In this document: positions 1 to 64,000 of the stretch, in pieces
Position numbering within the stretch: position 1 is the first letter of the stretch
Layout: each line of letters opens with the position of its first letter
NCBI RefSeq assembly: GCF_900114435.1
Contig: NZ_FOZK01000001.1
Span: 1,521,854 to 1,585,853, forward strand
Length of the DNA stretch: 64,000 nt
Origin: Halomicrobium zhouii
GTDB lineage: Archaea > Halobacteriota > Halobacteria > Halobacteriales > Haloarculaceae
Direction: 5' to 3'
Made by a program: the position numbers and the translations under genes
Notes under the pieces: model-generated
The model's input: the letters and a program-made list of their open reading frames with translations, nothing else
What the model was told of the DNA's origin: nothing
Database searches by the model: none

Positions 1-389
1 TCGTCCTGTTCATGGTCGCGAACCTCGCGGAGGTCGGCCGGAACCCCTTCGACATCCCCGAGGCGCCGACCGAGATCGTCGCCGGCTGGCAGACCGAGTA
101 CTCCTCGGTGTACTTCGTGCTGGCGTACCTCTCCGAGTTCATCCACATCTTCCTCGGCGGGGCTATCATCGCCACCATCTTCCTCGGCGGTCCGGCGGGC
201 CCGGTGCTCCCGGGCATCGTCTGGTTCCTGATCAAGATAATGGCGGTGTACCTGTTCACCCAGTGGGCCCGCTCGGCGGTCCCCCGGGTGCGCATCGACC
301 AGCTCATCGAGATCGGCTGGAAGGGGATGCTCGTGCTCTCCTTCGCCAATCTCGTCCTCACGGCGATCATCGTCGGGGTGATCGCATGA
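1..389 (+). CDS. nuoH: NADH/quinone oxidoreductase subunit H, C-terminal part
   Basis: The gene enters from the left edge, so only the last ~129 residues are visible; reading frame starts at base 3. NuoH is the membrane subunit that joins the peripheral arm of complex I to the proton-pumping arm and helps form the quinone site. The family signature NPFDIPEAPTEIVAGW followed by TEYSS is near the left edge, and three hydrophobic segments follow. The stop codon (387-389) overlaps an ATG at 386, and the rest of the nuo operon follows on the same strand. Family assignment is secure; the N-terminus lies outside the window. Confidence 0.95.
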   Translation, partial: VLFMVANLAEVGRNPFDIPEAPTEIVAGWQTEYSSVYFVLAYLSEFIHIFLGGAIIATIFLGGPAGPVLPGIVWFLIKIMAVYLFTQWARSAVPRVRIDQLIEIGWKGMLVLSFANLVLTAIIVGVIA

Positions 390-445
390 GTTACCGACTC
401 CCGTCGGTGCTCTCGACTGCGGCAATCCGAGGTGACCTACAATGA
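386..445 (+). CDS. 19-residue mini-ORF bridging nuoH and nuoI
   Basis: The frame reads MSYRLPSVLSTAAIRGDLQ and then stops. Its ATG overlaps the nuoH stop (ATGA at 386-389) and its TGA overlaps the nuoI start (ATGA at 442-445), so all three frames are joined by four-base overlaps. No function is recognisable. It may be a coupling cistron that carries ribosomes from nuoH to nuoI, or it may be chance, since nuoI also has its own Shine-Dalgarno-like sequence inside it. Confidence 0.35.
   Translation: MSYRLPSVLSTAAIRGDLQ
429..435 (+). promoter_or_regulatory. Shine-Dalgarno sequence of nuoI
   Basis: GAGGTGA lies six bases before the ATG at 442 and matches the anti-SD of archaeal 16S rRNA. It supports 442 as the nuoI start. 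Many haloarchaeal genes lack such a site, so its presence inside an operon is informative. Confidence 0.7.
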
Positions 446-903
446 TCGGCGTCCTCAAATCGATGGCCACGACGATGAAGCACGCACTGGACGGGGAGAC
501 GTTCACGGTGGAGTACCCTGACGTCGCGCCCGAAGTGAGCCCGCGGTTCCGCGGGGTCCACAAGTTCAGCCAGGAGCGGTGTATCTGGTGTCGCCAGTGC
601 GAGAACGTCTGTCCGAACAACACGATCCAGATCGTGACGGACGAACAGCGCAACGGCGAGCAGTACAACCTCCACGTCGGCCAGTGCATCTACTGCCGAC
701 TGTGCGAGGAGGTCTGTCCCGTCGACGCCATCATCCTGACGCAGAACTTCGAGTTCACCGCGGACACGAAGGACGACTTCGCGTACAACAAGGAACAGCT
801 GAAGAACGTTCCCTGGTACAAGGACATCGACCCGCTCGCGTCGCGCGAACCGGACCGCGGTGTCTGGATCGGTGAAGGGGAAGGCGAAGTCGACTATCAG
901 TAA
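442..903 (+). CDS. nuoI: NADH/quinone oxidoreductase subunit I (2x[4Fe-4S] ferredoxin-like)
   Basis: This 153-residue subunit carries two [4Fe-4S] clusters (N6a and N6b in complex I) that pass electrons along the peripheral arm toward the quinone site. Two classic motifs are visible: CIWCRQCENVCP at residues ~51-62 and CIYCRLCEEVCP at ~90-101. The start at 442 is fixed by a good ribosome-binding site. It lies downstream of nuoH and is followed by a hairpin cluster rather than directly by nuoJ. Haloarchaeal complexes of this type generally lack NuoEFG, so the electron donor is probably not NADH itself; that is family knowledge, not visible here. Confidence 0.96.
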   Translation: MIGVLKSMATTMKHALDGETFTVEYPDVAPEVSPRFRGVHKFSQERCIWCRQCENVCPNNTIQIVTDEQRNGEQYNLHVGQCIYCRLCEEVCPVDAIILTQNFEFTADTKDDFAYNKEQLKNVPWYKDIDPLASREPDRGVWIGEGEGEVDYQ

Positions 904-907
904 CCGT

Positions 908-939
908 TCGACCGCGAACGGAGTGAGCGGTCGGTTTTT
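908..939 (+). terminator. Hairpin plus T-run after nuoI
   Basis: GACCGC (910-915) pairs with GCGGTC (927-932) around a GAACGGAGTGA loop, and five T residues follow at 935-939. The structure begins seven bases after the nuoI stop codon. It looks like a terminator or attenuator within the nuo gene set. Confidence 0.55.
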
Positions 940-961
940 GGTCCAGATTTTTCGAGGAGCG

Positions 962-1013
962 GGTCGCGGGCCGACGGCCCGCGACCGCACGAGTTGGCGG
1001 CGAAGCCGCCAAC
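962..1013. repeat. Two tandem perfect hairpins in the nuoI-nuoJ1 gap
   Basis: GGTCGCGGGCC (962-972) and GGCCCGCGACC (976-986) form an 11-bp stem with loop GAC. GTTGGCGGC (993-1001) and GCCGCCAAC (1005-1013) form a 9-bp stem with loop GAA. Haloarchaeal GAACGGAGTGAGC-type sequence lies on both sides (917-928 and 1026-1039). The array is intergenic and probably structured in RNA. Confidence 0.7.
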
Positions 1014-1135
1014 CGGTTCCCGCAGCGAACGGAGTGAGCGAGGAAACCCGACGAAGAAAAAGGTGGGTTGTGATATTCTCCCGTTAATTGTTAGTATGGT
1101 GGCCAGAGGCGGTGCTCTGCCGAGACGAAAGAGGA

Positions 1136-1146
1136 ATCTTCAAAAG
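1136..1146 (+). promoter_or_regulatory. TATA-like box upstream of nuoJ1
   Basis: ATCTTCAAAAG is centred about 32 bases before the nuoJ1 ATG at 1173. With the terminator-like hairpin after nuoI, it suggests that nuoJ1-N can be transcribed as a separate unit. Confidence 0.45.
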
Positions 1147-1172
1147 CGCGCCGAAAGGAGACACAAACAACA

Positions 1173-1445
1173 ATGGCACCACTGCTGGAGACAATGACGT
1201 TCGTGCTGTTCGCGGCAGTCACCATCGCGAGCAGCTTAGGCGTCGTGCTCGTCAGGGACGTCTGGCACTCGGCGCTCTTGCTGGGCGTGGCGCTGCTGAG
1301 CGTCGCAGTCCACTTCGTGATGGTAAATGCGCCGTTCGTCGCGGCGATGCAGATCCTGGTGTACGTCGGGGGAGTCCTGATCCTCATCAGCTTCGCCGTC
1401 ATGCTCACGCGCCCCGACCAGGGCGCCGTCGAGGTGACGCCATGA
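1173..1445 (+). CDS. nuoJ1: NADH/quinone oxidoreductase subunit J, N-terminal half
   Basis: This 90-residue membrane protein corresponds to the N-terminal part of NuoJ, a proton-channel subunit of complex I. Three hydrophobic segments are visible, with the conserved QILVYVGGVLILISFAVML segment near the C-terminus. Haloarchaea split NuoJ into two cistrons, and the second half follows with an ATGA overlap at 1442-1445. The start at 1173 follows the purine-rich GAAAGGAG and a TATA-like box. Confidence 0.92.
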   Translation: MAPLLETMTFVLFAAVTIASSLGVVLVRDVWHSALLLGVALLSVAVHFVMVNAPFVAAMQILVYVGGVLILISFAVMLTRPDQGAVEVTP

Positions 1446-1840
1446 CGCGCCCGCGCCTGCGGACGGGACGGCACCTCGTGCCGGGGCTGGCGGCCGTCGC
1501 GCTGTTCGTCGTGTTCGCCACCGTCTTCCTTGGGTCGTCGTTTCCCGAAGCGGCCGGCTTCGGCGCGGACGCGGCCATCATGAAGAGCCTGGGTGCCGCA
1601 CTCATCGGCGTCGAGGCGAGCGCCATCGTCGGGGAGGGAGCGGCCGTCCCCAGCGAGGGATTCCTCGTCTCGTTCATCGTCATCGCCGTCGCACTCGACG
1701 CGGCGCTCGACGGCTCACTCATGCTGGCACGGCGCGAGGAGGCCGGCGAGAACGTCACCGTCGGCACGGACGTTGCCGGGGCCGAAGAGTCGCCCGCGAC
1801 CGCGACCGACGGCGGCGTCTCCGGGGGTGAGAACCGATGA
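1442..1840 (+). CDS. nuoJ2: NADH/quinone oxidoreductase subunit J, C-terminal half
   Basis: This 132-residue protein corresponds to the second half of NuoJ. It begins at the ATG overlapping the nuoJ1 stop codon. It has two membrane segments (residues ~12-32 and ~70-90) and a hydrophilic acidic tail rich in Glu, Ala and Thr. The frame is open further upstream (to 1088), but that part overlaps nuoJ1 and is not family-like. It overlaps nuoK by ATGA at 1837-1840. The call rests on operon position and membrane pattern. Confidence 0.85.
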   Translation: MTRPRLRTGRHLVPGLAAVALFVVFATVFLGSSFPEAAGFGADAAIMKSLGAALIGVEASAIVGEGAAVPSEGFLVSFIVIAVALDAALDGSLMLARREEAGENVTVGTDVAGAEESPATATDGGVSGGENR

Positions 1841-2139
1841 TGCCGGCCGAGTACTATCTCGTCCTCTCCGCGGCCGTCTTCTGTATCGGCCTGTTCGGCA
1901 TCCTGACTCGCGAGAACGCGCTCATCTTCCTGATGTCCGTCGAGCTGATGCTCAACGCGGCGAACATCAACCTGGTCGCCTTCTCGGCCCAGTACGGTAA
2001 CCTGACCGGGCAGGTGTTCAGCCTGTTCACGATGGGGCTGGCGGCCGCCGAGGTGGCTATCGGCATCGGCATCATCCTGGTCCTGTACCGCAACTTCTCC
2101 GACGTGAACGTCACCGACGCGACGACGATGAGGTGGTAA
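1837..2139 (+). CDS. nuoK: NADH/quinone oxidoreductase subunit K
   Basis: At 100 residues with three transmembrane helices this is the normal size for NuoK, an antiporter-like membrane subunit of complex I. The family signature runs through residues ~24-50 (LTRENALIFLMSVELMLNAA, then NINLVAF), including the conserved membrane glutamate in VELMLNAAN. The C-terminal helix carries AAAEVAIGIGIILVLYR with the second conserved glutamate. The ATG overlaps the nuoJ2 stop codon and nuoL starts two bases downstream of the nuoK stop. Confidence 0.96.
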   Translation: MMPAEYYLVLSAAVFCIGLFGILTRENALIFLMSVELMLNAANINLVAFSAQYGNLTGQVFSLFTMGLAAAEVAIGIGIILVLYRNFSDVNVTDATTMRW

Positions 2140-2140
2140 G

Positions 2141-4183
2141 ATGGCAGGAGCATTCACATACGCGCCCGCGATCGCGGCGCTCCCGTTCGTATCGTTCCTC
2201 GTTGCACTGTTCCTCGGCGACCGGATGCCCAAGGGCGGCGCGCTCGCTGGCATCGCGGCCACAGCCGGGTCGCTACTGCTGTCGGCGTGGGTGGCGCTGA
2301 CCGTCGCTGGCGGGGCGACGTACAACCAGACGCTATACACCTTCGTCGAGGGGATCGACACCTTCGAGCTCACGCTCGGAATTCTCATCGACCCGCTGAC
2401 GGCTCTGATGTTGCTGATCGTCTCGCTGATCGCCTTCCTCGTCCACGTCTTCTCGCTGGGCTACATGAACGACGAGGGCGAGACGGGCCTGCCCCGGTAC
2501 TACGCCGGCCTTGGCCTGTTCACGTTCTCGATGCTCTCGTTCGTCTACGCGAGCAACATCCTCATGGCCTTCATGTTCTTCGAACTGGTGGGGCTGTGTT
2601 CGTTCCTCCTCATCGGGTTCTGGTTCCGCGAGGCGGCCCCGCCGAGCGCCGCGAAGAAGGCGTTCCTGGTCACCCGCTTCGGTGACTACTTCTTCCTCGT
2701 CGGTGTCGTCGGCATCTTCGCCACGTTCGGCACGGGCGCCTTCGCGGGCGCGGAGTCGTTCCCGGCCATCGCCGAGCAAGCGCTCAACGGCGAGGCCGAG
2801 GTGACGACGTTCTTCGGCATGGACCCGCAGACCTGGTTCACGGTGCTCGGCCTGCTCGTCCTCGGCGGCGTGATGGGCAAGTCGGCGCAGTTCCCGCTGC
2901 ACACGTGGCTCCCCGACGCGATGGAGGGCCCGACGCCCGTCTCGGCGCTCATCCACGCGGCGACGATGGTCGCCGCCGGCGTCTACCTCGTCGCGCGCAT
3001 GTACGGGTTCTACGCCCTCTCACCCACGGCGCTGGCCATCATCGCGCTCGTCGGTGGCTTCACGGCGCTGTTCGCGGCGACGATGGGCGTCGTCAAGCAG
3101 GAACTCAAGCAGGTGCTGGCGTACTCCACCATCTCCCAGTACGGGTACATGATGCTCGCGCTGGGTGCGGGTGGCTACGTCGCCGCCGTCTTCCACCTGA
3201 CCACGCACGCGATGTTCAAGGCGCTCCTGTTCCTGGGCGCCGGATCGGTCATCATCGCGATGCACCACAACGAGAACATGTGGGACATGGGCGGTCTGAA
3301 GGACAAGATGCCCGTGACCTACTGGACGTTCCTCTCGGGCTCGCTCGCGCTTGCCGGCATCGTCCCCTTCGCCGGCTTCTGGTCCAAGGACGAGGTGCTG
3401 TTCGAGGCGCTCATCCACGGACTGGGCTCCGAGGGCGGCCTCGGCACGGTGCTGCTGGCTGCCTACGCGATGGGCCTCCTGTCGGTGTTCTTCACCGGCT
3501 TCTACACCTTCCGGATGGTGTTCCTCACCTTCCACGGGAAGCCGCGTACTGAGACGGCTCGCAAGCCCCACGGCGTCGGCTGGAACGTGAAGTTCCCGCT
3601 GGCGGTGCTGGGCGTGCTCGCGGCCACTATCGGCTTCCTCAACATGGTTCCCCTCGAGAAGCTGACCGGGCTTCACCTCTCCTTCCTCCACGACTGGCTC
3701 GCCCACGGTGGAATCGAAATGACCACCAGCGAGACGTACGGCACGCTGCTCCACGACGTGGCCGGCGTCACGGCGCACTACCCGCTGGGCGAACTCGGCA
3801 CGACGCTCGCCTCCGCGGCCGTCTCGCTCGGGCTGGCGCTCGCGGGCGTCGGGACCGCGTGGTCGCTGTACAACGTGGACGAACCGACCGAACACACCGA
3901 CAAGCTCGGCTCTCTCAAGACCCTTCTCATGCACAACTACTACCAGGACGAGTACCAGGTGTGGCTGGCGACTGGCGTCACCTACCCGCTGGCTCGCGCG
4001 GCCGACAAGTTCGACCAGGGCGTCGTCGACGGCGTCGTCAACGGCGTCAGCAGCGTCAGCCTGTTCGGCGGCGACCGGATGCGTCGCCTGCAGTCCGGCG
4101 TCGTCAGCAACTACGCGACGCTCATCACGACTGCGCTGGTCGTGTTGCTCGTCGCCTTCGGACTCATCGGGGGGTGGTTCTAG
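2141..4183 (+). CDS. nuoL: NADH/quinone oxidoreductase subunit L
   Basis: NuoL is the distal Mrp-antiporter-like proton-pumping subunit, with many membrane helices and a long C-terminal lateral helix; this copy is 680 residues. Family motifs include FFELVGLCSFLLIGFW, KSAQFPLHTWLPDAMEGPTP with the conserved Lys and His, VSALIHAATMV, and KQVLAYSTISQYGYMM. It starts one base after the nuoK stop and nuoM begins directly after its stop codon. Long antisense frames here are by-products of GC-rich coding sequence. Confidence 0.97.
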   Translation: MAGAFTYAPAIAALPFVSFLVALFLGDRMPKGGALAGIAATAGSLLLSAWVALTVAGGATYNQTLYTFVEGIDTFELTLGILIDPLTALMLLIVSLIAFLVHVFSLGYMNDEGETGLPRYYAGLGLFTFSMLSFVYASNILMAFMFFELVGLCSFLLIGFWFREAAPPSAAKKAFLVTRFGDYFFLVGVVGIFATFGTGAFAGAESFPAIAEQALNGEAEVTTFFGMDPQTWFTVLGLLVLGGVMGKSAQFPLHTWLPDAMEGPTPVSALIHAATMVAAGVYLVARMYGFYALSPTALAIIALVGGFTALFAATMGVVKQELKQVLAYSTISQYGYMMLALGAGGYVAAVFHLTTHAMFKALLFLGAGSVIIAMHHNENMWDMGGLKDKMPVTYWTFLSGSLALAGIVPFAGFWSKDEVLFEALIHGLGSEGGLGTVLLAAYAMGLLSVFFTGFYTFRMVFLTFHGKPRTETARKPHGVGWNVKFPLAVLGVLAATIGFLNMVPLEKLTGLHLSFLHDWLAHGGIEMTTSETYGTLLHDVAGVTAHYPLGELGTTLASAAVSLGLALAGVGTAWSLYNVDEPTEHTDKLGSLKTLLMHNYYQDEYQVWLATGVTYPLARAADKFDQGVVDGVVNGVSSVSLFGGDRMRRLQSGVVSNYATLITTALVVLLVAFGLIGGWF

Positions 4184-5725
4184 ATGGTGATGATCGCCGC
4201 ACTCCTCGGAATCACGCTGCTCGGCGCGCTCGTCACGTTCCTGGCCGACGACCGCTACGCGGGCCGGCTGGCGACCGCGATCAGTTCCATCCCGGCGCTG
4301 CTGAGCGTCTGGATGTACTGGCAGTACTACCAGCACTTCCAGGAGGCGGGTAACGCACTGCTGACGCCGGGCGAGGCCGCCTTCGTCCAGCAAATTCCCT
4401 GGATCGAGCTCGCCGGGTTCGAGCTCCAGTACTACGTCGGCCTCGACGGCGTGAGCATGCCGCTGCTGACGCTCACGACGGTGCTGACGACGCTCGCGCT
4501 CGTGAGTTCCTGGACGCCGATATCGGAACGGCAGAACCAGTTCTACGGGCTGATGCTCCTGATGGAGGCGAGCCTCATCGGCGTCTTCGCGGCGCTCGAT
4601 TTCTTCCTCTGGTTCGTCTTCTGGGAGGGCGTCCTCATCCCGATGTACTTCCTCATCGGCGTGTGGGGCGGCCCGCGCCGGAAGTACGCCGCGATCAAGT
4701 TCTTCGTCTACACGAACGTGGCGTCGCTGGTCATGTTCGTCGGCTTCTTCAGCCTGGTCTTCGGGCTGGGCGACGAGATCTCGACGCTCGGCCTCCCGGC
4801 CATCGCGCAGGCGCTGCGCGGCGGTGCCGAACTCGGTAGCCTCTTTGGCTTCCCGCTGGCGACCGTCGCCTTCGTGCTGATGTTCTTCGGGTTCGCGGTG
4901 AAGGTGCCCGTCTTCCCCGTCCACACGTGGCTCCCCGACGCTCACGTCGAGGCGCCGACGCCTGTCTCGGTGATGCTGGCCGGCGTCCTCCTGAAGATGG
5001 GGACCTACGCGCTGCTCCGGTTCAACTTCACGATGCTGGGGGACGTCGCACAGACCCTCGCCGTCCCCATCGCCGCCATCGGCGTCCTGTCGGTCATCTA
5101 CGGCGCGATGCTCGCACTCGCACAGCGCGACCTGAAACGCATCGTCGCCTACTCGTCCATCTCGTCGATGGGCTACGTCATCCTCGGTCTCGTCGCGTTC
5201 ACGCCACACGGCGTCGGCGGCGCGACGTTCCAGATGATCTCCCACGGCCTCATCTCCGGGCTGATGTTCATGGCCGTCGGTGTCATCTACAACGAGACGC
5301 ACACGCGCATGGTCGGCGACATGTCCGGGCTGGCCGACCGGATGCCCTGGACGGTGGGCATCTTCGTCAGCGCCGCGTTCGGCTACATGGGCCTCCCGCT
5401 CATGTCCGGCTTCGCGGCCGAAGTGCTCGTCTTCATGGGATCCTTCCGGTCGACCGTGCTTCCCTACGCGCCGGTGTTCACCGCGGTGGCGATGTTCGGC
5501 ATCGTCGTCGTGGCGGGCTACCTGCTGTGGGCGATGCAGCGCTCGGTGTTCGGTCCGTACCGGCTCGAAACCGACTACGAGGTCGCCGGGGCACCGTTCC
5601 ACGACGTCGCGCCCCTGGTGGTCCTGCTGTTGCTGGTCATCACGCTCGGCGTCGCGCCGGACCTGTCCTACCGGATGATCCAGCACGCGGTTAATCCGAT
5701 CCTCGACGTCGGAGGTGGTATCTAA
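4184..5725 (+). CDS. nuoM: NADH/quinone oxidoreductase subunit M
   Basis: This 513-residue antiporter-like proton-pumping subunit has ~14 predicted helices. Motifs include the conserved glutamate region FWEGVLIPMYFLIGVWGG, KVPVFPVHTWLPDAHVEAPT, VSVMLAGVLLKMGTYALLRF and RIVAYSSISSMGYV. It starts immediately after the nuoL stop with no spacer, and its TAA shares one base with the nuoN ATG (TAATG at 5723-5727), a typical translational-coupling arrangement. Confidence 0.97.
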   Translation: MVMIAALLGITLLGALVTFLADDRYAGRLATAISSIPALLSVWMYWQYYQHFQEAGNALLTPGEAAFVQQIPWIELAGFELQYYVGLDGVSMPLLTLTTVLTTLALVSSWTPISERQNQFYGLMLLMEASLIGVFAALDFFLWFVFWEGVLIPMYFLIGVWGGPRRKYAAIKFFVYTNVASLVMFVGFFSLVFGLGDEISTLGLPAIAQALRGGAELGSLFGFPLATVAFVLMFFGFAVKVPVFPVHTWLPDAHVEAPTPVSVMLAGVLLKMGTYALLRFNFTMLGDVAQTLAVPIAAIGVLSVIYGAMLALAQRDLKRIVAYSSISSMGYVILGLVAFTPHGVGGATFQMISHGLISGLMFMAVGVIYNETHTRMVGDMSGLADRMPWTVGIFVSAAFGYMGLPLMSGFAAEVLVFMGSFRSTVLPYAPVFTAVAMFGIVVVAGYLLWAMQRSVFGPYRLETDYEVAGAPFHDVAPLVVLLLLVITLGVAPDLSYRMIQHAVNPILDVGGGI

Positions 5726-7239
5726 TGACACAACTCGCACTCCAGATGACGCAGTCGTCGTGGACGGCGCTCGCGCCGACGCTGTTGCTCGCCCTCTCCG
5801 CGCTCGCCCTCCTGGTCGTCGACAGCATTAGCCCCGAAGAGAGCGACAGCACGCTACTCGCCGGCGTCGCCGGTCTCGGCTCGTTCGCGTCTGCCGTCAC
5901 GACGATGGTCTTCCTCTTCGCCGGCAGGGGCCTGCCCACCGACCAGGGCGGCCAGGGCCTCGTCTCGATGTTCGGCGACCAGCTCGTCGTCGACCAGATG
6001 TCGCTGTTCTTCACGTTCATCGTCGCGAGCGTGGTGACGCTGGTCGTCGTCGCCAGCAGCGACTACCTCCGGGACCACCGCTACAAGGCCGAGTACTACA
6101 CGCTCGTCCTGCTGGCGGCGACCGGGATGAGCCTCCTCGCGAGCGCGAACAGTCTCGCCGTCGCCTTCGTCAGCCTGGAACTGGCCTCGCTGCCGTCGTT
6201 CGCCCTCGTCGCTTTCCTCAAGTCCAACAAGGGGAGCGTCGAGGCGGGACTGAAGTACTTCCTCGTCGGCGCGCTGTCGTCGGCGGTCTTCGCCTACGGC
6301 ATCTCGCTGGTGTACGCCGCGACCGGCGCGCTCCAGTTCGACGCCGTCGCGACGGCCATCGGCGAGGGCGTCCAGACCGGCGTGCTCGGCATCGGCATCC
6401 TGATGATCGTCGGCGGCGTCGCGTACAAGACGGCGAGTTCGCCGTTCCACTTCTGGGCGCCGGAGGCCTACGAGGGTGCGCCCGCGCCCATCTCGGCGTT
6501 CCTCTCCTCGGCCTCGAAGGCCGCCGGCTTCGTGCTGGCGTTCCGCGTCTTCCTCACCGCCTTCCCCGTCGACGTCGCCGGCGCGGCCATCGACTGGGTG
6601 CTGGTCTTCCAGGTCCTGGCCATCGTCACGATGTTCGTCGGGAACTTCGCGGCGGCCACCCAGGAGAAGGTCAAGCGGATGCTGGCGTACTCCTCGATCG
6701 GCCACGCGGGGTACGTCCTCATCGGCCTCGCGGCGCTGACCGGCGGCGTCGACCAGAGCCAGGTGCTCGGCGCCGGGATGGCTCACCTGTTCGTCTACGG
6801 CTTCATGAACACGGGCGCGTTCCTGTTCGTCGCGCTGGTCGAGTACTGGGGCGTCGGCCGGACGTTCGAGGACTACAACGGTCTCGGGACGCAGGCGCCG
6901 CTGGCCTGTGCGGCCATGACCGTCTTCCTGTTCAGTCTGGCAGGTCTCCCCATCGGCGGCGGCTTCTTCTCGAAGTTCGCCCTGCTGATGGCGACGGTCA
7001 GCTCCGGGACGTACCTGCTCGGCGCCGCGCTCATCATCAACAGCGCGCTCAGCCTGTTCTACTACTCCCGGGTCGTCAAGGCGATGTGGATCGAGGACCC
7101 GGCCGACGGGCTCGAACTCGACGACTACCCGGTCGGGCTGTACACCGCCGTCGTCGCGGCGGGCGTGGTCACGGTCCTGTTGCTCCCCGGCTTCGACGTC
7201 GTCATCGGCTTCGCCGAGAGCGCCGCGTCGCTGGTCTAG
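5725..7239 (+). CDS. nuoN: NADH/quinone oxidoreductase subunit N
   Basis: The third antiporter-like subunit of complex I, 504 residues. Recognisable elements are SLELASLPSFALVAF, GGVAYKTASSPFHFWAPEAYEGAPAP split over residues ~230-255, SKAAGF, and EKVKRMLAYSSIGHAGY. It is the last nuo gene here. Its TAG stop shares the four bases CTAG (7236-7239) with the stop of the convergent hydrolase gene, so the operon ends tail to tail with no spacer. Confidence 0.97.
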   Translation: MTQLALQMTQSSWTALAPTLLLALSALALLVVDSISPEESDSTLLAGVAGLGSFASAVTTMVFLFAGRGLPTDQGGQGLVSMFGDQLVVDQMSLFFTFIVASVVTLVVVASSDYLRDHRYKAEYYTLVLLAATGMSLLASANSLAVAFVSLELASLPSFALVAFLKSNKGSVEAGLKYFLVGALSSAVFAYGISLVYAATGALQFDAVATAIGEGVQTGVLGIGILMIVGGVAYKTASSPFHFWAPEAYEGAPAPISAFLSSASKAAGFVLAFRVFLTAFPVDVAGAAIDWVLVFQVLAIVTMFVGNFAAATQEKVKRMLAYSSIGHAGYVLIGLAALTGGVDQSQVLGAGMAHLFVYGFMNTGAFLFVALVEYWGVGRTFEDYNGLGTQAPLACAAMTVFLFSLAGLPIGGGFFSKFALLMATVSSGTYLLGAALIINSALSLFYYSRVVKAMWIEDPADGLELDDYPVGLYTAVVAAGVVTVLLLPGFDVVIGFAESAASLV

Positions 7240-8183
7240 ACCGGTTCGTAGACGACCAGTCCGCCCCGTTCTCGTTTCGTAACGATTTCGCGTTCTTCGA
7301 GCACGTCCAGGTGCCCGACAGCTTCGCTCATGCCGGAGAACTGCTCGGTCGCCGGGAGGTCACCGAACAGGTCGCCCATCACCTCGACGGGCGTCGTCGG
7401 GCCGTCGACGGCGGCCGCGACGTCGTCCGTTCGCTCGTCGTGTTCGGTCAGGATGGCGTCGATGCGGCCGGCGGGGTCGTCGATGGGCTCGCGGTGGCCG
7501 GTCAGAAATCGGTCGTAGGAGTCGGCGCGGAGTGCCCGGAGTGACTCGTTGTAGCCGGGGAGGACGCGGGGCCGTGGGCCACCGGATTCGGGCGGTGGCT
7601 GGAGAAACGGGTTCGGCGTGATGTCGGCCAGCACGTTGTCGCCGACGAGCGCGTGGCGCTCGTCGCCCGCTTCGAAGGCGAAGAGGAGCTCGCCCGGGGC
7701 GTGGCCGGTGACCGCGTCAGCCGTGAGTTGGACGTCGTCGACGGTGACGTCGTCGCCCGGACCGAGTTCGCGGTCGACGTCGACGCTCGTGGCGTAGGCC
7801 AGGAACGCCTCGGGAAGGTTCGTCACGGTCTCGGCCGTCTCGCGTGCCATTCCGCACTGTTCGAAGAAGTCGACGAAGTAGGCCTGTTCGTGCTCGAGGC
7901 GTGCGGGAAAGTCCTCGACGATGGACCTCGCCTCGGGACTGGCGAGCACGCGGGCGCCTCGTTCACGGAGCCGGTGTGCGACGCCGAAGTGGTCCGGATG
8001 GGGGTGCGTGATGAGGACCTGTTCGACGTCGTCGGCCGAGAGATCCCGTTCTTCCAGCGCCGCCAGCAGTTTCGCCCACGCCTCCTCGCTGTCCGGCCCG
8101 GGGTCGACGAGCGTCCGTCCGGCGAGGTAGGCGTTGACCGGTCCCACCTGGAACGGCGTGGGAATCGAGAGACGACTGAACAT
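7236..8183 (-). CDS. MBL-fold metallo-hydrolase
   Basis: This 315-residue protein has a metallo-beta-lactamase fold: THPHPDHFG is the metal-binding HxHxDH motif (residues ~59-67), with further ligands in GHAPGEL, GDNVLADI and the C-terminal TGHREPI. A helical C-terminal region ending in VLEEREIVTKRERGGLVVYEP resembles a small winged helix, as in LACTB2-like hydrolases. The substrate is unknown; thioesters or RNA are possible for related proteins. It converges on nuoN and is divergent from the gene at 8448. Confidence 0.85.
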   Translation of the reverse strand: MFSRLSIPTPFQVGPVNAYLAGRTLVDPGPDSEEAWAKLLAALEERDLSADDVEQVLITHPHPDHFGVAHRLRERGARVLASPEARSIVEDFPARLEHEQAYFVDFFEQCGMARETAETVTNLPEAFLAYATSVDVDRELGPGDDVTVDDVQLTADAVTGHAPGELLFAFEAGDERHALVGDNVLADITPNPFLQPPPESGGPRPRVLPGYNESLRALRADSYDRFLTGHREPIDDPAGRIDAILTEHDERTDDVAAAVDGPTTPVEVMGDLFGDLPATEQFSGMSEAVGHLDVLEEREIVTKRERGGLVVYEPV

Positions 8184-8321
8184 GGCCGTGCTTGTGAGGG
8201 GAGTGGGTTAACGGTTCGTCTCGTCTGGGAACGATGGTGGTGGGCCAGAGCGTTCGGACCGGGGGAGACAGACGGTGGACGCGACTTACGTCGACCACTC
8301 GACTGCAGGACCACGATCTCA

Positions 8322-8397
8322 ATCACCTCGAAAAGGTCTGTGTGGCGGCGGTTCGAACCACTTGCACGTCCCGTTCGTCCATCGATCACCTCGAAAA
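8322..8397 (+). repeat. Direct repeat of ATCACCTCGAAAA, 63 bp apart
   Basis: ATCACCTCGAAAA occurs at 8322-8334 and again at 8385-8397. The palindrome GGTTCGAACC lies between them at 8350-8359. Both copies are in the divergent intergenic region upstream of the gene at 8448, where a regulator could bind. Confidence 0.5.
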
Positions 8398-8416
8398 CGT
8401 CCCATCTGGGCACAAA

Positions 8417-8426
8417 GGTTATATCC
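8417..8426 (+). promoter_or_regulatory. TATA box for the gene at 8448
   Basis: GGTTATATCC is centred 27 bases before the ATG at 8448, which fits a leaderless haloarchaeal transcript and supports that start codon. Confidence 0.6.
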
Positions 8427-8447
8427 GTCGGAAGGCAAAGGACAGAT

Positions 8448-8711
8448 ATGAACCGACACTTCGAAGACGCACGGTACTACCTGAAGCGCGCGGGCGAAAC
8501 AGCAACGAAGGGCGTCAAGACCGAACTCGAGCCGGTCCGCGAGCGGTTCGACGAACTCACCGGCCGCGAGGAAGAACCGGACCCGAGCCGCCTCGACGAT
8601 ATCAAGGCGGACCTTCGCGAGGTCCAGGCCAAAGCCGAGGGTGAGGCCCGCGAAGCCATCGGCGACGCCCGGGAGAAACTCGACGAGTACCGCGGCAAGC
8701 AGTCTGCCTGA
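8448..8711 (+). CDS. Small highly charged haloarchaeal protein (DUF7553-like)
   Basis: This 87-residue, highly charged, mostly helical protein begins MNRHFEDARYYLKRAGETA and ends with a basic DEYRGKQSA tail. The reading frame is open far upstream, but the TATA box at 8417-8426 and family resemblance place the start at 8448. I recall it as a conserved haloarchaeal family (DUF7553), from memory and not checked. Function unknown. The heptad-like pattern suggests a helical bundle or coiled coil. It stands alone upstream of tRNA-Val. Confidence 0.8.
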   Translation: MNRHFEDARYYLKRAGETATKGVKTELEPVRERFDELTGREEEPDPSRLDDIKADLREVQAKAEGEAREAIGDAREKLDEYRGKQSA

Positions 8712-8814
8712 CGCGACGACGGCGAATTTCGGCTGGACAGGTTGTCAGGCATAGCCCCCGAGTCGAGCGGACGACCCACCCCGGGAGGAGTTCTCAGTCG
8801 TCCGTCGGAAGACA

Positions 8815-8825
8815 ATTCTTAAGTC
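8815..8825 (+). promoter_or_regulatory. TATA-like box of tRNA-Val
   Basis: ATTCTTAAGTC lies about 30 bases before the tRNA 5' end at 8852, the usual position for an archaeal tRNA promoter. Confidence 0.5.
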
Positions 8826-8851
8826 CGGGCCTCGGATACTGGAAAACGCCC

Positions 8852-8926
8852 GGGTTGGTGATCTAGTCCGGTTATGATACCTCCTTCACACGGAGGAAGT
8901 CGGCGGTTCAAATCCGCCCCAACCCA
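8852..8926 (+). tRNA. tRNA-Val (anticodon CAC)
   Basis: The 75-nt cloverleaf has acceptor stem GGGTTGG (8852-8858) with CCAACCC (8919-8925) and discriminator A8926. The anticodon stem is CCTCC/GGAGG with loop TTCACAC, giving CAC at 8887-8889. The T arm is GGCGG-TTCAAAT-CCGCC. There is no intron and no encoded CCA. Its 3' end is duplicated 102 bp downstream. Confidence 0.95.
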
Positions 8927-9005
8927 TTCTGCGACGAACGGACGTGAGGAGCGAATGGTGCAAGCGGAGTTGAACCCTGGAAGACGAACGGAGTGAGTCT
9001 TCATT

Positions 9006-9033
9006 CGGTTCAAATCCGCCCCAACCCATTCTG
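9006..9033 (+). repeat. Duplicated tRNA-Val 3' end (attachment-site-like)
   Basis: These 28 bases are identical to 8904-8931, covering the T-arm, acceptor 3' strand and five bases beyond the tRNA. The sequence before the copy does not form a tRNA and instead holds a GAAGAC/GTCTTC hairpin around a GAACGGAGTGA loop. Repeats of a tRNA 3' end are the usual trace of tyrosine-recombinase integration (attL/attR). Only 102 bp separate the copies and no integrase gene is present, so any element has been lost. Confidence 0.75.
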
Positions 9034-9187
9034 TAAAGGACGTCGGGAGCGCATCGTTCAGACGAAATTTCGGTCGTGTTTCTCGGTAGGGGGTTGAACG
9101 GGCACGTACGAGTGGTCAGTACAGGTGAGCTACGTAGCGTTTGGTGGGTACCGGGGTTGTCGCTGTTAGCACGACGTCAAACACGTC

Positions 9188-9289
9188 GAAAGCCCTCGGC
9201 GCGCTCGACTCGTGCGAACCCACTGCGCGCGCTCGTTCCTCGCGTGCTTGCGGGTTCGGACGTCGTCGACCCCGTCTCGCCCTTTCAGT
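9188..9289 (-). ncRNA. Candidate structured RNA element, subtype 2, copy A
   Basis: Read on the minus strand it starts ACTGAAAGGGCGAG (from 9289) and ends GCCGAGGGCTTTC (to 9188). CGAACCC (9258-9252) pairs with GGGTTCG (9221-9215) and encloses a 30-nt loop. That loop differs from copy B at only three positions: the two bases before AAGCACGCGAGG and one inside it. The 7-bp stem has a different sequence in copy B yet still pairs. No protein is encoded. Function unknown. Confidence 0.6.
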
Positions 9290-9500
9290 CCACCAGGACA
9301 ACATCGCTCGCGCCACAGAGGCGCTCGCGGATGGCTCCGCCAAACCTCCCCGGATTCGGCGCGTCCGCGCCGAATCACGCGTCCTGACCGCTCCGCAACC
9401 GCCCGGCCGGGAGCGGCGTTCATGCCGCGACCAGGGGGAGGGCAGGGCTGCGGTGCTGTGCAGGCCTCGGAGTCCTCGTGAGCGAAGCGAACGAGGGCTC

Positions 9501-9625
9501 GTCAGAGCTTGCTCTGACGGTGGACTGAAAGGGCGAGGCGGGGTCCGGGAACCCCGGACCGATAAGCACGCGAGGGACGAGCGCGCGCAGTCGGTCCGCG
9601 GGACCGGAGCACGCCGAGGGCTTTC
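9501..9625 (+). ncRNA. Candidate structured RNA element, subtype 2, copy B
   Basis: A GTCAGAGC/GCTCTGAC hairpin (9501-9518) precedes ACTGAAAGGGCGAG (9524-9537). GGTCCGGG/CCCGGACC can form a hairpin at 9542-9560. Alternatively CGGACCG (9555-9561) pairs with CGGTCCG (9592-9598) around the conserved 30-nt loop. The element ends GCCGAGGGCTTTC at 9625. It points away from copy A, so the two diverge from a shared ~200-bp centre. Confidence 0.6.
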
Positions 9626-9759
9626 TGGGTGTTGGCGGTGTCGTTTCTTTCAGCACCAACTCAGAAGAACCACCCACTCAGTACACAAACCTGCAGAGCG
9701 GGTATTGATGACTGAGATTCAGCGTGAAGAGGTTTCGACGGAAACAGGACCGGCGTAAC

Positions 9760-11031
9760 TTACGTTCGCTTTCGGTACCAGACGAGGGCGGCGAGGGCCG
9801 CGCTGCCGACGCCAGCGGCGGTTCCGTAGAGCGGGAGGTTCGCCGAGCCGCCCGTTTCCTGTCGCTCGGTCTCAGTCGCCGTTTCGGTCGCCGTCTCCGT
9901 CGGGGTGGCGGTGGGCGTAGGCGTCGGCGTCGGGACGGCGAACGACGCGACGACGCCGGCGTGGTCGGCGGGCCAGAGTTCGACCGTCTCGCCGTCGACG
10001 GCCGCGGTGACGCGGGAGTCGGGGTCCGCGCCGACCAGCTGGACGCCGGTGGGGTCGACGTCGCCGCGAGAGAGGACGTGGTCGACGCGCCGCGAGAGGG
10101 CCGACGTCTCGTTGCGCAGGTCGCTGGCCTGACAGCAGGTCGGGTCGGCGTCGTCGGACTCGCTGTCGGACGCGGGGTCCGCGAAGGACTCGGTCAGCAG
10201 GTCGTAGGCGGCGGTCGGGCCGCCGGGGCCGCTATTGAGGTCGCCGGCGAGCACGACCGGCCGGTCCGCCGGCAGTTCGTCGCGGAGTTCCTCGGCCTGG
10301 TCCAGGCGGGTGTCGTCGTCCGCAGATTCGAGGTGGGCGCTTGCGACGGCGACGTCGGCGCCGTCCAGTGAGAGGTCGACCTGGCAGAAGCCGCGCTGGA
10401 TGGCGACGGTGGCACCCTGGACCCGATACCGGTGCGCACTGTCGAAGGTTTCGGAACGGGTATCGGTCGTCTCGAGGTCGCTCCGGACGAGCAGGGCGGT
10501 TCGGTCGGTCAGGCGGACGTCGGTCGTTCCGCCGTCGTCGTCGGCAGGGACTTCGATGTCCGTCGTGACGGTCTCGGCGGCCACGTCGTAGGACAGGCCG
10601 CGGTCGTCGAGGGCGGACGCGAGCAGGTCGAGCAGGTCGACGACGGTCGTCGAGGCGTTGGGTATGGGGCTCTCTGAGAAGTCGCTCTCGGTCTGGACCC
10701 GCAGGTGGGCGGCCTCCTGGACGCCGACGACGTCGGGCTGGCTGGTCTCTATCTCCGCGGCGATGGCGTCGACGCGGGCCTCGTAGGGATGTGCTCGAAT
10801 CTCGTCGAGCATCTCGCCGGCGATGCGGCGGACTTCGTTCATCGAGGTCGCATCGAAGAGTTTCGAGAGGTCGACGCCCAGATAGAGATTTCGCGTCAGT
10901 ACTGACAGCGGCACCGACGACGGCGCGGCGAGGGCGGTGCTGGGGAGGGTCTGGCTCACGGCGAGTCCAGCGACGCCACCGAGGAGGGCGCGGCGCGAGG
11001 GCGCTACGGGGCCGGTGTCGGGCGGTCTCAT
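9760..11031 (-). CDS. Surface-anchored endonuclease/exonuclease/phosphatase-family protein
   Basis: This 423-residue protein begins with a twin-arginine signal (SRRALLGGVAGLAVSQTLPS). The EEP fold follows: TRNLYLG, DVVGVQEA with the metal-binding Glu, SAHLES, VLAGDLNSGPGG, RRVDHVLSR, and PADHAGVVASF with the catalytic His (residues ~45-360). A Thr/Pro/Glu-rich linker and a final transmembrane helix with basic YRKRT tail anchor it. It probably acts outside the membrane on nucleic acid or phosphoester; substrate not deducible. Two further cysteines (CC) lie before the DH region. Confidence 0.85.
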   Translation of the reverse strand: MRPPDTGPVAPSRRALLGGVAGLAVSQTLPSTALAAPSSVPLSVLTRNLYLGVDLSKLFDATSMNEVRRIAGEMLDEIRAHPYEARVDAIAAEIETSQPDVVGVQEAAHLRVQTESDFSESPIPNASTTVVDLLDLLASALDDRGLSYDVAAETVTTDIEVPADDDGGTTDVRLTDRTALLVRSDLETTDTRSETFDSAHRYRVQGATVAIQRGFCQVDLSLDGADVAVASAHLESADDDTRLDQAEELRDELPADRPVVLAGDLNSGPGGPTAAYDLLTESFADPASDSESDDADPTCCQASDLRNETSALSRRVDHVLSRGDVDPTGVQLVGADPDSRVTAAVDGETVELWPADHAGVVASFAVPTPTPTPTATPTETATETATETERQETGGSANLPLYGTAAGVGSAALAALVWYRKRT

Positions 11032-11160
11032 CTGTTGATGACTCTGTCGTCATCCCTGAAAAAAGTAAATGTAACGTGCGTACCAGAACGTCGTCGAGCG
11101 TTGATCGCTTCGACGTCGTTCGGTCGGGGCGGTGCGTCACCGAAATTTCTCGGTCGGTAC

Positions 11161-11934
11161 TCAACAGCCCTCGCTGGTGATGGTGACCTGCTCTGCGGTC
11201 AGGGACGTGCGGTCGTAGGTGGCCTGCCCGTTCGAGATGGCGGTCCAGTATCGGATCGTCCCGTTGTACTGCTGGCCGTACAGTTCGGCGTCAGTGTTGA
11301 ACGCCGGGTCGATGGTGACGGTGAACTCCTCGCCGAGGCCGGTGTACGCGCCGCCGTCGGTCTTGCTCTCGCCCCAGGTCCAGTCGACGCGGTGGACCCC
11401 GTCGGCCTCGCGCCACGAGTCGTAGTTGTGTTTGCCATCGTAGGAGTCGTCTTTCACGGTCCAGTTGCCGTCTTCAGGCAGGCCGGCGATGGTGAAGGTC
11501 GCGGCACCGCCGTCGGAGGCGTTGCCGGTCGACCCGTGGAGGAAGACGAGGCTCAGGTTGCCGTCGCTATCTTCGTACAGGAAGAAGCTACTCGTGTCGG
11601 GTTGCTGGAGCGCGATCGTCCCCTTGGAGCTGTAGGAACGCCCGGTCTGGTTCGTGGAGGGGTTCTCCGGGATCGGCGACCGGTAGTCGTAGAACGACTT
11701 CACCGACTCGTTGCCGTAGAGCGGCGATATCTCCGTGCAGTCCTCTCCCTGTACGACCGCGTACGTGCCGTTGGTCTCCTGTTGCTGGACCTGGTGCTGG
11801 ACGTCGGCCGCGGCGACGCCGGCCGTCATCCCGACGATGGAGACGACGACCACCGCGAGCGTCGCAAGCTGGCCGAGAACCGTCTTGGTTCGCTGTTCGT
11901 AGTCGCTACCTCGTCTGCTGTCTGTCGAACCCAT
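11161..11934 (-). CDS. Secreted or membrane-anchored protein of unknown function
   Basis: I do not recognise the family. An N-terminal hydrophobic segment (LGQLATLAVVVVSIVGMTAG) ends in an Ala-rich cleavage-like region. The rest has several N-x-S/T sequons (NES, NQT, NLS, NAS, NWT, NGT), so it is probably exported and N-glycosylated. The frame extends to 11985, but a TATA-like AGTATAACT about 30 bases upstream favours the ATG at 11934 (257 aa). It is monocistronic. Confidence 0.7.
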   Translation of the reverse strand: MGSTDSRRGSDYEQRTKTVLGQLATLAVVVVSIVGMTAGVAAADVQHQVQQQETNGTYAVVQGEDCTEISPLYGNESVKSFYDYRSPIPENPSTNQTGRSYSSKGTIALQQPDTSSFFLYEDSDGNLSLVFLHGSTGNASDGGAATFTIAGLPEDGNWTVKDDSYDGKHNYDSWREADGVHRVDWTWGESKTDGGAYTGLGEEFTVTIDPAFNTDAELYGQQYNGTIRYWTAISNGQATYDRTSLTAEQVTITSEGC

Positions 11935-12527
11935 GGAGGATTGCACTCGTGTCTGGTGATTAGTTATACTCGCCGTAGCGGTCACACGGGGATCGATTAA
12001 CGCGTGACCGGGACCGATTATCTGACTTATCGGTGGATATAGTCAGTATACGATCCGTTTGAATTGCACTGCAGTCGGTGGATTTTGCAGTATCATCTTC
12101 CGAATCGTATGTGTTCGACGGCACGCGCTTCCCCGTTCACCCGAGACAACGTGTGACCGGGACGACGGAAAGCGATCATCACGTACTCACACGCCGTGAC
12201 GAACTTCTCCCTGAAAACGGTCTGTTGGCTACCAGGTCGAGCGATTCGCGTGTGTCTCGCCGTCGCACCGCTACTGAAAGCCGATCGTTAGCGGATCGGT
12301 CGACCAGCGTATCCGGGCGGAAAACTGGCGGGCTCGTTGCGGGTTCCCGTTCTCGTGTTCCCCACGAAGTCGTCGGTGAACGCGCGCCCTGATCGGCGGA
12401 ACGATGGCGGCCGAACCCGCGGAGTGGGGCGGACGACCGTCGCACCGCTCGACAGATCTGTCCGCGACGACTTCGGTCCGACGGCGGGTTCGTCATTTCT
12501 TTAGGCGCTCGCGGCCGACCAGCGACT
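11935..12527. other. Intergenic stretch of ~590 bp without a convincing gene
   Basis: The left part is less GC-rich than its surroundings. The frames present (for example 12078-12392) have random-looking Arg/Ser-rich translations. A degenerate repeat TGACCGGGACSA appears near 12004 and 12152. The right end carries a TATA-like TTCTTTAGGC at 12497-12506 serving the mini-ORF and membrane gene downstream. Nothing else is supported. Confidence 0.5.
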
Positions 12528-12629
12528 ATGAACGCAGCGTGCGACAGCGTCCACCTGCCCGGTCATGCTCAGCCGAATCCCTCGCGCGGCCGGTCGCTCG
12601 CCGTCCGCCAGCGCCGGGTGATCGCCTGA
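12528..12629 (+). CDS. 33-residue leader ORF coupled to a membrane-protein gene
   Basis: The ATG at 12528 lies 27 bases after the centre of TTCTTTAGGC, the expected spacing for a leaderless start. The frame encodes 33 basic residues and ends in TGA, which overlaps the ATG of the next gene (TGATG at 12627-12631). The protein has no recognisable domain. It may act as an upstream cistron that delivers ribosomes to the membrane-protein gene. Reality as a peptide is uncertain. Confidence 0.35.
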   Translation: MNAACDSVHLPGHAQPNPSRGRSLAVRQRRVIA

Positions 12630-12847
12630 TGGGGCGTCGCGACAAGATCGCGTTCGGTCTCACGCTGGTCGCGATTATCGTGATCCCGGGGGTTGCCAAC
12701 GCCGTCCTCTCACAGGCCGGCTACGGCACTCTCGGAAGTGTCGTCTGGGCGGTCGGCTACGGGTCGGGGGCGCTGTTCATCTGGTACGCGTACATTCGGC
12801 CCCTGAATATCAGGGCTCCCGAGAGCGTCGAGACCGAGGAGGAGTAA
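12629..12847 (+). CDS. Small two-helix membrane protein
   Basis: This 72-residue protein has two hydrophobic helices (residues ~8-28 and ~36-56) and an acidic tail ending VETEEE. The longer frame upstream encodes Arg-rich sequence unlike haloarchaeal proteins, so the start is placed at 12629, where it overlaps the stop of a 33-codon ORF. Function unknown. Confidence 0.65.
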   Translation: MGRRDKIAFGLTLVAIIVIPGVANAVLSQAGYGTLGSVVWAVGYGSGALFIWYAYIRPLNIRAPESVETEEE

Positions 12848-12863
12848 CCGTTCGGCCGGTTCC

Positions 12864-14411
12864 TCAGCGGTCAGGCCGTTCGACGCTGCCGTTCTGTGAC
12901 GAATCGATCGCTGCCACCTCGCTCGTCTCGTCCGTTTGCCCTTCACTGTCTGGCGCGTCTTCACCGTCCACCGAAACAGTCGTATCGGCTTCGCCATCGC
13001 AGATGGTGGCCTCGACGTCGAACACCCCCTCGGTGTCGGCGTCCTCGTCCGGCGTCGTGACGGGGCCGACCTCCTCCCCGTCGCGCAGTGCGGTGGTTCG
13101 TTCCACCCGGGACTCGATGGCCTCGCGTTCCACCGTCAGGTGGTCCGTCGCACCGGCGTACCGTTCCCGCGCGACGGCGAGTGCCAGGTCGTACTGGTCG
13201 CGGGCCGCCTCGAACTCTTCGATGGCCACCTCGTACTGTTCGGCCCCGACGTACCAGTCGCCGGCCCGCTTCGCCTTCGACGCGGCAGTCCGTCGGGCGG
13301 AGACGAGGCGCTCGACGACTTCTCCGAGCCGCTCGCGAAGCTGGTCCGGATCGCCTTCGAAACGCCGTTCGTCGGCGCCCCAGTCGAGTTCCAGGACGGT
13401 GCAGTAAGCCTCGAGCGCGTCGTCCCAGTGGTCGGCGGCGTCGGCCGGGTCGTCGGCGTCGGTGGCGTCCCGGTCCGCTTCGACGGCGCGTCGGAGCGGG
13501 GCCGCCGCCAGTTCCGCCGTGACGCGCTCGACCCGGTCGCGTTCCTCGTGAACCGCGTCCCTGTCCGAGACGGCCGCGGAGTCGTAGGTGAGCACTGTCT
13601 CGAGTTCCTCGCGCGCGTCGTCGAACGCGTCGTGGGCTGCCTCGAACTCGTCGTCGCGCCAGTGGGCCTCGGCGTCGTCGCTGAACCGGCGGGCGCGGCC
13701 CAGTCGCGCTTCGGCCAGCATGCTCGCGCACCGACGCTGGACCTGGTCGACGCGGGCGACCATCGCGCTCGCCGTCCACTCGCCGTCGAACCGGTTCGCC
13801 GCGCGGCGCGGTTCGTTCAGCCCGTGGTAAGCCTCCTGTGCGGCCTCGAGCGCCGCGTCGTACTCGCCGGCGTCGCAGTGACCGGTGGCCGCGACGAGTG
13901 ATCGCTGGACGTCGTCGAGCGTGTTCTCGACGTGTATCCAGGCCTGGGACGCCGCCGTGAGGTACGCCGCTGCTGCATCCAGCCCGTCGGCGCCGGCGTG
14001 GAGCGTGAGCGTGCCGCCGCTGGTCCGGGTGACGGAGAGTCGGCCCTCGCGGCGACCGGTTTCGGCGGCGACGCCGTCGACGTCGACGAGACGCACGGTG
14101 AGACACTGGTCCCCGTCCACCGACACGGCGTCGCTGTCGCCGACCAGGATCACTAGTCGACGGTCGGTGAGGACGACGATCGTTCGGTACCCCGACCCGG
14201 CGGTGAGCTGTTCGGTCCCGTCTTCGCGGTCGATCTCGACGCCACGCTTCCCGTTCGTGAGCAGGAAGACGGGAGTCTCGTCGTCTTCCAGGTACGCCCC
14301 AGCCGGACGGTCGCGGAGATATCCCGCGGAGAACAGTCCCCCCGTTCCCGTCTCCGTGAGGAGGGGGTGTGTCTCCCCTCTTTGGTTATCTACTTCGATA
14401 ACTTGACCCAT
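12864..14411 (-). CDS. PH-like domain plus helical-repeat protein
   Basis: This cytoplasmic 515-residue acidic protein has an N-terminal bacterial-PH/SHOCT-like fold (residues ~45-130: FLLTNGKRGVEI, then TIVVLTDRRLVILVG). A long helical region (160-450) follows, with TPR-like repeats such as AGEYDAALEAAQEAYHGL and AEQYEVAIEEFEAARDQYDL. The last 70 residues are a low-complexity acidic tail. Such proteins are thought to be scaffolds, but no specific role can be assigned. It converges on the small membrane-protein gene with a 16-bp gap. Confidence 0.75.
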   Translation of the reverse strand: MGQVIEVDNQRGETHPLLTETGTGGLFSAGYLRDRPAGAYLEDDETPVFLLTNGKRGVEIDREDGTEQLTAGSGYRTIVVLTDRRLVILVGDSDAVSVDGDQCLTVRLVDVDGVAAETGRREGRLSVTRTSGGTLTLHAGADGLDAAAAYLTAASQAWIHVENTLDDVQRSLVAATGHCDAGEYDAALEAAQEAYHGLNEPRRAANRFDGEWTASAMVARVDQVQRRCASMLAEARLGRARRFSDDAEAHWRDDEFEAAHDAFDDAREELETVLTYDSAAVSDRDAVHEERDRVERVTAELAAAPLRRAVEADRDATDADDPADAADHWDDALEAYCTVLELDWGADERRFEGDPDQLRERLGEVVERLVSARRTAASKAKRAGDWYVGAEQYEVAIEEFEAARDQYDLALAVARERYAGATDHLTVEREAIESRVERTTALRDGEEVGPVTTPDEDADTEGVFDVEATICDGEADTTVSVDGEDAPDSEGQTDETSEVAAIDSSQNGSVERPDR

Positions 14412-14609
14412 TGTAGCGGTGTTGTATCCGGATTACTATCATTCCCTCGTCTCAGGATCTGATAACTCGTGCAAAATTAACGGCGGTCGGGGAGAACGAA
14501 TCTCCGGCGAGACGGCGGGGCGCTACCTGTCAGGGCGGACGCGCGGACGTCTGGCAGACGGTCGTCTGACTCACCTTTACGGGACGAGCGCCAGTCAGCA
14601 TCGACACTC

Positions 14610-14789
14610 ATGGCACGAGCGACGACGGACTGTCACGCGGAGGCGCAGCCGAGACGGGACGGCGGGGCACGGACCGTCCGGATAGACGACGCGACGTTCG
14701 AGGCTCTCTCGATGACCAGTGACGCGACGTCGGAAAATCGGGCTCGGATCGTCCGGTGGCTCGGCACCTGGGCCGGCGTCGACCGCTAG
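14610..14789 (+). CDS. 59-residue small protein
   Basis: The frame reads from ATG 14610 to TAG 14789 and includes GGARTVRIDDATFEALS and a WLGTWAG segment. TTTACGGG lies about 30 bases upstream as a possible promoter. The stop shares CTAG (14786-14789) with the convergent actin-like gene, the same arrangement as at the end of nuoN. No family is recognised; the RTVRIDDATFEAL stretch resembles the first strand and helix of small ribbon-helix-helix proteins, but this is weak. Confidence 0.45.
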   Translation: MARATTDCHAEAQPRRDGGARTVRIDDATFEALSMTSDATSENRARIVRWLGTWAGVDR

Positions 14790-15907
14790 CTGTTCTCGAC
14801 GAGTCGCGTCGCGATGCGCTGGGCGCCGATAGTCGCCGCCATGTCCGGTTCGTCGGCCGCGATGGCCTCGACGTCGCGCTGGAGCTCCTCGCTGAGCCGT
14901 CGCTCGAACTCCTCGAGGATGCCCGGGATGCAGGCCATCCCGCCCGTGAGGACGATGGGTCGGTCCAGCGCGAGCTGGTAGACCTTCATGTAGTCGTTGG
15001 CGAGTTCGGGGAGGAAGGTGTTGGCCACCTCCTCGACGACGTCGTCGAGGTACTCGTCGACCGCGTCCATCACCGAGCGCTCGATGGTGAACTCGTGGGA
15101 GCCGCCGCCGGGCTGCTGGATGACGTCTGTGAACGGCTCGAAGTCGACGAAGTCGGCGTGGGCCTCCTTGTACTCCCGGGCGGTCTGGGTGTCGATGTTG
15201 ACCCGGCCCTGGGTCTCCTCCTCGACGTAGTTGGCGATGACGCGGTCGACCTCGTTGCCGGTGACGGCGCCCGTCGTGAAGGGGGAGAGCTGTTCGCCGC
15301 GGCGGTAGGCCGAGGCTTCGAGGTTCGTCGACCCGAGGTTGATGGCCACGAATATCTCGTCGATGGCCTCCAGGTCGTCGCCGAAGGCGGGGATGGCGCC
15401 ACACAGCGACTCGGGGTAGCTCTCGACGAGGCCGTTGCCGATGGAGCTGTCCTCGATGACGTAGCGGAGGTTGTCCAGCCCGCGCGGGTTGTCGATGGTC
15501 GGGATGGCGTACACGACGGCGCTGTTCTGGGGCAGCTCGTTCTCGGCGATGAGTGCCTCGAAGAACGTCTGGGTGAGGTCCGCCCGATCGGCGTCCTCCG
15601 GCAGACCCGAACGGAGCATGAACTGCACGCGGTCGGGGTACTCCGTCGCGGCTTCCTCGCCGTAGAGGACTTTCTCCTCGCCGGTGAGTGCGTCCTCGTA
15701 CGTCGCCAGACAGGTCAGTGTCCGAATGATCTCGTCGCCGGCCTCGCGGTCGGGCCGGGAGATAACCGTGCGCGTGCTCCCGAGTTTCACGCCAACTGGC
15801 ACGGCTGACTGAGGTTCGGTACTCTGGGTGCCGCCGCCGGCAGTTACCGTGCCGCCGTCCGTGTCCACACCGTCGACGTCTGCGCCTTCGTCGGCGTCCT
15901 CGCTCAT
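14786..15907 (-). CDS. Actin-superfamily ATPase (salactin/volactin-like)
   Basis: This 373-residue protein has the actin/Hsp70 nucleotide-binding pattern: GVKLGSTRTVIS (phosphate-1, residues ~39-50), VAINLGSTNLEASAY (phosphate-2, ~180) and VLTGGMACIPGILEEF (adenosine motif, ~328). Its N-terminus is an acidic, Gly/Thr-rich extension. Haloarchaeal proteins of this type (salactin in Halobacterium, volactin in Haloferax) form dynamic filaments involved in shape and segregation. It lies downstream of a FlaD/E-like gene across a repeat array and may be co-oriented with it in one unit. Assignment to the salactin clade is from memory. Confidence 0.82.
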   Translation of the reverse strand: MSEDADEGADVDGVDTDGGTVTAGGGTQSTEPQSAVPVGVKLGSTRTVISRPDREAGDEIIRTLTCLATYEDALTGEEKVLYGEEAATEYPDRVQFMLRSGLPEDADRADLTQTFFEALIAENELPQNSAVVYAIPTIDNPRGLDNLRYVIEDSSIGNGLVESYPESLCGAIPAFGDDLEAIDEIFVAINLGSTNLEASAYRRGEQLSPFTTGAVTGNEVDRVIANYVEEETQGRVNIDTQTAREYKEAHADFVDFEPFTDVIQQPGGGSHEFTIERSVMDAVDEYLDDVVEEVANTFLPELANDYMKVYQLALDRPIVLTGGMACIPGILEEFERRLSEELQRDVEAIAADEPDMAATIGAQRIATRLVENS

Positions 15908-15965
15908 ACGAAGACGTATTTCGCGAGGGGGTTTGTATACATTACTCGGCAGCTATCAGAACTGA

Positions 15966-16263
15966 GAGACGGACGGTCCCGACCGGAGGGAGGGACCGTC
16001 GAATGATCGAACGGCGAGGGAAACGAGCCGTGAGACGGACGGCGCCGAGCGAAGCGAGGGGCCGTCGAATGATCGAACGGCGAGTGAAACGAGCCGTGAG
16101 ACGGACGGCCTCGAACGAAGTGAGAGGCCGTCGACTGATCGAACGGTGAACGGAGTGAACCGTGAGACGGACGGTCCCGACAGGGCGGTGCGAACGCAGT
16201 GAGCACCGCCGACCGAGCGAACGGCGAAGCCGTGAGCAGCGAAGCGAGTGGCCGTCGACTGAT
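15966..16263. repeat. 66-bp tandem repeat of paired hairpins
   Basis: GAGACGGACGG recurs at 15966, 16032, 16098 and 16164, exactly 66 bp apart; the fourth unit is expanded. Each unit holds two inverted repeats: ACGGNNNN...NNNNCCGT and ACGGY...RCCGT. The stems vary together (ACGGTCCC/GGGACCGT in unit 1, ACGGCCTC/GAGGCCGT in unit 3; ACGGC/GCCGT against ACGGT/ACCGT). The array fills the gap (15908-16328) between two minus-strand genes. As 66 is a multiple of three, frames stay open through it, but no real protein is evident. Confidence 0.85.
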
Positions 16264-16328
16264 CGAAGGCCGAAGCGACAAGAGAGGAGAGAGAGAGAAA
16301 CTATCGGGAGAATCGGCGAAGCCGAGAT

Positions 16329-16811
16329 CTACACCATGGCGTTCAGCTTCGCGATGTACACCAGGCTGAGCATGTGGTCGTCGACGCCCAGGTCGTTGCC
16401 GTCGTTGGAGCCTGCTTCGTCGATCCCACGCAGGTACTCGGCCAGGTCGGACTGGACCTCCTCGGTGATCCAGTCGGTCGACTCGTAGTAGTCCAGCGCG
16501 TCGCTGGCGCCCTGGTAGCCCGAGTGCATCAGCAGGAACTCGAGCCACTCGAAGACGACGAACTCGGCGGCGTACTTCTGCGGGAGGCTCCGGAGGTAGG
16601 GCTTGTCGGCCTCGTCGTCGAGGAACGGGAGGAGTTCGCGGTACAGCCCGGCGCGGAAGGAACTCCCCGCCGCGACGTCCTCCTCGCCCTCGAAGGCGAC
16701 GTCGAGGTCAGCCGGGTCGGCTTCCTCGCCCTCGCCGAGGCCGTTCGGACGCTGCTGTCTGGCCATCTTCCGCAGCTCGTCGAGGTCGTAGTCCCGCGGG
16801 TTGATCGTCAT
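16329..16811 (-). CDS. FlaD/FlaE-domain (archaellum accessory) protein
   Basis: This 160-residue protein has a C-terminal FlaD/E domain: LRSLPQKYAAEFVVFEWLEF, then YQGASDALDYYESTDWI and LAEYLRGI (residues ~70-130). In archaea this domain occurs in the cytoplasmic ArlD/E proteins that link the archaellum motor to chemotaxis signals. The N-terminal half is an acidic linker beginning with a basic helix (LDELRKMARQQRPNG). It is divergent from parA and upstream of the actin-like gene, not in an arl operon, so it may be a specialised paralogue. Confidence 0.8.
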   Translation of the reverse strand: MTINPRDYDLDELRKMARQQRPNGLGEGEEADPADLDVAFEGEEDVAAGSSFRAGLYRELLPFLDDEADKPYLRSLPQKYAAEFVVFEWLEFLLMHSGYQGASDALDYYESTDWITEEVQSDLAEYLRGIDEAGSNDGNDLGVDDHMLSLVYIAKLNAMV

Positions 16812-16945
16812 GATACTGTACGTGTATCACTACTCCGTGTTAAATCTTGCACACCGTCTGACGGCCGGCTGACCGGGAATTTGGCCGTTGCCGATAGCCG
16901 ACTGAACTGGAGTGGGAATTACGTCGCTGATAATCGGGGGCGTAT

Positions 16946-16955
16946 CTTTATAATC
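16946..16955 (+). promoter_or_regulatory. TATA box of the parA-cheW unit
   Basis: CTTTATAATC lies about 35 bases before the parA ATG at 16986, giving a very short or absent leader. Confidence 0.6.
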
Positions 16956-16985
16956 CGACACGGACCAGGGACTTGTAATTCGACG

Positions 16986-17888
16986 ATGAGTAGGCAAACT
17001 GCGGCCGGCCCTGCGCGCCTGTGCGTGACCAACGCCAAGGGTGGGACCGGCAAGACGACGGTGGCTATCAACGTCGCCGGGGCGCTCAACGAGCGCGGCC
17101 GAGACGTCCTCTTCGTCGATCTGGACCCGCAGGGCAACGCGACGGAGGGGCTGGGATTGACCGAGGCCTACGACGCGGCGCCGCCGACCCTCTTCGACGC
17201 GCTGACCCGGGCCGACCGCCGGTCGGTTGTCTCGGACCTGATCGTCGAGCACCCGGAGATGGACGTCCTGCCGAGCAACATCGACATGCTCCAGGCCGAA
17301 CACGAACTGACCATCGCCGACCTCATCGCGCGAGCCAAGGGGGGGCAGACGGGGCTCGACCCCGACGCCCTGGCCTCGCTGGCCATCAACGTCACGCCGG
17401 ACGCCGTCGAGGGCCCCCACGCCCTGGACCTGTTCGCGAAGACCATCGCGCACGTCGAGGACGACTACGACTACGTCGTCGTCGACTCGCCGCCGTTCTA
17501 CGGCAAACTGACGGACGCGGGCATCTTCGCCACCCAGCACATCGTCGTGCCGGCGCTGACCGAGGCCACCTCCGAGCGGGCCATCGAGTTACTCATCGAC
17601 CAGATGGCCGCCCTCGAAGGGCAGGCCGACATCACGGTCGACACCCTCGGCGTCGTCGCCAACCGAGTCGAGAAGACCAACGAGGACCTGACCATGATCG
17701 AGTGGCTCGAGGAGGTGTTCACGGACTTCCCGGTGTGGCAGGTCCGCAAACGCGTCGCACTCCAGCGGGCGTTCTCGGCCGGCCAGTCCATCTTCGCGTA
17801 CGACGCGTCGGTGGACATGGCGGACGTCTTCCTGGAGATCGCGGCGTCGCTCGACGACCGATTCGGCTACGAGAACGTTCCAGCATGA
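16986..17888 (+). CDS. parA: ParA/MinD-family ATPase
   Basis: This 300-residue ATPase has a deviant Walker A, TNAKGGTGKTTVAINVA (residues ~14-30) with the signature lysine, Walker A' VDLDPQGNATEG, and Walker B YVVVDSPPFYGKL. ParA proteins bind DNA or membrane and position plasmids, chromosomes or protein arrays by an ATPase gradient. Upstream in-frame sequence to 16374 is antisense to the FlaD/E gene, so 16986 is the start. The CheW-like gene follows after 10 bp, pointing to a role in placing a chemosensory array rather than DNA. Confidence 0.92.
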   Translation: MSRQTAAGPARLCVTNAKGGTGKTTVAINVAGALNERGRDVLFVDLDPQGNATEGLGLTEAYDAAPPTLFDALTRADRRSVVSDLIVEHPEMDVLPSNIDMLQAEHELTIADLIARAKGGQTGLDPDALASLAINVTPDAVEGPHALDLFAKTIAHVEDDYDYVVVDSPPFYGKLTDAGIFATQHIVVPALTEATSERAIELLIDQMAALEGQADITVDTLGVVANRVEKTNEDLTMIEWLEEVFTDFPVWQVRKRVALQRAFSAGQSIFAYDASVDMADVFLEIAASLDDRFGYENVPA

Positions 17889-17898
17889 CAGTGATACA

Positions 17899-19077
17899 AT
17901 GACCGACGAGACGGACGAACGGATGGACCGGGCCGCACGCATCCGCCAGATGCGCGAGGGCCAGCGAGCGAATCGTGACGACGACGCGACGGACGCCGAC
18001 GGCGACGGCGCCGACGATGCCAGTCCCTCCGGCGACCAGGGTGGGACCCCCGACGACGCAGACGGGTCCGTCGACCAGCGCGTCGCCACTAACGACACCG
18101 GGAGTAGCGCCGGTAGCGCCGACGCACCCGCCGACGTCGACGCACCCGCCGACGCCGACGCACTCGCCGACGCCGATGCACCCGCCGACGCCGATGCACC
18201 CGCCGACGCCGATGCACCCGCCGACGCCGATGCACCCGCCGACGCCGATGCACCCGCTGACACCGACACATCCGCCGACGCCGACGCTCCGGACAGCGAC
18301 GACGACCCGGGCGGGAACGGGAGCGCCGACGAGGACGCCGCCGCCGCGGCCGCCCAGCGCGCAGCGCAGGCCGCCGCACAGATCACCGGTAGTGAGCCTG
18401 TCGACGCACCGGCTGCCGGAGGTGGCGCGGCCGCCCAGGAGTCGTCGGTCGAAGCGGACGCCGCTGACGGTGCGGTGGCCGCCCAGGTTCAGCAGGGGCC
18501 GACCGGCGTCGAACTGCCCGACGAGGCCTCGATCCAGTCCGCCATCGCCGACGAGGTGCTGGACCCCGAGGACGGCGGACCCGCGACGCCGGCGACCCGG
18601 CGTGGCGCCGACGCTGCGAACGCGGCGGTGGCCGAGGACAGCGTCCGCGTGCTCGAGTTCACACTCGGTGACGAGCACTACTGCCTCGACATCGCCCACG
18701 TCGAGGAGATCGTCAAGCGCGAGACGATCACGCGCGTGCCCAACACGCCGGAGTACGTGGAGGGGGTCGTCGACCTCAGAGGCCAGATCACGACCATTCT
18801 GGACCCGAAGCTACTGCTCGACATCGACCAGGAGGGGTCGGAGTCGCTGCTGGTCGTCTTCGCGCCCGACGAGTTCGAGGACCAGGGGGCCATCGGCTGG
18901 GTCGTCGACGAGGTCCGCCAGGTCGCCCCCATCGTGAAATCGGAGGTCAGCGCCGCGCCGGTCGACGCCGACTACATCGAGGGCGTCATCGACCGCGACG
19001 ACGAGGACGAGTTCGTCATCTGGACGGACCCGGAGGTCGCCATCGAACTCGCGACGGGCGAACACAGCGACGACTGA
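17899..19077 (+). CDS. cheW: CheW-domain protein with long Asp/Ala repeat linker
   Basis: This 392-residue protein has three parts. The N-terminus (~10-28) is a basic helix with repeated arginines (MDRAARIRQMREGQRANR). Residues ~60-235 are a disordered linker with ADADAP repeats. Residues ~245-390 form a CheW domain (VLEFTLGDEHYCLDIAHVEE, then EGVVDLRGQITTILD). Ordinary CheW is about 150 residues. CheW couples receptors to the CheA kinase. Placement after parA and an Arg-rich N-terminus resemble bacterial ParP, which links a ParA-like protein to chemosensory arrays. Confidence 0.88.
   Translation: MTDETDERMDRAARIRQMREGQRANRDDDATDADGDGADDASPSGDQGGTPDDADGSVDQRVATNDTGSSAGSADAPADVDAPADADALADADAPADADAPADADAPADADAPADADAPADTDTSADADAPDSDDDPGGNGSADEDAAAAAAQRAAQAAAQITGSEPVDAPAAGGGAAAQESSVEADAADGAVAAQVQQGPTGVELPDEASIQSAIADEVLDPEDGGPATPATRRGADAANAAVAEDSVRVLEFTLGDEHYCLDIAHVEEIVKRETITRVPNTPEYVEGVVDLRGQITTILDPKLLLDIDQEGSESLLVVFAPDEFEDQGAIGWVVDEVRQVAPIVKSEVSAAPVDADYIEGVIDRDDEDEFVIWTDPEVAIELATGEHSDD
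18121..18290 (+). repeat. 18-bp coding minisatellite in the CheW linker
   Basis: Units close to GACGCCGATGCACCCGCC are repeated about nine times and encode the hexapeptide DADAPA. The central copies are identical, a sign of recent slippage expansion. Confidence 0.85.
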
Positions 19078-19101
19078 GTCGACTGACTCTGGTTCTGGGT
19101 C

Positions 19102-20322
19102 TCAGGCGTCTCCGTTTCCGTTCCCTTCTGCCGACTCGCTCTCCGATTCGTCCGCCTCGACCGTCAGGTTCAGCTCCTCGCGGACCAGGTCGACGGCGTT
19201 CTCCACGGCCCCGACGCTGCCGAGGTAGCCCGCACCGACCGACGTTTTGAGCGCCAGTGCGGCCCGGCCGGTCAGGACGCGCGAGCCGACCTGTGCGACG
19301 GCGCCGTCGCCGACGCTGACGAGCCAGCCGGGGGAGTCGAATTCGTAGCGGTCGAGTTCGGGCGCGAACCCGCCGCCGCCACCGAGCCGGTGGTCGACCA
19401 GGACGGTAATATTCCGGGCCGCGACGCGGGCCTGGCGGACGGCCGTCTGTGCGCTGGCCGGGACTGCCTCCCCGTCGACGTCGACGACCCGGCCGGCGTC
19501 ACCGACCACGAACGTGTCGCCGGCGAGTCGCAGGTCGCTGCGGACTACCGGGCGTTCTGCGTCCATCGCGTCGGGGCCGCGGATGCCGCCGGTCCAGACG
19601 AACTGGTCGTAGGCGAGCTCGTCGCCGGTGGCGAGCGTGACCGCGTCGGCGTCGGCCGACTCGACTGCTGTGCCCGTCCGGACGTCGACGCCCGCCCGTT
19701 CGAGTTCGTCGCGGACGGCCCGCTGGAAGTTCCCGGGAAAGGACGGGGCCACGGCGTCGAGCCGTTCGAGGAGGAGTATCTCGGAGTCGGCGCCCCGATC
19801 GTCGGCCATCGCCGCGAGTTCGCCCGCCAGCTGGACGCCCGACAGGCCGGCGCCGCCGACGATAACTCTCCCGTCGGCGTCGAGCACGTCCAGGTACTCC
19901 GCTCGTATTTCACGTGCGTGCGCGAGGGATTTGAGTGGAGTCCCGTGGTCGGCGACCCCCGGCAGGCCGTGGTCGTCGGTCTCGGCGCCGAGACAGACGG
20001 CGCCGACGTCGTAGTCCAGCCGCTCTTCGCCGTGGCCGTCGTCGTCCTCGCCGTCTTGGCTGTCGAGCATCGCCGTTCCCTCTGCCGGGTTGACGTCTGT
20101 GACCCTGGCCTGCCGGATCTCGCAGTCGAGCACGTCCTCGAGCGGTATCGTTATCTCCTCGGCCAGCGCGGGCCGGCGGACGGCCCGGTGGAGTTCGTGC
20201 TGGACGAGGTGGGAGTCGGACTCGTCGACGACGACCAGCGTCGCCTCGTCTGGCAGGGCATTCTGGAGCTTCCGGGCGAGGGTCAGGCCGGCGTAACCGG
20301 CACCGAGGACGGCGACGCGCAT
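19102..20322 (-). CDS. FAD-dependent NDH-2-like oxidoreductase
   Basis: This 406-residue protein has two Rossmann motifs: RVAVLGAGYAGLTLARKL at the N-terminus binds FAD, and VIVGGAGLSGVQLAGELA (~155-172) binds NAD(P)H. TFVVGDAGRV (~270) is the FAD ribityl contact, followed by QTAVRQARVAARNI. It fits the type-II NADH:quinone dehydrogenase family, peripheral membrane enzymes that feed electrons into quinone without pumping. It could complement the Nuo complex in the same window. The acidic Glu/Ser tail is a halophile feature. It is divergent from rpl11. Confidence 0.85.
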   Translation of the reverse strand: MRVAVLGAGYAGLTLARKLQNALPDEATLVVVDESDSHLVQHELHRAVRRPALAEEITIPLEDVLDCEIRQARVTDVNPAEGTAMLDSQDGEDDDGHGEERLDYDVGAVCLGAETDDHGLPGVADHGTPLKSLAHAREIRAEYLDVLDADGRVIVGGAGLSGVQLAGELAAMADDRGADSEILLLERLDAVAPSFPGNFQRAVRDELERAGVDVRTGTAVESADADAVTLATGDELAYDQFVWTGGIRGPDAMDAERPVVRSDLRLAGDTFVVGDAGRVVDVDGEAVPASAQTAVRQARVAARNITVLVDHRLGGGGGFAPELDRYEFDSPGWLVSVGDGAVAQVGSRVLTGRAALALKTSVGAGYLGSVGAVENAVDLVREELNLTVEADESESESAEGNGNGDA

Positions 20323-20431
20323 GCAGGAAGGTCGGCTGCAGCAGGGAAAAGGTCACTGGGTGAACAGGCCGGCGTCGAACGAGCGACGATGACGTGGGGG
20401 TCGCTCGCACGCGCCGTCCGGGAAAAGCAAT

Positions 20432-20440
20432 CCTTAAAAC
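20432..20440 (+). promoter_or_regulatory. TATA box of rpl11
   Basis: CCTTAAAAC is centred about 27 bases before the rpl11 ATG, consistent with a leaderless mRNA. Confidence 0.6.
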
Positions 20441-20462
20441 CGGCGCGACGGTTCTGTGAGAC

Positions 20463-20951
20463 ATGGCTGGAACTATCGAAGTGCTCGTTCCGGGCGGAGA
20501 GGCCAACCCTGGCCCGCCGCTCGGCCCCGAGCTCGGACCGACGCCCGTCGACGTTCAGGCGGTCGTCCAGGAGATCAACGACCAGACCGAAGCGTTCGAC
20601 GGCACCGAAGTGCCCGTCACCGTCGACTACGACGACGACGGCTCCTTCAGCATCGAAGTCGGCGTCCCGCCGACGGCCGAGCTGATCAAGGACGAGGCCG
20701 GCTTCGACACCGGCTCCGGCGAGCCCCAGGAGGACTTCGTCGCGGACCTCTCCGTCGAACAGGTCAAACAGATCGCCGAACAGAAAAAGCCCGACCTGCT
20801 GGCCTACGACACGAAGAACGCGGCGAAGGAAGTCGTCGGCACCTGCGTCACCCTCGGCGTCACCATCGAGGGCGTCGACGCCCGCGAGTTCAAGCAGAAG
20901 GTCGACGCCGGCGAGTACGACGATATCCTCGCGAGCGAAGCGGCTGCGTAA
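20463..20951 (+). CDS. rpl11: Ribosomal protein uL11
   Basis: This 162-residue protein binds the GTPase-associated region of 23S rRNA and anchors the stalk. It shows the N-terminal L11 signature VLVPGGEANPGPPLGPELGP and the rRNA-binding C-terminal domain, with YDTKNAAKEVVGTCVTLGVT. Length is normal for archaea. It has its own promoter and is followed by a hairpin, so it is probably monocistronic and separate from the L1-L10-L12 unit, the arrangement known in haloarchaea. Confidence 0.98.
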   Translation: MAGTIEVLVPGGEANPGPPLGPELGPTPVDVQAVVQEINDQTEAFDGTEVPVTVDYDDDGSFSIEVGVPPTAELIKDEAGFDTGSGEPQEDFVADLSVEQVKQIAEQKKPDLLAYDTKNAAKEVVGTCVTLGVTIEGVDAREFKQKVDAGEYDDILASEAAA

Positions 20952-20956
20952 CTGCT

Positions 20957-20979
20957 CGGTCGAACTTCTCTTTCGACCG
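20957..20979 (+). terminator. Hairpin after rpl11
   Basis: CGGTCGAA (20957-20964) pairs with TTCGACCG (20972-20979) around a pyrimidine-rich CTTCTCT loop, six bases after the rpl11 stop. It is a plausible terminator separating rpl11 from rpl1, though no long T-run follows. Confidence 0.5.
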
Positions 20980-21024
20980 TCGACTCGACTGGTTCGAGCA
21001 GCTGCTCTCGCCTCCGGTTCGACG

Positions 21025-21034
21025 GTTTTAAGTG
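21025..21034 (+). promoter_or_regulatory. TATA box of the rpl1 operon
   Basis: GTTTTAAGTG would place the transcript start near 21055, leaving a leader of about 100 nt before rpl1, unusual for haloarchaea and consistent with leader-based autoregulation. Confidence 0.55.
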
Positions 21035-21121
21035 TCGCATCGGCTTCGTTCCGCACGAGACAGCGGCCGTACCGTCGCTTCGGGCGACTCCGTCCGACGA
21101 CAGTACCCCTGTTTCACTGAC

Positions 21122-21154
21122 CCGTAGCAGCCTTCGGGCGTACTACGGAGGTGA
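21122..21154 (+). promoter_or_regulatory. Leader hairpin and SD of rpl1 (candidate L1 autoregulatory site)
   Basis: CCGTAG (21122-21127) pairs with CTACGG (21143-21148), and inside it GCC-TTCG-GGC forms a second helix separated by an asymmetric internal loop. The SD sequence GGAGGTGA (21147-21154) overlaps the 3' strand of the outer stem. L1 is known to repress translation of its own operon in archaea by binding an mRNA mimic of its 23S rRNA site; this two-helix structure could be that mimic and would hide the SD. The match to the rRNA site was not tested. Confidence 0.55.
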
Positions 21155-21157
21155 ACA

Positions 21158-21796
21158 ATGGCAGACGAGAACATAGAGAACGCAGTTTCTCGCGCACTAG
21201 AGGAGGCCCCGCCTCGGAACTTTACCGAGACAGTGGACCTCGCCATCAACCTGCGCGACCTAGACCTCAACGAACCGTCGAATCGCGTCGACGAGAGCGT
21301 CGTGTTGCCTGCCGGCACTGGGCAGGAGACCAGCATCGTCGTCTTCGCGGAGGGCGAGACCGCCCTGCGCGCAGAGGACGTCGCGGACCAGGTGCTCTCC
21401 GGCGACGAACTCGCCGAACTCGGCGACGACGACGACGCGGCCAAGGACCTGGCCGACGACACCGACTTCTTCCTCGCGGAAGAGGCGATGATGCAGAACA
21501 TCGGTCGGTATCTCGGGACGGTCCTCGGACCGCGCGGGAAGATGCCGGACCCCATCGGTCCGGACGACGACGTCGTCGAGATGGTCGAGCGGATGAAAAA
21601 CACCGTCCAGATGCGGAGCGGGGAACGCCGCACGTTCCACACCCGCGTCGGTGCCGAGGACATGTCGGCCGAGGAGATCGCCGACAACATCGACGTGATC
21701 ATCCGGCGCCTTCACGCCGACCTCGAGAAGGGCCCGATGAACATCGACTCGGTGTACATCAAGACCACGATGGGTCCGTCCGTGGAGGTGGCCTGA
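21158..21796 (+). CDS. rpl1: Ribosomal protein uL1
   Basis: This 212-residue protein binds 23S rRNA at the mobile L1 stalk and also acts as a translational repressor in archaea. Recognisable segments are [14 protein letters not shown] at the N-terminus and [20 protein letters not shown] in domain II. The start is fixed by the strong GGAGGTGA site three bases before the ATG. It overlaps no neighbour, and rpl10 begins one base after its stop. Confidence 0.98.
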
Positions 21797-21797
21797 T

Positions 21798-22853
21798 ATG
21801 AGCGCCGAGGCAGAACGCAAGACCGAGACGATTCCGCAGTGGAAACAGGAGGAGGTCGACGCCATCGTCGACATCCTGAACTCCTACGAGAGCGTCGGCG
21901 TCGTCAACATCGCCGGCATCCCGAGCCGCCAGCTCCAGGACATGCGCCGCGAGATTCACGGCTCCGCCGAACTCCGTGTCTCGCGCAACACGCTCCTGAA
22001 GCGCGCGCTCGACGAGGCCGACGCGGACCTGAGCGCGCTCGCGGAGTACGTCTCCGGCCAGGTCGGTCTCATCGGGACCAACGACAACCCATTCGGGCTG
22101 TTCAAGGAACTCGAGGCCTCGAAGACCCCCGCACCGATCAACGCGGGCGAGGTCACGCCGAACGACATCGTCATCCCCGAGGGTGACACCGGCGTCGACC
22201 CCGGTCCGTTCGTCGGCGAACTCCAGAACGTCGGTGCCAACGCGCGTATCGACGAGGGTTCGATCAAGGTCATGGAGGACTCGACGGTCCTCGAGACCGG
22301 CGAAGAGGTCTCGGCCGACCTCGCGAACGTCCTGAGCGAACTCGGAATCGAGCCCAAGGAAGTGGGCCTCGACCTGCGTGCCGTCTTCGCCGACGGCGTG
22401 CTGTTCGAACCCGAGGAACTCGAACTCGACGTCGAGGAGTACGAGGCCGACGTCAAGGCAGCGGCCTCGGCCGCGTGGAACCTCTCGGTCAACGCCGAGT
22501 ACCCCACCGCGCAGAACGCCAGCGTGCTCCTGCAGCAGGCCAGCGGCGACGCGAAGGCACTCGCCATCAACGCCGCCGTCGAGGACCCGGACGTCATGCC
22601 CGACCTCGTGACCAAGGCCGACGCGCAGGTTCGCGCTATCGCCTCGCAGATCGACGACGAGGAGGCCCTGCCAGAGGAACTCCGCGGTGTCGAGGCACCG
22701 GCCGCGACCGCGCAGGACGAATCGAGCGACGAAGCAGACGCATCCGACGAGAGCGACGCCGACGACTCCGACTCAGAATCCGACGAGGCCGAAGCGGCCG
22801 AGGACGACGATGACGACGAGGACGCTGGCGACGCGCTCGGAGCGATGTTCTAA
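21798..22853 (+). CDS. rpl10: Ribosomal protein uL10 (P0)
   Basis: This 351-residue stalk base protein binds 23S rRNA through its N-terminal domain ([20 protein letters not shown], then [20 protein letters not shown]). It recruits L12 dimers through C-terminal helices (residues ~255-290). The end is acidic ([20 protein letters not shown]) followed by GDALGAMF, the archaeal/eukaryotic P-protein tail that contacts elongation factors. Confidence 0.98.
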
Positions 22854-22871
22854 CACACCCACTACACAACA

Positions 22872-23216
22872 ATGGAATACGTTTACGCAGCACTCATCCT
22901 GAACGAATCGGGCGAAGAGATCAACGAAGAGAACCTCACCAACGTGCTCGACGCAGCGGGCGTCGACGTCGAGGAGTCCCGCGTCAAGGCCCTCGTCGCC
23001 GCGCTCGAGGACGTCGACATCTCCGAGGCCGTCGAGGAGGCCGCCGCCGCGCCCGTCGCGGCCGGTGGCGCCGCAGCGCCCGCCGAGGGCGGTTCCGACG
23101 ACGGCGGTGCGGACGAGGAGGAAGCGGCCGAAGAGGAAGAGGCAGCCGACGAAGGCGACGACGAGGACGAGGACGACGGCGAAGGCGGCGAAGGTCTCGG
23201 CGAACTCTTCGGTTAG
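22872..23216 (+). CDS. rpl12: Ribosomal protein P1 (archaeal L12)
   Basis: This 114-residue acidic stalk protein has the N-terminal dimerisation domain [20 protein letters not shown], an Ala-rich hinge with a long Glu/Asp stretch, and the conserved tail GEGLGELFG that contacts translational GTPases. It is the last gene of the L1-L10-L12 unit. A T-rich CCGTTTCTTTTG sequence follows the stop and may terminate transcription. Confidence 0.97.
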
Positions 23217-23331
23217 AGCGGTTCGACGAGCCGTTTCTTTTGCGTGAGACGGGTTCGGGAGCGGCAGCGCTGTTGACGTGACTGCCACGGGGCCGCAGCT
23301 TTATGACTGAGGACGGGACCAGAGCGCCCAG

Positions 23332-24564
23332 ATGCTCTTCCCGGTCCGGTTCGTCGTCTCCCCTGAGGGATCCGCCGCAGTGCTCGTCGCAATCCTGGCC
23401 GGCGTCGCCCTCGGCACGGCGAGCGGGTTGACGCCCGGTCTCCACGCCAACACGTTCGCGCTCGGCCTCGCGGCCGTCGCGTCGTCGGTTCCGGGCCCGC
23501 CGACCCTCGTCGGCGCGACGATGCTCGCTGCAGGCACCACGCACACGTTCCTCGACGTGGTCCCCGCGCTGGCGCTGGGCGTGCCCGACCCGGCGATGGC
23601 TGCCAGCGCGCTGCCGGGCCACCGACTGGTCATCGCAGGTCGCGGGCGCGAGGCGATCCGGCTCTCCGCGCTCGGAAGCGGGCTCGCCGTCGTCTTCGCG
23701 GTCCCGCTCGCGATACCGGTCACGCTCGCGATGCAGCGGGCCTACCCGACCATCCGGGCGCACCTGTCACTCTTGCTCGCCGGCGTGGCCGTGTTGCTGG
23801 TCGTCACCGAACGCACGCCCAGCGGCAAGGTCGGTGCGACGCTGACGCTCGTCGCCAGTGCGGCGCTCGGTTTCGTCACGCTCGACCTCACGCCGCAGGC
23901 ACCGCTCCCGGTCGGCGGGATGCTCGCGCCGCTGTTCGCGGGCCTGTTCGGCGCCCCGGTCCTGATCGAGAGTCTCGGTGGCGGCGGCGTTCCGCCGCAG
24001 GACGACGCGACGCTGGCGTTCTCCCGCCGTGACGTCGGCGCCCTCGCGCTCCTGGGGACCGGCGCCGGCGCTATCGTGGGGTACATCCCCGGCGTCTCGG
24101 CGGCCATCGCCTCCGCGGCGGCGCTCGGCGTCCTCTCCGGGTCGGGCCCGCGGGCGTTCGTCGTCACGACCAGCGGCGTCAACACGGCGACGGCCATCTT
24201 CGCCCTCTTCGCACTGGTCGCGCTTGGCAGCCCGCGAACTGGCGTGCTGGTCGCCGTCGAAAGCGCAGGCATCCCGATCGACCTGCCGGTCCTGCTCGCG
24301 AGCGTCGGTTTCGCCGCGGTTGTCGCGGCAGTTCTCGTTCCCGTGCTGGGCGACCGGTACCTCGACTGGGCCCGCCGGGCGAACCAGAACCGCCTCGCTA
24401 TCGGGATTCTCTCACTGCTGGTGGCACTCTCCTTCCTCTTCGCCGGCTTCGTTGGAATTGGGGCGTTCGGTGTCGCGACGGTGGTCGGGTCCATCCCCGC
24501 AAGGTTCGGTGCCAAGCGAGCCAACTGCATGGGCGTGCTACTGGGTCCGCTGGCGCTCTCGTGA
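23332..24564 (+). CDS. TctA-like (DUF112) membrane permease
   Basis: This 410-residue integral membrane protein has ~10-12 hydrophobic segments and the Gly-rich signature of the tripartite tricarboxylate transporter large subunit (GVALGTASGLTPGLHANTFA; AIVGYIPGVSAAIASAAALG). TctA permeases normally work with a binding protein and a small TctB subunit; neither is adjacent, as is usual for the stand-alone archaeal branch, so the substrate is uncertain. It starts at 23332, about 115 bp after rpl12. Confidence 0.8.
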   Translation: MLFPVRFVVSPEGSAAVLVAILAGVALGTASGLTPGLHANTFALGLAAVASSVPGPPTLVGATMLAAGTTHTFLDVVPALALGVPDPAMAASALPGHRLVIAGRGREAIRLSALGSGLAVVFAVPLAIPVTLAMQRAYPTIRAHLSLLLAGVAVLLVVTERTPSGKVGATLTLVASAALGFVTLDLTPQAPLPVGGMLAPLFAGLFGAPVLIESLGGGGVPPQDDATLAFSRRDVGALALLGTGAGAIVGYIPGVSAAIASAAALGVLSGSGPRAFVVTTSGVNTATAIFALFALVALGSPRTGVLVAVESAGIPIDLPVLLASVGFAAVVAAVLVPVLGDRYLDWARRANQNRLAIGILSLLVALSFLFAGFVGIGAFGVATVVGSIPARFGAKRANCMGVLLGPLALS

Positions 24565-24629
24565 GGAGTAGAACTACTTGATTGATCAGTTTGGGTTGAG
24601 ACGGCTACTGGAGCCACAAACAACAGCCC

Positions 24630-24784
24630 GAAAGCTCCCTCCCGCCCGGGTCGGCTGACTAATCGGGAGAAACGGGCGGGACTGAAAGGGGCGGCCTGCT
24701 GAACGAACCCCGGCGAAGTAAGTACCGCAGGCCGAAGGCCGAGGAACGCAGCGAGCCGCGGGAGTTCAGCAGGCCGGGGCTTTC
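24630..24784 (+). ncRNA. Candidate structured RNA element, subtype 1, copy C
   Basis: The closing stem GAAAGCTCC (24630-24638) pairs with GGGGCTTTC (24776-24784, one G-U). Hairpin 1 is CCCGCCCG/CGGGCGGG (24641-24648/24673-24680), then ACTGAAAGGGG (24681-24691). A 12-bp stem GGCCTGCTGAAC/GTTCAGCAGGCC (24693-24704/24764-24775) encloses GAACCCCGGCGAAGTAAG (24705-24722), a GGCC-GAA-GGCC hairpin, and CGCAGCGAGCCGCGGGA (24747-24763). The last two blocks, ACTGAAAGGGG and GGGGCTTTC recur in copy D with a different 12-bp stem. It fills the gap after the permease gene; no protein is encoded. Confidence 0.7.
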
Positions 24785-24865
24785 CTTTGTTGTTGGTAAC
24801 GTCGTCAGTAGTTCCGTCGGTACTGACCGATCAACACGGTAGTTCCACCACTCACCGAAACTATC

Positions 24866-25849
24866 TCAGATATAGCCACGCCGCCGGAAGTGAGCGGCCA
24901 TCGCCACGGCGATGAGGGCCATCACGACGAGGACGGCCGGGTAGCCGTAGCCCCAGCCGAGTTCGGGCATGTTGTACGGGCTGGCGGCCGGATCGAAGTT
25001 CATGCCGTAGACGCCGGCGACGAAGGTCAGCGGGATGAAGATGGTCGCGACGACGGTCAGGGTCTTCATCACTTCGTTCGTCGACTGGGAGAGGGCGTTG
25101 AGGTAGATGTCGCGCGCTCCGCTGACCAGGTCGCGGTAGGTCTCGGTGAGGTCGGCGATCTGGACGAGGTGGTCGTAGACGTCGCGGAAGTACTTCTCCG
25201 TGTCCGGGTCGACCTCGTCGGGGTCGCCGCGGGCGAGGACGCCGACGGCCTCGCGGGCGGGCCACACCTGCTTGCGGAAGGAGAGCAGTTCGCGTCGGAC
25301 GCTGTTGATCCGTTCGAGGGTCGCCCTGTCGGGGGTCTCCAGGACGTCCTCCTCGATGGCCTCGATCTCGTCCTCGATGCGGTCCAGCAGGTCGAAGTAG
25401 TCGTCGACGACGACGTCGATGATTCGGTAGGCGGTGAAGTCGGCGCCGCGGTGGAGCAGGCGCTCGTCGCCGGAGGCGACGGCCCTCCTGACGCGCTCGA
25501 CGACGGGTGCTGCGCCGGTGGTGACGGAGACGATCCAGTCGTCACCGAGAAAGATCCCGACCGGCGAGGTGGCGACCTCCTCCCGGAACGTCGTCTCGCC
25601 GCGGGCCAGCGTCGCGGTCTTGAGCAGCACGAACGTGTGGTCGGGGAACTCCTCGGTCTTCGCCCGGACGTCGTTCCCGAGGTCATCGATAGCCAGGCCG
25701 TGGATGTCGAACTCGTCAGCGATGGCATCGAGTTCCGCGTCGGTGACCTCGGTCGCGTGGATCCAGGTCGTGCCAGCGGCGGCCCTGGCCGAGGCGAGGT
25801 CGTCGTACTCGGTCGTCTCGCCGTCGCCGTAGACGATAGCGGTGATCAT
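24866..25849 (-). CDS. corA: CorA-family magnesium/cobalt channel
   Basis: This 327-residue protein has the CorA layout: a large cytoplasmic alpha/beta domain and long helices (residues 1-260), then two C-terminal membrane helices with the selectivity motif YGMNF between them and a basic FRRRGYI tail. CorA pentamers conduct Mg2+ into the cell. The frame is open to 25909, but the ATG at 25849 (MITAIVYGDGETTEYDDL) fits the family N-terminus. Its stop lies ~80 bp from structured element C. Confidence 0.9.
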   Translation of the reverse strand: MITAIVYGDGETTEYDDLASARAAAGTTWIHATEVTDAELDAIADEFDIHGLAIDDLGNDVRAKTEEFPDHTFVLLKTATLARGETTFREEVATSPVGIFLGDDWIVSVTTGAAPVVERVRRAVASGDERLLHRGADFTAYRIIDVVVDDYFDLLDRIEDEIEAIEEDVLETPDRATLERINSVRRELLSFRKQVWPAREAVGVLARGDPDEVDPDTEKYFRDVYDHLVQIADLTETYRDLVSGARDIYLNALSQSTNEVMKTLTVVATIFIPLTFVAGVYGMNFDPAASPYNMPELGWGYGYPAVLVVMALIAVAMAAHFRRRGYI

Positions 25850-25978
25850 GGGGAACCGGTGGTTCTCGTCGCTCTCACGCCAGCGCGTGTGATTGGCATG
25901 GCTCTCCAATGTCTCCGGTCGCCAAAAAGCGTTGGCGCGTCGGGGATCCGATCGTCACCCAGCACCGGCCGGTCCCGC

Positions 25979-26614
25979 TCAGTGCTGGATGCCGCTGAGC
26001 AGGACGTCCTGTCTGTCTTCCTCGTCGGGCAGTTGCTGGGGGTGGACGGCGATTCCGACGACGACGTCGCCCTCGTGGGTGAACTTGGTCACGTGGACGT
26101 AGACGCCGACGTCGTCCCCGCCGACGGTCGTCGTTCCCGAGAACTTCACAACCTCTCGCTCGGCCCCGAGGATGGGGACCGTCCGATTGCTGTCCCGCGA
26201 GACGTCGTCGATTCCGGCGTACTGCTGGGCGACTTCGGTCACGACGCGGCGTTCAGACCAGTCCGTGGCCGGATTCAGCGCCTGACCAGCCATCTCGATT
26301 TGCGGCGTCGTGAACACGATGACGCGGCCGAGTTCCCGGTCGCCGAACGGACCCAGCGAGAGCGTCCGGTTGTACTGCGTGACGTGGTTGATAACGCGGA
26401 CGGTCCGTTCCTGCCCGGCGACGGAGACGTTTCTGGAGATGACCTGCGTGTCCGAGTTGGACAGCTCGTAGCCCGACCCGTCGAGGGCCGTCTCGGAGAC
26501 GTTCGCCTCGGCGGATTCGAACGTCGGCGTGTTGCCCAGTACCAGGTCGACGCAGCCGGCCGTCGCGACGAGCAGTGCCAGCAGCGCGATTCCCAGCGTC
26601 TTTCGGCGGTTCAT
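25979..26614 (-). CDS. DUF6517-like lipoprotein
   Basis: This 211-residue exported protein starts MNRRKTLGIALLALLVATAGC, a lipoprotein signal with the lipobox ATAGC, so Cys21 is probably lipidated and the protein anchored outside the membrane. The remainder is beta-rich and well conserved among haloarchaea (recalled as DUF6517). No catalytic residues are apparent. It is monocistronic, between corA and cysS. Confidence 0.82.
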   Translation of the reverse strand: MNRRKTLGIALLALLVATAGCVDLVLGNTPTFESAEANVSETALDGSGYELSNSDTQVISRNVSVAGQERTVRVINHVTQYNRTLSLGPFGDRELGRVIVFTTPQIEMAGQALNPATDWSERRVVTEVAQQYAGIDDVSRDSNRTVPILGAEREVVKFSGTTTVGGDDVGVYVHVTKFTHEGDVVVGIAVHPQQLPDEEDRQDVLLSGIQH

Positions 26615-26725
26615 ACCCGGTTGCTAGGCGTTACTCACCGATAAAGGTCGTCACTGGGGACAGATCCTGACGGAGCGGCGACGTGTCGACCGAAACAGAC
26701 GAACTGCGGAGGCCGTCGCGTGGCG

Positions 26726-28213
26726 TCACTCGATCCGGTACGTCGGGCCGTCGTCGGTGTCCTGTACCTCCACGCCGAGGGCCTCGACCTCGTCGCGGAG
26801 TTCGTCGGCCCGTTCGTAGTTCCCGGCCTCCCGCTCGCGTTCCCGGAGGTCGAGCACGAGTTCGACCAGGTCCTCGGCGACGGAGACGTCGCCGCCAGCC
26901 GACTCGTCGCCGAAGGAGAGGCCCAGCACGTCGCCGCCGAACTCCTCCAGCGTCTCGATTGTCTCCCGGAGGCCCTGGTAGTCGAAGGTGTCGGCGCCGT
27001 CGACGTGGACGTTGACCGCGCCGACCAGTTCGGTCAGCGCCGCGAGTGCCTTGCGGGTGTTGAAGTCGTCGTTCATCGCTCGCTCGAACTCGCCGCGCGC
27101 CGAGGCGACCGCCGCTCGCAACGACTCGTCCCGCGTGGTGGCGTAGGCGTCCACGTCGTCGCACGCGTCGACGGCTCGCTCGTACCCCCGCTCCAGCGTC
27201 TCCCAGCGCTCGGTTGCCTCGGCGATGGTCTCCTCGCTGTAGACGGCGCGGTTGTGGTACGCCGTCGAGAGCAGGAACGTCCGCACGACGTCGGCGCCGT
27301 ACTCCTCGACGGCGGCCTGGGTGGTGAAGAAGTTCCCCAGCGAGGAGGACATCTTCTCGCCTTTCGTCTCCAGCAGGCGGACGTGGAGCCAGTACTTCGC
27401 GAACTGCTCGCCCGAGGCGGCCTCGCTCTGGGCGATCTCGTTCTCGTGGTGGGGGAAGACCAGGTCCTGGCCGCCGGCGTGGACGTCGATGGACTCGTCG
27501 AGGTGCGTCATGCTCATCGCCGAGCACTCGATGTGCCAGCCCGGTCGGCCCTCGCCCCACGGTGAGTTCCAGGTCTGGGCGGTCTCGCAGGCCTCCTCGG
27601 CCGGTGCGGCGCCCTCGTGGCGGTGGTTTTCGATGGCCGCGGGGTCGACGCCGTCGTCCTTCCAGAGCGCGAAGTCCGCGGGGTTACGTTTCTCCGATTG
27701 CTCGTCGGGGTCGCCCTGTGCTTCGATTTCGTCGACCTGCTGGTTCGAGAGCTTGCCGTAGTCTTCGAAGCTGGTGACGTCGAAGTACACCGAGCCGTTC
27801 GATTCGTAGGCGTACCCATTCTCGACGAGCGTCTCGACGAGGTCGACGATCTGGGGGACGTGCTCGGAGACCCGCGGGTACACCTCGGCGCGGTCGAGGT
27901 TCAGCGCCCGCATGTCGTCGATGACCGACTGGACGTAGTGGCGGGCCACGTCGGCCTCGCTGTCACCGACTTCGCCGACGCGGGCGACGATCTTCTCGTT
28001 GACGTCGGTGAAGTTCTCCACGTGACGGACGTCGTAGCCCAGCCAGCGGAGCCAGCGGCACATCACGTCGACGTGGACCCAGCCGCGCGCGTGGCCCAGG
28101 TGAGAGGGGTCGGAGGTCGTCAGGCCGCAGTAGTAGAACAGCACCGAATCGGGATCCCGTGGTTCGAAGGCCTCTTTCTCACCCGTCAGCGTGTTCGTCA
28201 CGCGCAGCGTCAT
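26726..28213 (-). CDS. cysS: Cysteinyl-tRNA synthetase
   Basis: This 495-residue class-I synthetase charges tRNA-Cys. The HIGH motif is HLGHARGW (~38-45) and KMSKS is KMSSS within GEKMSSSLGNFF. Zinc ligands occur in YYCGLT (~28) and WHIECSAMS (~225). The C-terminal anticodon-binding region is helical and acidic (DLREREREAGNYERADELRD). Length is typical. It is divergent from the beta-propeller lipoprotein gene. Confidence 0.97.
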   Translation of the reverse strand: MTLRVTNTLTGEKEAFEPRDPDSVLFYYCGLTTSDPSHLGHARGWVHVDVMCRWLRWLGYDVRHVENFTDVNEKIVARVGEVGDSEADVARHYVQSVIDDMRALNLDRAEVYPRVSEHVPQIVDLVETLVENGYAYESNGSVYFDVTSFEDYGKLSNQQVDEIEAQGDPDEQSEKRNPADFALWKDDGVDPAAIENHRHEGAAPAEEACETAQTWNSPWGEGRPGWHIECSAMSMTHLDESIDVHAGGQDLVFPHHENEIAQSEAASGEQFAKYWLHVRLLETKGEKMSSSLGNFFTTQAAVEEYGADVVRTFLLSTAYHNRAVYSEETIAEATERWETLERGYERAVDACDDVDAYATTRDESLRAAVASARGEFERAMNDDFNTRKALAALTELVGAVNVHVDGADTFDYQGLRETIETLEEFGGDVLGLSFGDESAGGDVSVAEDLVELVLDLREREREAGNYERADELRDEVEALGVEVQDTDDGPTYRIE

Positions 28214-28342
28214 TGTGAACGAAAAGTCGGTCGGGGCGCTTCAAACCGTCGAATGGCGGCGAACGAGTGTGTCGTGTCGGTCCGTTCCAGCGGGGACGGA
28301 GAGTCGTCAGGATTATGTCGTGACTGCAGGTTTGCACAGTCG

Positions 28343-29524
28343 ATGCCCTCCAGACGAGCCTTCCTCTCCGGCGTGGGAGCAGTCACGATCACCGCGACGG
28401 CGGGGTGCCTCGACGGCGCGACGCCGTACTACGCCGGCCAGGACGACCCCGATACCAGCTGGTGGCCCCAGCCGACCTTCGACCGATACGGAACCTGCTA
28501 CAACCCGCAGTCGGTCGGTCCCACCGACGGCGTCAGCGAGCGCTGGAGCGTGGAGATATCCAGCCCGTCGGCGCGACCGGTCGTCGCCGATGGCACCGCG
28601 CTCCTCCCGACGGCCGACGGCGTGGTGGCCGTCTCGGCAGCCACCGGTGACGAGCAGTGGCGCGAGCGCGGCGATGACGACGACCCGGTGCTGTGGCCCC
28701 GCGACGTCCTCGTGCACGACGGCACCGTCTACGTCGCCGTTATCGGCGAGACGGGGATATACGCACTGGATCTGGAGACGGGCGAGCGTCGGTGGACCTT
28801 CTCCGAACCCGACCACGGCGTCCAGACGCTGCTGATCGAACCCCGTGATGGGTATCCGATGCTGTTCGCCGGCGCCCACGACACCGTCTACGGGCTCGAC
28901 CCGGAAACCGGCGAGCGTCGGTGGCGCCGCGAGGTGTTCGGAGAGGTGATGGGTCTCGTGCTCGGAATTCCAGAACTGCTCGTCGCGACGCAAGGTGGCG
29001 AACTGTACGCACTCTCCCGCGACGACGGGAAGGGGTACTGGCGGCGGAACTTCCACGGGATGTGTACCGCACTGGGGACGACAACCTGGGGTGGGCCGTA
29101 CGTGAGCTTTTTCGGCGGCCCCACGTATCGGCTCGACGACTACGGGAAAATCGAGTGGCGGGCTGACAGTTACACCAGGGGCTCGTTCGTCCTCACTGGC
29201 GATACGATATTCACGGCCGGACACCGGCTCCAGGCCCGGAAATCGAGCGGCGGTGACGAACGGTGGACCGCCGGTGAGACGACGGACTGCGGTCCGGCGG
29301 CAGCGGGCGAAACGGTCTACGCCGCCAGCGACACCGCGGTGACAGCATACCGGTTCGACGGGGGCACCGGCGTCGGGCCACTCCGCACCAGTGCGAAGCG
29401 GTGGTCCCACGAGGTCGAAGGCCGGCCGGCAAAAGGGATCGCAGTCGCAGACGGTGCGGTGTTCGTCCTGACCGAGGGCGGCAACGAGACATCTTCGATG
29501 GCCTACGCGCTGGAGTCGGCGTGA
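28343..29524 (+). CDS. PQQ-like beta-propeller lipoprotein
   Basis: This 393-residue protein starts MPSRRAFLSGVGAVTITATAGC, a Tat signal with a lipobox, so it is exported folded and lipid-anchored at the cell surface. The rest holds repeated beta-propeller blades with the PQQ-repeat consensus (YALDLETGERRWTFSEP; VYGLDPETGERRWRREVF). Such proteins are common haloarchaeal surface proteins; cofactor binding and enzymatic role are not evident. The open frame from 27617 is antisense to cysS and not used. Confidence 0.85.
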   Translation: MPSRRAFLSGVGAVTITATAGCLDGATPYYAGQDDPDTSWWPQPTFDRYGTCYNPQSVGPTDGVSERWSVEISSPSARPVVADGTALLPTADGVVAVSAATGDEQWRERGDDDDPVLWPRDVLVHDGTVYVAVIGETGIYALDLETGERRWTFSEPDHGVQTLLIEPRDGYPMLFAGAHDTVYGLDPETGERRWRREVFGEVMGLVLGIPELLVATQGGELYALSRDDGKGYWRRNFHGMCTALGTTTWGGPYVSFFGGPTYRLDDYGKIEWRADSYTRGSFVLTGDTIFTAGHRLQARKSSGGDERWTAGETTDCGPAAAGETVYAASDTAVTAYRFDGGTGVGPLRTSAKRWSHEVEGRPAKGIAVADGAVFVLTEGGNETSSMAYALESA

Positions 29525-29530
29525 CGCAAT

Positions 29531-30013
29531 TCAGGCGTCGACGGCCGCCTCGACCGCCCTGATAGCGTCAGCCCCGACTCGTCGTTCGACGACGACCACG
29601 ATGGCGTCTTCCGTGACGCCTGCCGCTTCCACCTCGATACCGGCAGTCTCCAGGCGTCCCAGGACGCGCCGCAGGACGCCCGCGTCGACCGACCCCGAGC
29701 CGACGATGGCTGTGGACCCGCCGCCCTCCGCGGCGAAGCCGACCTCGCCGACGGCGAGTAGGGGCTCCGCGCCGGCCGCGGGGCCGATTCCGCTCTTCAT
29801 CGACACCCGGACGTCGCCGCCCGCCGGTTCGAACTCGTCGAGTTCGTCGCCGAAGCGCCGCAGCGCGGTCGCGATGGCGTCGCGTTCGCCCTCGACCGGG
29901 AGGTACCGGGCCGCCGCACTGTAGTTGAGCACGCCCGCCCGGAGCGCGTCGAAGAGGAACGGTTCGTCGCGGACCGCGTCGCGGGTCCGCTGGGCGAGAG
30001 ATTTCGATCGCAT
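29531..30013 (-). CDS. Conserved haloarchaeal protein (DUF7523-like), possible ACT-like domain
   Basis: This 160-residue protein starts at the ATG at 30013 (MRSKSLAQRTRDAVRDEPFL); the 29 preceding codons in frame are atypical. The N-terminal half is helical with a conserved RAGVLNYSAAARYLP segment that looks like a small DNA-binding or recognition helix. The C-terminal half is alpha/beta (TAIVGSGSVDAGVLRRVL...IVVVVERRVGADAIRAV) and ACT-like. Function unknown; a regulatory role is only a guess. It converges on the propeller gene with a six-base gap. Confidence 0.7.
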   Translation of the reverse strand: MRSKSLAQRTRDAVRDEPFLFDALRAGVLNYSAAARYLPVEGERDAIATALRRFGDELDEFEPAGGDVRVSMKSGIGPAAGAEPLLAVGEVGFAAEGGGSTAIVGSGSVDAGVLRRVLGRLETAGIEVEAAGVTEDAIVVVVERRVGADAIRAVEAAVDA

Positions 30014-30120
30014 GTCCCTCTTCGAGTGGTGTATCCCCAAAAGTGGCGCGGGTTTGGAGTATGGGTGACCGATTGGCATTGCAGCGAGAGAACAACGCAA
30101 ATTGAAACCGCGAACATCGA

Positions 30121-30323
30121 GAAAGCCCCGACCGCGTGACCTCCCGCGGCTCGCTGCGGGTGGTTCGAGAGACGCTCCGCGTCTCTCGTCATCACGAAAG
30201 AGCGGAGCTCTTTCGAAAGACTTCGCTCCCTCCGGTCGCTGCAGTCCTTACGTCGCCGGGGTTCGGCCACGCGGTCACCCCTTTCAGTCCCACCCGGCCT
30301 GGACAATCAAGCCGGGCGGGGCT
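30121..30323 (-). ncRNA. Candidate structured RNA element, subtype 1, copy D
   Basis: On the minus strand: hairpin CCCGCCCGGC/GCCGGGTGGG (30320-30311/30298-30289), then ACTGAAAGGGG (30288-30278). The 12-bp stem GACCGCGTGGCC/GGTCACGCGGTC (30276-30265/30141-30130) encloses GAACCCCGGCGACGTAAG (30264-30247), three extra hairpins, and CGCAGCGAGCCGCGGGA (30158-30142). It ends GGGGCTTTC (30129-30121). Conserved blocks match copy C almost base for base while the stem sequence is different. It lies in the 416-bp gap upstream of the DUF7523-like gene on its strand, so it could also act as its leader. Confidence 0.7.
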
Positions 30324-30429
30324 GTCTGGTTGTTCGTTCCGTTGTTGCCATCACAGGCGGGTACACACTCTCGTACCCAACTAGTCCAGCGAAGCCCCTA
30401 AGTCTCGGCTCACGCAAGGACAACCCAAC

Positions 30430-31305
30430 ATGCAAGCGCTGGTCATCGCGGCCCACGGGTCGCACCTCAACGCCGGGTCCTCACAGCCCACGTTCGACCA
30501 CGCGGACACCATCCGGGCGGTGGGCGCGTTCGACGAGGTTCGCGAGTCCTTCTGGAAGGAAGAGCCCTCCTTCCGGGAGGTGCTCAGGACCGTCGACGCC
30601 GACGAGGTGTACGTCGTCCCGCTGTTCATCTCGGAGGGCTACTTTACCGAGCAGGTCATCCCGCGGGAGCTCCGCCTCGACGGCTGGGACCCCGAGGACT
30701 GGGACTCCGACGGGACGAGCGCGACCCACACGACGCTGACCGCGAGCGACACCGGTCAGACCGTCCACTACTGCGGCCCGGTCGGGACGCACGACTCGAT
30801 GAGCGACGTCATCGTCCAGCGGGCGGAGTCGGTGACGGGCGACCCCGACGTGGGCGATGGGTTTGGCCTGGCCGTCGTGGGTCACGGCACCGAGCGCAAC
30901 GAGAACAGCGCGAAGGCTATCGAGTACCACGCCGACCGCATCCGGGAGTCCGGCCGCTTCGACGAGGTCCAGGCGCTGTTCATGGACGAGGACCCGGAGG
31001 TCGACGACGTCACCGACTTCTTCGAGAGCGACGATATCGTCGTCGTCCCGCTGTTCGTCGCCGACGGCTTCCACACCCAGGAGGACATCCCCGAGGACAT
31101 GGGGCTGACCGACGACTACCGGACGGGCTGGGAGACGCCGGCCGAAGTCGACGGCCACCGCATCTGGTACTCCGGCGCGGTCGGGACGGAGCCGCTGATG
31201 GCCGACGTGGTACTGGAACGGGCGGCCGACGCGGGCGCGGACGTCGAGGCCGCGATAGACGAAGTGCGGTCGACGGCCGGCGGATCGCCGGCCTCGGGGG
31301 ACTGA
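30430..31305 (+). CDS. cbiX: CbiX/SirB-family chelatase-like protein
   Basis: This 291-residue protein holds two CbiX-like halves: VIAAHGSHLNAG at residues 3-14 with the metal-binding His, and LAVVGHGTERNENS (~140-155) with VVPLFVADGFHTQEDIPED (~200). Type-II chelatases insert cobalt, nickel or iron into sirohydrochlorin for B12, F430 or siroheme. The next gene is a DR2241-family protein, usually found beside CbiX in haloarchaea. B12 relevance fits the cobalamin-dependent mutase at 44 kb, but the metal is not proven. Confidence 0.88.
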   Translation: MQALVIAAHGSHLNAGSSQPTFDHADTIRAVGAFDEVRESFWKEEPSFREVLRTVDADEVYVVPLFISEGYFTEQVIPRELRLDGWDPEDWDSDGTSATHTTLTASDTGQTVHYCGPVGTHDSMSDVIVQRAESVTGDPDVGDGFGLAVVGHGTERNENSAKAIEYHADRIRESGRFDEVQALFMDEDPEVDDVTDFFESDDIVVVPLFVADGFHTQEDIPEDMGLTDDYRTGWETPAEVDGHRIWYSGAVGTEPLMADVVLERAADAGADVEAAIDEVRSTAGGSPASGD

Positions 31306-31307
31306 CG

Positions 31308-32453
31308 ATGCGGGACGACCAGGTCGCGGCCGCCGAGGACGCGGCCATCGACGGCATCGACTTCGACGGACTCCGGATCTCGCCGGCCGGCGCGGAGTAC
31401 CACCTCCTGATCGGTGACGGGAAGCCCCGCTCGGTCGCGAACGACGAACTCGGGGCGGCACTGTCGGCCCACGCCAACTACGTCACGAACTGGTACTACT
31501 GGCACGCCGTCGCCCCGCAGAAAGCGGACCGCTGGGCGTTTCTCCGGTGGGTCGAGCACGCCGAGGATCTCGGCGTCGAGCGCCGGTACGCCGCGATGGC
31601 CGACGGCAAGTTCGCCCGGAACTGGGGGCAGCTCAGGATAACGGTCACCATCGACGCGGACGGCGAACGCCGGTACGGACTCCGCCACGTGGACGACGCC
31701 GACGAGCCCGACACGACCCTCGACTCCCACGACGACCCGCTCGACGCGCGGACGCTGACCAAGTACGACGACGACGGCCAGTTCCGGCCGCTCAAGACCG
31801 CGCCGACGCTCCAGACCGGCTGGCAGTTCACGGACCTCTCCGGCGCCGCCCTCGTCGAGGCGGTCGACTTCTTCTACCCGGCGACGGTCACCAACTGGCA
31901 TCGGGAGCGAGGGGCTGAACGGAGTGACGCCCCGGCCGGGCGAGCGGGAGCGGAGCGACACGCGAGCCAGGAGGGCGACCTCGACGTCTCCCACTGGCGC
32001 GAGACGATGGAGCGCCAGACCGGCATGTACGGGCTCGTCCAGACCTGGGACCGCGGTGAGGGCCACGAACACGTCGAGTGGGTCGCCGAAGCCTGCTGTG
32101 ACGACTCCCAGTGTCTCAAACGCCGGGAGTGGCAGTACGACGAGGAGACGGAACTCGACGCGCCCGGCGGCGAGGGTGAGTTCCCGTGTCGCGAACCCTG
32201 CTCGCTCGTCGTCGCTGCCGCGCGCGAGTGGACGAAGCTCGAATCCGAGGAGTCACGGACCTACGAGTTCGAGCTGACGCCCAGCGAGAAAGAACAGATC
32301 GAGACGATCATCGACGCCGTCGCCGACGGCAGGGCCGACGAAATAAGGGACGCGGACGTCTCCGACGGCGCCAACCGCTACCGGGCCCGGTTCCTCCGCG
32401 CGAAGCTGTTCGACGAGGACGGCAACCTGGGCGGCGTGGAGACGGGCGAGTAG
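31308..32453 (+). CDS. DR2241-family protein (CbiX partner)
   Basis: This 381-residue protein starts two bases after cbiX stops and is probably co-transcribed with it. DR2241-family proteins are associated with CbiX and carry clustered cysteines; here EACCDDSQCLKRREW and EFPCREPCSLVVAAAREW (residues ~262-310) could bind an iron-sulfur cluster. The middle contains a 25-residue Arg/Ala/Glu-rich insert (~199-223) encoded by hairpin-like repeat DNA. Exact role in cobalamin or siroheme synthesis is unknown. Confidence 0.8.
   Translation: MRDDQVAAAEDAAIDGIDFDGLRISPAGAEYHLLIGDGKPRSVANDELGAALSAHANYVTNWYYWHAVAPQKADRWAFLRWVEHAEDLGVERRYAAMADGKFARNWGQLRITVTIDADGERRYGLRHVDDADEPDTTLDSHDDPLDARTLTKYDDDGQFRPLKTAPTLQTGWQFTDLSGAALVEAVDFFYPATVTNWHRERGAERSDAPAGRAGAERHASQEGDLDVSHWRETMERQTGMYGLVQTWDRGEGHEHVEWVAEACCDDSQCLKRREWQYDEETELDAPGGEGEFPCREPCSLVVAAAREWTKLESEESRTYEFELTPSEKEQIETIIDAVADGRADEIRDADVSDGANRYRARFLRAKLFDEDGNLGGVETGE
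31902..31976 (+). repeat. Hairpin-type repeat inserted in frame in the DR2241 gene
   Basis: These 75 bases include GGGGC-TGAACGGAGTGAC-GCCCC (31911-31933), the same GAACGGAGTGA-type palindrome seen in intergenic arrays of this genome. They encode RERGAERSDAPAGRAGAERH and five more residues, unlike the flanking acidic sequence. The frame is kept (75 = 25 codons). Confidence 0.6.
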
Positions 32454-32476
32454 TCAGCGTCGAGACGGGCGCGTAG

Positions 32477-33037
32477 TCACTCCGCGTACGCCAGGAAGAG
32501 ACCGACGAGTACCGCGAAGAAGACGACGGCCGAGCCGAACTGGACGATCGGTGACTGGACGACGGCGACCACCGCGGCGGCGAGCAACAGCGCGACCCCG
32601 GCCAGCAGGAACACCGGTGAGCCGATGCGGTCGGCCAGGGAGGGACCGCTGCTCGACTCGGGTTCCTTCGGCTGGGGCTTCGAGAGCGACTCGTCGACCT
32701 GAACCGGCTGCTCGGATTCAGCAGGCTCCACGAGGTCGACGTCGACGTAGCGCGTCTCGGCGCCGTAGCTCGTGACGACCTTGAGCTTGCCGTGGCCCGT
32801 CGCGCCGCGGTCGACGGTGACCCGAACGGGGCGTTCCGACTCGGCCTGGACGTAGTGGTTGTTCGCGTCGAGGGTCGCCAGGCGTGAGAGCGGATCGTCG
32901 AGGTGGAGGTGGACGTGGACCGCCTCGCCGTGGTTGACCAGCAGGACGTCGAACGACCCGTCGGTCTCGATTCCGGTCGGCACGTCCAGCGAGTGGAGGG
33001 ACTCGCGGTTGAGGTGGACGGGCAGCGTGTCTGGCAC
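32477..33037 (-). CDS. Haloarchaeal membrane-anchored protein (DUF7524-like)
   Basis: This 186-residue protein uses a GTG start at 33037, chosen because a T-rich TATA-like element (CTTTTTCTA) lies ~30 bases upstream and earlier codons are Arg/Ser-rich. A beta-rich N-terminal domain (VHVHLHLDDPLSRLATLDAN) precedes a Ser/Pro/Glu linker and two C-terminal membrane helices. I recall this as family DUF7524; function unknown. Confidence 0.7.
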   Translation of the reverse strand: MPDTLPVHLNRESLHSLDVPTGIETDGSFDVLLVNHGEAVHVHLHLDDPLSRLATLDANNHYVQAESERPVRVTVDRGATGHGKLKVVTSYGAETRYVDVDLVEPAESEQPVQVDESLSKPQPKEPESSSGPSLADRIGSPVFLLAGVALLLAAAVVAVVQSPIVQFGSAVVFFAVLVGLFLAYAE

Positions 33038-33143
33038 GATACTGTCTCTCCGGCGGGACGGTAGAAAAAGGTTGATACTGCCCGAAAACCGGTGAGCGAT
33101 ACTATAAGCGGGTGACGATTCAGTAGCGATCCGTCCGGCGTTC

Positions 33144-33338
33144 TCAGGCGGGGATGTCGTCGCGCATATCCGGCGGCAGGAGGTTCGGGATGCCCTCCTC
33201 GATCGGATACCGTTCGCCACACTCGGTGCAGGTGAGCGTGCCGTCGATGACGTCGTCCCCGTCACGCTCGTCGACGGTCAGTTCGAGTTCCTGCTTGTCG
33301 AGGGGACAGCAGATGATGTCCATCAGGTCCTCTTTCAT
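33144..33338 (-). CDS. trm112: aTrm112-type zinc-ribbon methyltransferase activator
   Basis: This 64-residue protein has the Trm112 pattern: DIICCPLDKQEL at residues ~7-18 and TLTCTECGERYPIEEGIPNL at ~34-53, with four cysteines placed for one zinc. Trm112 is a small hub protein that binds and activates several SAM-dependent methyltransferases modifying tRNA, rRNA and release factors. In haloarchaea a single small protein of this size fills the role. Confidence 0.85.
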   Translation of the reverse strand: MKEDLMDIICCPLDKQELELTVDERDGDDVIDGTLTCTECGERYPIEEGIPNLLPPDMRDDIPA

Positions 33339-33491
33339 ACCACGGTATCCGGACTGACCCGTAAAAAGAATGCCGGGTGTCGAGAGGGTCGTCTTCTCGG
33401 CCCGGCAACTGATACCCGCGCGAGCGTCCCGTACTCTCGGATGTGATACTGGAGGCGGTATCCTTACAATTCCACCCCAGTTAGTACCGAT

Positions 33492-34916
33492 GTGGAACTG
33501 GCCAGGGACCCGTTCTCAGCGGTACTCACGGAAACACCGACTGTGATACGAGGTTTACCGTTGCAGAATGTACACGAAGTGACGTCGATCGCGGGAGTGG
33601 GGATCTCGGCTGCACTGGCAGCTACGGTCCTCTCTCTCGCAACCGTCGGTGTGCTTCTGTACGCCACGACCCGAAGCCTCGACGACGTCGGTCGCCAGCA
33701 GTATCCCATCCTGGCGAGGTGGACGGTCGGCGGGTTCCTGGGAGCGGGCGTGGTCGGGGCCCTGGTGCTCGGGTTTCAGCCGGTAAACGACCGCGTCGAA
33801 CTCGCTGTCGGGGTCTTCCAGCTCGCGCTCTGGGGCACGGTCGGTGGAGCTCTCGCCGGCGTGCGTATCGCGCAGGGTGAAGCCGCTCGGGCCACCAGCG
33901 AGCGCGAGCGGCACCGCTGGCGCTCGCTCTTCAGGAACGTCCCGGCGGCGATCGCCGACCTCACCGTCGAGAATGGCACGCTCGTCATCGTCGCCGCCAA
34001 CGACGCCTTCCGGGACTGGTTTCCCGTCGTCGAAGACGACGAGAGACCGGCGTTCAGGTCGGTCGTGGCCGTCGATACCGACGACGCCGACCTGATCTCA
34101 GCTGTCGAAAACGGGCGTACCGTCGTGGTCAATTTCTCCCTGTCGACTGCCGACGGGCGGCGGTACTACCGACTTCGCCTCTCTCCTTACAGCTACGGGA
34201 ACGTCGAGCAGCGCGCGCACGTCATGCTCACCGACGGGACCGAACTCAAAGAACTGGAACAGGAACTCCAGCGGACCGTCGCAGAGCTTTCGAACAAGAA
34301 CGACAGACTCGAACGGTTCGCGAGCGTCGTGAGTCACGACCTGCGCAATCCGCTGAACGTCGCGTCCGGGCACCTCGAACTCGTGGACGCACCCGAGGAA
34401 GAGGAGCGACTCCAGAAAGTCGCCAACGCCCTCGACCGAATCGACGACCTCGTCAACGACCTGCTCGACCTCGCCCGGGAGGGCCGCACCATCGACGACC
34501 CCGTCCCGCTGGACCTCCGTGAAATCGTCCAGGCCTGCTGGGAAACCGTCGATACGGGTCAGATGGACCTGGCTCTGGACGTCGACGCCACCGTGCTCGC
34601 GGACGAAGACCGACTCATGCAGTTGTTCGAGAACCTCTTCCGGAACGCCCGCGAGCACGCGGGTGACGACGTCACAGTCACGGTGGGCGAACTCGACCAC
34701 GCGAAGGGCTTTTTCGTCGCCGACGACGGCCCGGGGATTCCCGAGGACGAGCGCGACGACGTCTTCGAACCCGGAACGACGTCGACGTCGGACGGAACCG
34801 GCCTGGGATTGAACATCGTCCGCGATATAGCGCGAGGCCACGGCTGGACGGTCGAACTGACCGAGTCCGCAGACCACGGCGCCAGATTCGAGTTCGCCGG
34901 TGTCGACCGGCGGTAA
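33492..34916 (+). CDS. Membrane-bound sensor histidine kinase
   Basis: This 474-residue protein has about three N-terminal membrane helices (~30-125), a PAS-like domain (~135-250: RSLFRNVPAAIADLTVENGT), a HisKA H-box SVVSHDLRNPLNVASGHLEL (~280), and a HATPase with N-box FENLFRNAREHAG, G1 ADDGPGIP and G2 GTGLGLNIV. It autophosphorylates on the His of SHDLRNP. The start is GTG 33492; an ATG at 33490 lies in another frame that stops after 18 codons. TCCTTACAAT ~27 bases upstream supports this region as the start. No response regulator is adjacent. Confidence 0.88.
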   Translation: MELARDPFSAVLTETPTVIRGLPLQNVHEVTSIAGVGISAALAATVLSLATVGVLLYATTRSLDDVGRQQYPILARWTVGGFLGAGVVGALVLGFQPVNDRVELAVGVFQLALWGTVGGALAGVRIAQGEAARATSERERHRWRSLFRNVPAAIADLTVENGTLVIVAANDAFRDWFPVVEDDERPAFRSVVAVDTDDADLISAVENGRTVVVNFSLSTADGRRYYRLRLSPYSYGNVEQRAHVMLTDGTELKELEQELQRTVAELSNKNDRLERFASVVSHDLRNPLNVASGHLELVDAPEEEERLQKVANALDRIDDLVNDLLDLAREGRTIDDPVPLDLREIVQACWETVDTGQMDLALDVDATVLADEDRLMQLFENLFRNAREHAGDDVTVTVGELDHAKGFFVADDGPGIPEDERDDVFEPGTTSTSDGTGLGLNIVRDIARGHGWTVELTESADHGARFEFAGVDRR

Positions 34917-35019
34917 CCGGACGGAGCGTCCCCTTTCGTCGGGTCGAACTGACGACTGATACCGGTCGGTGGCGGCGAGAATCTGGCAACTCGATGGGGC
35001 GGTGACCCGCCCACGAACC

Positions 35020-36381
35020 TCAGAACGGTCGTTCGCGAACGATGGTCTCCGACCGGCCCGGGCCCAGACCGATCGCGTATATCGGTGCGCCGACCTCGTC
35101 CTCGATGTATTCGAGGTAGGTCCGCGCGTTCTCTGGGAGCGCCTCGTATCCCTCCTCGGCGACGGCGGCCCAGTCGGCCGCTGCCCAGCCGTCGAACGAA
35201 CGGAAGTTCGGTTCGCAGGCGGCCCACTGTTCGGTCGTCGCGGGCATCGTCTCTCGCTCTTCGCCGTCGAGGGTGTACGTGTGGCCGACCTTCAGTTCGT
35301 CGAGGCCGGCGAGGGTGTCGACGTGGTTCACGGCGAGGCCGGTGAATCCGCTGACGCGGGCAGCGTGGCGGAGCATCGGCATGTCCAGCCAGCCGACCCG
35401 CCGCGGGCGGCCGGTGACGGTGCCGTACTCGTCGCCCTCCTCGCGGATGTGCTCGGCCAGTTCCTCGTTGCGGCCCTCCGTGGACTCGTCGTAGCCGGGC
35501 GTGTCGCCGACGACCCCGCCGAGTTCGGTGGGGAGCGGGCCGCTCCCGACGCGGGTGAGGTAGGCCTTCACGATGCCGATGACGTCGCCGTCGCCGACGA
35601 CGGTCGGACCGAGGCCGGTGCCCGTGCAGGCCCCGCCCGCGGTCGGGTTGGACGAGGTGACGTACGGGTAGTTGCCGTGGTCGATGTCGATGATGGTGCC
35701 CTGGGCACCCTCGAACATGACGTTCTGGCCGTCGTCGATCTGTCGGGCGAGGAAGTCGCCTGCGTCGACGAGCATCCCCTCGCGCTCCATGCGCGCGCCG
35801 AACTCGCTGTACTCCTCGAACAGCGCGTCGACGTCGAACGCCTCGTCCACGTCCACGCCGTACACTTCTTCGGCCAGCGCCCGCTTTTGCGGGACGACGT
35901 ACTCGAGACGGTCCCGGAGGACGTCGGGGTCGGTCAGGTCGCCGATACGGACGCCGCGACGTCCCGCCTTGTCCTCGTAGGTCGGCCCGATGCCGCGGCC
36001 GGTGGTGCCGACTTCCTGGTCCGTCTCGCTCTTGACGTCCTCCTCGATGCCGTCGAGGACGCGGTGGAACGGAAGGATCGTGTGTGCGCGCTCGGCGACC
36101 CGTACGTCGGGTTCGAGTCCGCGCTCGCGGAGGGCGTCTATCTCGTCGAACAGCGTTCGCGGGTTGACGACGCATCCGTTACCGAGAACGCCGACCTTGC
36201 CGCGTACGGCTCCGCTCGGAACGAGCGAGAGTTTGTACTCCTCGCCGTCGTCGACGACGGTGTGGCCGGCGTTGTCGCCGCCCTGGTAGCGAGCGACGAC
36301 GTCCGCGTCGTCGCCGTACAGGTCGACGATGCCGCCCTTCCCCTCGTCGCCGAGCTGCGAGCCGACGATGGTTACGGTCAT
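35020..36381 (-). CDS. purA: Adenylosuccinate synthetase
   Basis: This 453-residue enzyme joins IMP and aspartate with GTP hydrolysis, the first step from IMP to AMP. Motifs: GSQLGDEGKGGIVDLYGD at the N-terminus (P-loop with catalytic Asp), RYQGGDNAGHTV with the catalytic His, and GTTGRGIGPTYEDKAGRRG (~125-143). It is somewhat longer than bacterial PurA. It is divergent from a winged-helix gene, with a ~170-bp intergenic region holding at least the latter's promoter. Confidence 0.97.
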   Translation of the reverse strand: MTVTIVGSQLGDEGKGGIVDLYGDDADVVARYQGGDNAGHTVVDDGEEYKLSLVPSGAVRGKVGVLGNGCVVNPRTLFDEIDALRERGLEPDVRVAERAHTILPFHRVLDGIEEDVKSETDQEVGTTGRGIGPTYEDKAGRRGVRIGDLTDPDVLRDRLEYVVPQKRALAEEVYGVDVDEAFDVDALFEEYSEFGARMEREGMLVDAGDFLARQIDDGQNVMFEGAQGTIIDIDHGNYPYVTSSNPTAGGACTGTGLGPTVVGDGDVIGIVKAYLTRVGSGPLPTELGGVVGDTPGYDESTEGRNEELAEHIREEGDEYGTVTGRPRRVGWLDMPMLRHAARVSGFTGLAVNHVDTLAGLDELKVGHTYTLDGEERETMPATTEQWAACEPNFRSFDGWAAADWAAVAEEGYEALPENARTYLEYIEDEVGAPIYAIGLGPGRSETIVRERPF

Positions 36382-36520
36382 CAGTCGGGACTTTCGGGGG
36401 CCGTGGTAAACAGATTACGGTCCGAAACGCCCCGTTACGGTCGCCCGCCTCAGGACCACGATAGCTTTATACACACCTTACTCGAAAATTAGACCAGCGA
36501 AGGACCCGGTCGGACAGCAA

Positions 36521-36530
36521 CTTTTAAATC
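36521..36530 (+). promoter_or_regulatory. TATA box for the winged-helix gene
   Basis: CTTTTAAATC is centred 30 bases before the ATG at 36556, the classic haloarchaeal leaderless spacing. Confidence 0.65.
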
Positions 36531-36555
36531 CTGCAAACACAAGTTAACAATTGCC

Positions 36556-36861
36556 ATGATAGACAGGCTTGAGAAGGAAGTAGACATGCTGGAGCGACAT
36601 CTGCAGGTTCTGCGGATGGTCATCGAGAACGAACCGATCGGGATCGTCAAAATGTCCAACGAGACGGGCTACCCGCACCACAAGGTTCGCTACTCGCTGC
36701 GCGTGCTCGAGGAGGAGAACCTCATCGAGCCATCCAGCCAGGGCGCCATCACGACCGAACAGACCTCCGAGTTCGTCGAGGACCTGGACGACAAGGTCGA
36801 CGAGATCATCGACAAGCTCGAAGGCATGAAGATCGAAGACGCTGCAGAGATCGAAGGGTAA
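36556..36861 (+). CDS. Conserved winged-helix protein
   Basis: This 101-residue protein has a winged-helix DNA-binding core (HLQVLRMVIENEPIGIVKMS; YPHHKVRYSLRVLEEENLIE) between an N-terminal helix and a C-terminal coiled coil (VEDLDDKVDEIIDKLEGMKI) suited to dimerisation. It is widely conserved in haloarchaea as a predicted transcription regulator; target unknown. Divergence from purA makes purA a possible target, but this is only positional. It converges with the long coiled-coil protein gene. Confidence 0.8.
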   Translation: MIDRLEKEVDMLERHLQVLRMVIENEPIGIVKMSNETGYPHHKVRYSLRVLEEENLIEPSSQGAITTEQTSEFVEDLDDKVDEIIDKLEGMKIEDAAEIEG

Positions 36862-36909
36862 CGCAGCTTTTCGTTTGCGGCGTCAGTGTTCGGAGACGGC
36901 GAGGTGGAG

Positions 36910-39489
36910 TTACAGCTCTGGGACGGCGAGGTGGAACTCCTGGTTTCGCGCCTCCACCAGGCAGAGGTGGTAACCGCCCTTGCGCGAGAGGTTGACGAAG
37001 CTCTTGCGCTTGTCGCGGCTGAACAGACCGCTCGAGGTGGCCTCCTCGGCGGTTTCGAGGGCTGCGGGTTCGAAGAAGCTCTCCGTGACGAGGAACGCGC
37101 CAGCGAGCGAGTCGCTCGACTCACCGACCCGCGAGGCGCGCTTGACCAGGTCCGTCATCATCGCGTCCGTCGCGGGGTCCCGCGAGTTGTTGATGTTCGC
37201 GAGGAGGAGCGGGTTGCCCATGCGGTCGCGCACGACGATGTCGAAGCGCTCCTGTGAGCGGTGTTCCTCGCCGTCCTCGGTGTAGTTGACGCTCACCTGG
37301 CCGTTGAGTTCCGCGCGGTCGATCTTCGGGAGCGCGTTGTAGAGGTCGGCCATCCCGTCGGCGTGGCCGGTGTCGCGGACCTCGTACAGCAGGCTCCCGA
37401 TGATCCAGTCGACGAACCGGTACTGGATCGTCCCAGTCAGGAAGTCGTCGAAGGGCTCGTTGCCGACCGCGGCGTCGTCGGCGTCGAACTGCGTGTGGTA
37501 CTCCAGACGCATGTTCTCCGCGACGGCCGACCGGTCGGCGTTGCCCGAGTGGGCGGTCTCCAGCGTCGCGTCGCCCTTGGAGTTGTACCGCACGAACAGG
37601 TTGGTGTTGTCGATGGCCTCGCTCGCACTGACCTGGGTTCCAGCCCCAGTGGCGCCGTCCTCGGCGAAGTCCTCCAGACGCTCGGTGAGGCGCTCTATCT
37701 CGGCGCGCGCCTCCTCGAGTTCGGACTGGAGGCGGTCGCGTTCGGTCTCCAGGTCGGCGAATTTCGTCTCGAGTTCGTCCCGCTCGGCCTCGACGCGCTC
37801 CAGATCCGTCCGGAGGTCGTCTACCTCCTGTTCGCGTGCCTCGAGTTCGCTCGCGAGTTCACCCGCGTCGTCACCGTCCGCTGCGGGGTGGGCGGACTGG
37901 TCCTGGTCTGGGCCGGTGGACCGGGACTCCGCAGGCGCAGAGCCCTGTTGCCCGTTCTCCGGTGTGGCCGCCGCCTCGTTCGGTTCACGTCGAGCGTTCG
38001 GTTCTGTTCTGTTCGCCGATCCGTTCACCGACTGGTCGGCGGTTCGCGACGAGGGTTCCTCGCGCTGGTGGGGTCGCTGTCCGCCCTGGGGCCGCTGCGT
38101 CTGGGTAGACTGCGCACTGCCACCGTTTCGGCCCACGGACGTGTCCGACGGCGTGGATCTACTCGCCGCGCTGGTCAGGGATGGGTCGAGTGACGGAATG
38201 GACCGGACCTCCAGGTCGCTCGCCGACCCGCCCGCGGGCGAGCCGCCGAGTCGCTGTCCGTCGTTCGGTGTCCCTGGAGCCGGGTCGGTCGGCTGTGACC
38301 GTCCACCCGGCGCCGGATCGGTCTGTCCCGAGTCGCTGCCGGGCCCGGGGGACTGCTGGCCCGACGACTGGTCCGTCGACGACGCGGACGTGGCGCCCGG
38401 ATGGGGCTCGTCGGTCGTACCGGGTTCGCTTCGGGCAGCGGTGTCGTTTCGCTCGGGCGTCGGGTCGTCTGTCTCTGCGGTCGGGTCGTCCGTCTCCGCC
38501 GTTGGGTCGCGTGTCTCGACTGTCGACTCGTTCGTTCCCGCGTCCCGGCCGGTCTCGTCCTGCTTCGTCGACCGGGGCGGGGCCTCGTCGTCGGCGGGTG
38601 TGGACTCGTCTGTGGAACCGGTCGCCGTGGCGTCTGCCGGTTCGTCCGGTTCGGCCTCGGTGACCGGCCCCGTCGATTCAGCGGGGGCCGTCGCCCGGTC
38701 CACTGGGTCGTCCTCGACGGCGGTGGTGTCGCTGGTGTCCTCGACGTCCCGGGACGCAGTATCCGTCTCGCTGCCTGTGTCCACGGAGGCATCTTCCTCG
38801 TCCGTCGAGGGAACCGCCGCGGGGTCCGGGTCGAGCGCTGCTGGTTCGTCGCCGGTTGGATCCTGTGCGGGCTCGTCGATGCCCGCGTCGGTCGACGCGT
38901 CAGCGCCGGGTATCGGGTCGACCGACGCCGAGTCGTCTGCGTCGTCCCCGGACTCCGGAATGTCGATGGGCTCGATGTCCACTGGCCGGACCTCGTAGAT
39001 GCCGACCTCGTCGTCGGCCTGTTCGAACGCCTCGTCGTCTGTTATCAGGCGTTCGCTGGCGCCCACGTAGGCGACGCTCATCGAGCGTCCCTGGTGGTAT
39101 ACCTGGTAGTAGTCGCCAGAGAGGACGTTCTCCGCCAGTTCGACGAACCCGGTGAAGGAACCGTCCGACAGGGTCCGGTCGACGTCGGCGATCGGCGTAT
39201 CTTCGGTGTAGTACTTGGCGCGGACCTCGTCGGAGCGCTCCTGCATCACGGCGAGCAGTGGCAACGCGGGGTGGGGCGCCTCGCGGGCGTTCCCACTCGC
39301 CTCCTCGAAATCGTCTATCGACCCCTCGAGGATGCCGACGACTGTCCCCCTGATCATGAACAGTCGCGTGTGTCCGGCCGTCACGACGCCGGAGAACTCC
39401 GCTGAAGCGAGGTCGCGCAGGCCACTGTATCCACCACCGAACGGAACAGTCTCCCAGTCGTCGACCCGTTCGACCGTGCGCGGACTCAT
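36910..39489 (-). CDS. Large two-domain protein with coiled coil and disordered linker (DUF7527-like)
   Basis: This ~859-residue protein has a conserved N-terminal domain (~1-165: GGGYSGLRDLASAEFSGVVT). A very long Asp/Glu/Thr/Ser/Pro-rich linker follows (~180-540) with TAETDDPTAETDDPTPE-type repeats, then a coiled coil (~550-615: LRTDLERVEAERDELETKFA). The C-terminal domain (~635-860) is alpha/beta, with GNPLLLANINNSRDPATDAM. An ATG six bases further upstream (39495) is possible, but AACTATTTG ~30 bases before 39489 favours this start. I recall the family as DUF7527; function unknown. The C-terminal domain faintly resembles restriction-endonuclease-like folds; this is speculative. Confidence 0.75.
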   Translation of the reverse strand: MSPRTVERVDDWETVPFGGGYSGLRDLASAEFSGVVTAGHTRLFMIRGTVVGILEGSIDDFEEASGNAREAPHPALPLLAVMQERSDEVRAKYYTEDTPIADVDRTLSDGSFTGFVELAENVLSGDYYQVYHQGRSMSVAYVGASERLITDDEAFEQADDEVGIYEVRPVDIEPIDIPESGDDADDSASVDPIPGADASTDAGIDEPAQDPTGDEPAALDPDPAAVPSTDEEDASVDTGSETDTASRDVEDTSDTTAVEDDPVDRATAPAESTGPVTEAEPDEPADATATGSTDESTPADDEAPPRSTKQDETGRDAGTNESTVETRDPTAETDDPTAETDDPTPERNDTAARSEPGTTDEPHPGATSASSTDQSSGQQSPGPGSDSGQTDPAPGGRSQPTDPAPGTPNDGQRLGGSPAGGSASDLEVRSIPSLDPSLTSAASRSTPSDTSVGRNGGSAQSTQTQRPQGGQRPHQREEPSSRTADQSVNGSANRTEPNARREPNEAAATPENGQQGSAPAESRSTGPDQDQSAHPAADGDDAGELASELEAREQEVDDLRTDLERVEAERDELETKFADLETERDRLQSELEEARAEIERLTERLEDFAEDGATGAGTQVSASEAIDNTNLFVRYNSKGDATLETAHSGNADRSAVAENMRLEYHTQFDADDAAVGNEPFDDFLTGTIQYRFVDWIIGSLLYEVRDTGHADGMADLYNALPKIDRAELNGQVSVNYTEDGEEHRSQERFDIVVRDRMGNPLLLANINNSRDPATDAMMTDLVKRASRVGESSDSLAGAFLVTESFFEPAALETAEEATSSGLFSRDKRKSFVNLSRKGGYHLCLVEARNQEFHLAVPEL

Positions 39490-39553
39490 GATCAATGCAA
39501 AGCCCCAACCGGGACAAATAGTTTGCGCCGTCTCCGTGGCTCGTCACGCCAAT

Positions 39554-39573
39554 ACGTCCCGTTCTCGGGACGT
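39554..39573. promoter_or_regulatory. Perfect inverted repeat in a divergent promoter region
   Basis: ACGTCCCG (39554-39561) and CGGGACGT (39566-39573) flank TTCT. It lies between the divergent genes starting at 39489 and 39746 and could be an operator or a hairpin. Confidence 0.4.
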
Positions 39574-39745
39574 GTAATGTCGTTCGGAGAACAACTCGGC
39601 GGGCCAGGCCGCCTGAACGCGGTCCGGCTGGCCACGAACTGCCAGCTCCCCTGGGAGACGACGCGTCGACAGTGCTCGATACGAGCGGTGTCCGTCGACG
39701 GACGTGCTTCGATGCACCTTTTGGCCCCCGCGCGCAAGCGCATCC

Positions 39746-40141
39746 ATGAACGAGCAATCGGGGTTGAGTGACCAGTACCGGCGGGCGAGTCCGTGGCCGC
39801 TGTTCGTCGCGCTCGGGCTTGCACTCTCCGAGATTGGGGTGTTCGTCGGCGTGTTTCCCGTCGCCGTCTTCGGCCTGTTGCTGTTCGGGGGGAGCGTCGC
39901 CGGCATCCTGACGGAGTCGGGATACACGGAGCGACCGTGGTCGGCGCTGATCGCGCTGGGTGCCGTCCTCGCCGTGGCAGGCGTCGTCCTGATTGGCTGG
40001 CAGGTGCCGGTCGACCAGATAACGCTCGAGAACTTCGGCCGGAACGGGATCCTCTCCCGGAGCCTCTCTGTCGTCGCGGCGGGTCTGACGATGGCCGTCG
40101 CCGGCGCCGTGGCCGCCGTGGTCGAGCAGACGAAGCACTGA
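39746..40141 (+). CDS. Four-helix membrane protein of the oxidase cluster (DUF7541-like)
   Basis: This 131-residue protein has a short hydrophilic N-terminus (MNEQSGLSDQYRRASPWP) and four hydrophobic helices. It lies upstream of an oxidase subunit I gene, with a second small membrane protein between. I recall a haloarchaeal family (DUF7541) in this position. It may be an assembly factor or accessory subunit. The start at 39746 excludes an Arg/Pro-rich extension in frame. Confidence 0.75.
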   Translation: MNEQSGLSDQYRRASPWPLFVALGLALSEIGVFVGVFPVAVFGLLLFGGSVAGILTESGYTERPWSALIALGAVLAVAGVVLIGWQVPVDQITLENFGRNGILSRSLSVVAAGLTMAVAGAVAAVVEQTKH

Positions 40142-40232
40142 CGGTCACACGCGTGCGTACCTGGCAAGTTGCCACCTCCCGTCGTCGACGGAAATCAATA
40201 CTCTATTAGTCCGGGTTGGTGAACTATCCTCC

Positions 40233-40490
40233 ATGTCACTACTGGGATTCGAACGGGAGACGCTGCTCGACCTGACGGTCAACGTGATTCCGATGGCGAT
40301 CATCGTCTTCTTCATCGTCGGTTTCGGCGTCGTCCCCTCGTTCGGCGTCGATCCGGTGCTGACGACGGTGCAGTACTCGCTGCTCCTGGTGCCGCTGGTG
40401 GCCCTCGCGGTGCTGACGTACTACGCGGGCAAAGTGGTCGAGCGCGACGAAGGCAAACACCAGGAAGCGGCCGACGCCGCGTCGGAGTAG
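40233..40490 (+). CDS. Small two-helix membrane protein of the oxidase cluster (DUF6684-like)
   Basis: This 85-residue protein has two helices (NVIPMAIIVFFIVGFGVVPS; LLLVPLVALAVLTYYAGKVV) with a charged N-terminus and a cytoplasmic acidic tail. It is recalled as DUF6684, typically encoded just before haloarchaeal cytochrome oxidase subunit I. CTCTATTAG about 28 bases upstream fits a leaderless promoter. It is a possible accessory subunit of the oxidase. Confidence 0.8.
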   Translation: MSLLGFERETLLDLTVNVIPMAIIVFFIVGFGVVPSFGVDPVLTTVQYSLLLVPLVALAVLTYYAGKVVERDEGKHQEAADAASE

Positions 40491-40637
40491 ACCGCCGACC
40501 CGTCGGTACACTCCCGTTTTTCACACCGCCCTTTCGAGAGGAGGAGCCCCGCGTATCCGCCAAAATCGACAGACACGTGCGGGAAAGACCGGCCGTGGAT
40601 CGACCCTTTCATAATGCATCAAACCTCAGTTTGAGCT

Positions 40638-42404
40638 ATGGCAGGAGAGCAGCTGGCGCTGACGGTTTTCATGGCAGTGCTCCTCGTCGCCATCGTCGCC
40701 GTCCTCACTCGTCTGGAGGACTGGCGCTCCTACACTCCCCTGGCGGGCGGGGGCGGCGTAGGCTACGGCGACGAGGCCACGCACGGGCACGAGGAGAAGC
40801 CAGGCGGACTGGTCCGCTGGCTCACGACGGTCGACCACAAGGACATCGGAATCCTGTACGGGACCTTCGCGATCATCTCGTTCGCGGTCGGCGGGATCAT
40901 GGCCTTCCTCATCCGGGTCCAGCTCGTCGTTCCCTCCGGGGCGATCGTGGAGAACGCGTTCTACAACTCCATCATGACGAGCCACGGGATCACGATGCTG
41001 TTCCTCTTCGGGACGCCCATCATCGCGGCGTTCGCGAACTACTTCATCCCGCTGCTCATCGGCGCGGACGACATGGCGTTCCCGCGGATCAACGCCATCG
41101 CGTTCTGGCTGTTGCCCCCCGCGGCGTTGCTCATCTGGGCGGGCTTCTTCGTCCCGACGATCGACCCGGCCCAGACGGCCTGGACGATGTACACGCCGCT
41201 CTCTATCGAACAGGAGATGTTCGGCATCGACCTGATGTTGCTCGGGCTTCACCTCTCGGGCGTCTCGGCGACCATGGGGGCGATCAACTTCATCGCGACC
41301 ATCTTCACCGAGCGCGGTGAGGACGTCAACTGGGCGACGCTGGACATCTTCAGCTGGACCATGCTCACGCAGTCCGGCCTCATCCTCTTCGCGTTCCCGC
41401 TGCTCGGGAGCGCGCTCATCATGTTGCTGCTCGACCGGAACCTCGGCACGACGTTCTTCACCGTCGACGGCGGCGGCCCGGTCCTCTGGCAGCACCTGTT
41501 CTGGTTCTTCGGCCACCCCGAGGTGTACATCCTCGTACTCCCGCCGATGGGGATCATCAGCTACGTGCTGCCGAAGTTCTCGGCGCGCAAGCTGTTCGGG
41601 TTCAAGTTCGTCGTCTACTCGACGCTGGCTATCGGCGTCCTGAGCTTCGGCGTCTGGGCCCACCACATGTTCACGACTGGCATCGACCCACGCCTGCGCG
41701 CGTCGTTCATGGCAGTCTCCCTGGCTATCGCGATACCGAGCGCCGTGAAGACGTTCAACTGGATCACGACGATGTGGAACGGCCGGCTCCGCATGACCGC
41801 GCCGATGCTGTTTTGCATCGGGTTCATCTCGAACTTCATCATCGGTGGCGTCACCGGTGTCTTCCTCGCGTCGATTCCGATCGACATGGTGCTCCACGAC
41901 ACCTACTACGTCGTCGGCCACTTCCACTACATCGTGATGGGCGCAATCGGCTTCGCTGCCTTCGCCGGCCTCTACTACTGGTTCCCCATCTTCACCGGGA
42001 AGATGTACCAGCGCACGCTCGCGAAGTGGCACTTCTGGCTCTCGATGGTCGGGACCAACCTGACCTTCTTCGCGATGCTGGTGCTTGGCTACCTCGGCAT
42101 GCCGCGCCGCTACGCGAGCTACGAGTTCGACGGCGCCATCGCGCCGCTCGCTCAGGTGACCACCTGGCACCAGATCGCCTCGCTCGGCGCGTTGCTCCTG
42201 CTAGCCGGGAGCGTCATCCTCGTCTGGAACCTCGTCCAGTCGTGGCTCGAAGGGCCGGTCGTCGAGACCGGCGACCCGTGGAACCTCGAAGCGGACAACA
42301 TGAAGGGCCGTGACTTCGCCTGGTTCGAACGCAAGCTGAAGACGGAGCGAGCGATCACGGACGGGGGCGAGGAATCGTCGGAAGACGATTCCGAGCAACA
42401 GTAG
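40638..42404 (+). CDS. coxA: Haem-copper terminal oxidase subunit I
   Basis: This 588-residue protein is the catalytic subunit that reduces O2 and pumps protons. Visible ligands: SHGITMLFLFGTP (low-spin haem His), FWFFGHPEVYILVLPPMG (CuB His and cross-linked Tyr, with the Glu of the D channel), WAHHMFTTGI (CuB His pair) and VVGHFHYIVMG (haem ligands). An A-type oxidase is indicated by GHPEVYI. The start at 40638 follows TTTCATAATG by 27 bases. No subunit II gene is in the cluster here, so it must lie elsewhere. The last ~12 codons (EESSEDDSEQQ) are encoded by a hairpin, the first of an array. Confidence 0.96.
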   Translation: MAGEQLALTVFMAVLLVAIVAVLTRLEDWRSYTPLAGGGGVGYGDEATHGHEEKPGGLVRWLTTVDHKDIGILYGTFAIISFAVGGIMAFLIRVQLVVPSGAIVENAFYNSIMTSHGITMLFLFGTPIIAAFANYFIPLLIGADDMAFPRINAIAFWLLPPAALLIWAGFFVPTIDPAQTAWTMYTPLSIEQEMFGIDLMLLGLHLSGVSATMGAINFIATIFTERGEDVNWATLDIFSWTMLTQSGLILFAFPLLGSALIMLLLDRNLGTTFFTVDGGGPVLWQHLFWFFGHPEVYILVLPPMGIISYVLPKFSARKLFGFKFVVYSTLAIGVLSFGVWAHHMFTTGIDPRLRASFMAVSLAIAIPSAVKTFNWITTMWNGRLRMTAPMLFCIGFISNFIIGGVTGVFLASIPIDMVLHDTYYVVGHFHYIVMGAIGFAAFAGLYYWFPIFTGKMYQRTLAKWHFWLSMVGTNLTFFAMLVLGYLGMPRRYASYEFDGAIAPLAQVTTWHQIASLGALLLLAGSVILVWNLVQSWLEGPVVETGDPWNLEADNMKGRDFAWFERKLKTERAITDGGEESSEDDSEQQ

Positions 42405-42577
42405 ACCGCAGGTCTACTGGCAGTTGGAACTCGCGCGAGCGAGTTCCAAAGAGGAGAATCGTCGGACGACGATTCCGAGCCTCGATAGAGCGACGCTCTA
42501 TCGTCGGTTGAATTTTCGGAGAAAATTCAAAGAGGAGTCCTCGTCAGAGGACTCCGAGCAACAGTAGACCTGCGGTC
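42371..42577. repeat. Array of seven to eight successive perfect stem-loops after coxA
   Basis: Stems: GGAATCGTC/GACGATTCC (42371-42392), CAGTAGACC/GGTCTACTG (42399-42419, spans the coxA stop), TTGGAACTCGC/GCGAGTTCCAA (42424-42449), GAATCGTC/GACGATTC (42456-42475), CGATAGAGC/GCTCTATCG (42483-42503), TTGAATTTTC/GAAAATTCAA (42508-42530), GGAGTCCTC/GAGGACTCC (42534-42555), and a decayed GACC/GGTC (42567-42577). Loops are 3-4 nt. Connectors AAAGAGGAG and CCGAGC recur, and CCGAGCAACAGTAGACC occurs twice. Confidence 0.9.
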
Positions 42578-42722
42578 AATCGCGGTTGCGAATTCTGCGA
42601 TACTGTCAGTCACCGAATCCTGGGACTGGTCCGAGAACCCCGACGAGCACGTCGCCTTCTGTTCAGTCGAGCTCGTCGACGACAGTCAAGCGGGCCGACG
42701 GGAACGGCTCTTCGAGCGGTGG
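42578..42722. other. Short gene-free stretch downstream of the hairpin array
   Basis: Apart from loose AATTC-centred inverted repeats near 42590-42600, nothing is recognised. The plus-strand frame through here (42586-42849) has a Ser/Arg/Thr-rich translation and is not considered a gene. Confidence 0.4.
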
Positions 42723-42815
42723 CTACAGACCGCCGGCGATGAGCACGATACCGGTGATGAACATCATCGCGGCGATGCCGGCCAGCACGAGAAACAGCAG
42801 GTCCTTCTCTGTCAT
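42723..42815 (-). CDS. 30-residue single-helix membrane protein
   Basis: On the minus strand an ATG at 42815 opens a 30-codon frame: MTEKDLLFLVLAGIAAMMFI followed by TGIVLIAGGL and a stop at 42723. It is a short charged start followed by one transmembrane helix. T-rich CCTTTTTC lies ~27 bases upstream. Tiny single-helix subunits are common in haem-copper oxidases, and this one sits between coxA and a DUF7520-like gene. It is not assigned to a known family. Confidence 0.6.
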   Translation of the reverse strand: MTEKDLLFLVLAGIAAMMFITGIVLIAGGL

Positions 42816-42835
42816 GGCTCGCCCTTCGACGTCGA

Positions 42836-42851
42836 GTGAAAAAGGCTAATC
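42836..42851. promoter_or_regulatory. Overlapping divergent TATA-like elements
   Basis: GTGAAAAAGGCTAATC holds CCTTTTTC for the minus-strand gene (start 42815) and AAAGGCTAATC for the plus-strand gene (start 42875), each about 27 bases from its start codon. Confidence 0.45.
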
Positions 42852-42874
42852 GTCTCGCGGTCGAAGCTCGGTTC

Positions 42875-43135
42875 GTGAGTAACTCGAACCGAACGCGGCC
42901 CGGGGACCGCGTCGTCGGACAGCTGTACGTTATCATCGTCGCCATCGCCGGCGTGATGGGGTTCGTGCTCGGGACGATCAGCCCGGCGGATCTGGAGCCC
43001 GAACTGTTCGGGGTCGTCGCACTGCCGCCCACCCCGCTGGGCGTCGCGCTGTACGGTATCGTGACCGTCGGCGTGGGCCTCGGAATTCTCCTGGCACTCG
43101 TCGTCTACGTCTCGAACAGGTACGCGGACGCGTAA
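42875..43135 (+). CDS. Two-helix membrane protein (DUF7520-like)
   Basis: This 86-residue protein starts at GTG 42875 (MSNSNRTRPGDRVVGQLYVI). It has two long hydrophobic helices and a GVVALPPTPLGVALYG loop. The start is supported by promoter spacing and by the unfavourable upstream frame. I recall DUF7520 as a haloarchaeal oxidase-cluster family. Probable membrane accessory protein. Confidence 0.75.
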   Translation: MSNSNRTRPGDRVVGQLYVIIVAIAGVMGFVLGTISPADLEPELFGVVALPPTPLGVALYGIVTVGVGLGILLALVVYVSNRYADA

Positions 43136-43245
43136 CGCGGGTCGCTACCAGGTCCTCCGTCACTGACGCCGCGAGCAGCGGTGCGTCCGGAGAGCGTTCC
43201 GGCGCTGGACCGTGCCTGGCTGGAAACGGTGGTCGCCGTCGACCG

Positions 43246-44046
43246 TTACCGCGGAAGCTGGTCGTAGTAGGCGACGTAGAACGCGTGCGAGACGGCGTAC
43301 ACTATCGTCCCGAGAACGACCGTCATCGCCAGATAGATCCCCAGTTCGGTGGTCGAAAGCGCGTGGAGCGCCGTCTGGCCAGCGTTTTCCAGACTCCTGG
43401 GATCGTCAGCCGAGAGGGCTAACATGTACACAGTCGGGATGTAGCTGACGAGACTGATCAGGAACGCCAGCAGGTCGAAGCCGACGACGGAGAGGAAGTT
43501 GTTCTTGACGAGGCTCCCGCTGCGTTTGAAGGAGTCGACCAGCCCGAGGTCGTCGACGACGACGGCGGCGGGGAAGAACTGGAGGAAGAACCACGGCAGG
43601 AGGACGACCAGTAGCGAGAGCAACACGCCGACGAGGAGGACGGCGACGGCGGCGGAGGTCACGTCGGCCATGCTGCCGAAGCCGAGGACGAAGATAGAGA
43701 GGATCAATCCGACGAACCCGACGACGAAGTAGAGGACGAACGTGACGATACCAAGGACGATGGTGCCGCCGAAGATGGACAGGTAGTTCGACGTGCCGGC
43801 CGAGAAGAACCGGCCGACGGTAGCGCGGCCGTGGAGACCTTCCTCGAGGGTTCCGATGATCCCGCCGAGGTAGAACGGGACGGCGAACAGGAACACTGCG
43901 GAGCCGGCGAGGACGAGCCACGGATCGATCACCTGGAGAGCGCTCAGTCCGGCGCCCGCGAGCGAGTACGCGAAGACCAGGATCCAGATGACTGGATTTC
44001 GTTTGAGCGAACCGACGCCTGTCGAGAGGGAACCAATTACACCCAT
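43246..44046 (-). CDS. Multi-pass membrane protein (DUF7847-like)
   Basis: This 266-residue protein has about six hydrophobic segments and few charged loops. GGIIGTLEEGLHGRATVGRF (~70) and FKRSGSLVKNNFLSVVGFD (~165) are conserved-looking cytoplasmic loops, the latter a duplicate-like motif of glycerophosphodiester-phosphodiesterase membrane-domain relatives. Function unknown. It is monocistronic, next to the mutase gene on the same strand with a 60-bp gap. Confidence 0.7.
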   Translation of the reverse strand: MGVIGSLSTGVGSLKRNPVIWILVFAYSLAGAGLSALQVIDPWLVLAGSAVFLFAVPFYLGGIIGTLEEGLHGRATVGRFFSAGTSNYLSIFGGTIVLGIVTFVLYFVVGFVGLILSIFVLGFGSMADVTSAAVAVLLVGVLLSLLVVLLPWFFLQFFPAAVVVDDLGLVDSFKRSGSLVKNNFLSVVGFDLLAFLISLVSYIPTVYMLALSADDPRSLENAGQTALHALSTTELGIYLAMTVVLGTIVYAVSHAFYVAYYDQLPR

Positions 44047-44106
44047 AGGGGGTTCACCTGGCCCGCGGGTGATAAGCTTACTGAGACGATGTCGGAATAA
44101 AGCAGC

Positions 44107-45810
44107 CTACGAGACGCCGGCGGTCTCCCGGTACGTGCCGTAGTGGTCCTCGAAGACGGCCATCACCTCGCCCATCGTCGTCCCGACTTTCACTGCTTCA
44201 ATGAGAGCAGGAACGACGTTCTCGCCGTTCTCGGTCGCTCGACGGACCTCGGACAGCGCCGCGTCGACGGCGTCGTCGTCCCGCGACGCCTTCACGTCGG
44301 CGAGTCGCTCCTGCTGGCGCTCCTGGACGGTCTCGTCGACCTGGAGAATCTCGGGTTCGGTCTCCTCCTCGACGGTGTAGGCGTTGACACCGACGACGGT
44401 CTCCTCGCCGTCCTCGACGCGTTCCTGGTACTCGTAGGCGGCGTCCTGGATCTCCCGCTGGAAGTAGCCCCGCTCGATGCCGGCGAGGACGCCGTCGCGC
44501 ATCGCTCCATCGCCCAGGTCGTCTCTGACGTGGTGGATGTACGCCATCGCCTCTTCCTCCATCTCGTCGGTGAGGGCCTCGACGGCGTAGGAACCACCGA
44601 GCGGGTCGACGATGTCGGCGGCGCCGGACTCCTTGGCGATGATCTGCTGGGTCCGGAGCGCGACGCGGACCGACTCCTCGCTGGGCAGCGCGAGGGCCTC
44701 GTCGAAGCTGTTGGTGTGGAGGCTCTGCGTGCCGCCCATGACGCCGGCCAGCGCCTGGATGGTCACCCGGACGACGTTGTTGAGCGGCTGCTGGGCGGTG
44801 AGCGACTGGCCGGCGGTCTGCGTGTGGAACTTGAGCTTCTTGCTGTCGGGGTGGGCGGCGCCGTACCACTCGTCCATCACGCGAGCGTAGATGCGGCGGG
44901 CGGCGCGGAACTTGGCCACTTCCTCGAAGATGGAGTTGTGGGCGTTGAAGAAGAAGGAGAGCTGCGGGGCGAAGTCGTCGACGTCCATGCCGCGGTGGAG
45001 GCAGTCCTCGACGTAGGCGAACCCGTCCGCGAGCGTGAACGCCAGTTCCTGCACGGCGGTCGACCCGGCTTCCCGGATGTGGTAGCCGGACACCGAGACG
45101 GGCTTGAATTTCGGCGTCTCCTCGCTGGCGAACTCGACGACGTCCGTGACCAGCTTCAGGGAGGGTTCTGGAGGTACGACCCACTCCTTCTGCGCGATGA
45201 ACTCCTTGAACATGTCGTTCTGGAGGGTACCCCGCAACTCCTCGCGCGGGACCCCTCGCTCGTCGGCCAGCGCGACGTACATCGCGAATATGAGGGGCGC
45301 GCTCGGGTTGATGGTGAAACTCGTCGAGACGTCGGCCAGGTCGATGCCGTCGAACAGAATTTCCATGTCGCGCAAGGTGTCGACGGCGACGCCCTCCCGA
45401 CCGACTTCGCCCTCGGCCATCGCGTCGTCGGAGTCGATACCCATCAGCGTCGGCATGTCGAACGCCGTCGAGAGGCCGGTCTGGCCCTCGTCGACGAGGT
45501 AGTGGAAGCGCTCGTTGGTCTCGCTGGCCGTCCCGAAGCCCGCGAACTGGCGCATCGTCCACGGCCGCCCGCGGTACATCGTCGGGTAGACGCCCCGGGT
45601 GTAGGGTTCCTCGCCGGGAAACCCCAGATCCTCGACGTAGTCGAGGTCGGCGACGTCCAGCGGCGTGTACAGGCGGTCGACCTCGAGGTTCGACACCGTG
45701 GCGAATCGCCGTCGCCGTTCGCCGTAGTTCTCCAGGACCGGCCCGAGCGTGTCGTCCGTCCAGTCCTCGCGGGCCTCGCGAATCGCGGCGAGGTCCTCCT
45801 CGTCGAACAT
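44107..45810 (-). CDS. mcmA1: Methylmalonyl-CoA mutase, catalytic (large) subunit
   Basis: This 567-residue TIM-barrel subunit interconverts (R)-methylmalonyl-CoA and succinyl-CoA with adenosylcobalamin. Motifs: YPTMYRGRPWTMRQFAGFGT with the substrate-contacting Tyr, VSVSGYHIREAGSTAVQELA, and KLKFHTQTAGQSLTAQQPLN. The B12-binding DxHxxG domain is absent, as in archaea where it is a separate small subunit; that gene is not in the window. It supports propionyl-CoA oxidation and odd-chain or branched carbon use. Confidence 0.95.
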   Translation of the reverse strand: MFDEEDLAAIREAREDWTDDTLGPVLENYGERRRRFATVSNLEVDRLYTPLDVADLDYVEDLGFPGEEPYTRGVYPTMYRGRPWTMRQFAGFGTASETNERFHYLVDEGQTGLSTAFDMPTLMGIDSDDAMAEGEVGREGVAVDTLRDMEILFDGIDLADVSTSFTINPSAPLIFAMYVALADERGVPREELRGTLQNDMFKEFIAQKEWVVPPEPSLKLVTDVVEFASEETPKFKPVSVSGYHIREAGSTAVQELAFTLADGFAYVEDCLHRGMDVDDFAPQLSFFFNAHNSIFEEVAKFRAARRIYARVMDEWYGAAHPDSKKLKFHTQTAGQSLTAQQPLNNVVRVTIQALAGVMGGTQSLHTNSFDEALALPSEESVRVALRTQQIIAKESGAADIVDPLGGSYAVEALTDEMEEEAMAYIHHVRDDLGDGAMRDGVLAGIERGYFQREIQDAAYEYQERVEDGEETVVGVNAYTVEEETEPEILQVDETVQERQQERLADVKASRDDDAVDAALSEVRRATENGENVVPALIEAVKVGTTMGEVMAVFEDHYGTYRETAGVS

Positions 45811-45863
45811 ACCCTGCTAGTTGGTAGCTAACGACAATAAGGCTCCCGGGGACCGACCGCTCC

Positions 45864-46730
45864 TTACTCCGGGTCTTCCTGCAGTCGCTTGGTCGTCTCG
45901 ACCAGCGGGTGGGCCCCGTAGTCGACTACTTCGATGTCCTCGATAGAGCTCAGGTCGGACTTCTCGGCGGTGCGGGCCATCCCCAGGTCGACCGGCTGGT
46001 CGAGGACGATGACGTAGGCGTCCATCGTGTCGACGCCGATACGTTCGGCGGCTTTCACCCGGTGGTGGCCGTCGGCCAGGAGGAGCGTCGGCTGTTGCTC
46101 GTCACCGGCGCTCCCTCCGAAGTCCTCGACAGTGGACTGGGAGGGCGAGCGACCGCCGCCGTTGTCGATGACGACGAGCGGTTCGGCCAGGCCCCGCCGG
46201 AGTTCGTAGATCCGTCCCTCCAGTTCGTCCGCGTAGACAGTGTCCTGGGTCGGCGTCAGGTCGGCCAGGTCGACCTCGCGGCGCTCCTCGCGCGCGGTCA
46301 CGTCGTGGATGCTCTCCAGCGTCCGGGTGAGTTTGTCCACCTTGCTCGGGGTCGCGCGCTCGATCTGCGAGCGGATGACGTCGGCGTTGGAGATGATGCC
46401 GACGAGGTGGCCGGCGTCGTCGACGACTGGCAGCTTCTGGATGCCGGAGCGGAGGATGACGCGCGCGGCGTCCTGGACTGCCATCTCCGGGTGGGCGACG
46501 AGGATTTCGTCGCTCATCACCCGGAACATGGGCTCGTGGTCGTCGGCCAGCAGCAGGTCGCGGGCGCTGACGAATCCCTCGACGCGGCGGCCGTCGGTGA
46601 CGGGGAACCCGCTGTGGTCGTCGCTCTCGTCGATGCGACGGGCGACGTCGGCGACCGTGTCGTCGAGCGACACCGTCGACACCTCCTGGGTCATGTACTC
46701 GCGGACGCGCGGCTTGCCCTCCTCGGCCAT
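45864..46730 (-). CDS. CBS-pair protein with ParB/SerK-like domain
   Basis: This 288-residue protein has two CBS domains (VREYMTQEVSTVSLDDTVAD; MSDEILVAHPEMAVQDAARV) at residues ~8-125, which usually bind adenine nucleotides. A ParB/sulfiredoxin-fold domain follows (~160-288) with LLLADGHHRVKAAERIG, the phosphate-binding motif. The same fold serves as a free-serine kinase (SerK) in Thermococcales, so serine phosphorylation for cysteine synthesis is one possibility; DNA binding is another. No clear ParA partner is adjacent. Confidence 0.8.
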   Translation of the reverse strand: MAEEGKPRVREYMTQEVSTVSLDDTVADVARRIDESDDHSGFPVTDGRRVEGFVSARDLLLADDHEPMFRVMSDEILVAHPEMAVQDAARVILRSGIQKLPVVDDAGHLVGIISNADVIRSQIERATPSKVDKLTRTLESIHDVTAREERREVDLADLTPTQDTVYADELEGRIYELRRGLAEPLVVIDNGGGRSPSQSTVEDFGGSAGDEQQPTLLLADGHHRVKAAERIGVDTMDAYVIVLDQPVDLGMARTAEKSDLSSIEDIEVVDYGAHPLVETTKRLQEDPE

Positions 46731-46802
46731 TAGCGAGGATCAGACGCCGCCGGAGGAAAAAGACCCCGTTCGGCGTCGGGCCGGACCGGGGCCGCGACTC
46801 AC

Positions 46803-46908
46803 ACGGACGGGTGTAATTCGTTCCCGATACGTCTCGAACGCTGGACCGTTTCACACTCAGCGACCGCCTGACGTGGGCCGTCTCCCGGAAATAGTTACAC
46901 CCGTCCGT
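46803..46908. repeat. 14-bp perfect inverted repeat flanking 78 bp
   Basis: ACGGACGGGTGTAA (46803-46816) is the exact reverse complement of TTACACCCGTCCGT (46895-46908). The right arm ends one base before the stop codon of the RCK-DHH gene; the left arm is ~70 bp upstream of the CBS gene start. It could be a long hairpin terminator, a dimeric operator, or the footprint of a very small mobile element. Confidence 0.7.
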
Positions 46909-46909
46909 C

Positions 46910-48397
46910 TCACTCTTCGGTGACCTCCTCGAGGGACTCCCGGTCACTCTCGAACGTCTCGGGACCGTACACGGACGTCAGCAGGCGGTCGGAGTTGCCC
47001 TGGAGCGTCTCGAGGAAGCGGTCGTCGACGACGGCACGGACGACTTCGTGGAGCGACTCGTCGCGGTCTTCGATAGTGTCGAGGACCCCCAGTGTGATCT
47101 GCGCGCCGGCCATGTCGGCGTGGCCGCCGGCGCTCCCGATCTGGCCGAAGGCGTCCCGGAGCGTCTCGCCCAGGTCGATGTCCGTCCCGCGGGCGCGTGC
47201 CGAGACGTAGATGGTGCCGTCCTGGACGCCGTAGACGAGCGTCGCGTTGACGTCTTCCAGCGTGAGCAGCCTGTCGGCGGCCTGGGCGAGCGCGTCCCGG
47301 TCAGAGAGTTCGCCGACGCAACTCAGCAGGACCGAGCCTTCCTCCCGGCGGTTCTGGATCGCACGGCCGACAGTCTGGAGCGTCTCGGCGGTGATGCTGG
47401 GTTGTTCGATGCGCTGGAGTGCCTCCATGTCGGCGTGTGGGAGGAGAAACGCGGCGGCCTCGAAGTCGTCCGGCGAGACCTCCCGGCGGAACTCCTTCGT
47501 GTCGACGCGGATGCCGAACAGGAGCCCGGTCGCGACGGTCTGGTCGACGTCACCACCGAGGCGGCGGACGTAGTCGACCAGGAGCGTGCTCGTCGCGCCG
47601 ACGTCGCTCCGCAGGTCGACGAACCGCGCCTCGATGGGCGCCCGGGGCGGGTGGTGGTCGATGACGACGTCGATCTCCGTCTCATGGGGGAGCTGGTCGT
47701 TGACGCCGGGCCGGGAGTGGTCGACCAGGGCGAAGCCGTCGTACTCAGACAGGTCCGATTCGTCGTCGAGATTGTGGAGGTCGAACTCCAGCAGGTTCAC
47801 GAACGCCCGGTTCTCCTGGTGGGATATCTCGCCGTAGTAGCAGACGTCCGTCTCACAGCCCACCGCCTCGGCGATGCGTGCGAGCGTGACGGCGCTGGCG
47901 ATGGCGTCGGGGTCCGGGTTGTCGTGGGTCACGACCGCCAGCCGGCCGTCGACGTCGCGCAACACCCGCTGGAGCTGGCGCACCTGCAGCCCGCCGTCAC
48001 CGATGGAGTGGGACAGCTCCTCGGCGACGACGTTGCCGGGGTCGACGACCTGGTCTGCGACGGTCGCGAGCGCCGCACTGGTCTCCGGTGTCGGGTTCCG
48101 CCCGGCGTATGCCAGGACCATCGACTCCGGGAACACCGTGTCGACCGCCCTGGCGGCCCGCAGGTTGGTCTCGCCGTCCTCGGCGGTGATAAGAACCGAG
48201 TCGGGGTCGGCGCCGAGGTCGCGGAGGGTCTCCCGGTCGCTCGGGTCACCCGGAACGACTCGAATCCCGCCCGACCGGAGCGTGTCCACCCGGTGCTCGT
48301 CGTCCGTCACGACGAGCAGGTCCCCACGCTGGTCTTCGAGCGCGGAGAGCAGCCTCCTGCCGAGGGGACCGGTCCCCAGCACCAGGCGAGAAGTCAT
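46910..48397 (-). CDS. RCK-DHH-DHHA1 phosphoesterase
   Basis: This 495-residue protein joins an N-terminal RCK/TrkA-N Rossmann domain (SRLVLGTGPLGRRLLSALED, 1-125) to a DHH domain (VVTHDNPDPDAIASAVTLAR; VDHSRPGV; VVIDHHPPRAP, ~150-330) and DHHA1 (IGSAGGHADMAGAQI, ~430). DHH-DHHA1 enzymes cut nucleotides such as pAp, short oligoribonucleotides or c-di-AMP. The linked RCK domain suggests sensing of a nucleotide or dinucleotide and a link to ion homeostasis, but the substrate is inferred only from family. Metal ligands DHNPDPD and DHH are intact. Confidence 0.88.
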   Translation of the reverse strand: MTSRLVLGTGPLGRRLLSALEDQRGDLLVVTDDEHRVDTLRSGGIRVVPGDPSDRETLRDLGADPDSVLITAEDGETNLRAARAVDTVFPESMVLAYAGRNPTPETSAALATVADQVVDPGNVVAEELSHSIGDGGLQVRQLQRVLRDVDGRLAVVTHDNPDPDAIASAVTLARIAEAVGCETDVCYYGEISHQENRAFVNLLEFDLHNLDDESDLSEYDGFALVDHSRPGVNDQLPHETEIDVVIDHHPPRAPIEARFVDLRSDVGATSTLLVDYVRRLGGDVDQTVATGLLFGIRVDTKEFRREVSPDDFEAAAFLLPHADMEALQRIEQPSITAETLQTVGRAIQNRREEGSVLLSCVGELSDRDALAQAADRLLTLEDVNATLVYGVQDGTIYVSARARGTDIDLGETLRDAFGQIGSAGGHADMAGAQITLGVLDTIEDRDESLHEVVRAVVDDRFLETLQGNSDRLLTSVYGPETFESDRESLEEVTEE

Positions 48398-48474
48398 GGA
48401 GAGTGTTCGGCCTTCGAGCGTCTAAAAGGCACGCATCGACGTCCGGGAGAGGTCGGACGAGTCGGATCTGGCGG

Positions 48475-48903
48475 TCACTTCAGTCGCTCCTGGAGGAAGG
48501 AGGGATGGGCCGCGGTGACCCCTTCGACGCCGAGGATGGACTCCTCGATGACGTCACCGACGGCGCCGCCGTCGGCCGCGCGCACCTCGGCCATCAGCAT
48601 GTGGTCGCCGCTGGAGGTGTACAGCGACTCCACCTCGTCCAGCTCGGCGAGTTCGCGGGTCGACTCGACGTAACAGTCGCTCGCGACGTCGATGCCGACG
48701 AGCGCGATCGTCTGGCTCGCGAGCTTCTTCGGGTCGACGTCGGCGGAGTAGCCGACGATGACGCCTTCCTCTTCGAGTTTCTGGATGTACTTTCGAACCG
48801 TGGGCTTCGAGACGTCGGCCCGGTTCGCTATCTCCGCGTAGGACGCCTGCGCGTCCTCCTCGAGAACAGACAGAATGCGACGCTCCGTAGACTCCGCGCT
48901 CAT
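48475..48903 (-). CDS. Lrp/AsnC-family transcription regulator
   Basis: This 142-residue protein has an N-terminal winged helix (RRILSVLEEDAQASYAEIAN; SKPTVRKYIQKLEEEGVIVG, 8-52) and a C-terminal RAM/ACT-like domain (~65-140) for small-ligand sensing and oligomerisation. The ATG at 48903 fits the family start; the frame continues upstream with Arg-rich sequence. It lies 53 bp downstream of korB, in the same orientation as korAB, so it could be expressed with or regulate them. It is a typical haloarchaeal Lrp of this class. Confidence 0.9.
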   Translation of the reverse strand: MSAESTERRILSVLEEDAQASYAEIANRADVSKPTVRKYIQKLEEEGVIVGYSADVDPKKLASQTIALVGIDVASDCYVESTRELAELDEVESLYTSSGDHMLMAEVRAADGGAVGDVIEESILGVEGVTAAHPSFLQERLK

Positions 48904-48956
48904 AGCCAGTTCTTTTTCCCGCGTATGAAAATATGTTCCGGATTCGCAAACGACGG

Positions 48957-49895
48957 TTATTTGTGGTGTTCGAGGAGTTCGTCGGCCGCGCGCTCCCACT
49001 GGTAGTCCTCGTCGAAGTAGCGTTCGGCCAGCGGCTCTTCGGGCGCCTCGCCGAGGGCCTGCTTCTCCTCGCCGTAGGACGGCCGTTCGTCCTCGACGTA
49101 GTAGCGTCCGGTCAGCACCTCGCCCTCGTAGAGCTTGGACTCGGTCTCGAACATCATCTCCGCCGCTTCCTCGCGGTTCGAGACGTCGAAGTCGTACTCG
49201 TCGGACTGCTGGACGTCGGTGTAGGGGACGTACTGCTTGGCGTCCTTGTTCCAGGTCGGACACTGGGTCAGGAAGTCGATGTGCGCGAAGCCGTCGTGCT
49301 CGATGGCCTCCGCGATGATCTCCTTGGCCTGGTTCGGGTTGACCGCTGCCGTCCGGGCGACGTACGTCGCGCCGGAGGTCAGGGACAGCGACAGCGGCCG
49401 GATCGGCGACTTGGCGCTGCCCGAGGGCTGGGTCTTGGACTTGTGACCCTTCGGCGACGTCGGGGACGTCTGGCCCTTCGTCAGCCCGAAGATCTCGTTG
49501 TTGAAGACGATGGAGACCATGTCGTGGTTCTCCCGGGCCGTGTGCATGAAGTGGTTGCCACCGATGCCGTAGTTGTCGCCGTCTCCGCCTGCCGCGATGA
49601 CGGTCAGCTCGGGGTTGGCCAGCTTCGCTGCGCGGGCGACCGGGAGCTCACGGCCGTGGATGGTGTGGAAGCCGTAGCTGTTGAAGTAGCTGTTGAGCTT
49701 GCCCGAACAGCCGATGCCGGTGAACAGCGCCACTTCGTCGGGGTTCTTCCCGACCTCGGGCATGGCCTGTTTCAGCGCCTTCAGGACGCCGAAGTCGCCA
49801 CAGCCGGGACACCACGTCGCCTGCGGTTCGATGCCGGGCGTGAACTCGTCTCGTTCGGTCTCTCGTTCGTTGCCGATTGCTGAGAATGCACTCAT
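48957..49895 (-). CDS. korB: 2-oxoacid:ferredoxin oxidoreductase, beta subunit
   Basis: This 312-residue subunit binds thiamine diphosphate and an iron-sulfur cluster: ATWCPGCGDFGVLKALKQ has the CxxC cluster ligands, AAGGDGDNYGIGGNHFMHTA is the ThDP motif (GDG), and NNEIFGLTKGQTSPTSPKG is the family substrate loop. With KorA it oxidises 2-oxoglutarate or another 2-oxoacid to an acyl-CoA and reduces ferredoxin. It overlaps nothing and starts three bases after korA stops. Confidence 0.93.
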   Translation of the reverse strand: MSAFSAIGNERETERDEFTPGIEPQATWCPGCGDFGVLKALKQAMPEVGKNPDEVALFTGIGCSGKLNSYFNSYGFHTIHGRELPVARAAKLANPELTVIAAGGDGDNYGIGGNHFMHTARENHDMVSIVFNNEIFGLTKGQTSPTSPKGHKSKTQPSGSAKSPIRPLSLSLTSGATYVARTAAVNPNQAKEIIAEAIEHDGFAHIDFLTQCPTWNKDAKQYVPYTDVQQSDEYDFDVSNREEAAEMMFETESKLYEGEVLTGRYYVEDERPSYGEEKQALGEAPEEPLAERYFDEDYQWERAADELLEHHK

Positions 49896-49897
49896 TG

Positions 49898-51799
49898 TTA
49901 GTCACCTGCCGCGGGGACGTACTTCATGTTCGTCGCGGCCAGTTCCTCGCCGTCGATGCTGGTCTCGAAGCCCTCGACGATCTCTGCCGGTTCGAACGGG
50001 TTGCCGTTGTACTTCAGCAGGCTGGAGAGCTTCGGACCGAACCGGCCGATCTCTTTCTGGGTCAGCCCGCGGAACTGACCGGAGGCGTTCATCTCGACGA
50101 CGAGCGCCTCGTCGACTGATTCGAGCCACTCGCTGACCTCTTCGACCGGATACGGCATCATGTCGGAGACGCCGAGGGCCTTGACCGAGTGGCCGGCGTC
50201 GTTGAGCCGGTCGACCGCCTCGAAGGCGGTGTCCTGGTGGCTACCCCAGATGAGGATGCCGTGGTCGGCGTCCTCGGGTCCGTAGTAAGTCTGGTGTGAG
50301 CTGTTCTCGTCGAGGTCGGCGCGGATGTCGTCGAGCTTGTCGAGCCGACGGTTCATCTGCGCGATGCGGTTGTCGGGGTCTTCGCTGATGTGACCCGACG
50401 GGTTGTGCTCGTTGCCGGTCGCGAGGTAGCGCCCGCCCTCCTGGCCGGGAACCGACCGTGGACTGACGTTCGAGCCGTCCTCCGGTTCGTGGAGGAAGCG
50501 CTGGAACTTGCCAGAGGAGTGGTGGGCCGCCTCCGCGATCTCCTCTTCGGTGAGCACCGAGCCCGGGTCCGCGTTGGGCTGGCGGTCGAAGAAGCTCTCG
50601 TCGACGTTGCGGAGTTCGCCCTGGAGCTTCTGGTCGTAGACGACGATGCTCGGGATCTGGTACTCGTAGGCGATGCGGAACGCCTGGCGCGTCTGGTCGT
50701 AACACTCCCGGATGTTCCCGGGCGCGAAGACGACGCGGGCCGAGTCGCCCTGGCTCGTGTAGAGGACGTGCTCGAGGTCGGCCTGTTCGGGCTTCGTCGG
50801 CATCCCCGTCGAGGGGCCGGCACGCATCGCTTCGAGGAGTACTATCGGCGTCTCCGTCATCTCGGCGAGGCCGAGTGGTTCCGACATCAGCGCGAAGCCG
50901 CCGCCCGAGGAGCCGGACATCGCCTTGACGCCGGTGTGGGACGCACCCAGCGCGAGCGCCGCCGCGGCGATCTCGTCCTCGACCTGTTCGGAGATGCCGC
51001 CGAACTTGGGCAGGTGCTGGGACATGAGCGTGAACACGTCGGTCCACGGCGTCATGGGGTAGCCGGCGATGAACCGACAGCCCTCGTCCAGCGCGCCGTA
51101 GGTGATGGCGTTCGACCCCGAGAGGAGCACCTGGTCCTCCTCGTGGGGTTCGGATTCGGGGATGCGCAGGTCGTGTTCGTGCTCCATCTCCTGGACCTGC
51201 TCGTAGGCCTGGTCGAGCACGTCGAGGTTCGCCTCCATGATGTCGCCGGACATGTTCTGCTCGATGAGCTCCTCGAAGTAGGAGAGATCCATGTCGAGCA
51301 GCGCGGCGGTCGCCGCGACCCCGGCGGTGTTGCGCATGACCTCGCGGCCGTGTTCCCGGGCGATAGAGCGGAGATCGAGCGGATACACGTGCCAGTCGTT
51401 CTCCTCGGCACGCGCCTCCAGCTCCGTCGCCGCGATATCGTCCTCGTCGAGGAGTCCCTCGTCGTAGACGATCACGCCGCCCTCGCGGAGGTCGTCGAGG
51501 TTCTCCGAGAGGGGTTTGAGCTCTTCGTTCCCGTAGTACGCTTCTTCCTGTGGATTCCGTGCGAAGGAGTCTCCGAGGGCAAGAAGGAAATTGTAGCCGT
51601 CGCCGCGAGACCGGACGTCTTCCTGGCTCGCGCGTACCTCTACGTAGGTGTGGCCGCCCCGGATGCGCGAGGGATAGTGTCGATGGGTGAAAACGTGCAG
51701 TCCCGAGCGCATCAGGGCCTTTGCAAAGTTCTGACTCGTCGAGTCGATCCCGTCACCGGAACCGCCCGCGATTCGCCAGATTAGTTCCTGGCCTGTCAT
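49898..51799 (-). CDS. korA: 2-oxoacid:ferredoxin oxidoreductase, fused gamma-alpha subunit
   Basis: This 633-residue protein fuses the gamma domain (GGSGDGIDSTSQNFAKALMR at the N-terminus, to ~200) with the alpha domain (SGSNAITYGALDEGCRFIAG; YPMTPWTDVFTLMSQHLP, from ~228), the layout of haloarchaeal KorA/PorA. The C-terminal part (DHGILIWGSHQDTAFEAVDR) is domain II. It pairs with the downstream beta subunit. Substrate (2-oxoglutarate against pyruvate) cannot be settled from sequence alone; the TCA-cycle enzyme is more likely as no delta subunit is present. Confidence 0.93.
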   Translation of the reverse strand: MTGQELIWRIAGGSGDGIDSTSQNFAKALMRSGLHVFTHRHYPSRIRGGHTYVEVRASQEDVRSRGDGYNFLLALGDSFARNPQEEAYYGNEELKPLSENLDDLREGGVIVYDEGLLDEDDIAATELEARAEENDWHVYPLDLRSIAREHGREVMRNTAGVAATAALLDMDLSYFEELIEQNMSGDIMEANLDVLDQAYEQVQEMEHEHDLRIPESEPHEEDQVLLSGSNAITYGALDEGCRFIAGYPMTPWTDVFTLMSQHLPKFGGISEQVEDEIAAAALALGASHTGVKAMSGSSGGGFALMSEPLGLAEMTETPIVLLEAMRAGPSTGMPTKPEQADLEHVLYTSQGDSARVVFAPGNIRECYDQTRQAFRIAYEYQIPSIVVYDQKLQGELRNVDESFFDRQPNADPGSVLTEEEIAEAAHHSSGKFQRFLHEPEDGSNVSPRSVPGQEGGRYLATGNEHNPSGHISEDPDNRIAQMNRRLDKLDDIRADLDENSSHQTYYGPEDADHGILIWGSHQDTAFEAVDRLNDAGHSVKALGVSDMMPYPVEEVSEWLESVDEALVVEMNASGQFRGLTQKEIGRFGPKLSSLLKYNGNPFEPAEIVEGFETSIDGEELAATNMKYVPAAGD

Positions 51800-52142
51800 G
51801 GTAAATCATCGGCCCCAGATCGGGTGCCGTGTATCGGGCTTAGGAGGGCCGTGACTAAAGATTTTCCACTATAACGCAGTTCATTAATCGTTATCGATAG
51901 CAAGATGGGGTTCAACTGAACGATTTTGACTCCGCGAGTGGTCAGCTAGCACGTCGAACGTGCCACCCGTTCACTCGGGTGCTACCCAGCCGCACGGATC
52001 TGGTCTCTCGAACCGACCTCTCTAGATTCTGTCGAAACCGTCGACCCGCTCGGAATACGTGTCAGGATCCTGTTGATCTATCGTGTGGGTTCCCCCGCGG
52101 GTAGCGACTACTGTCGCGCGCGAACGCCGCTCGCTCGCGGCC
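51800..52142. other. Intergenic stretch with hairpins, upstream of korA
   Basis: It carries a minus-strand promoter-like CTTTAGTC near 51852-51859 for korA, an AT-rich patch around TTATCGATAGCAAG, and two small adjacent hairpins, GCACG-TCGAA-CGTGC and ACCCG-TTCACT-CGGGT (about 51951-51984). These lie downstream of the acyl-CoA dehydrogenase stop (52143) and could terminate that gene. No protein gene is apparent. Confidence 0.5.
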
Positions 52143-53297
52143 TCACCGCGGTGCCTGCCGGTAGATGAGGTTCCGCTGGACGTCGTTGGCGCCCTCGTAG
52201 ATGACCGGGATGCGGGAGTCACGGAAGACCCGGGAGATGCGTCGGTCGGTGAGGACAGACCGGCCGCCGTGGAGCTGCATGCCCGTCTCGGCGCACTCGG
52301 TGGCCGTCTCGGTCGCCTTGGTCTTGGCCAGCGCCGCCCAGTAGCCCGCGTCGTCGCTGTCGGCGACCTTGTCGGCGGCGCGCCAGACGAGCGTGCGCGC
52401 GGACTCGAACTCCAGGCGCATGTCGGCGAGGTGGTGCTGGACGGCCTGGAACTCGTCGACGGTCCGCCCGAACGCCTCGCGGTCGTGGACGAACTCGGAG
52501 GCCTCCTCGATGGCCGCCGCGGCGAGGCCGACGCCCTGGCCGCCGACGATGACGCGCCCGTGGTTGAAAAAGTCCGCGAGCATGTAGAACCCCGCCCCCT
52601 CCACGCCGATCAGGTGGTCCTCGGGGATCCGACAGTCCTCCAGCCTGATGTGGGCCTGCTTCGACGCCCGCATGGCCATCTTCTCGGGGATGTGTTCGGC
52701 CTCGTACCCCTCGGCGTCCGTGGGAACGATGAACAGCGAGTAGTTGCCGTAGCGGTTGTCCTCGTCGTCGCCGGTCTTCGCGTAGAGGGTCACCCAGTCG
52801 GCCTCGACGCCGTTGCCGATCCAGTACTTCTCCCCGTTGAGGACCCACTCGTCCCCGTCCTTCTCGGCGGTCGTGGCCATCCCCGCTAGGTCGCTCCCGG
52901 TCTCCGGCTCAGACACCGCGAGGCCGGTGATCTGGTCGTTCTCCGCGACGGGCCGGAGAAACTCCTCTTTCTGCCGGTCGTCGCCGTGTTCCTCGACGAT
53001 TTCGGCCCCGAAGCTCGCCAGCTGGAGCGTCAGTGCGATGCCGGCGTCGGCGCGGTAGAACTCCTCGGCGATGGCCAGCACCTGGTGCAACGAGAAGCCG
53101 CGACCGCCCCACTCCTCGCCGATGTCCTGGGCGACGAGGCCCGCGTCCATCCCGGCTTCCAGTATCTCGTGGGGGTACTCCCCGGAGGCGTAGTAGTCGG
53201 CGGCGTTCGGCGCGATGTGTTCCTCGGCGAATTCGCGTGCGTCCTGCTTGACCTCACGTGCCGCTTCGGGGACGATGTCGTCGTCGAACAGTTCCAT
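52143..53297 (-). CDS. Acyl-CoA dehydrogenase
   Basis: This 384-residue flavoenzyme carries out the first oxidation step of fatty-acid or branched-chain acyl-CoA breakdown. It has GLAVSEPETGSDLAGMATTA (FAD/substrate contact), WVLNGEKYWIGNG, and RDSRIPVIYEGANDVQRNLI at the C-terminus. The ATG at 53297 (MELFDDDIVPEAAREVKQDA) is the family-like start; 14 upstream codons are excluded. A single dehydrogenase with no adjacent partners; substrate length unknown. Confidence 0.93.
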   Translation of the reverse strand: MELFDDDIVPEAAREVKQDAREFAEEHIAPNAADYYASGEYPHEILEAGMDAGLVAQDIGEEWGGRGFSLHQVLAIAEEFYRADAGIALTLQLASFGAEIVEEHGDDRQKEEFLRPVAENDQITGLAVSEPETGSDLAGMATTAEKDGDEWVLNGEKYWIGNGVEADWVTLYAKTGDDEDNRYGNYSLFIVPTDAEGYEAEHIPEKMAMRASKQAHIRLEDCRIPEDHLIGVEGAGFYMLADFFNHGRVIVGGQGVGLAAAAIEEASEFVHDREAFGRTVDEFQAVQHHLADMRLEFESARTLVWRAADKVADSDDAGYWAALAKTKATETATECAETGMQLHGGRSVLTDRRISRVFRDSRIPVIYEGANDVQRNLIYRQAPR

Positions 53298-53400
53298 ACA
53301 CGGTAGACGGTACCCCGCGCCAAATACACATTGAAACAACTACAAATCTGCAACGAGTTCACTCGGCAGTCGTGAGCGTGGGTCGTAGAAATTGTACCGG

Positions 53401-54003
53401 TCAGACGTCGATCTGCTGCATAAGGGACACGAGTTCTTCGAGTTCCGGGAAGGTGTACACCGTGACGTCGATGTCGGAGTTCAACGCGTGGACGCGCGAG
53501 TCGAACATCAGCGACATGTCCGTCTCTCGGCCCCCGACGAGTTCGTCGACCATGCCGCTGCCCGGGCCGAAGGTGAAGTTCGGCGGCCCGATGTCGATGG
53601 TCGTCTGGAGAACGTTCGCCCAGCCGTCGATGAACGCGGAGGTCATGATGTTGCCGATCTCCTGGATGGCGGAGCGCTCCATGTCGGTGAACCCGCTGCC
53701 GTTCGGGTCCGTCTCGCCCATGTCCCCCACCATGCCCCGTGCGAGTTCCTTGGCACTCGCGCCGTTGAACAGGAAGAGGATGTGGCCGTGGGGCGGTTCG
53801 AGCAGTCTGATGCTGATGCCGATCTGTTTCTGGTCCCCGACGTGGGTCTTGATGTCGGCGACGTCGATGAAGTTGATCTTGGTGATCTCCATCTCCGTCT
53901 CCATCCCGGTCATCTGGCTCAGGTGGTCCGCGACGGTGTTCCCGCCCTCCTTGGCCATCTGGTTGAACAACCCCAGCTTGCGTATATCTATCTTCAGACT
54001 CAT
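53401..54003 (-). CDS. cheC: CheC-family chemotaxis phosphatase
   Basis: This 200-residue protein has the CheC/CheX/FliY fold with two pseudo-repeats. The second active site SAIQEIGNIMTSAFIDGWAN is complete (Glu and Asn in ExxN), and the first is KEGGNTVADHLSQMTG. CheC removes phosphate from CheY-P or binds CheD. The start ATG at 54003 (MSLKIDIRKLGLFN) is preferred over 14 upstream codons. It stands alone, away from a che operon, which is common for haloarchaeal CheC paralogues. Confidence 0.88.
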   Translation of the reverse strand: MSLKIDIRKLGLFNQMAKEGGNTVADHLSQMTGMETEMEITKINFIDVADIKTHVGDQKQIGISIRLLEPPHGHILFLFNGASAKELARGMVGDMGETDPNGSGFTDMERSAIQEIGNIMTSAFIDGWANVLQTTIDIGPPNFTFGPGSGMVDELVGGRETDMSLMFDSRVHALNSDIDVTVYTFPELEELVSLMQQIDV

Positions 54004-54105
54004 GGGCGTAACACGAACGTTGCGGGTCGTTTCCCGGCCACCCACATAAGCGATCCACCCCCATTTTCGCAGGCGAGAATTGGAGCGACGACGGGGCGAG
54101 ACCGG

Positions 54106-54768
54106 TCAGATCCGGATCGAGACGGCGACGCCCTCCCCCAGCGGCAACAGGCCCGTCTCGAACTCGGGGTCCTCGCCGACGGTCCGGAGGTAGTCGGCGA
54201 TGCCACGGCTCATCTCGTTGGCGGCGACGTCCTCACCGGCCAGTAGCGCACGGACGTCGTCGAAGTCGAGCGGGCCCGCTTCGATGGCGTTGTCCGCCGC
54301 GACGATTCCACCGACCGGAACCTTGTCGCGGACGGCTTCGAACGCCTCCGCGTAGCGGTGCTTCTCGTTGTCGATCAGGACCACGTCGAAGGGACCGTCG
54401 TAGCGCTCGACGGTCTCGACGGCGTCGCCGTGTTCGAAGCGGGCCCGGTCGGCGAACCCGCCGCGTTCCAGGTTCTCGCGGGCGTCGTCGAGCTCGTCCG
54501 CGTCGACTTCGGTCAGGACGATCTCGCCGTCCTCGGGCAGTGCCGGGGCCATCCAGTACGCCGAGTAGCCGTAACCCGACCCGAACTCGAAGACTCGCTC
54601 CGCGTCGACGGAGCGGGCGAGCAGACGGAGCCACCCGCCGACCGCCGGCCCCACCGTCGGGAACCCCTCTCGGTCGGCGCGGGCGTCCATCTCCTCGATG
54701 ACCTCGTCGGCACTTGGCGCCAGCGTCCGGGCGAACTCCTCCGTCACGTCGGGCAGCGGGTCACTCAT
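54106..54768 (-). CDS. SAM-dependent O-methyltransferase
   Basis: This ~220-residue class-I methyltransferase of the catechol-O-methyltransferase-like group has motif I VFEFGSGYGYSAYWMAPALP, acidic post-I EIVLTEVDADELDDA, and FDVVLIDNEKHRYAEAFEAV (metal-binding DNEKHRY), then VAADNAIEAG. These enzymes methylate small hydroxylated molecules with a divalent metal. The start ATG at 54768 begins MSDPLPDVTEEFA; three more codons upstream (54777) are possible. Confidence 0.9.
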   Translation of the reverse strand: MSDPLPDVTEEFARTLAPSADEVIEEMDARADREGFPTVGPAVGGWLRLLARSVDAERVFEFGSGYGYSAYWMAPALPEDGEIVLTEVDADELDDARENLERGGFADRARFEHGDAVETVERYDGPFDVVLIDNEKHRYAEAFEAVRDKVPVGGIVAADNAIEAGPLDFDDVRALLAGEDVAANEMSRGIADYLRTVGEDPEFETGLLPLGEGVAVSIRI

Positions 54769-54839
54769 GGCGTCCACTACAGCGGGCGGTCACAAAACGA
54801 CAGGGGCCAGGGAAGTCCCACTCGCCCGTCGCTCGACGC

Positions 54840-56933
54840 TCAGGGCTGCGTCTCGTTCGCGTCGATCGGGGTATCGAAGCGGACGAAGAAGCCCGTCGAG
54901 CCACCGGTCTGGCGGATCGACCTGAGGTCACCGTCGACGTGGTAGGCGTCGCCCGCGGACGTCGTTCCGGTCACCGTGACCGTCCCGTCGGTCCGCGATA
55001 TCGCGTCGTTCTCGTCGGCGGTGACGCCGCCCGTCGTGACCTTCGAGACGTTCCCGTCGACCGCGAAGGTGTACTCGATGGGCTCTTCGACCGCCGCCGG
55101 CCCGATGACGAGCGTCCGGGTCCGGTTCTCGGACTGCGCCGCGGCGGACGCGCCGACGTCGGCGAACCGGTCGTCGTCGAACGCGTACCGTCTCGCGGGC
55201 ACCGGTTCGTCGCTCTCGGACCCTGTGTTCGCCCCCGCTGTCGCCTCGTCGCCTGCTGACGTCGCGTCGCTCGCGGCGGCTTCCTCGTTCGACGACGCGT
55301 CGGCGCGCACCGTATCGTCGCCGGGCGCGCTCTCCGTGCCGTCGTCGGCCGTCGTCTCGGCGGACTCGTCGCCCGCACTCTCGACGACCGGGACGACGGT
55401 GCCGCTCTGGGAGACGGAGATCTCCGCTTCGCCGTCTGACACAGTGACGCCGTCGACTTCCTGCCAGGTCCCGTCGACGCGCTGGTACGCCGTGACCTCG
55501 CCGTCGGCGTCGACGGGCACCGTCACGGTCGCCGTCGCGCCGTCACCGTCCCGGAGCGCCACATCGACGCCCGGCCCGGCCGATTCGGTCCCCTCGGGCA
55601 GCGAGTCGGGAGTCCCGACCGAGGCGAGACGGGTCACGCCCTGGTCGAACTGGACCGAAGCGCCGTCTCCGAGCGTGACGGCGTCGGCGACCGCACCTGC
55701 TCGCTCCGCCTGGTCGCGGTAGGCGCCGTCGCCGTTGTCGCCGATCTGGACGTTCTCCAGCCTGTCACCGCCGGCGGGGTAGCTCAGCACGCCCGGGCCG
55801 CCGTTGCGCTCGACGCGGCTGTCGGCCAGCACGTTGTCGGAACTGTCGGCGAACTCGACGCCCGGGCCGCCGTTGTCGGTCACCGTCGCGTCGCCGACGA
55901 AGTTGTCCACCGCGCCCGTCGCGACGTGGATGCCCCGGTCGCCGTTGTCGGTGGCCTGGACGATGCTGAAGGAGCTCTCGGAGACGCCGCGGGCCAGCCA
56001 GAGGCCCGTGCCGTCGTTCCCGTCGACGGTGACGTCACTCGCCTGCACGTCGGCCGTGTCGACGAGCACGACGCCGTCGCCGTTGTCACTCGCCGTCACC
56101 GCCTGCATCGCAGAGCCGTCGGCCTCGGTCAGGCGGACGCCGGTGTCGCTGTCCGTCGCTCGAACCTCGACCAGGTTCGCCGTCGGCCCGCTCGCCCCGC
56201 TGCCACCGAGCGCGACGGCCACGCTCCAGTCGCTGACGTCGACGTCGCGAACGGTCACGTCGGAGACGCCGCCGGCGACCTGGACGCCGGTGCCGCTTCC
56301 CGGCCCAGCGACGGTGTGTCCGTTCCCGTCGAGGACGACGCCGCTCGCCTCTACGACGAGGCAGGTCCCCGAACCGGAGACGTCACCGGTCAGTTCGTAC
56401 TGGCCGGGCTCGTCGATGACGGTGCAGGCGGACAGCTCACCGTCCGCCGCGCTCTCGTTCGGCGTCTCGGTGTCGTTCACGCCGTCGGTTTCGTTGGCCT
56501 GTCTGGACGCGTTCCCGGTCTCCGCGTCGGTCGCGTCGTCAGCTGTCGCCGGGTTCGTCGACTCGGGCGTCTCCGTCTCGGTGGTCGCCTCCGTCGGCGT
56601 GTCCGTCGCGGTCGGCGTCTCTGACGGCGTCGCGGTGGCTTCGTCCGCCGCGTCGCCGCCGCCCGAGGCGCCCGCGTCGTCCGGTTCGGACGTCGCAGTC
56701 TCTGCGGGTTCAGTCTCTGTCGACGGTTCAGTGTCGTCGTCGGCGTCACTCGCCGATTCGTCGCCGTCCGTCCCCTCAGTGACGTTCTCACTCTGGACGT
56801 CGTGTGCTCCGGCGTCCACGGTCGGTCCACCGAGGTCCGCGACAGCCAGGCCACCCCCCGCTCCGACGGCGACGACGGTAATCACGGCCAGTACGAGTGC
56901 CACGCCCCTCGTCCGTATCCCTTCGTAGCGCAT
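54840..56933 (-). CDS. Secreted parallel beta-helix surface protein
   Basis: This 697-residue protein has an N-terminal hydrophobic signal/anchor (GVALVLAVITVVAVGAGGGL). A Thr/Glu/Asp/Ser-rich linker (~45-160) is followed by right-handed beta-helix repeats (~165-410) of the NosD/pectate-lyase type, with repeating N-G/D-N and VTVDGNDGTGLWL-style turns. A second Thr/Glu-rich region (~490-570) and a beta-rich C-terminal domain follow. No active-site residues are recognisable, so it may bind carbohydrate or be structural. No C-terminal PGF sorting signal is seen. It could be part of the cell envelope. Confidence 0.75.
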   Translation of the reverse strand: MRYEGIRTRGVALVLAVITVVAVGAGGGLAVADLGGPTVDAGAHDVQSENVTEGTDGDESASDADDDTEPSTETEPAETATSEPDDAGASGGGDAADEATATPSETPTATDTPTEATTETETPESTNPATADDATDAETGNASRQANETDGVNDTETPNESAADGELSACTVIDEPGQYELTGDVSGSGTCLVVEASGVVLDGNGHTVAGPGSGTGVQVAGGVSDVTVRDVDVSDWSVAVALGGSGASGPTANLVEVRATDSDTGVRLTEADGSAMQAVTASDNGDGVVLVDTADVQASDVTVDGNDGTGLWLARGVSESSFSIVQATDNGDRGIHVATGAVDNFVGDATVTDNGGPGVEFADSSDNVLADSRVERNGGPGVLSYPAGGDRLENVQIGDNGDGAYRDQAERAGAVADAVTLGDGASVQFDQGVTRLASVGTPDSLPEGTESAGPGVDVALRDGDGATATVTVPVDADGEVTAYQRVDGTWQEVDGVTVSDGEAEISVSQSGTVVPVVESAGDESAETTADDGTESAPGDDTVRADASSNEEAAASDATSAGDEATAGANTGSESDEPVPARRYAFDDDRFADVGASAAAQSENRTRTLVIGPAAVEEPIEYTFAVDGNVSKVTTGGVTADENDAISRTDGTVTVTGTTSAGDAYHVDGDLRSIRQTGGSTGFFVRFDTPIDANETQP

Positions 56934-57093
56934 GGCAACACCGATACCGACTACCGGTGTTTAGTATTTAGCGCCAAAACCACAGTAAGGCGTGCTTACG
57001 ACGGGCGAGGGTGGCCCACTGAAGAAACGCCGACCGGTCCGACCCCCGGACTGGAACGTCCGAGGCCGATTAGCCCGTTACGCCACTCTCGAA

Positions 57094-57107
57094 TTAGCAC
57101 ATGCTAA
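57094..57107. promoter_or_regulatory. 14-bp palindromic operator candidate
   Basis: TTAGCA-CA-TGCTAA is a perfect inverted repeat with centre ~38 bases before the ATG at 57139, overlapping where a TATA box would lie. A dimeric regulator, possibly the downstream HTH protein itself, could bind here and block transcription. Confidence 0.45.
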
Positions 57108-57138
57108 CTTTCAAGCTCCGCAGGGCGTACACACGGCT

Positions 57139-57858
57139 ATGCAGGAGTTCGAGTTCGTCGTCGCCTACGAGGCGGGGGCCGACAGGCTGATGGACGTCTT
57201 CCGCGAGCACCCGTCGCTGTCGGTCCGGTCGTCGGCGTGCTACACCGACGACTCGTCGATGTGGCGGATGGACCACGCCAGCGGCTCTCGCGAGGCGATG
57301 GCGCGTTTCGACGAGACGTTCCTCGACGACACGCGGTGTAACGAGTGTCTGAACGCACCGGACTGCAACACGACGCGGGAGTACCACGTCCTCGACCGGC
57401 AACCCCGCGGGCGGACCGTCTACACCTTCCGCGAGGAGGTCCACAGGTGCCACTCGGTCCCGCACTTCGTCGTCGACCACGTCGGCGATGGCGCCGTACT
57501 CCAGTCACACAGAACGGACAACGAGTACCGCTGGAAGGCCCTCTTCCCGGACGAGCAACCCGTCGGCGAACTGTTCGACGCCATCGAAGCGGAGTTGCGG
57601 GACGGACTGACGCTCGAACTGGCTCACCTCACCCAGTCGGGCAACTGGAGCGCCGAGACGCGGACGGCCCACAAGCTCTCGCCGGAACAACACGAGATGC
57701 TCGAAGCGGCGGTGGCCGCGGGCTACTACGAGCGCCCGCGGGAGACGACCGTCGAGGAACTGGCCGACGAACTCGACGTCGCCCGCTCGACCGCCCAGTA
57801 CCGCCTGCGCGAAGCCGAGGACGCCATCGTCACCGAGTTCGTTCGCGACGCGCTGTGA
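57139..57858 (+). CDS. Bat-type HTH transcriptional regulator
   Basis: This 239-residue protein carries a C-terminal HTH_10-type DNA-binding domain (LSPEQHEMLEAAVAAGYYER; TVEELADELDVARSTAQYRL, ~180-235), the hallmark of haloarchaeal Bat-like regulators. The N-terminal ligand-binding region (~1-160) has clustered cysteines and histidines (TRCNECLNAPDCN; VHRCHSVPHF), so metal or redox sensing is possible. The ATG at 57139 is chosen since upstream codons in frame cross a palindromic operator candidate. The operator suggests self-regulation; target unknown. Confidence 0.82.
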   Translation: MQEFEFVVAYEAGADRLMDVFREHPSLSVRSSACYTDDSSMWRMDHASGSREAMARFDETFLDDTRCNECLNAPDCNTTREYHVLDRQPRGRTVYTFREEVHRCHSVPHFVVDHVGDGAVLQSHRTDNEYRWKALFPDEQPVGELFDAIEAELRDGLTLELAHLTQSGNWSAETRTAHKLSPEQHEMLEAAVAAGYYERPRETTVEELADELDVARSTAQYRLREAEDAIVTEFVRDAL

Positions 57859-57882
57859 GGGCGGGTCGAAAACGCGGCGCCG

Positions 57883-58860
57883 CTACCGGTTCCGGCTGAC
57901 GGGGAACTTGACCCGCTCGGGGGCCTCGTTGAACGCGACCAGGATGCGCCGGTACAGCTCGTTGCGCACCCGCTGGCCGCGCCGTGGGTGGACGAGGTAC
58001 CGGAGCCGGAACTCCACCCAGGACTCCTCCTGGACCACGTTGACCGACGGGCGGTCCTGAACCTCCAGTTCGACCGGCGTCTCGGAGAGGCGCTCCCGGT
58101 ATCGGGCGATGCGGGCCGCCATCTCGTCGCCCAGGTAGTCGTCGGCTTCCTCCCGCAGCAGGTCCTGGGCGTACGCCAGGTCCGTCTCGTAGGCGACCTG
58201 GATGGAGAGTTCGTTCCAGACGAAGGGGAACTCCTCGCGCGTGTAGTTCTTCACGTGCGAGGAGAGCACGACGCTGTTGGGCAGCGTGATGATCCGCCCC
58301 GAGGGCTGGTTCGAGGAGACGAGTTCGCCGTTAATCTCCCACAGTGTCGTGACGAGGAAGTCCACCTCCGCGACGTCGCCCTTCGACCCCTCGATGGCGA
58401 CGCGGTCGCCGACCTGGTAGGGACGCTTGACCATGATGTAGAGCCAGCCGATGAGCGAGAACAGCGGCTGTTGCAGGGCGAAGGTGACGGCAAAGCCCAC
58501 GACCCCCAGCGAGAACAGCACGCCCACCCACTGCTCGGTCGCGACGCCGAGTAACGCCACGACGGTCGCGACCCCGAACCCCAGCCGCAACACGTTCCGC
58601 ACGTCGTGCTGGCGGCGTTTGCTCGGCGTCCGGTCGTCGAGCGCGCGCTTCGCGAGGAGGTAGAGCCCGTAGCCCGCGAAGACGATGGCGACGGCGCCGA
58701 GCACCTTCGACCCGAGCATCCCGAACGTGACGCCGCCGATCTCGACGCCCGTCGGGATCCCCCAAAGTTCGCCGTCGAGCGACGAGGCCCCCACGTACGC
58801 CGACGCGAGGCCGAAGCCGACGGCCAGCAGCACCGACCCGAACGCCAGCGGTCGTTTCAC
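57883..58860 (-). CDS. mscS: MscS-family mechanosensitive channel
   Basis: This 325-residue channel has about four N-terminal membrane helices and an MscS domain. The pore-lining helix is GVLFSLGVVGFAVTFALQQP followed by LFSLIGWLYIM, then a beta domain (YQVGDRVAIEGSKGDVAEVD; ITLPNSVVLSSHVKNYTREE) and a C-terminal alpha/beta domain. It opens under membrane tension to release osmolytes on hypo-osmotic shock, relevant for a halophile. It converges with the preceding regulator gene. Confidence 0.92.
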   Translation of the reverse strand: MKRPLAFGSVLLAVGFGLASAYVGASSLDGELWGIPTGVEIGGVTFGMLGSKVLGAVAIVFAGYGLYLLAKRALDDRTPSKRRQHDVRNVLRLGFGVATVVALLGVATEQWVGVLFSLGVVGFAVTFALQQPLFSLIGWLYIMVKRPYQVGDRVAIEGSKGDVAEVDFLVTTLWEINGELVSSNQPSGRIITLPNSVVLSSHVKNYTREEFPFVWNELSIQVAYETDLAYAQDLLREEADDYLGDEMAARIARYRERLSETPVELEVQDRPSVNVVQEESWVEFRLRYLVHPRRGQRVRNELYRRILVAFNEAPERVKFPVSRNR

Positions 58861-59007
58861 TGCCTTCGACTCTCCGTCCCAGGGGTAAACCGTTTTGGAG
58901 ACTGGCGTGGCTGGATGTCGCAGAGTCGAGAACGCGACCGTTTATACTGGCAACAAGACACCGTCGTCGCTGAATCGCGTTCTGATCAGATAGCCAACAA
59001 ATCAGAA

Positions 59008-59601
59008 TCAGGCGTTCCAGTAGTCGGGTTCGTTGCCGTCGCGCCACTTTATGGAGCAGCCGCGGGAGGGCCGCTGCTCGGCGGTGACTTCCTCGCCGGC
59101 CAGCACCGTCTCGACGTGCGCTTTCATCTCCCGCTCGGTCGGTTCGTCGTCGGGGTTGGTGGCGTCGTCGAGGCGGCCGTGGTACGCCACAGTGAACGTT
59201 CCGCTCCCGTCGTTAGCGAGCAGGAAGGGGTCGGGCGTACAGCGGGCGCCGTAGCCCGCCGCGACGGCCTGCGTCTCGTCGAAGAGGTAGGCGTCGTAGT
59301 CGACGGTGCCGTCCTCGACAATGTCCTGCATGCGCTCGAAGGAGTCGTCGGGGTACTCGTCCGGGTCGTTGGCGTTGACGCCGACGACGGCCAGGTCGTC
59401 GTACTCGTCGGCGAGCGCGTTCAGTTCGTCGAACTTCGCCTGCGCGTACGGGCAGTGGTTACACGTGAACACGAGCAGGACCGCCGACCTGTCGGCGAAG
59501 TCTGCCAGTGAGTACGTCTCACCGTCGGTCCCCCGGAGCTCGAACTCCGGTGCTTCGTCGCCGCGATGGAGGACGTCTGCTTCAGATTCGAGTTCGACCA
59601 T
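59008..59601 (-). CDS. Thioredoxin-like/peroxiredoxin-like protein (PRX-like)
   Basis: This 197-residue protein of the thioredoxin fold has FTCNHCPYAQAKFDELNALA (residues ~45-64) with a CxxC motif, a mid-protein Cys (GARCTPDPFLL) and a C-terminal RGCSIKWRDG that is also conserved in this subgroup. It is likely a thiol peroxidase or disulfide reductase; the third and fourth cysteines may act as resolving residues. No signal peptide, so cytoplasmic. Confidence 0.85.
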   Translation of the reverse strand: MVELESEADVLHRGDEAPEFELRGTDGETYSLADFADRSAVLLVFTCNHCPYAQAKFDELNALADEYDDLAVVGVNANDPDEYPDDSFERMQDIVEDGTVDYDAYLFDETQAVAAGYGARCTPDPFLLANDGSGTFTVAYHGRLDDATNPDDEPTEREMKAHVETVLAGEEVTAEQRPSRGCSIKWRDGNEPDYWNA

Positions 59602-59694
59602 GTGAGGGTCTAATCGTGCTGGAAACTAAGTAGTTCAGGGACAGGTGCGATGGTCGGGCCAGTGCAGGACCTGGCGCGACGCTCGGGCGGACCG

Positions 59695-61290
59695 TCACGT
59701 TGGTTCGGACTCCGGTTCGACCCGCCCGACGTCCGAGAAGTCGAATCGGGCACCGCCGGCGGGGCTCTCGCCGACGGCGACGTCCCAGCCGTGGGCGTCG
59801 GCGATGCTCCGGACGATGTTCAGTCCGAAGCCGGTCCCGTCCTCGTTCGTCGAGTAGCCCACGTCGAATATCGCCTCGCGCCGGTCGGCAGGAATCCCGG
59901 GGCCGTCGTCCTCGACGGCGAACCCCTTGTCGGTCCGGCGGACGGTGACGGTCACGTCGGGGCCGGCGTGTTCCACGCTATTGCGGAACACGTTCTCCAG
60001 GAGCTGGCGCAATCGGCTCCGGTCGGCGGACACCGTCCCGAGGTCGTCGTCGCACGCGAGCGTCGAGGCGTCGGCGCCCGTCGTCGCCCACGCCTCCTCG
60101 ACGACTTCTCGAAGCGGAACCGGTTCGAACTCGTCGATGGCCTCGCCCTGCCGGGCCAGCGTCAACAGGTCCGCGATGAGTTCGTCCATCCGTTCGAGCG
60201 CGTCCGCCGTCTTCGAGAAGCACTCCTCGTCTCCTGTCTCGCGGGCGAGCTGGAGGTTGCCGACTGCCACGGTCAGCGGGTTCCGGAGGTCGTGGCTGAC
60301 GATGCCGGCGAACTCTTCCAGGCGCTGGTTCTGTCGGGCCAGCTCGCGCTCGCGCTCGGCGAGGCGTTCGTTCGCCTGGATGGAGGCGATGGCGTGACCG
60401 ATGGTCTCGCCCAGGTCGGTGAGCACCGCCTGTTCGCGTTCCTCGAACACGTTGTGCCGGTCGGCGTAGATGCTGATGAAGCCGTAGACAGTCCCCTCGT
60501 GTCCGATCGGAACGACGGCCATCGACTGGACGCCACGGCTCTCCAGGATGTCCCACCACGGCTCCATCGACGGGTCCGCGAAGACGTTCTGCACGCACTG
60601 GATTTCGCGCTCCCTGATCGCGCGCCCCCCGGGACCGCCGCCGGTCGGACTGTCGTCGACGGTGACGTCGATCGACTCGTAGTAGTCGTCGTCGAGCCCG
60701 GACCACGCCGCCGGACGGACGACGCCCTCGGCATCGTCGTACCGGCCGACCCAGACGGACTCGTAGGCCGCTGACTCACTCAACCGGTCGCAGACGGCCT
60801 GTTCGAGCGACTTCCGGTCCGTCTGGTTGACCAGTTCCTCGGTGGCGACGCGGAGCGTGTCGTTGATCCGGTTCAGCTGTTCGACGGACTGCCGTTGCTC
60901 CAGGCGGCGGACGTCGTAGAGTCCGACGAGAAGCCCCACGAGCGCGCCGAACGTCGCGACGTTGACCATGGGGACGATGGAGTCCGACTGCGTGACCTCC
61001 AGCACGAGGGTGACGGCGAACATCCAGAGGCCGAACGCAAACAGGACGGTGACGCCGACACCGGTCCAGGCCAGCATCCGGCCCGCGAACCGGTCCGGAA
61101 CGAGGCGGCCACGGGCGACCTGGACGCCGACGCCCGTCATGACGAGCGAGAAGACCACTGGAAGCAACGTGACGAGCACCGCCAGTGCGCTCGTTTCGAC
61201 CCCGGTAGCGCTGGACAGGTGAAAGCCGGTCAGCAATAGACCGGCGCCGGCGATTATCGTGCCAGCGCTTCGGTTGGCAACGCCACGCAT
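59695..61290 (-). CDS. Membrane histidine kinase with GAF domain
   Basis: This 531-residue protein has four N-terminal helices (~10-125), a coiled linker, a GAF domain (~170-305: AYESVWVGRYDDAEGVVRPA; GVQSMAVVPIGHEGTVYGFI), the H-box GIVSHDLRNPLTVAVGNLQL (~330), and a HATPase (ENVFRNSVEHAG, VEDDGPGIP, GTGFGLNIVRSI). The GAF fold may sense a small ligand or redox state. No response regulator lies next to it, as is common for haloarchaeal orphan kinases. Confidence 0.9.
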   Translation of the reverse strand: MRGVANRSAGTIIAGAGLLLTGFHLSSATGVETSALAVLVTLLPVVFSLVMTGVGVQVARGRLVPDRFAGRMLAWTGVGVTVLFAFGLWMFAVTLVLEVTQSDSIVPMVNVATFGALVGLLVGLYDVRRLEQRQSVEQLNRINDTLRVATEELVNQTDRKSLEQAVCDRLSESAAYESVWVGRYDDAEGVVRPAAWSGLDDDYYESIDVTVDDSPTGGGPGGRAIREREIQCVQNVFADPSMEPWWDILESRGVQSMAVVPIGHEGTVYGFISIYADRHNVFEEREQAVLTDLGETIGHAIASIQANERLAERERELARQNQRLEEFAGIVSHDLRNPLTVAVGNLQLARETGDEECFSKTADALERMDELIADLLTLARQGEAIDEFEPVPLREVVEEAWATTGADASTLACDDDLGTVSADRSRLRQLLENVFRNSVEHAGPDVTVTVRRTDKGFAVEDDGPGIPADRREAIFDVGYSTNEDGTGFGLNIVRSIADAHGWDVAVGESPAGGARFDFSDVGRVEPESEPT

Positions 61291-61365
61291 TGGGGATAGT
61301 CTGCTATTCTCACAGATGAAACTTCCCCTCGGAGGGGTCCGAGCGTCGGTGACGCAGTCGACCGA

Positions 61366-61725
61366 TCAGCCGTCCGCCGCCGCGGTTTCGAACGCCGCCG
61401 CCGCTTCGAACACCGACGATTCCGTGGCGATGCGGAACGTCGTCTCCTCTCCGTCACGCTGTTCGCGTTCCAGGAATCCGGCGTCGACGAGCGCCTCGAC
61501 CGTACCGTCCAGGTAGAGCGTCTTGTACGCCACGCCGGAGGCGTCGCTCAGTTCGGTCTTGGTGTACTCCGCGTCGGCGTCGAGATCGAGGAGCGCGGCG
61601 ATGAGCGCCGCCGCGCCGTCGTAGGTGGCGACGAGGCCCCAGCCAGTGGCCCCCTGGTCGTCGCCGGCCTGCCCGTCCGTCCCACCGACTGCGCCCATCG
61701 AATCGAGGGGGTCCGACCCGTCCAT
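61366..61725 (-). CDS. Winged-helix protein, haloarchaeal
   Basis: This 119-residue protein starts at ATG 61725, 29 bases after TTTAACT on the minus strand; the longer frame overlaps the divergent Lrp gene. A Gly/Ser/Asp-rich N-terminus precedes a winged helix (ALIAALLDLDADAEYTKTEL; YLDGTVEALVDAGFLEREQR, ~47-110). I recall related small haloarchaeal regulators (DUF7437-like). Divergence from the Lrp gene suggests cross-regulation, but this is positional only. Confidence 0.7.
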   Translation of the reverse strand: MDGSDPLDSMGAVGGTDGQAGDDQGATGWGLVATYDGAAALIAALLDLDADAEYTKTELSDASGVAYKTLYLDGTVEALVDAGFLEREQRDGEETTFRIATESSVFEAAAAFETAAADG

Positions 61726-61846
61726 GGACTGGGTGAACGACCGAACCGAGTTAAACCCATCTGTCCCCTCGTGGGCCGATAGCTCGAGTGGCACACCGCC
61801 ACACACATGTAGTAATCCTTTAGTCCGCGCCCCCGAGCGTGTAGGT

Positions 61847-62341
61847 ATGGATAGTCGCGGCGAGATTCTGGAGCTACTCCGTGAGAACGCCCGGTACAGT
61901 GTCGAGGACATCGCCCGCCTCAGCGATAGCAGCGAAGACGACGTCGAGGCGGCCATCGCGGATCTAGAGTCCGCGGGCATCGTCCGGGGCTACCAGGCGG
62001 TGCTCGACTGGGGCGCCGTCGACGAGGACGACCAGCCGGTCCGGGCGTCGGTCGAACTCAACGTCACGCTGGACCGGGAGACCAGCTACGCCGACATCGC
62101 CGACCGCATCGCGAAGTTCCCGCAGGTCCGCTCCCTGCGCCTGATCAGCGGCGACTACGACTTCGACATGGTCGTCGAGGGCGACTCGATGAGCGAGGTG
62201 TCCCACTTCATCAGTGACAAGGTCGCGCCCATCCCGGAGGTGACCCAGACGGTCACTCACTACGTGATGGAGTCCTACAAGGAGCAGGGCATCGAGTTCG
62301 GCGACGGCCACGACGACGACCGGCTGTCGATCTCCCCATGA
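61847..62341 (+). CDS. Lrp/AsnC-family regulator paired with an aminotransferase
   Basis: This 164-residue protein has the Lrp layout: helix-turn-helix (ILELLRENARYSVEDIARLS; DVEAAIADLESAGIVRGYQA) and a RAM domain (~65-145) ending with a short acidic tail. TAATCCTTTAGTC upstream places the ATG at 61847. The stop overlaps the start of the aminotransferase gene (ATGA at 62338-62341), so the two are translationally coupled and the regulator probably responds to an amino acid handled by that enzyme. Confidence 0.92.
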   Translation: MDSRGEILELLRENARYSVEDIARLSDSSEDDVEAAIADLESAGIVRGYQAVLDWGAVDEDDQPVRASVELNVTLDRETSYADIADRIAKFPQVRSLRLISGDYDFDMVVEGDSMSEVSHFISDKVAPIPEVTQTVTHYVMESYKEQGIEFGDGHDDDRLSISP

Positions 62342-63483
62342 CCATCGAGCCGGCCGACCGCGTCGACCAGGTGCCGCCGTCGGGAATCCGGCGCTTCTTC
62401 GAACTGGCCGAGGAGATGGACGACATCATCTCGCTGGGCGTCGGGGAGCCGGACTTCTCCGCGCCGTGGGCCGCCCGCGAGGCCGCCATCGCCTCCCTGG
62501 AACAGGGGAAGACGTCCTACACGGCAAACCGCGGCAAGCGCGAGCTCCGCGAACTGATCGCCGAGGACGTCGACGACCGTTACGACCTCGACTACGACGC
62601 CGACGAGGAGATACTCGTCACCGCTGGCGCGAGCGAGGCGCTGGACCTCGCGTTCAGGGCGCTGCTCAACCCCGGCGACACGGTCGCGGTCGTCCAGCCG
62701 GCGTACGTCTCCTACGTCCCCGGTGCCATCTTCGCCGGCTGTGACGTCGTGGACGTCACGACACGCGCGGAAGACGAGTTCAAACTCACCGCCGAGGTGC
62801 TCCGGGAGTCGGGCGCCGCCGACGCCGACGCGCTCGTCTACTGCTACCCCAACAACCCGACGGGCGCGACGATGACCGAGTCGGAACTGGAACCGGTCGC
62901 CGCGTTCGCCCGGGAGCACGACCTGACCGTCTTCGCCGACGAGATCTACTCGGAGCTGAGCTACGAGCACGAGCACACCTCCATCGCCAGTCTGCCCGGA
63001 ATGCGCGAGCGGACCGTCGTCTTCAACGGCTTCTCGAAGGCCTACGCGATGACCGGGCTGCGCCTGGGGTACGCGCTCGCACCGCCCGAGGCCGTCGCGG
63101 CGATGAACCGCGTCCACCAGTACTCGATGCTGTCGGCGCCGACGACGGCCCAGTACGCCGCCATCGAGGCCCTGGAGACCTGCGGCGACGAGGTCGAGGA
63201 GATGTGCGCCCAGTACGACCGGCGGCGCAACTTCGTCCTCTCGCGGTTCGAGGAGATGGGCCTGGAGTGTTTCCCCGCCGCGGGTGCGTTCTACGCGTTC
63301 CCGGAGTGTCCGGGCGAGGACGCGAACGAGTTCGCCGAAGCCCTCCTGGAGGAGCAGAAAGTGGCCGTCGTCCCCGGGACGGCCTTCGGCGAAGGCGGTG
63401 CCGGCCACCTCCGCGTCTCCTACGCGACAGGACTCGGGGAACTGAAGGAAGCGATGGCCCGCATCGAAACGTTCATCAGTTGA
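62338..63483 (+). CDS. PLP-dependent class I/II aminotransferase
   Basis: This 381-residue enzyme has the aspartate-aminotransferase fold. Key parts are ISLGVGEPDFSAPWAAREAA, the TSYTANRGKRELRELIAEDV segment, YPNNPTGATM, FADEIYSEL with the cofactor-binding Asp, and FNGFSKAYAMTGLRLGY with the PLP-linked Lys. It probably transfers amino groups between an amino acid and 2-oxoglutarate, but the substrate (aspartate, aromatic or branched) is not clear. Co-expression with the Lrp regulator implies amino-acid control. Confidence 0.93.
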   Translation: MTIEPADRVDQVPPSGIRRFFELAEEMDDIISLGVGEPDFSAPWAAREAAIASLEQGKTSYTANRGKRELRELIAEDVDDRYDLDYDADEEILVTAGASEALDLAFRALLNPGDTVAVVQPAYVSYVPGAIFAGCDVVDVTTRAEDEFKLTAEVLRESGAADADALVYCYPNNPTGATMTESELEPVAAFAREHDLTVFADEIYSELSYEHEHTSIASLPGMRERTVVFNGFSKAYAMTGLRLGYALAPPEAVAAMNRVHQYSMLSAPTTAQYAAIEALETCGDEVEEMCAQYDRRRNFVLSRFEEMGLECFPAAGAFYAFPECPGEDANEFAEALLEEQKVAVVPGTAFGEGGAGHLRVSYATGLGELKEAMARIETFIS

Positions 63484-63551
63484 TAACTACCCGGTTTTCG
63501 ACCGGTATCACGGCGTAAAGCTTTTTCACCCATACAGGTAGATGAATGATA

Positions 63552-64000
63552 ATGGCTATTGATGATACGGGTGGACAGGCGTCCGACGGCGCGAACCGCG
63601 GGGGAGGTTCGCAGACCGACCGTGAGGACGTTACCGTCGGGGACTACACGTGGGACGACCTGCGGCGTGACCACCACACGGGGGGACGATTCGACCGGAG
63701 CGAGTACCTCGGTTTCGAACCGCAGCGCATCCGCGACCGCATCGAAACCGCGGCGGGCAAGGCGAAGGGACTGAACGAGGTCTTCGAGGAGTACCTCGAC
63801 CCGGAGGCGACGCCGGTCGCCAAAGACGTCTACACCTGGGAGCACTTCAAGCGGGAGTACTACTACGAGGACGACGGCTCCGTCCCGCGGACCCGCGGCG
63901 GCGAAAAGGTACCCTTCGAACCCGAGGAGTACCTCGGCTTCGAACCCGACGAGACCGAAAATAGACTCGCCCACGCGGGCGACGTCGGGGACCTGATGTC
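63552..64000 (+). CDS. N-terminal part of a probable type II/IV secretion-system ATPase
   Basis: The gene starts at ATG 63552 and runs off the right edge, so ~149 residues are visible. It begins MAIDDTGGQASDGANRGGGS, a disordered start, then repeated segments of the type DYTWDDLRRDHHT and YTWEHFKREYYYED, with EYLGFEP appearing twice and the end FEPDETENRLAHAGDVGDLM. This resembles the N-terminal region of haloarchaeal archaellum/pilus ATPases (ArlI/PilB-like), but the Walker motifs lie outside the window, so this is tentative. TAAAGCTTTTT ~30 bases upstream is a plausible promoter. Confidence 0.5.
   Translation, partial: MAIDDTGGQASDGANRGGGSQTDREDVTVGDYTWDDLRRDHHTGGRFDRSEYLGFEPQRIRDRIETAAGKAKGLNEVFEEYLDPEATPVAKDVYTWEHFKREYYYEDDGSVPRTRGGEKVPFEPEEYLGFEPDETENRLAHAGDVGDLM

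Follow-up and report, generated by a model that had tools for sequence, protein, structure and literature searches.

A ParA–CheW gene pair of haloarchaea as a candidate module for positioning chemosensory arrays

Vibrio ParP consists of an N-terminal ParA-contacting part, a linker, and a CheW-like domain, a layout that can position chemosensory arrays (PMC5706961). Positively charged N-termini of partner proteins activate ParA/MinD ATPases, and both TlpT and McdB carry such N-termini (PMC7993993, PMC10241942). Among haloarchaea, Haloferax volcanii positions its arrays with MinD2 and MinD4 (PMC11588486), and Halobacterium salinarum has CheW2, which binds receptors dynamically, does not bind CheA, and has been proposed to compete with CheW1 (PMC3579733). 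A search of the open-licence literature returned no description of such a ParA/CheW pair.

Such a pair occurs in the window, the 64,000-nucleotide stretch of Halomicrobium zhouii DNA that was analysed. The two genes are translationally coupled and conserved across the family. The first encodes a ParA of the Soj type, and the second a partner in which an invariant arginine-rich tail and a disordered acidic linker precede a complete CheW domain. From sequence comparison, we consider it likely that the pair is a ParA cargo-positioning module, the cargo being the chemosensory array and the adaptor being the CheW protein, whose tail would activate the ATPase.

Anatomy and conservation of the ParA–CheW pair

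A ParA gene, a 10-bp gap, and a CheW gene had been read from the window in the earlier note, and this reading was confirmed by the ORFs, which lie on the same strand, and by Pfam matches of the two products (AAA_31, 3.6e-32; PF01584, 7.8e-24, 84.3 bits against a cut-off of 23.5, profile positions 2–132 of 138).

Table 1. Features of the parA–cheW locus and its upstream neighbours (window coordinates)
Feature	Position	Strand	Description and evidence
Salactin (actin homolog)	14786..15907	-	PF25229, 621 bits; two genes upstream of parA
ArlD-type archaellum protein (PF04659), divergent from parA	16329..16811	-	160 aa; Pfam, family synteny
TATA-like box TTTATAAT	16947..16954	+	32 bp before parA start
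parA	16986..17888	+	ATG start, 300 aa; ParA ATPase, Soj-like; ORF, Pfam, motif, and structure evidence
cheW adaptor gene	17899..19077	+	ATG start, 392 aa; acidic linker between an N-terminal tail and a C-terminal CheW domain
Conserved tail DERMDRAARIRQMREGQR	17914..17967	+	Codons 6–23; proposed ParA-binding and ATPase-activating peptide; six positions invariant in 84/84, predicted helix
Hypervariable acidic disordered linker	17968..18636	+	Ortholog comparison, AlphaFold2
18-bp tandem repeat in linker	18117..18287	+	9.5 copies; encodes Ala-Pro-Ala-Asp-type repeat
CheW domain	18637..19074	+	Pfam match, residues 251–380

The window ParA has the features of the ParA/Soj branch, namely a deviant Walker A motif with the signature lysine (KGGTGKTT, signature Lys18; K18 and K23 are invariant), a Walker A' motif (DxDPxGNATEG), and a Walker B motif (YVVVDSPP). 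Its structural model (pLDDT 87) is closest in fold to Soj/ParA proteins (6iub, 8jmj, and 8ray; TM 0.76 by query), 8jmj being a Soj–DNA–Spo0J complex. An identity as MinD was rejected, as the protein scores 63.6 bits against a cut-off of 201.75 in the curated archaeal MinD model minD_arch. The segment VRKRVxLQRA (residues 253–262), which corresponds to the ParA region that contacts DNA, is invariant, also in the plasmid relatives, and the invariant basic residues in this putative contact region are R254, K255, R256, and R261. Caulobacter ParA binds DNA through R224 (PMC7229837); in the window ParA, the register of the canonical DNA-binding arginine seems to fall on Ala258. Because an alanine occupies this classic arginine register, non-specific DNA binding is a prediction only, despite the invariant basic stretch. 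A TATA-like box lies at about the same distance upstream of parA in nearly all orthologs. Matches from a sigma-70 promoter scan were set aside as not meaningful in archaea.

The CheW partner has an N-terminal extension rich in positive charge and separate from the cargo part; its N-terminus is MTDETDERMDRAARIRQMREGQRA, and residues 1–23 are MTDETDERMDRAARIRQMREGQR. The arginine-rich N-terminal helix described in the earlier note was recovered by AlphaFold2 with 24 orthologs (residues 3–20, pLDDT about 80–88). Across 84 distinct orthologous CheW proteins the tail follows the consensus D[ED]R-M-D-R-A-x-R-I-R-x-M-R-E-G-x-R, and six of its positions (R, R, A, R, R, and G; core RMxRAxRIRxMREG) are invariant in all 84. 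The pattern R-I-R-x-M-R-E-G occurs a single time in the whole genome in a DNA-level search, at the window tail. This helix is the only part of the partner model relied on, because the full-length model is poor (mean pLDDT 54), with residues 27–245 mostly below pLDDT 50 and forming a low-confidence linker to about residue 245.

In the 84 partners the linker is 30% Asp/Glu and 3% Lys/Arg, and the columns following the tail mostly have entropies of 2.5–3.0 bits, as against the invariant positions of the tail itself. The long repetitive linker noted earlier is present, and the 18-bp array accounts for its repeats; as a special feature it was rejected, being an expansion inside a linker whose length ranges between 69 and 274 aa among relatives. 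The Pfam search returned no domain in the partner besides CheW. This domain is 51% identical to CheW1 of the che cluster, which begins directly with its domain (MSGTKGQVLEF), and 45% identical to the third CheW of the genome.

Conservation was surveyed in 109 genomes of the same family (completeness at least 90%). A ParA ortholog is present in 70 and CheW domains in 89, and no genome with the ParA has fewer than three CheW matches. ParA occurs in 70 of the 89 genomes with CheW and in 0 of the 20 without (Fisher 2e-11, a p value that kinship makes optimistic), leaving 19 chemotactic family members that lack the pair. By a scan of named genera, the pair occurs in Haloarcula, Halomicrobium, Halosimplex, Halapricum, Halorhabdus, Halovenus, Halorientalis, and Salinibaculum. 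Every one of the 29 sampled Haloarcula genomes (genus code g6) contains the locus. The survey of gene order in haloarchaea that the earlier note had proposed gave a uniform result: cheW lies directly behind parA in 58 of 58 re-read family loci, and a CheW gene is directly downstream of every full-length ParA match in the family. The two frames overlap by 4 bp (ATGA) in 78 of 84 distinct orthologous pairs and by 8 bp in 4, the 10-bp gap being confined to H. zhouii and its 98%-identical relative. The arrangement is far above chance, since the pair occurs in every re-read locus and the tail in every partner, whereas RAxR[ILV] occurs in a mean of 0.29 of 84 composition-shuffled tails. In Haloarcula rara SHR3 the CheW partner is apparently frameshifted, with the tail and the CheW domain in different frames, through either sequencing error or decay.

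Plasmid relatives and a second pair in Natrialbaceae

Among the ParAs compared, the nearest relatives of that of the window are haloarchaeal plasmid partition ParAs. ParAs 39–65% identical to it are common in other haloarchaea, many of them on plasmids, and the bacterial ParAs found reach about 31% identity. The gene following a plasmid-type ParA overlaps it by 4 bp in most cases and encodes a short protein in which a linker joins a tail (e.g., SRADRLRRRR) to a C-terminal stretch of the type YMYLP..EKNRHFFPLVV..GL, which matched no Pfam family among the partners tested. RAxR[ILV] is found within the first 60 residues in 20 of 24 plasmid partners, versus 0.15 expected from shuffles. Plasmid pairs, such as those on Halobacterium salinarum NC_010367 and Haloarcula marismortui NC_006391, usually resemble the CheW-type pair in coupling, tail, and linker, and differ from it in that their partners end in this unnamed domain rather than in CheW. 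In Halococcus thailandensis, a ParA 65% identical to that of the window is coupled to a partner that joins a tail like that of the chemotaxis pair (DRMGRADRIRNTREGRR, also given as DDRMGRADRIRNTREGRRD) to a plasmid-type C-terminus, which argues that the tail is tied to the ParA and that the C-terminus depends on the cargo. Because the window ParA is joined to a CheW protein bearing an arginine-rich tail common to the plasmid partner proteins, the pair probably positions arrays. On small contigs, two Haloarcula-group genomes (L056 and L057) carry an additional ParA pair with 48% identity and plasmid-type partners.

A sample of 392 genomes from the order yielded 27 close homologs of a second type of CheW partner, every one in a single family (f7), which the named loci identify as Natrialbaceae. 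The pair is present in 27 of 27 loci with ParA upstream and overlapping by 4 bp, and every partner has a tail of the type RAxR[IL][RK]xxRxR and a linker of 187–264 aa. In Natrarchaeobius, ParA is followed by the tail–linker–CheW protein (tail MTDDRAKRLRNLRNR; PF01584 at 1.3e-22), an MCP, and CheW1, with cheY, cheB, and cheA divergent; cheA and cheB accompany the pair at each of the eight loci for which wide flanks were read. A third arrangement occurs in a Haloferacaceae MAG (L145), in which three copies of the tail are followed by a CheW domain at the end. An uncultured relative (L144) has a partner with several Arg-tail copies that is interrupted by the contig end. In one genome of the Natrialbaceae group (L216), another ParA (36% identity) is coupled near cheA and cheB to a linker–CheW protein without the RAxR tail.

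CheW relatives from two families whose che clusters lack ParA (f12 and f17) have neither tail nor long linker. This observation bears on a different role for the partner, that of a second signalling CheW tuning the recruitment of CheA by receptors, with ParA setting its level or occupancy and not array position. The receptor-binding competitor proposed in H. salinarum CheW2, which does not bind CheA (PMC3579733), offers a precedent, and the H. zhouii genome carries two other CheW proteins. We regard this role as unlikely, since it leaves unexplained the conserved coupling to ParA and the recurrence of the tail on plasmid partition partners, besides the tailless CheWs of the ParA-less families.

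In an unrooted ParA tree without Vibrio ParC, the two CheW-type groups stand apart (support for the main Haloarculaceae clade, 92/76), and the window ParA clusters with haloarchaeal plasmid ParAs. An AU test on ParA rejected a common origin for all CheW-type pairs (p=7e-7, with long branches present). In the CheW-domain tree, the Haloarculaceae partners form the sister group of CheW1, and those of Natrialbaceae fall with the CheWs of f12 and f17; a single clade of the two large partner groups was likewise rejected (AU test, p=4e-4, with long branches present). Similar ParA/CheW pairs thus seem to have arisen separately at least twice. We infer an exchange of cargo, in which CheW replaced the cargo domain of a plasmid partition partner and the pair was thereby redirected to arrays. 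As the trees are unrooted, the direction of this exchange, from plasmid to chromosome, is conjectural.

These results also bear on the earlier suggestion that the pair is an archaeal counterpart of ParC/ParP, which stands as an analogy of partner layout and gene order but is not supported as homology. A true ParC/ParP ortholog, received from bacteria and tethering arrays to the pole, would account for the equal gene order and partner layout, and for the location of the Natrialbaceae pair with cheA and cheB. It is nevertheless very improbable: the closest ParAs are haloarchaeal plasmid ones in a comparison without ParC, and two separate origins lie within haloarchaea. Homology is also unsupported because the pair (contig C1) and the che/arl cluster (contig C2) are on different contigs and because no LID-type extra domain was seen in CheA in a domain search without a LID model. 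In that search the 670-aa CheA was assigned Hpt, P2, dimerization, ATPase, and CheW domains, and the interval between P2 and the dimerization domain held no large unassigned segment.

Genomic neighbourhood of the pair

A short ArlD/E-type gene is divergent upstream of parA in 48 of 58 family loci. Since the sole other PF04659 protein of the genome is ArlCE (FlaC plus FlaD/E domains), in the arl cluster, the 160-aa gene is the ArlD candidate by exclusion. The probable ArlD gene lies apart from the arl cluster and adjoins parA–cheW in most genera of Haloarculaceae. FlaD of Halobacterium is a binding partner of a CheF protein, and cells in which FlaD is deleted are hardly motile (PMC2666748). Gene order suggests that array positioning may be tied to the archaellum motor.

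The gene order is salactin–arlD–parA–cheW in 36 of the 58 re-read family loci. For Halobacterium, poor synteny around salactin and the absence of a motility phenotype have been reported, and a role in DNA partitioning when phosphate is low has been connected with the protein (PMC10746226). We treat it as a conserved and frequent neighbour in Haloarculaceae, and as a candidate member of the unit without claiming membership. Behind salactin, a 515-aa protein (12864–14411) is conserved in many family members (31–51% identity) and has no match in Pfam or NCBIfam.

With salactin nearby and a ParA group that is largely devoted to plasmid partition, ParA and CheW might instead serve DNA segregation, the arrays or receptors anchoring a replicon, perhaps together with salactin, which influences how DNA is distributed. 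This is very doubtful, as no DNA-binding domain was recognised in the partner, CheW holds the cargo position, presence of the pair tracks chemotaxis genes, and the salactin neighbourhood is not universal. Least credible of all is a chance neighbourhood of two merely co-transcribed genes, given frames that overlap in 82 of 84 pairs, an invariant tail, and separate recurrence in another family.

The H. zhouii genome also encodes a 443-aa MinD/ParA-type protein (L242:1256-2587; G000:C2:1067270) that is possibly MinD4-like by its length; if so, MinD-type and ParA–CheW systems coexist in this genome.

Proposed mechanism and comparison with known systems

The idea at the core of the earlier note, array placing by a ParA and a CheW adaptor, is strongly supported by comparative genomics. 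In the proposed positioning mechanism, an ATP-bound ParA dimer would bind the nucleoid non-specifically, and the CheW domain of the partner would enter receptor arrays, replacing CheW1 or beside it. The tail, extended on its linker, would touch the ParA dimer and bring about ATP hydrolysis and release. The array would then move on the ParA ratchet or be held by it, and arrays would therefore be spaced or inherited. The earlier note suggested polar placement; with a ParA that resembles Soj and not MinD, transport on the nucleoid in the manner of PpfA would be no less likely than a polar cap. The pair is no general requirement for placing arrays, since it is missing from the 19 chemotactic family members and Haloferax volcanii uses MinD2/MinD4.

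We lean, by a modest degree, towards a broader account in which haloarchaea at least twice made a plasmid-partition ParA and the activating tail of its partner into an array-positioning machine by putting CheW in place of the cargo domain. This would be a case of convergence with ParC/ParP and PpfA/TlpT of bacteria, and in Haloarculaceae the divergent arlD gene would connect the machine to the archaellum motor as well. Within the accessible literature, archaeal array placement is otherwise known only from Haloferax MinD2/MinD4; two further haloarchaeal families, with genera such as Haloarcula, would gain a dedicated ParA with a linked CheW adaptor. The cargo adaptor would be a swappable tail–linker–cargo module, and the idea of modular adaptors for ParA systems becomes testable by domain exchange.

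The Haloferax system resembles the window pair in that a ParA/MinD-family protein controls the position of CheW arrays in a haloarchaeon. It is of the MinD type with no dedicated CheW partner reported, whereas the window ParA is not a MinD and has a CheW partner. Halobacterium CheW2, compared by its description, is likewise an additional haloarchaeal CheW, with no ParA partner or tail reported, unlike the window partner.

PpfA/TlpT of Rhodobacter sphaeroides shares with the window pair a ParA-like ATPase, a chemotaxis cargo, and a positively charged partner N-terminus (PMC7993993), and its nucleoid-based model fits a Soj-like ParA. The partner in that system is a cytoplasmic receptor; that of the window is a CheW protein with a CheW domain only. 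Vibrio ParC/ParP and the window pair both consist of a ParA-type gene beside one for a partner with an N-terminal part, a long linker, and a CheW-like C-terminal domain. The two differ in that the window ParA is related to haloarchaeal plasmid ParAs (in the tree without ParC), the linker is acidic instead of proline-rich, and the N-terminal part is a short arginine-rich helical tail. Vibrio CheA has a LID domain, whereas a LID-type extra domain was not seen in H. zhouii CheA in the search without a LID model. The Vibrio pair is encoded in the che operon and the Haloarculaceae pair away from the che cluster; the Natrialbaceae pair lies by cheA and cheB. By analogy, the pair probably works like ParC/ParP or PpfA/TlpT, and it is probably convergent with ParC/ParP.
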